A DNA stretch of 12,981 bases from an uncultured Methylococcaceae bacterium (lineage in GTDB: Bacteria; Pseudomonadota; Gammaproteobacteria; Methylococcales; Methylomonadaceae). The stretch spans positions 1-12,981 of the forward strand of contig CAJAHC010000216.1 in NCBI GenBank assembly GCA_903939355.1. The letters run 5' to 3'. This document shows positions 1-12,981 of this stretch, piece after piece. Position numbers and translations under genes: made by a program. A model generated the notes under the pieces. That model was given only the letters and a program-made list of their open reading frames with translations. It did not search any database and was not told the origin of the DNA. Every line of letters begins with the position of its first letter. Within the stretch, counting starts at the first letter, position 1.

Positions 1-358
1 TGATTATGATAGGCGTTGATATAAGCTGTGCTTCTTGATTCTCAGGTACAGGTGCTTGTATTTTCCAGACTATAGCGCCTGTTTCACTATCTAGAGCTGC
101 AATTTGTCCATTAGACGCAGGAACAATAACTAAAGGTTTACCTTGTGATAAATCTATGAGAGGAGAGGCAATAATGCTTGAGTCGAAAGTAATTGAAGGA
201 TTTACTTCGTTGGGAAATAAGCTTCTTAGCATGTGGCGTTCTGTACGAATTAATTCAAAACCATATAGGTTGATAGAATTTACCAGTAAAATATTTCCTA
301 TCAAGACAATGACAAATGAAAAATAACGCCGACTCAATTTACTACTAATTTTATTCAA
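1..358 (-). CDS. Membrane-anchored PQQ-type beta-propeller protein, N-terminal part (runs off the left edge)
   Basis: About 119 codons are visible and remain open to the window edge. The N-terminus is a short basic stretch (KISSKLSRRY) followed by a hydrophobic segment at about residues 13-32, consistent with an uncleaved membrane anchor or signal peptide. The sequence then reads IASPLIDL, GQIAALDSETGAIVWKI, which is the typical strand pattern of PQQ-type or BamB-type beta-propeller repeats (ALD..TG...W). The TTG at 356-358 is chosen because a TAA lies two codons upstream in frame and the next ATG (230-232) would remove the membrane segment; a weak GAG lies 6 bases upstream. A Pho box promoter sits just upstream (394-427), so expression on phosphate starvation is likely. 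Whether it binds PQQ as a dehydrogenase or is a structural propeller cannot be told from this part. Confidence 0.6.
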   Translation of the reverse strand, partial: MNKISSKLSRRYFSFVIVLIGNILLVNSINLYGFELIRTERHMLRSLFPNEVNPSITFDSSIIASPLIDLSQGKPLVIVPASNGQIAALDSETGAIVWKIQAPVPENQEAQLISTPIII

Positions 359-393
359 GCATTACTCATTAAGCTGAAGAAAAATGAAGTAAT

Positions 394-427
394 ATTTTAT
401 AGAATTGTTATGACAGAATTGTGAAAG
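394..427 (-). promoter_or_regulatory. Pho box and -10 of the beta-propeller gene
   Basis: Read on the minus strand, CTTTCAC (427-421), AATT, CTGTCAT (416-410) is a two-half-site PhoB box; the second half-site matches the CTGTCAT consensus perfectly and the first at 5 of 7. Exactly 10 bases further is TAAAAT (399-394), a 5 of 6 match to the -10 hexamer. This is the usual PhoB-dependent arrangement, in which the box replaces the -35. Transcription would start near 387, leaving about 29 bases of leader before the TTG start. Confidence 0.7.
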
Positions 428-461
428 ATGAACACAGCTCGGTTTAATAACTTGGCTTTTA

Positions 462-495
462 GAGTCACCTAGATGAAATTTAGTGTAGGTGACTC
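462..495. terminator. Inverted repeat between phoH and the beta-propeller promoter, possible terminator
   Basis: Perfect 10-base arms GAGTCACCTA (462-471) and TAGGTGACTC (486-495) are separated by a 14-base loop. The repeat lies about 40 bases past the phoH stop codon and just upstream of the next Pho box. That position suits a barrier to read-through from phoH, but no T-run follows on either strand, so it is not a textbook intrinsic terminator. An operator or mRNA 3'-end stabiliser is the alternative. Confidence 0.45.
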
Positions 496-533
496 CTATT
501 AAAAATAAGAAGCCTAAAGTTATCTAATAACAA

Positions 534-1286
534 TTAAGTTGAATAAGCGCTAAGAATATCTTTGACAATGCCAGAGCGCACCACATCTTCTACAGTAAAC
601 TCAACGATACCGACTTTTCTTGTATTTTTTAGTTTATTAACGGCATCAGAAAGCCCTGATTGAGTTGTTATATCTTTCTGTTCAATGTCACCATCGATAA
701 TGACTTTACAATTATCACCAATTCGGGTTAAAAATAATTTCATTTGGCCTGGTGTTGTATTTTGTGCCTCATCTAAGATAGCCCAGCAATTTTTGAAGGT
801 CCGTCCACGCATAAAAGCCAGAGGCATGGCACAGATTCTTTTATGTTTAATCAAATAGTCTACTTGTGAACGACCTAATCGCTCATTAAAAATATCTCTA
901 AAAGGTTCAATATAGGGGGCATATTTCTCTTCCAATTCGCCAGGAATGAAACCAAATTTCTCCCCCGCCTCAACGCCAGGTCTGGTAAGCAAAATACGGT
1001 CAATCTTCTTTTCTCTTAGCATATCTGCTGCTAATCCAGCAACAACATAACTTTTACCGGTTCCAGCAGGCCCTATGCCAAACGTTATGACATTCTCCAA
1101 AATGGCCGTTATGTAAGCACCCTGGGCTTTTGTAAGTGCTTGGATGGGCTCTGATACTCTTCTTTCTATGCATAAGTCAACGACGTCGAGCAAAGAAAAG
1201 TCATCATTCTTACTGGTTTTTCGACTGTCTCTTCTGCGATATATAATGTCTTTATCAGAGGGTTTTATGGCTGTTTTTCTCGACAT
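534..1286 (-). CDS. phoH: PhoH family P-loop ATPase
   Basis: This 250-residue protein is a PhoH-domain NTPase, a family related to the helicase core and thought to act on RNA in the cytosol. The Walker A motif GPAGTGKS is at residues 72-79 and the Walker B motif AILDEAQN at 169-176. Between them lies the conserved LTRPGVEAGEKFGFIPG block (about 100-116), and the IIDGD motif follows at 196-200. The first 45 residues are basic and not part of the domain. The length is that of compact PhoH proteins; there is no N-terminal PIN domain and no extended C-terminus. The ATG is supported by AGGAG at 1294-1298 with a 7-base spacer. It sits between two genes with clear Pho boxes, yet its own upstream region has no convincing one, so phosphate control of this copy is not shown. 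Confidence 0.93.
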   Translation of the reverse strand: MSRKTAIKPSDKDIIYRRRDSRKTSKNDDFSLLDVVDLCIERRVSEPIQALTKAQGAYITAILENVITFGIGPAGTGKSYVVAGLAADMLREKKIDRILLTRPGVEAGEKFGFIPGELEEKYAPYIEPFRDIFNERLGRSQVDYLIKHKRICAMPLAFMRGRTFKNCWAILDEAQNTTPGQMKLFLTRIGDNCKVIIDGDIEQKDITTQSGLSDAVNKLKNTRKVGIVEFTVEDVVRSGIVKDILSAYST

Positions 1287-1388
1287 ACATTCACTCCTAA
1301 ATTGATTCGGTTAATAATCGGGTAAGACTTTGTTAGCATTTTGAGTTTAGAGCTGAAGCTATATTTGCTGTTTTATTGACACCTCATG

Positions 1389-2996
1389 TTAAATTTTATT
1401 TATAGTTGGGTTAATTATTTGTGTAAAAAGACTATCACCTCTAACATCTTTCAGCGTAACAGTCATCTTAAGAGTGTCACTATCAATATCGACTTGTCCA
1501 AAAAACTGTAATCCTGACAAAGGCGATAAATTTGAATTGGGCGATGCTTTTTGAAAAATCAATTGGGGGCCAAATGTATTATCGAATTGCTGAGGCCCAA
1601 AACTGCTGGCATTCAAAGGGCCTGAAATAAACTCCCAAAAAGGATCAAAGTTATTAAACTTGGCTTTGTTAGGATCATAATAGTGAGCAGCACAATAATG
1701 TACATCCGCTGTAAACCAGACCATATTTGTAATTTTTTCTTGTTTCGCAAAAGCCAATAATTCTGCAACTTCAAGTTCTCGCCCTAAAGCAGGGCCGTCT
1801 CCATTAGCTAGATTTTCAAATTGAGTACGATTATTTTGGTCCAGTCCATCTTTTAAACTCAAACCAATTGGCATATCTGCAGCAATAACTTTCCATACAG
1901 CAGTTGATTTTTTTAAACTGCTTTTTAACCAATTTAATTGATCATGTCCAAGATATGAAGTATCAACACCTGATTTTTCCTGCCGATTATGATTATTGGG
2001 TCCACGGTAGGAGCGCATATCCAGAATAAATAATTCCAGTAAAGGACCGTAAGGCAAGTTACGATAAATAGATCTTTCCCCTGTTGTTTTGTTATAACGA
2101 ATAGGTGCATATTCGAGTGCTGCAGTCGTTCCCCTTTTTACTAGCGTAGTAATGTTTTTTTCCGTATAGCGCACATCATCTTCTAGATTTTTAGAAGGAG
2201 ACCAATTATTGGTAATCTCATGATCATCCCATAACCAAACAGTTGGCACTTGGGCATTAAATTTACGTAAGTTATGGTCCATTAAATTATATTTATAACG
2301 ACCACGATACTCTTCAAGTGTTTCAGCAACCTTAGCGACTTCTTCTGTCACAATATTGCGCCAAACTTGACCCGTTTCATGGACTATTTGGGTTTCATAT
2401 ATTGGACAATCAGCGTAAATACTGTCGCCACAATGAATAAAGAAATCGGGGTCAGTTAGTCGCATAGTTTCATAAATTTTCATGCCGCCTATATCTGGGT
2501 TAATCCCCCATCCTTGACCGCAGGAATCTCCAGACCAAAGAAAGCGAATAGGTCTTGCGTCGTTTGGTGCTGTTCGAAAATGACCTGAACTTACTTTGCT
2601 TATACGCCGTTTATTATTTAAATCTTGAAACATAACCTCAATAAAAACATCTCGACCAGCAGGTAATCCAGTTATATCAATGTGAGCGGTATAGTCATTT
2701 TCTTTGAGGGCGTGTGGTCCTTGTATTAAGATTGAATCTTTGAAATCGGGATATAAACTATATTTGACAACCATTTTAGCGGAGCAGTTTGCCCGACTCC
2801 AGACGATAGCTCGATCTGATAGCACATCGCCAACACGAATACCCTGGGCTAACTGGGGAAGGTCTAATAGTGATGTCGAAGAGAAGGATGCTGCAATACT
2901 ATTGATGGTGTTTTCTGATGAAATAAAACTGGTAGTGAATGCAAAACCAGTAGTTTTGATGAAATTGCGACGAGATTGTTGATGTTGATTCAACAT
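1389..2996 (-). CDS. phoD: PhoD-family alkaline phosphatase / phosphodiesterase, Tat-exported
   Basis: PhoD enzymes hydrolyse phosphomonoesters and diesters outside the cytoplasm, usually with iron and calcium. I place the start at the ATG at 2994-2996 (535 residues). The longer frame opens at 3032, but its ATG overlaps the -10 of the Pho promoter and cannot be in that transcript. From the chosen start the protein begins with a twin-arginine signal, SRRNFIK at residues 8-14, then a hydrophobic stretch. In this numbering the family motifs are SGDSCGQGWG (from 155), HCGDSIYAD (188-196, metal-binding Asp), WLWDDHEITNNW (255-266) and WFTADVHY (427-434, metal ligands). An N-terminal beta domain (about 50-140) precedes the catalytic domain, as in other PhoD proteins. 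It is transcribed away from plcP from a 290-base divergent region in which each side has its own Pho box. Confidence 0.93.
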   Translation of the reverse strand: MLNQHQQSRRNFIKTTGFAFTTSFISSENTINSIAASFSSTSLLDLPQLAQGIRVGDVLSDRAIVWSRANCSAKMVVKYSLYPDFKDSILIQGPHALKENDYTAHIDITGLPAGRDVFIEVMFQDLNNKRRISKVSSGHFRTAPNDARPIRFLWSGDSCGQGWGINPDIGGMKIYETMRLTDPDFFIHCGDSIYADCPIYETQIVHETGQVWRNIVTEEVAKVAETLEEYRGRYKYNLMDHNLRKFNAQVPTVWLWDDHEITNNWSPSKNLEDDVRYTEKNITTLVKRGTTAALEYAPIRYNKTTGERSIYRNLPYGPLLELFILDMRSYRGPNNHNRQEKSGVDTSYLGHDQLNWLKSSLKKSTAVWKVIAADMPIGLSLKDGLDQNNRTQFENLANGDGPALGRELEVAELLAFAKQEKITNMVWFTADVHYCAAHYYDPNKAKFNNFDPFWEFISGPLNASSFGPQQFDNTFGPQLIFQKASPNSNLSPLSGLQFFGQVDIDSDTLKMTVTLKDVRGDSLFTQIINPTINKI

Positions 2997-3030
2997 AATA
3001 TCAAGCTCTGAAATGTACAAATCAAGCTTC

Positions 3031-3064
3031 ATTATTCAATCATCTTGTGACAGGGTTATGACGG
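3031..3064 (-). promoter_or_regulatory. Pho box and -10 of phoD
   Basis: On the minus strand CCGTCAT (3064-3058), AACC, CTGTCAC (3053-3047) matches the PhoB box at nearly every position. Ten bases later comes AATAAT (3036-3031), 5 of 6 to the -10 consensus. The predicted transcription start, near 3024, lies downstream of the ATG at 3030-3032 and upstream of the ATG at 2994-2996, so this site decides the phoD start codon. Confidence 0.8.
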
Positions 3065-3167
3065 TTTAAATAAAAATTAACAAGATATTAATTTATAATT
3101 TTTTAGTACTAGGCGCTATTCAATTTTTACTTAATTGCACATCATGGTAATCACATTATTTGTTAGC

Positions 3168-3201
3168 TTGTCACAAAACTTTCATTTACATTTGGTAGTA
3201 T
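3168..3201 (+). promoter_or_regulatory. Pho box and -10 of plcP
   Basis: TTGTCAC (3168-3174), AAAA, CTTTCAT (3179-3185) forms a PhoB box with 5 of 7 and 6 of 7 half-site matches and the A-rich spacer of the consensus. TAGTAT (3196-3201) follows after exactly 10 bases as a 4 of 6 -10 element. The start of transcription would be near 3208, giving a leader of about 79 bases. Confidence 0.65.
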
Positions 3202-3286
3202 TTCTTATTGAAATTCTTTCTTGGATACGCTTATTCCTAGACTGAGTATTCCCTCTGTCCTATCAGCCTTTCGGGATTAGTTATTG

Positions 3287-4078
3287 ATGAATAATACCTA
3301 TAGAACCATTTGGATTTCTGATTTACACCTCGGATCTACGCAATGCCAAGCTGACGTTTTGCTTGATTTTTTAAAGCATAACGATAGTGAGAAACTTTAT
3401 TTAGTGGGCGATATTATCGATTTTTGGGCGCTTTCCAAGAAAATATATTGGCCTATTGATCATAATACTGTGATCCAAAAAGTCTTACGTAAAGCTAGGC
3501 ATGGTACCCATGTTATTTATATACCAGGAAACCATGATGAAAATGTCAGGCAATACGCTGATTATGTGTTTGGTGACATTGTAGTTAAAACTTCAGATAT
3601 ACACATTTCAGCTTCCGGAAAAAAGTTCTTGGTCATTCATGGTGATGAATATGACACGATTGCCAAATATCATAAGTGGATTGCTAAGCTAGGCAATGAG
3701 GGTTATGACTTTCTTATTTGGATCAATCATATTTTACGGAAAATCAGGTTTTTGATTGGAATGCAATCTAACTTCTCCTTGTCTGCTTATGTGAAATATA
3801 AAGTTAAGAATGTAGTACAGTTTATTTCCGATTATGAGGAAAGTATCGTTAGTACTCTTAAAGATCGCGAACTGGATGGTGTTATCTGTGGCCATATACA
3901 CCACGCTGAAATTAAAGATATGAATGGGTTTTTATATATCAATACTGGCGATTTTGTGGAAAGTTGCACTGCAATAGTAGAGCATTTCAATGGCGCTTTG
4001 GAGCTAGTAACTTGGCAACAGAAAGACTTGCCTTTAGTTTCCAAAGAAAATCCGGATGTTGATATTACTACCACTTAA
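3287..4078 (+). CDS. plcP: PlcP-like phospholipase C (calcineurin-fold metallophosphoesterase)
   Basis: PlcP is a cytosolic phospholipase C that, on phosphate starvation, cuts membrane phospholipids such as PE and PC to diacylglycerol and a phosphorylated headgroup. The metal-binding motifs of the calcineurin-like fold are all present (263 residues from this ATG): DLHLG at 12-16, VGDIID at 40-45, GNHDE at 81-85, HGDE at 118-121 and GHIHH at 202-206. Blocks such as LRKARHGTHVIYIPGNHD, KVKNVVQFI and INTGDFVESCTA resemble rhizobial PlcP more than LpxH, which is the main alternative. There is no signal peptide. The start is either TTG 3284 or ATG 3287; GGGA at 3273-3276 would serve both. The Pho box upstream independently supports the PlcP call. 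lplT follows after 99 bases with no convincing terminator, so the two may be co-transcribed. Confidence 0.85.
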   Translation: MNNTYRTIWISDLHLGSTQCQADVLLDFLKHNDSEKLYLVGDIIDFWALSKKIYWPIDHNTVIQKVLRKARHGTHVIYIPGNHDENVRQYADYVFGDIVVKTSDIHISASGKKFLVIHGDEYDTIAKYHKWIAKLGNEGYDFLIWINHILRKIRFLIGMQSNFSLSAYVKYKVKNVVQFISDYEESIVSTLKDRELDGVICGHIHHAEIKDMNGFLYINTGDFVESCTAIVEHFNGALELVTWQQKDLPLVSKENPDVDITTT

Positions 4079-4177
4079 AGAAACAGAGTCTACCTTGAGT
4101 AGATAATTAAAAAACACGCCCTCTTTTTTAGCGTAAAGATTTAGCTTTCTGCATAATTGCACAGGACAAATTAACCT

Positions 4178-5419
4178 ATGAATCGTAGTTTCAATATTAT
4201 TCTAGCTGCACAGTTTTTTTCATCACTGGCAGATAATGTACTTCTGTTTGCGGCTATTGCACTATTAAAACACATGGATGCTCCTGCTTGGGAAATTCCA
4301 GTGTTACATCAATTTTTCGTTTTCGCTTTTATCGTGTTGGCTCCTTTTGTTGGTGCATTATCCGACGCAATGCCAAAAGGACGGGTCATGTTTATTAGTA
4401 ATAGTATCAAGATGATTGGTTGTATTACTCTGTTATTTGGCATCCATCCATTGTTCGCCTATGGATTTGTCGGTATTGGAGCGGCTTTGTATTCACCTGC
4501 AAAATATGGCATTTTGACTGAGTGTCTTCCACCTCAAAGATTAGTATGGGCAAATGGGTGGATGGAAGGATTAACGGTTGCAGCTATTATTTTAGGCGCT
4601 ATATTTGGTGGATTATTGATTGGTCATCGAGTTGAGGTGCAAGTCGTCCAACAACTTGGTGGTCTTGAATTTAATGGTGGTATTGATACCGCGCCTGAGT
4701 TTGCAGTTATTATTACTCTTGGGCTTTATTTAGTGGCAGCCATTCTTAATTATTTCATCCCCAAACTGCCAATTGAACATGTATTAAGGAAGCGAACACC
4801 AGTGTTCTTGTTATTAGATTTTTGGCGAAGTTTTTTGCTGCTATGGAGAGATCCATTAGGGCAGGTATCTCTAGCAGTTACTTCCTTATTTTGGGGTGCG
4901 GGAACTAGTCTGCGGTTCATTGTTCTTGCTTGGGCTGCTTTAGCTTTAAAGCTCGATCTTGAGCAGTCAACACAATTGACAGCTCTAGTTGCAGTTGGTC
5001 TTGCCATTGGTTCAGTGATAGCTGCAAAAGCAGTGCCCTTGGAACATGCTCTCAAGGTATTACCTTTGGGAATAGCTATGGGATTCGTTGTAGTAGCAAT
5101 GGCAATAGTTACTGATTGGATAGTGGCAATGTTCTTGTTGGTACTGATTGGTAGTTTGGCTGGAAGCTTTTTGATACCAATGAATGCATTACTACAGCAC
5201 CGAGGCCATAAACTCATGGGTTCTGGGCATTCCATTGCAGTACAAAACTTCAATGAAAATCTTAGTATCTTATTAATGCTCGGCGCATATGCGCTGATGA
5301 TTGATGCTGGACTTTCAATATATACCATTGTGATTGTGTTTGGACTATTTTTGTCGGTAACAATGGCTTGGCTCACCAGTAAACATGGTCGTGATAATAA
5401 AAAAAATAAGAGCAGTTAG
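4178..5419 (+). CDS. lplT: Lysophospholipid transporter LplT (MFS)
   Basis: LplT flips lysophospholipids, chiefly lyso-PE and lysophosphatidylglycerol, across the inner membrane for re-acylation. The 413-residue protein has the pattern of about 12 hydrophobic segments expected of the major facilitator fold. It carries blocks recognisable from enterobacterial LplT: AQFFSSLADNVLLFAAIALLK near the N-terminus, APFVGALSDA, KGRVMFISN, YSPAKYGILTE, SLFWGAGTSLRF and PMNALLQHRGHK. The loop around residues 150-172 is longer than in E. coli. In enterobacteria lplT is followed by the acyltransferase gene aas; here no aas is adjacent and the next genes are an OlsB/OlsA pair. AGGA lies 11 bases before the ATG, a poorly spaced ribosome site. 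No Pho box of its own was seen, so read-through from the plcP promoter is the simplest source of phosphate control. Confidence 0.9.
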   Translation: MNRSFNIILAAQFFSSLADNVLLFAAIALLKHMDAPAWEIPVLHQFFVFAFIVLAPFVGALSDAMPKGRVMFISNSIKMIGCITLLFGIHPLFAYGFVGIGAALYSPAKYGILTECLPPQRLVWANGWMEGLTVAAIILGAIFGGLLIGHRVEVQVVQQLGGLEFNGGIDTAPEFAVIITLGLYLVAAILNYFIPKLPIEHVLRKRTPVFLLLDFWRSFLLLWRDPLGQVSLAVTSLFWGAGTSLRFIVLAWAALALKLDLEQSTQLTALVAVGLAIGSVIAAKAVPLEHALKVLPLGIAMGFVVVAMAIVTDWIVAMFLLVLIGSLAGSFLIPMNALLQHRGHKLMGSGHSIAVQNFNENLSILLMLGAYALMIDAGLSIYTIVIVFGLFLSVTMAWLTSKHGRDNKKNKSS

Positions 5420-5494
5420 CTGTAAATTTAGATTTTTATTCACCAAATAGTCAACAGTTGTAGAAAATTAAGTTAAAGAATGATGTGAATGATC

Positions 5495-5531
5495 TCCATA
5501 TTTTATCAAAATAGATTTGATAAAATATGGA
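5495..5531. repeat. Perfect 16-base inverted repeat (hairpin) after lplT
   Basis: Arms at 5495-5510 and 5516-5531 pair perfectly over 16 bases around a 5-base loop, ATAGA (core CCATATTTTATCAAA). It starts 76 bases after the lplT stop codon. There is no T-run on either side and the stem is AT-rich, so it is an atypical terminator; mRNA 3'-end protection, a protein-binding palindrome or a MITE-like remnant are alternatives. Confidence 0.7.
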
Positions 5532-5622
5532 TTCATAATCAACAAGTTAATTATTGTTCAATACAGACACTATCTATATTATTCATGGTTTGCCTATCTC
5601 CCTGCCTTATTAAGGCTACTCC

Positions 5623-5700
5623 CTAAAAGAGCACCTCACCATTTTCATTACGTATGTGATAAGCACATTTCTGGCATCTTTTGACCCAAAAGATCTTCAT
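5623..5700 (-). CDS. Possible small protein of 25 residues (uncertain)
   Basis: A minus-strand frame begins at ATG 5698-5700, with AGGA about 6 bases upstream, and ends at TAG 5623-5625. The product begins MKIFWVKRCQKCAYHI, including a CxxC pair. I recognise no family. The length is within what chance allows, and the only support is the ribosome-site spacing and the paired cysteines. It could also be the remnant of a longer gene. Confidence 0.15.
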   Translation of the reverse strand: MKIFWVKRCQKCAYHIRNENGEVLF

Positions 5701-5860
5701 ATTTGTCCTAAGCAAAACGGGTAGCACCGAAACTTAAAAAATTTATGTAGAGATTTATATCGCTGTATCTCAAAGTTAATAATTTTACTAACTAATTTAA
5801 ATTAAGGTTCGTAGGTCGATTTGCACTAATTGATAATGAGCATACATAGAGCATTAGTAA

Positions 5861-5949
5861 CTGTTATCAATGTGTCATCAAAATTTAACTATTCTGTCAT
5901 TTTATAGTCATCAATTGGACATGAAACTGACATGTTTGTTGATTATCGT
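5861..5949 (+). promoter_or_regulatory. Tandem Pho box array and -10 of the olsB-olsA operon
   Basis: Six PhoB half-sites lie on an exact 11-base grid: CTGTTAT (5861), GTGTCAT (5872), a skipped unit (5883), CTGTCAT (5894), TAGTCAT (5905), TGGACAT (5916) and CTGACAT (5927). They pair into three boxes with 4-base spacers. The third (5894) is a perfect half-site; TGGACAT is the weakest at 4 of 7. TATCGT (5944-5949), a 4 of 6 -10 element, begins 10 bases after the last half-site. Multiple boxes in phase are known from strongly PhoB-dependent promoters. Confidence 0.8.
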
Positions 5950-5982
5950 ATGACAATCTTTTGCTAAATTACGTGGTTGCCA

Positions 5983-6774
5983 ATGAAAAATAAGTATCCC
6001 GAAACCTTTATAAAAGCTCCTAAAAAACTAGATTGTTTTATTACAACTTCAGAGGAATTGATAAAAGAAGCTCAAGTATTACGTTACCGTGTTTTTGCAC
6101 AGGAAATGGGTGCCGATCTTAAAACAAAATCTGAAGGCTTAGATTATGATGATGTCGACAGCTATTGTGAACACTTGATTGTTTATGATAATTGTAATAA
6201 AAAAATTGTTGGCTATACCCGTTTACTCAATCAATATCAGGCAAAACTGTTGGGACGATTTTATTCACAAAATGAGTTTAATCTAACTGAAGTCCTAGCA
6301 ATGCCTGGTCGCTTTTTGGAAATTGGTAGAACGTGTGTGGATCCTGATTACCTTGGTAGCGCTGTGTTAACAACGCTGTGGTCTGCTTTGGTGCAATACG
6401 CAGTAGAAGGTGGGTATAATTATTTACTTGGCTGTGCCAGCATCTCTCCTGGGCCTAGCGGGTATGCTGTTGAGGCGGTTTATCGAAACATTGATGCTAA
6501 AAACATTGCTCCAGCTTCTTATAAAGTCAAACCCAGCATTTCCGTTCCCGACTCATTAAGATGTCAACGTGATGAATCAGGTATTCCGCCTTTGTTAAAG
6601 GCTTATTTACGGTTCGGTGCGCTGGTTTGTGGAGAACCCTATTGGGATGAAGATTTTAATTGTATGGATTTATTTATATTATTGCCGTTGGATCAGTTAA
6701 AAGATCGTTACAGTAAACATTATATGAGAGGTCATCAGGCGACTAATGAAATTGAAACTGCCGCTATTGTATAA
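5983..6774 (+). CDS. olsB: OlsB-like 3-hydroxyacyl-ACP:amino acid N-acyltransferase
   Basis: OlsB is a GNAT-fold enzyme that transfers a 3-hydroxyacyl chain from acyl carrier protein to the alpha-amino group of ornithine, giving lyso-ornithine lipid, the first step of phosphorus-free aminolipid synthesis. The 263-residue protein has the family signatures: AQVLRYRVFAQEMGAD (residues 30-45), DDVDSYCEHLIVYD (56-69), GYTRLL (77-82), FLEIGRTCVDPDYLG (111-125) and LLGCASISPGP (148-158). The ATG at 5983 is preferred to an in-frame TTG at 5977 because GTGG at 5973-5976 has a 6-base spacer to it. It heads a run of same-strand genes behind the Pho box array, and its end overlaps olsA by 29 bases. Relatives can use glycine, glutamine, lysine or other amino acids, so the exact substrate is not certain. 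Confidence 0.87.
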   Translation: MKNKYPETFIKAPKKLDCFITTSEELIKEAQVLRYRVFAQEMGADLKTKSEGLDYDDVDSYCEHLIVYDNCNKKIVGYTRLLNQYQAKLLGRFYSQNEFNLTEVLAMPGRFLEIGRTCVDPDYLGSAVLTTLWSALVQYAVEGGYNYLLGCASISPGPSGYAVEAVYRNIDAKNIAPASYKVKPSISVPDSLRCQRDESGIPPLLKAYLRFGALVCGEPYWDEDFNCMDLFILLPLDQLKDRYSKHYMRGHQATNEIETAAIV

Positions 6775-7537
6775 ATTTTTTTGCATTATTTGCCTGTTTT
6801 TCTATGGATTGATCATTGCTGGAATTGTTTTTCCAGTACTTCATTTCATCTGTTCGGCAAACAAAGCTAAAAGCAAACGAGATAGATTAAAAATTCATTG
6901 GCTAAAAGTATTTAGTTCTATCATGAAGTTAAGTGTTATTAGAGAAGGTGAGTTGCCCAAAGACGGTGCACTTTTGATAAGTAATCACATTTCTTGGTTA
7001 GACATTATTGTAATAGGGCAATATTTACCCGTTTATTTTGTTGCTAAGAGTGATATTTCTAGTTGGCCTATCATTGGTTATTTATCCAGACAAGGAGGAA
7101 CTATTTTCATTCGGCGAGGGAATAAAAAATCCATTAAAGCGACTACTGAAAAAATGATTTGGGTATTAAAACAAAACAGTAATATTGTTGCCTTTCCTGA
7201 AGGCACAACGACCTCAGGAAATGAAGTGCTGAGCTTTCATGCTTCTTTATTTCAACCCGCACTATTAACCAAATCAGTTATTCAACCGGTGGTTATTCAA
7301 TATGACGGTGCAGCCAAACATCAAGCCCCTTTTATTGGAGAAGATGATTTTGTTCGACATTTAATAAAGATGCTGTGTTTGGATAAAGTTGAGGTGCGTT
7401 TAAGTTTTTTGCCGGTAATTAAAAGCTTAGGCAAAGATCGTCATACTGTCTGTGCAGAAGCAAGAGAAAAGATATATGAAAAAATTTCTGAATCTTCACC
7501 GGTCAATAAAATAGAATCTAACTATCTCACATATTGA
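6746..7537 (+). CDS. olsA: OlsA/PlsC-like 1-acyl-glycerol-3-phosphate or lyso-ornithine-lipid O-acyltransferase
   Basis: A membrane acyltransferase of the PlsC family. The 263-residue protein has an N-terminal hydrophobic segment (about residues 9-36), the catalytic HX4D motif HISWLD at 81-86, the GGTIFIRRG block at 118-125 and the FPEGTT motif at 150-155, which contacts the acceptor phosphate or equivalent. Because the gene overlaps olsB by 29 bases in another frame, it is most likely translationally coupled to it. The product is then expected to esterify a second acyl chain onto the hydroxyl of lyso-ornithine lipid. On sequence alone it cannot be separated from an ordinary lysophosphatidate acyltransferase, and some OlsA enzymes do both. 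Regulation would follow the Pho array upstream of olsB. Confidence 0.85.
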   Translation: MKLKLPLLYKFFCIICLFFYGLIIAGIVFPVLHFICSANKAKSKRDRLKIHWLKVFSSIMKLSVIREGELPKDGALLISNHISWLDIIVIGQYLPVYFVAKSDISSWPIIGYLSRQGGTIFIRRGNKKSIKATTEKMIWVLKQNSNIVAFPEGTTTSGNEVLSFHASLFQPALLTKSVIQPVVIQYDGAAKHQAPFIGEDDFVRHLIKMLCLDKVEVRLSFLPVIKSLGKDRHTVCAEAREKIYEKISESSPVNKIESNYLTY

Positions 7538-7585
7538 TATTAATTTGAGCCTTCGTGTTGATCGTGATAAAAGGGAATTCAATAA

Positions 7586-8641
7586 TTGCCTAGTATTCAC
7601 CATGATCATAACTTTATTACTTATATGACTAGCATTAAATTCTCTGAACTGGAACAGCTGGAACGCATTATTGAGGGATTTGGAGAACGTGCTCAAACTG
7701 AAGTGATAGAGCGAATTGAATACAAAAACCACCAATTTCCTATTTACAGCATTACACTAGGTTCAACTCAGATTGATGCGCCAGTATTAGCTTTTTTTGG
7801 TGGTGTCCATGGACTGGAAAAGATTGGATCTGAAGTCATTCTTTCTTATATGCAAACCATCAGTCAGTTGCTTGACTGGGATGAGGAATTTCAGAGTCGT
7901 CTTGAAAGATCACGTCTTGTATTTGTTCCTATCGTTAATCCAGTGGGCGTCTATCTTGGTACACGTTGCAATGGCAATGGTGTTGATCTCATGCGCAATT
8001 CGCCTGTGGAAGGTGTAGGTGCTACCAGCATATACAGTGGCCATCGAATTTCTCCTCATTTACCTTGGTATAGAGGGGATGAAGCCAAAATGGAAAAGGA
8101 AGCGAAAGCTTTATGCCGTGTTGTCGATCAATATCTATTCAACGCGCCTTTATCTATCGCATTGGATTTACATTCTGGATTTGGCATTCAAGATCGTTTG
8201 TGGTTTCCCTATGCCTCACGGAAATCACCTATTAATTGTATTGCCGAAATATTCGCTTTGAAAGAGCTGTTTGATCGATGTTATCAGCACCATATTTATA
8301 AAATAGAGCCAACTTGTCAAGAATATATGATAAACGGTGACTTATGGGATTATTTATTCGATGATTTTATTAAACGCTTTCAAACAGAGCGATTATTTCT
8401 TCCACTGACATTGGAAATGGGTTCATGGCTTTGGCTTCGTAAGAGTCCAATGCATCTATTCTCAAGACATGGATTATTCCATCCGCTCTTGCCGCATCGC
8501 CAGCAACGAATTTTTCGCCGGCATTTCATGCTCTTTGATTTCTTGCATAGAAGTCTTTTATATCCGGAAAAATGGACGCAGCTCAAGCCGGAACAGAAAA
8601 TAGACTATAAACAAAAAGCCTTAGGTTTGTGGTATGAATAA
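7586..8641 (+). CDS. M14-type zinc carboxypeptidase / deacylase-like protein (DUF2817-like)
   Basis: The 351-residue protein has the zinc site of the M14 metallopeptidase superfamily: HGLE at residues 75-78 (HxxE), the substrate block VNPVG...RCNGNGVDLMRN (118-138), the third ligand His196 in ALDLHSGFG, and a likely catalytic Glu277 in LTLEMGSW. It has no signal peptide, so it is probably cytosolic. Relatives include peptidases and deacylases acting on N-acyl amino acids; the substrate is unknown. The frame opens at a TTG (7586) with AAGGGA at 7571-7576 and a 9-base spacer, while the first ATG (7625) has no ribosome site, so TTG is preferred. It lies 48 bases after olsA with no terminator between, and overlaps the next gene by 8 bases, which suggests one transcript with olsB-olsA. 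Confidence 0.8.
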   Translation: MPSIHHDHNFITYMTSIKFSELEQLERIIEGFGERAQTEVIERIEYKNHQFPIYSITLGSTQIDAPVLAFFGGVHGLEKIGSEVILSYMQTISQLLDWDEEFQSRLERSRLVFVPIVNPVGVYLGTRCNGNGVDLMRNSPVEGVGATSIYSGHRISPHLPWYRGDEAKMEKEAKALCRVVDQYLFNAPLSIALDLHSGFGIQDRLWFPYASRKSPINCIAEIFALKELFDRCYQHHIYKIEPTCQEYMINGDLWDYLFDDFIKRFQTERLFLPLTLEMGSWLWLRKSPMHLFSRHGLFHPLLPHRQQRIFRRHFMLFDFLHRSLLYPEKWTQLKPEQKIDYKQKALGLWYE

Positions 8642-9425
8642 AGATCTAGGACAAAACTGGATTCTACTGAGGGGGTTAGCCAGAGAATCAGAACACTGGG
8701 GGGCTTTCATTCCACTTTTACAGTCGACATTTCCAGAATCTAAAATAACCACGCTAGATTTAGCGGGCACGGGTTGTTTTTATCAGGATACCAGTCCAAA
8801 TACCATTAAAGAGATAACAAGTCAGTTGCGTCAGCATGCCTTCGATAATGGTTTAATACAACAACCGATAACTATTTTAGCGCTTTCACTTGGGGGGATG
8901 GTTGCTTGGGAATGGATGAGGCGTTATCCGGAAGATATTAGCGGTGGAATCCTCATTAATACTAGCTTTGCTGATTTAAGTCCCTTTTACCATAGGTTAC
9001 GTTGGCAAAATTATAAAGAGCTTTTATGGTTGATTATGGCGACTAACATTCGCACAAGGGAAGCAAGAATTTTGCAGCTAGTAAGTAACAGTTCAGATGG
9101 TAATAAAGAAATGGAACAAGTTTGGGAAAATATTCAAAATGCACGTCCCATTAGTTTTAAAAATTGCTGGCGGCAGATAAAAGCAGCAGCAACCTATCGA
9201 CCTGGTAATATTAAGCCAATTCAATCAGTTTTTTTATTAAATAGTTTAGGTGATCGTCTGGTAGCGCCTATCTGCTCAGAGGCAATAAGCAAAAAATGGA
9301 GTTTTGAAATCCAACTTCACCCTTGGGCAGGGCATGATCTCCCTTTAGATGATAGCGACTGGGTTGTTTCGCAACTTAAAATTTGGGTCAATAAAACAAG
9401 AATAAATGAGTCATTATTGGAGTAG
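8634..9425 (+). CDS. Alpha/beta hydrolase
   Basis: The 263-residue protein has the alpha/beta hydrolase layout. The oxyanion region is LLRGLARES (residues 11-19), the nucleophile elbow is ALSLGGM with Ser85, the acid is likely Asp207 in LNSLGDRLVAP, and the catalytic His is His234 in WAGHDLP. There is no signal peptide or clear membrane segment. The N-terminal RGLARESEHW pattern (lid-less, with a short cap at about 115-180) does not identify a substrate; esterase, thioesterase or lipase-like activity are all open. Its ATG overlaps the end of the M14-type gene by 8 bases, so the two are translationally coupled. A probable terminator follows at once, which makes it the last gene of the olsB-headed run. 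Confidence 0.8.
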   Translation: MNKDLGQNWILLRGLARESEHWGAFIPLLQSTFPESKITTLDLAGTGCFYQDTSPNTIKEITSQLRQHAFDNGLIQQPITILALSLGGMVAWEWMRRYPEDISGGILINTSFADLSPFYHRLRWQNYKELLWLIMATNIRTREARILQLVSNSSDGNKEMEQVWENIQNARPISFKNCWRQIKAAATYRPGNIKPIQSVFLLNSLGDRLVAPICSEAISKKWSFEIQLHPWAGHDLPLDDSDWVVSQLKIWVNKTRINESLLE

Positions 9426-9450
9426 GTTACAATAAACCTGTCTCCTTCTT
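9419..9450 (+). terminator. Probable intrinsic terminator after the alpha/beta hydrolase
   Basis: The transcript can fold as GGAG, T, AGGTT, loop ACAATA, AACCT, GT, CTCC, a 9-pair stem with a small internal bulge, followed by TTCTT. The stem overlaps the last bases of the coding sequence. The T-run is short and interrupted, so strength is uncertain. It would close the olsB-olsA-M14-hydrolase unit. Confidence 0.5.
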
Positions 9451-9543
9451 AACATAGTACTAAATTCTAACTTCTTCTGAAAAATGACCTGTAAGCAAGA
9501 AATTTTCTATATGAAGTGCAAAGCTTCGACTGATCTTTTAGAG

Positions 9544-9921
9544 CTATATAATTACCTTGCTTTCATCTAACAAATTAGATATATGCTGTACTTTAAGTTG
9601 ACTCATACTCTTAAGATTATTAAATTGACCGTAAATGAGTTTTCTGATTTCCAAGATGACAAAGTTAATGCCTGCCAGGGTGAGCAGGAATAATAGGCTA
9701 ATGAGGAGAGCAATGGGTCTCTTGGGTATTTCAAGATAGTATCTAGTTCACAAATTACGATATGGTGCATGCAAGTTATAGTCTATCAATAGTTTTAAAT
9801 GATCTATTTCCTTGTCCGCATTAAAGATGTATTTAACATCACTGATTTTTACTGAGTAGAAACCATTGTAAAACGCCTCTTTTTTAAAATAGCTTTCAAT
9901 TAGCTTTATTGCCCAATTTGA
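9544..9921 (-). pseudogene. Broken membrane-protein gene fragment
   Basis: On the minus strand one frame reads from 9921 to a TAG at 9544-9546 with a single in-frame TGA (9748-9750). The part before it begins SNWAIKLIESYFKKEAFYNG and continues with protein-like composition for about 57 residues. The part after it is a membrane segment (RPIALLISLLFLLTLAGINF) flanked by charged residues, then an amphipathic tail of about 40 residues. Further stops (TAA 9922-9924 and others upstream) and the lack of any start codon mark it as a 5'-truncated, decayed gene. I do not recognise the family. Chance is less likely because the hydrophobic segment and the charged flanks stay in one frame across the stop. 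Confidence 0.45.
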
Positions 9922-10070
9922 TTAGGCTTGGCAGCATTGGCTATTAAGCATGGGACATGTTGAGCTTATTATGTGCAAATTATGAAGCTTCAAATTTTAC
10001 GTAAGTCGTCTTCTTAATAAAATTCACCCACCTGTTTGTTGACAGTTGAATGTAGAGGCAATATAGGTAA

Positions 10071-10275
10071 TTTTTAAAGCAAGTAATTCAGAATACAGAG
10101 ATCATGTTATATGTATAGATGAAATTATTGATCAAGCAATAGATTTCATTTTGCAACCAAAGTCATTTAATTTATAAATGCACAAAGTCTATGCTTCATT
10201 ACCCGAACAAAGCTTTTATAGATTATCTTGGCAACAGGTGGCTACTACTTTTTATAATGTTAATACAAGCTGACA
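10071..10275 (+). pseudogene. Possible C-terminal remnant of a glycosyltransferase
   Basis: One plus-strand frame reads through 10071-10275 with a single TAA (10175-10177) immediately followed by ATG. The first part contains IDEIIDQAIDFILQP and the second ends in RLSWQQVATTFYNVNTS. The order 'acidic-E-x-A-I-x-x-L-L/I-x-P, about 25 residues, F/L-S-W-x-x-V-A' is what is seen at the end of GT-B glycosyltransferases of family GT4 type. No catalytic part is recognisable upstream. The fragment is short and the match is by pattern only. It overlaps the promoter of glk. Confidence 0.27.
10228..10258 (+). promoter_or_regulatory. Probable sigma-70 promoter of glk
   Basis: TTGGCA (10228-10233, 5 of 6) and a perfect TATAAT (10253-10258) are separated by 19 bases, slightly longer than optimal. 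Transcription would start near 10265, about 29 bases before the GTG start. Confidence 0.45.
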
Positions 10276-10293
10276 TAACTAAAGGAGTTTATA

Positions 10294-11265
10294 GTGATCT
10301 TAGCAGGTGATATTGGTGGAACAAAGACTGTTTTATCCCTTTTGATAAAGGACAAAAGCGGTCAATTAATCTGTCAAAAAGAACAAGTGTTTTATAGTCA
10401 GAATTTTTTGGGTTTTAACGATATTTTAGATGATTTTTTACCTCAGGACTGCCTAATTAAATCAGCCTGTTTTGGCGTTGCAGGTCCAATAATTAATCAG
10501 CGTTGCCAGACAACAAATTTACCTTGGTTAATTGAAGCAGAAGTCTTAAAAATGAGGTTTCTGGGCGCGCAAATCAAATTAATCAATGATCTAGAAGCAA
10601 TGGCATTAGGCATGTTGCATTTATCAGATGATGAATTATTAGAATTAAATCCAAATGCAGAAACACAAGCAGGAAATATTGCGGTTATCGCTCCAGGAAC
10701 TGGGCTGGGTCAAGCATTCTTATTTTGGGATGGGCATAGCCATCACTCTATAGCAACTGAAGGTGGGCACACTGATTTTGCACCAGTCAATAACAGGCAA
10801 GATTTGCTATTAGAGTATCTTAGAAACCTATATCCTGATCATGTAAGTTATGAGCGCATTCTTTCTGGTATCGGATTTAGTCATTTGTATGATTTTATTT
10901 GCGCCAAGAAAATTGCTTCACCATCTATGCTCGTTCCTCAATTCAGTGATGCCATAGATAGAAACGCCATAATTTCGCAATTAGGTGTTGAGGGTACAGA
11001 TAAGGCCTGTATTGAAACATTAAAGCTTTTTGTCGATATATTGGGTGCAGAAACGGGCAATCTAACTTTAAAGTCATTAGCTACTGGTGGTGTTTTTATT
11101 GGCGGAGGAATTTGTCCGAATATAATTACTGCATTACAAGATGGAGTATTTATAGATGCTTTTAAAGCTAAGGGTCGTTTTAACGCTTTACTTGATAAGG
11201 TATCGATAAAGTTATCATTAAATCCAAGGACTCCACTATTAGGTGCTATTAAATATTTTTCTTGA
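10294..11265 (+). CDS. glk: Glucokinase
   Basis: This enzyme phosphorylates glucose to glucose-6-phosphate with ATP at the entry to glycolysis or the Entner-Doudoroff pathway, in the cytosol. The 323-residue protein fits the bacterial Glk family in length and motifs: the ATP phosphate loop GDIGGTKT (residues 5-12), GVAGP (61-65), INDLEAMALG with catalytic Asp99 (97-106), APGTGLGQA (133-141), glucose-binding EGGHTDFAP (156-164) with Glu187 in ERILSG, and the adenosine motif TGGVFIGGGICPN (264-276). Translation starts at a GTG with a very good ribosome site, AAAGGAG at 10281-10287 and a 6-base spacer. It stands alone with its own promoter and no Pho box, so it appears unrelated to the lipid genes to its left. 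Confidence 0.95.
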   Translation: MILAGDIGGTKTVLSLLIKDKSGQLICQKEQVFYSQNFLGFNDILDDFLPQDCLIKSACFGVAGPIINQRCQTTNLPWLIEAEVLKMRFLGAQIKLINDLEAMALGMLHLSDDELLELNPNAETQAGNIAVIAPGTGLGQAFLFWDGHSHHSIATEGGHTDFAPVNNRQDLLLEYLRNLYPDHVSYERILSGIGFSHLYDFICAKKIASPSMLVPQFSDAIDRNAIISQLGVEGTDKACIETLKLFVDILGAETGNLTLKSLATGGVFIGGGICPNIITALQDGVFIDAFKAKGRFNALLDKVSIKLSLNPRTPLLGAIKYFS

Positions 11266-11625
11266 TGTTAAGAGGGGAGCTATAAAAATAAAGGTTTCTA
11301 ATCATCATGGTAAAGCGAGTAAATATAGATATCTAGTTAATTAGCTTCTGGTGATATATCTCAAAGAAGTTCTTACTCAGATTAGTTTTACTTAACTCAT
11401 AACTTTCTTTTTTAAAATACATGGGGAGTTTTTTGTAATCAATAGTTACAATCTATTTACTAGTATTTTCGCAAATTAATTCCCAGTTTAACTTTCAGTC
11501 AATATTGAAAGATAAAATTTGATCGCCCAATGCTTACATATCGAGATTGTTTATGATAAACACATCTGTATTTAGAAGGTAAATTGTTTATAATCTTGAC
11601 TTATTCAAATGGATTATAAAATTCT
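11266..11625. other. Intergenic region between glk and the DUF3422 gene
   Basis: No open frame of note and no clear terminator for glk. The right end holds a near-perfect 12-base direct repeat and a small palindrome just before the DUF3422 gene, described separately. Confidence 0.55.
11546..11594 (+). promoter_or_regulatory. Likely promoter with repeated ATTGTTTATRAT element upstream of the DUF3422 gene
   Basis: ATTGTTTATGAT (11546-11557) and ATTGTTTATAAT (11583-11594) differ at one base and start 37 bases apart. The second contains a perfect TATAAT (11589-11594), though no good -35 lies 16-18 bases upstream. Around the first, GTTTAT-G-ATAAAC (11549-11561) is a perfect palindrome that could be an operator. 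Confidence 0.35.
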
Positions 11626-12933
11626 GTGACAACATTATATCCGATACCCAAAAATCATCCTCAGCGATTTGTACTCCATAATGAAGTGCATGCGCGAGCT
11701 CCGTTCAATCTGAATTTGCCTGTTAGGGCAAGTCATCTTGCTTTAGTGCTTTCAAATGACGAGAAAATGCAAGAGCGTAAACATTTACTAACTCTTTGTG
11801 AACGATTTGGTATTGCCCCGCCTGAAAAAAATGCTGATCACTTTAGCGCTACTTTCAATACTTTTCAAATAAGATGGGAGCAGCACGGTGAATTTAGTAC
11901 TTACAGTTTTTATGTGCATGATACTCCGAAGGATCCATTTACTGATTCGGCATTAAAAAAGGTACCGATAGATTGGATATCGCAATTAACAGGTCAAGTT
12001 ATTGTAGCTGTTCATGCCGCCATATTATCAGTTGCTGATATTAATCATATTGGGGGTGCTATAGATTTAGCTTCTCTTGCCAGTTTTTTTTCTGGTAACT
12101 CTGTTATTGGATCAAAAGTCACTGGTGGTGCAGCTTCTGTGTTCACTGATTTTCACATTCATGTTGATGGTTTTAGTCGTTTTCTTATTATTAATGAAGA
12201 TTTAAGGGCAGAACAGGCTGGTCGCTTATTACAGAGATTATTTGAAATAGAAGTGTATCGTGTTATGGCATTATTGGCGTTTCCAATTGCTCGTGAACTT
12301 TATCCAGCCTTGAATAAGTCAGATCGTCAACTGTATACAATAACAAATGCTATGACTTTACCTGATAATAATGATGCTGCGCTATTGGATGAATTGACTA
12401 CGTTAGCAGCTGAAGTTGAAAACTATATTTCCAGTAATCATTTCCGTTTTGCGGCCGCCAGTGCTTATTATCAATTGGTTGAGCAACGCGTAAATGATAT
12501 AAGGGAAGTTAGAATCCAAGGTATTCAGACTTTAGGCGAGTTTATTAAGCGACGAATGGAACCTGCGATTAATACCTGTGAATCAATTTCTCATCGTTTT
12601 ACTTCGCTCTCTGAACGTGTTAGTAACGCAAGTCAGTTATTACGTACCCGTGTTGACATCATTATTGAGCGACAAAATCAAGGGCTATTAACGTCCATGG
12701 CTTTACGTGCAAAAATGCAATTACGCATGCAACAAATGGTGGAGGGGATTTCGATGGTGGCAATTACCTATTATGCCGCCAGTTTAATTGGTAAAATAGT
12801 CGAAGCTCTTCATATAGTTGGCTGGAAAATTAATCCAGGTATTATTGAAGGTATCTCTATCCCTTTTATTTTTGTTGTAATAGCTATTAGTACGAAGCGA
12901 ATTCATAAAATTATTGCGGATACAACCGACTAA
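11626..12933 (+). CDS. DUF3422 family membrane protein
   Basis: I recognise the family (DUF3422, widespread in proteobacteria, no established function) from the N-terminal block HPQRFVLHNEVHARAP at residues 11-26 and the overall build. The 435-residue protein has a soluble N-terminal domain with GGAIDLASL (143-151) and DFHIHVDGFSRFLIIN (175-190), a long helical section rich in charged residues (about 255-370), and two hydrophobic C-terminal segments (about 375-395 and 405-423) separated by a short loop. That layout, with a large cytosolic part and a two-helix C-terminal anchor, recalls CorA-like and RMD1-like proteins in topology only. Translation is placed at GTG 11626; no Shine-Dalgarno sequence is visible before it, and the first in-frame ATG is far inside the conserved domain. 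Confidence 0.85.
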   Translation: MTTLYPIPKNHPQRFVLHNEVHARAPFNLNLPVRASHLALVLSNDEKMQERKHLLTLCERFGIAPPEKNADHFSATFNTFQIRWEQHGEFSTYSFYVHDTPKDPFTDSALKKVPIDWISQLTGQVIVAVHAAILSVADINHIGGAIDLASLASFFSGNSVIGSKVTGGAASVFTDFHIHVDGFSRFLIINEDLRAEQAGRLLQRLFEIEVYRVMALLAFPIARELYPALNKSDRQLYTITNAMTLPDNNDAALLDELTTLAAEVENYISSNHFRFAAASAYYQLVEQRVNDIREVRIQGIQTLGEFIKRRMEPAINTCESISHRFTSLSERVSNASQLLRTRVDIIIERQNQGLLTSMALRAKMQLRMQQMVEGISMVAITYYAASLIGKIVEALHIVGWKINPGIIEGISIPFIFVVIAISTKRIHKIIADTTD

Positions 12934-12981
12934 TGAGGTGAGGTGTTCAGTTTTAATTGTTTATTTCTTGGCGTTTTGTAA

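Follow-up and report, generated by a model that had tools for sequence, protein, structure and literature searches.

The window analysed here, a 12,981-nucleotide (13-kb) contig from a Methylobacter-like methanotroph that makes up 0.43% of its assembly, carries phoD, plcP, lplT, olsB and olsA clustered at 1389-7537. These five genes had been proposed at these positions by a sequence-only reading of the window, and open reading frames, Pfam and NCBIfam profile scores and, for plcP, sequence kinship confirmed each of them. The features of the locus are as follows.

2..358, minus strand: open reading frame for the N-terminal part of a PQQ-like beta-propeller protein, membrane-anchored or secreted; the contig end cuts the gene
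410..427, minus strand: Pho box upstream of the beta-propeller gene, 2 mismatches
1389..3032, minus strand: phoD-like alkaline phosphatase/phosphodiesterase (PF09423, 302 bits; PF16655, 48 bits)
3047..3064, minus strand: Pho box upstream of phoD, CCGTCATAACCCTGTCAC, 1 mismatch
3168..3185, plus strand: Pho box upstream of plcP, TTGTCACAAAACTTTCAT, 2 mismatches; recurrent across the order
3284..4078, plus strand: plcP, phospholipase C-type metallophosphoesterase, assigned by kinship with Sinorhizobium and Pseudomonas PlcP-type proteins
4178..5419, plus strand: lplT, lysophospholipid flippase family of the MFS (NF008397, 552 bits; cut-off 297)
5861..5878, plus strand: second, weaker Pho-box-like site upstream of olsB, 2 mismatches
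5894..5911, plus strand: Pho box upstream of olsB, CTGTCATTTTATAGTCAT, 1 mismatch
5977..6774, plus strand: olsB, ornithine N-acyltransferase (PF13444, 105 bits; NF052555, 147 bits, below its cut-off)
6746..7537, plus strand: olsA, lyso-ornithine-lipid O-acyltransferase (PF01553, 90 bits; NF052553, 117 bits, below its cut-off)
7586..8641, plus strand: M14 metallocarboxypeptidase-like protein (PF00246, carboxypeptidase fold)
8634..9425, plus strand: alpha/beta hydrolase (PF12697), overlapping the M14 gene

Several starts can be refined: ATG 3287 is the likely start of plcP and ATG 5983 that of olsB, the true start of phoD may be the ATG at 2996, and M14 homologues of 338 aa begin at the position matching ATG 7625. 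PhoD has a relative of known structure (PDB 2yeq) and, as judged by eye, a twin-arginine signal at its N terminus. The truncated beta-propeller protein is 591 aa at full length in the relative L003 (L003:1537-3312) and has 389 homologues at E<=1e-10. The gap between plcP and lplT is 99 bp, and a scan of this interval yielded no terminator-like site.

Pho-box-like sites were located with the pattern YTGTCATNNNNYTGTCAY and with matrices built from known Pho-box sites. At up to 3 mismatches the window contains 16 such sites as compared to 7.8 expected, a number reached by 3 of 200 shuffles. At up to 2 mismatches the genome holds 123 sites and a reversed control pattern gives 90, such that most genomic sites are background. 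Six of the 123 nonetheless fall in the window (Poisson p ~2e-5, with sites treated as independent), one of them intragenic (145-162) and two sharing the olsB promoter; at up to 1 mismatch, the window holds 2 of the 14 sites in the genome (p ~0.002). Genome-wide, a single site matches the pattern perfectly, ~100 bp upstream of pstS. The olsB box CTGTCATTTTATAGTCAT is identical in relatives L002 and L003, while the place in L003 equivalent to 5861-5878 has 3 mismatches. L003 also carries CTGTCACAATTTTGTCAT at the place matching the 410-427 box of the beta-propeller gene. A Pho box precedes that gene in seven of eight distinct loci (9/10 rows) and phoD in all five (6/6 rows), and the quinoprotein-like beta-propeller gene is accordingly a putative Pho-regulon member. 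No Pho box was found for phoH (534-1286).

The scan thus bears out the earlier observation of Pho boxes ahead of phoD, plcP, olsB and a fourth gene. Lack of phoB had been named as grounds for abandoning a phosphate-starvation role; phoB is present at 339 bits (cut-off 296), directly followed 3' by a truncated open reading frame that is PhoR-like by eye. Upstream Pho boxes and a genomic phoB, the pair of features by which a Pho regulon was recognized, therefore occur together, and PhoB would be expected to bind these boxes and induce the genes at low phosphate.

The plcP and olsB boxes recur across Methylococcales. At a strict threshold, 47 of 71 plcP upstream regions carry a Pho box; scanning their opposite strand gave 14 of 71, a control that exceeds the 5% level and in which some divergent neighbors carry boxes of their own; counted by genus, the figures are 12/18 and 2/18. 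The threshold is missed by 24 of the 71, including G135, the closest full relative; three of the 24, G132, G144 and G164, have another gene preceding plcP in the row that may carry the promoter. For olsB, 33 of 40 further loci have a box (4/40 on the opposite strand). Two genes frequently found 3' of lplT, ugtP and nudix, served as internal negatives, with boxes before 0/17 and 0/18, respectively.

PlcP is 46–47% identical to the Sinorhizobium and Pseudomonas PlcP-type proteins, and its metal-binding motifs (DxH, GDxxD, GNHD, H, GHxH) are invariant across five aligned rows. The Sinorhizobium gene is presumably the characterized SMc00171, judging from a nearby LuxR/AHL-synthase pair, and the Pseudomonas gene adjoins a glycosyltransferase. 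The database name of PlcP relatives, UDP-2,3-diacylglucosamine diphosphatase, together with a weak match of the window protein to the NCBIfam LpxH equivalog (46 bits; cut-off 190), could suggest instead a lipid A enzyme of the LpxH type, in a locus devoted to envelope housekeeping. This is highly improbable, given that a true LpxH is encoded by a separate gene on another contig (290 bits), that the Sinorhizobium and Pseudomonas proteins, to which the window protein is so similar, match the LpxH equivalog just as weakly (39 and 45 bits), and that the plcP promoter carries a recurrent Pho box. Kinship and motifs place the window metallophosphoesterase in the PlcP family, with predicted hydrolysis of phosphatidylcholine and phosphatidylethanolamine, yielding diacylglycerol, when phosphate is low.

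The acyltransferase pair has the arrangement by which OlsBA is recognized, a GNAT-type OlsB adjoining a PlsC-type OlsA, with the two genes overlapping by 29 bp; olsA comes after olsB at all 40 further loci. Both proteins score below the NCBIfam equivalog cut-offs (OlsB 147 versus 320–350 bits, OlsA 117 versus 300), yet these models, which judging from their names are based on Brucella and Rhodobacter sequences, remain their best NCBIfam matches. Ornithine-lipid synthesis by Sinorhizobium OlsBA likewise depends on an overlapping olsB-olsA pair. The window pair bears a Pho box and, unlike that of Sinorhizobium, is followed by the M14 metallocarboxypeptidase-like and alpha/beta hydrolase genes, which adjoin olsBA together in 10 of the 40 loci; the M14 gene is probably a later member of the olsBA unit. 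Ornithine lipid is the only replacement lipid visible in the genome, where a search confined to the diacylglycerol-using MGDG-synthase family, as distinct from Agt-type (GT4) enzymes, found no member; this absence was counted against the main reading given below.

LplT passes its family cut-off by a wide measure and, as a family member with 40% identity, resembles E. coli LplT of the LplT-Aas remodeling system (PMC11416262, as described in its text). In E. coli, lplT-aas is a bicistronic operon (same text), whereas the window lplT follows plcP and an Aas-like gene lies on another contig. Among 251 Methylococcales genomes surveyed for gene neighborhoods, plcP and lplT are paired on the same strand, always with plcP first, in 39 of the 58 genomes in which both were found, spanning 13 genera (12 without the doubtful G118 contig). 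Of 68 window-type lplT loci, 53 adjoin plcP, olsBA, or an Agt-like or MGDG-synthase-like (ugtP) glycosyltransferase. The full plcP-lplT-olsB-olsA row was found at three loci only (G000, G135 and the G118 contig). The neighborhood survey that the sequence-only reading had proposed thus revealed plcP-lplT, plcP-olsBA, lplT-olsBA and lplT-glycosyltransferase links recurring across the order. Cotranscription of lplT with plcP is suggested by this arrangement.

LplT might still be a chance neighbor, or an ordinary Aas-linked housekeeping protein with no part in phosphate starvation. Fifteen of the 68 loci adjoin none of the four lipid-gene kinds, with sugar/LPS-like genes by eye in several family f4 rows, and an own Pho box is rare at unlinked lplT (6/29; 10/56 rows overall). 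However, two given genes would lie within 5 kb of each other in only ~0.25% of 4-Mb genomes by plain arithmetic, whereas lplT forms 39 same-strand pairs with plcP across 13 genera and is linked to three further lipid-gene kinds as well. This makes the explanation improbable.

A different role is suggested by what else lies beside lplT. Without plcP, it occurs near olsBA (G149, G093, G029 and G067), next to an Agt-like glycosyltransferase at seven loci, six of them in the genus of the window, and next to an MGDG-synthase-like glycosyltransferase (G085, G089 and G045). The Agt-like gene that leads some pairs with lplT has a Pho box in only two of nine cases. Operon or fusion with Aas is usual, not universal, for LplT, but no aas gene adjoins window-type lplT at any of the 68 loci (3–17 kb read per locus) with a query that detects aas in 14/14 control loci, whereas a distinct LplT paralog (34–38% identity), forming its own clade (support 100/100), adjoins aas in ten loci chosen for that linkage. 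These observations are consistent with LplT being a flippase for the lipids that replace phospholipids, or for lyso forms of these (lyso-ornithine lipid, glycosyl-diacylglycerols), rather than for lysophospholipid salvage. Against this, nine residues of E. coli LplT (D30, D74, K78, K89, K120, E126, E141, R236 and E351) are kept in all 37 window-type rows, and the ten aas-linked rows keep them too, including D30 and R236 in 10/10, except for E351; the residues therefore do not separate the two groups. In addition, no second LplT was found in the window genome, which encodes an Aas-like protein (759 bits; the curated Aas cut-off of 886 is passed by only 3 of 251 genomes), and the sole LplT probably also serves this protein. 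We regard the replacement-lipid role as possible but unlikely. Function as a lysophospholipid transporter is predicted from residue conservation, with direction and substrate at this locus tentative.

Taken together, the locus very likely serves Pho-controlled membrane-lipid remodeling. The fuller reading, PhoB-controlled remodeling in which plcP-lplT returns lysophospholipids and OlsBA supplies the replacement, is the one we favor and consider probable, with the lysophospholipid-return role of LplT itself standing at roughly even chances. The 557-bp gap between lplT and olsB was counted against it, as were the plcP upstream regions that miss the threshold, the raised opposite-strand control, the scarcity of Pho boxes at lplT and at the Agt-like gene, the 15 lplT loci with none of the lipid-gene neighbors, the restriction of the full row to three loci and the score of the Aas-like protein below its curated cut-off. 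The earlier proposal of one co-regulated module holds insofar as a co-regulated set is supported, but the genes do not form one operon and are led by Pho boxes in at least four units.

The activities of PlcP, PhoD, OlsBA, LplT and Aas are established for their families. Under the favored reading, PhoB would act at low phosphate on the four promoters that carry Pho boxes. Outside the cytoplasm, PhoD would free phosphate from esters, and the beta-propeller protein would work there too, while PlcP would cut phospholipids on the cytoplasmic side to diacylglycerol and phospho-headgroup. LplT, presumably cotranscribed with plcP, would flip lysophospholipids of the periplasmic leaflet inward for reacylation by the Aas-like protein encoded elsewhere in the genome; the resulting phospholipids could then become PlcP substrates and their phosphate be recovered. 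OlsB and OlsA would fill the membrane with phosphorus-free ornithine lipid made from acyl-ACP.

Under phosphorus limitation, Methylosinus trichosporium OB3b is described as making a plcP-agt-dependent glycolipid and more of an ornithine lipid; the same text reports plcP from every proteobacterial methanotroph and OlsB/A from a subset, with variable plcP neighborhoods in type Ia (PMC9239053). The window shares with that system the PlcP family, ornithine-lipid genes and phosphate-starvation logic, but has lplT and olsBA in place of agt beside plcP; the main text of that paper, figures aside, mentions no lysophospholipid, transporter, MFS or Pho box. The marine-heterotroph plcP neighborhoods of types 1–6 are similar in having a Pho box and a nearby replacement-lipid gene, but the neighbors named in the text are btaAB, agt and other glycosyltransferases, not lplT or olsBA (PMC4796936). 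Known lipid remodeling accommodates plcP, olsBA and Pho control, while the association with LplT appears unreported: no paper linking LplT with plcP or with ornithine lipid was found in the open-licence PMC literature (text, not figures), in agreement with the sequence-only reading.

In the text of the published work considered here, bacterial lipid remodeling is told through enzymes that cut, glycosylate and acylate, leaving transmembrane lipid movement open. A flippase gene linked to remodeling enzymes in 13 genera is a direct, testable transport candidate. We tentatively propose, as a possibility well short of an even chance, that a distinct Methylococcales LplT subfamily, separate from the Aas-linked one and genetically linked to PlcP, OlsBA, Agt-like and MGDG-synthase-like enzymes, is the flippase arm of phosphate-starvation remodeling, carrying lyso-lipids or lipids free of phosphorus from one face of the inner membrane to the other; if so, it would add the transport step missing from those descriptions. 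Judging from their Pho boxes, many gammaproteobacterial methanotrophs would also place ornithine-lipid synthesis under phosphate control, a prediction relevant to methane oxidation in waters where phosphorus is scarce and to the use of aminolipids as biomarkers.

The five genes phoD, plcP, lplT, olsB and olsA, which the sequence-only reading had placed at 1389–7537, were recovered with those coordinates from window ORFs and profile matches. Pattern scanning likewise located all four of the Pho boxes it had claimed, before phoD, plcP, olsB and a fourth gene encoding a PQQ-like beta-propeller protein. The row reads as follows.

2–358, minus strand: beta-propeller gene, cut by the window edge
410–427: Pho box before the beta-propeller gene
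534–1286, minus strand: phoH
from 1389, minus strand: phoD
3047–3064: Pho box before phoD
3168–3185: Pho box before plcP
to 7537, plus strand: plcP, lplT, olsB, olsA
5894–5911, plus 5861–5878: Pho boxes before olsB
7586–9425, plus strand: M14 peptidase-like and alpha/beta hydrolase genes
thereafter: glk, DUF3422

The host draft assembly comprises 3.05 Mb (completeness 96.9%, contamination 5.02%), and phoB, on whose presence the proposed phosphate control depends, was found in it with a score over its cut-off. The closest database records to the window belong to Methylococcales. A single perfect Pho site occurs in the whole genome, before pstS. With up to two mismatches allowed, 123 genomic sites were obtained, six of them in the window, which makes up 0.43% of the assembly; because a reversed control pattern yielded 90 sites, the majority of the 123 are background. 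Consensus scans for promoters and terminators showed no excess over shuffles. phoH, the neighbor of phoD, was rejected as a member of the Pho set, being without a Pho box both in the window and in the relative's locus L003.

Window PlcP scored 46 bits with the LpxH model, well below its cut-off, and an LpxH identity was rejected since a separate, true LpxH (290 bits) is encoded elsewhere in the host genome. The protein is 46% identical to one from Sinorhizobium meliloti whose gene has LuxR-regulator and AHL-synthase genes as neighbors, a setting that we take to be that of SMc00171 (PlcP), and 47% identical to a Pseudomonas aeruginosa plasmid protein whose gene is followed by a glycosyltransferase gene. 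Both relatives are likewise weak with the LpxH model, and the metal motifs are invariant in all five aligned rows. The MFS neighbor of the Sinorhizobium gene is of phenylpropionate type, with no significant similarity to window LplT, and a second plcP–lplT pair was therefore rejected there. A search of the host genome for an MGDG-synthase-type diacylglycerol sink found none.

Window LplT is a clear family member (552 bits to the LplT model; 40% identity to Escherichia coli LplT). D30 and R236, which are functionally important in the E. coli protein, are kept in 37 of 37 rows of the window type and in 10 of 10 aas-linked rows. The latter represent a different paralogue, 34 to 38% identical, encoded directly after aas in ten loci that were picked for that adjacency, so that their share gives no frequency; four other aas loci (in genomes G000, G118, G106, and G204) had no LplT gene adjoining aas. 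The paralogue forms a separate clade in a tree from which six rows were dropped, their matched range crossing a stop, and in which a long branch leads to the E. coli row. An Aas-like protein was detected in 223 of 251 genomes (E ≤ 1e-40), with only three reaching the curated cut-off; that of the host scored 759 bits against a cut-off of 886. The plcP-linked LplT is the only one found in the host genome.

The sequence-only reading had claimed a phosphate-starvation lipid-remodeling module and called for a survey of gene neighborhoods, which was carried out in 251 Methylococcales genomes and upheld the linkage. plcP was matched in 182 genomes (among the matches listed, 116 rows of at least 67% and 34 rows of 45–52% identity were used), lplT in 97 (69 rows retained at 59% identity or more, those at or below 50% set aside as paralogues), and olsB in 119 (118 rows kept; partial rows of G034 and G237 dropped). 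Close-clade plcP and lplT lay within 5 kb of each other in 39 of the 58 genomes with both kept, always on the same strand with plcP first, across two families and 13 genera, one of which (G118) depends on a doubtful contig. The distant clade had no such pair in 11 genomes. Among genomes with both plcP and olsB, the two were no more than 5 kb apart in 10 of 55 (close clade) and 12 of 24 (distant clade); for lplT and olsB this was so in 9 of 55. Contexts of 3–17 kb were read for 68 of the 69 lplT loci (G111 left out), with the following neighbors: plcP (39), nudix (19), an MGDG-synthase-like glycosyltransferase gene, ugtP (18), olsA (10), olsB (9), alpha/beta hydrolase (9), M14 (8), an Agt-like glycosyltransferase gene, agt (8), propeller (6), and phoD (5). 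In 53 loci, lplT had one or more of plcP, olsBA, agt, and ugtP for a neighbor, and in 15 it had none of these; lplT is thus tied to each of four kinds of lipid-remodeling gene, in some loci without plcP. An aas query that was positive in 14 of 14 control loci found no aas near lplT in any of the 68. The PlcP-linked glycosyltransferase encoded on the Pseudomonas plasmid shares 45% identity with the Agt-like protein, and the MGDG-synthase-like one matches MGDG_synth with 92 bits.

Since the complete plcP–lplT–olsB–olsA row was present in three loci only, recurrence across relatives concerns the set of genes and their Pho control rather than the exact window order. In many relatives the Nudix hydrolase gene follows plcP–lplT (L005, L006, and L015 among them). 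In family f4, lplT lies near genes that by eye are NeuB-, KdsC-, and aminotransferase-like, a sugar/LPS-like row (L079, L081, L085, L087, and L089), and in L087 and L089 additionally adjoins olsBA. Other f4 relatives (L260, L263, and L265) have olsB–olsA–plcP–agt rows, or olsBA–agt divergent from plcP, and plcP and olsBA therefore cluster in more than one way. Locus L002 (MBQZ01000064.1), contig C64 of G118, “Crenothrix sp. D3”, carries a copy of the block 98% identical to that of the window under a different genus label; G118 has a second, weaker PlcP match, and the contig is possibly misbinned. Crenothrix was therefore rejected as the host, a Methylobacter-like one being more likely.

Pho boxes were scored upstream of plcP in 71 of the 116 rows. 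A first matrix, passed by 60 of the 71, held three sites not surely from E. coli (one equal to the host pstS site, one similar to the window plcP site, and one consensus-like) and was therefore partly circular. A stricter matrix was relied on instead, built from six E. coli sites with the spacer ignored, and used at the 95% shuffle level. By this measure 47 of 71 plcP upstreams passed, whereas the opposite strand gave 14 of 71; counted by genus, the figures were 12 of 18 and 2 of 18. Of further olsB upstreams, 33 of 40 passed versus 4 of 40 for the opposite strand, these loci being drawn at even steps from 102 genomes still unread. The first-read loci include some genomes twice; with duplicates removed, boxes preceded olsB in 11 of 14 distinct loci (14 of 17 rows before removal). 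All 5 distinct phoD loci had one, as did 7 of 8 for the propeller gene. Boxes were less frequent before lplT (10 of 56 rows), agt (2 of 9), and M14 (2 of 12), and none was seen before phoH (0 of 3), ugtP (0 of 17), or nudix (0 of 18). The last two genes often lie 3′ of lplT, and their lack of boxes is expected if they are transcribed from the plcP promoter. The propeller gene sits between phoD and plcP–lplT in G094, G140, and G144, and an Agt-like gene precedes plcP in G132; the plcP upstreams of all four fell below the looser-matrix threshold, and those of G094 and G140 pass the strict matrix.

The propeller gene is full length in L003 (1537–3312, minus strand) and belongs to an uncharacterized family of 389 homologues (E ≤ 1e-10); the organism names found among the 120 homologues listed were those of Methylococcales or unresolved Gammaproteobacteria/Pseudomonadota. 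Genes of the family are preceded by Pho boxes and in several relatives are neighbors of phoD, plcP, or olsBA. The L003 protein matched no Pfam family over cut-off; its model resembles quinoprotein dehydrogenases and BamB at ∼10% identity. The AlphaFold models used were of middling confidence (75.9 and 71.0) and were taken for fold class only. The M14 carboxypeptidase-like and alpha/beta hydrolase genes accompany olsBA in 10 of the 40 further loci, and their products are possible ornithine-lipid turnover enzymes.

Published work describes plcP in all proteobacterial methanotrophs and OlsB/A in some, with variable plcP neighborhoods in type Ia methanotrophs (PMC9239053), plcP clusters with Pho boxes in marine bacteria (PMC4796936), and LplT–Aas coupling in E. 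coli (PMC11416262). In the open-licence literature searched, a scope outside which most subscription papers lie, neither plcP together with LplT nor “lysophospholipid transporter” together with “ornithine lipid” was found, and none of the matches listed by two wider searches (20 of 325 and 15 of 385) mentioned LplT. The simplest mechanism would be that LplT brings lysophospholipids back to the cytoplasmic leaflet for recycling by Aas and PlcP; alternatively, it may move replacement lipids or their lyso forms.
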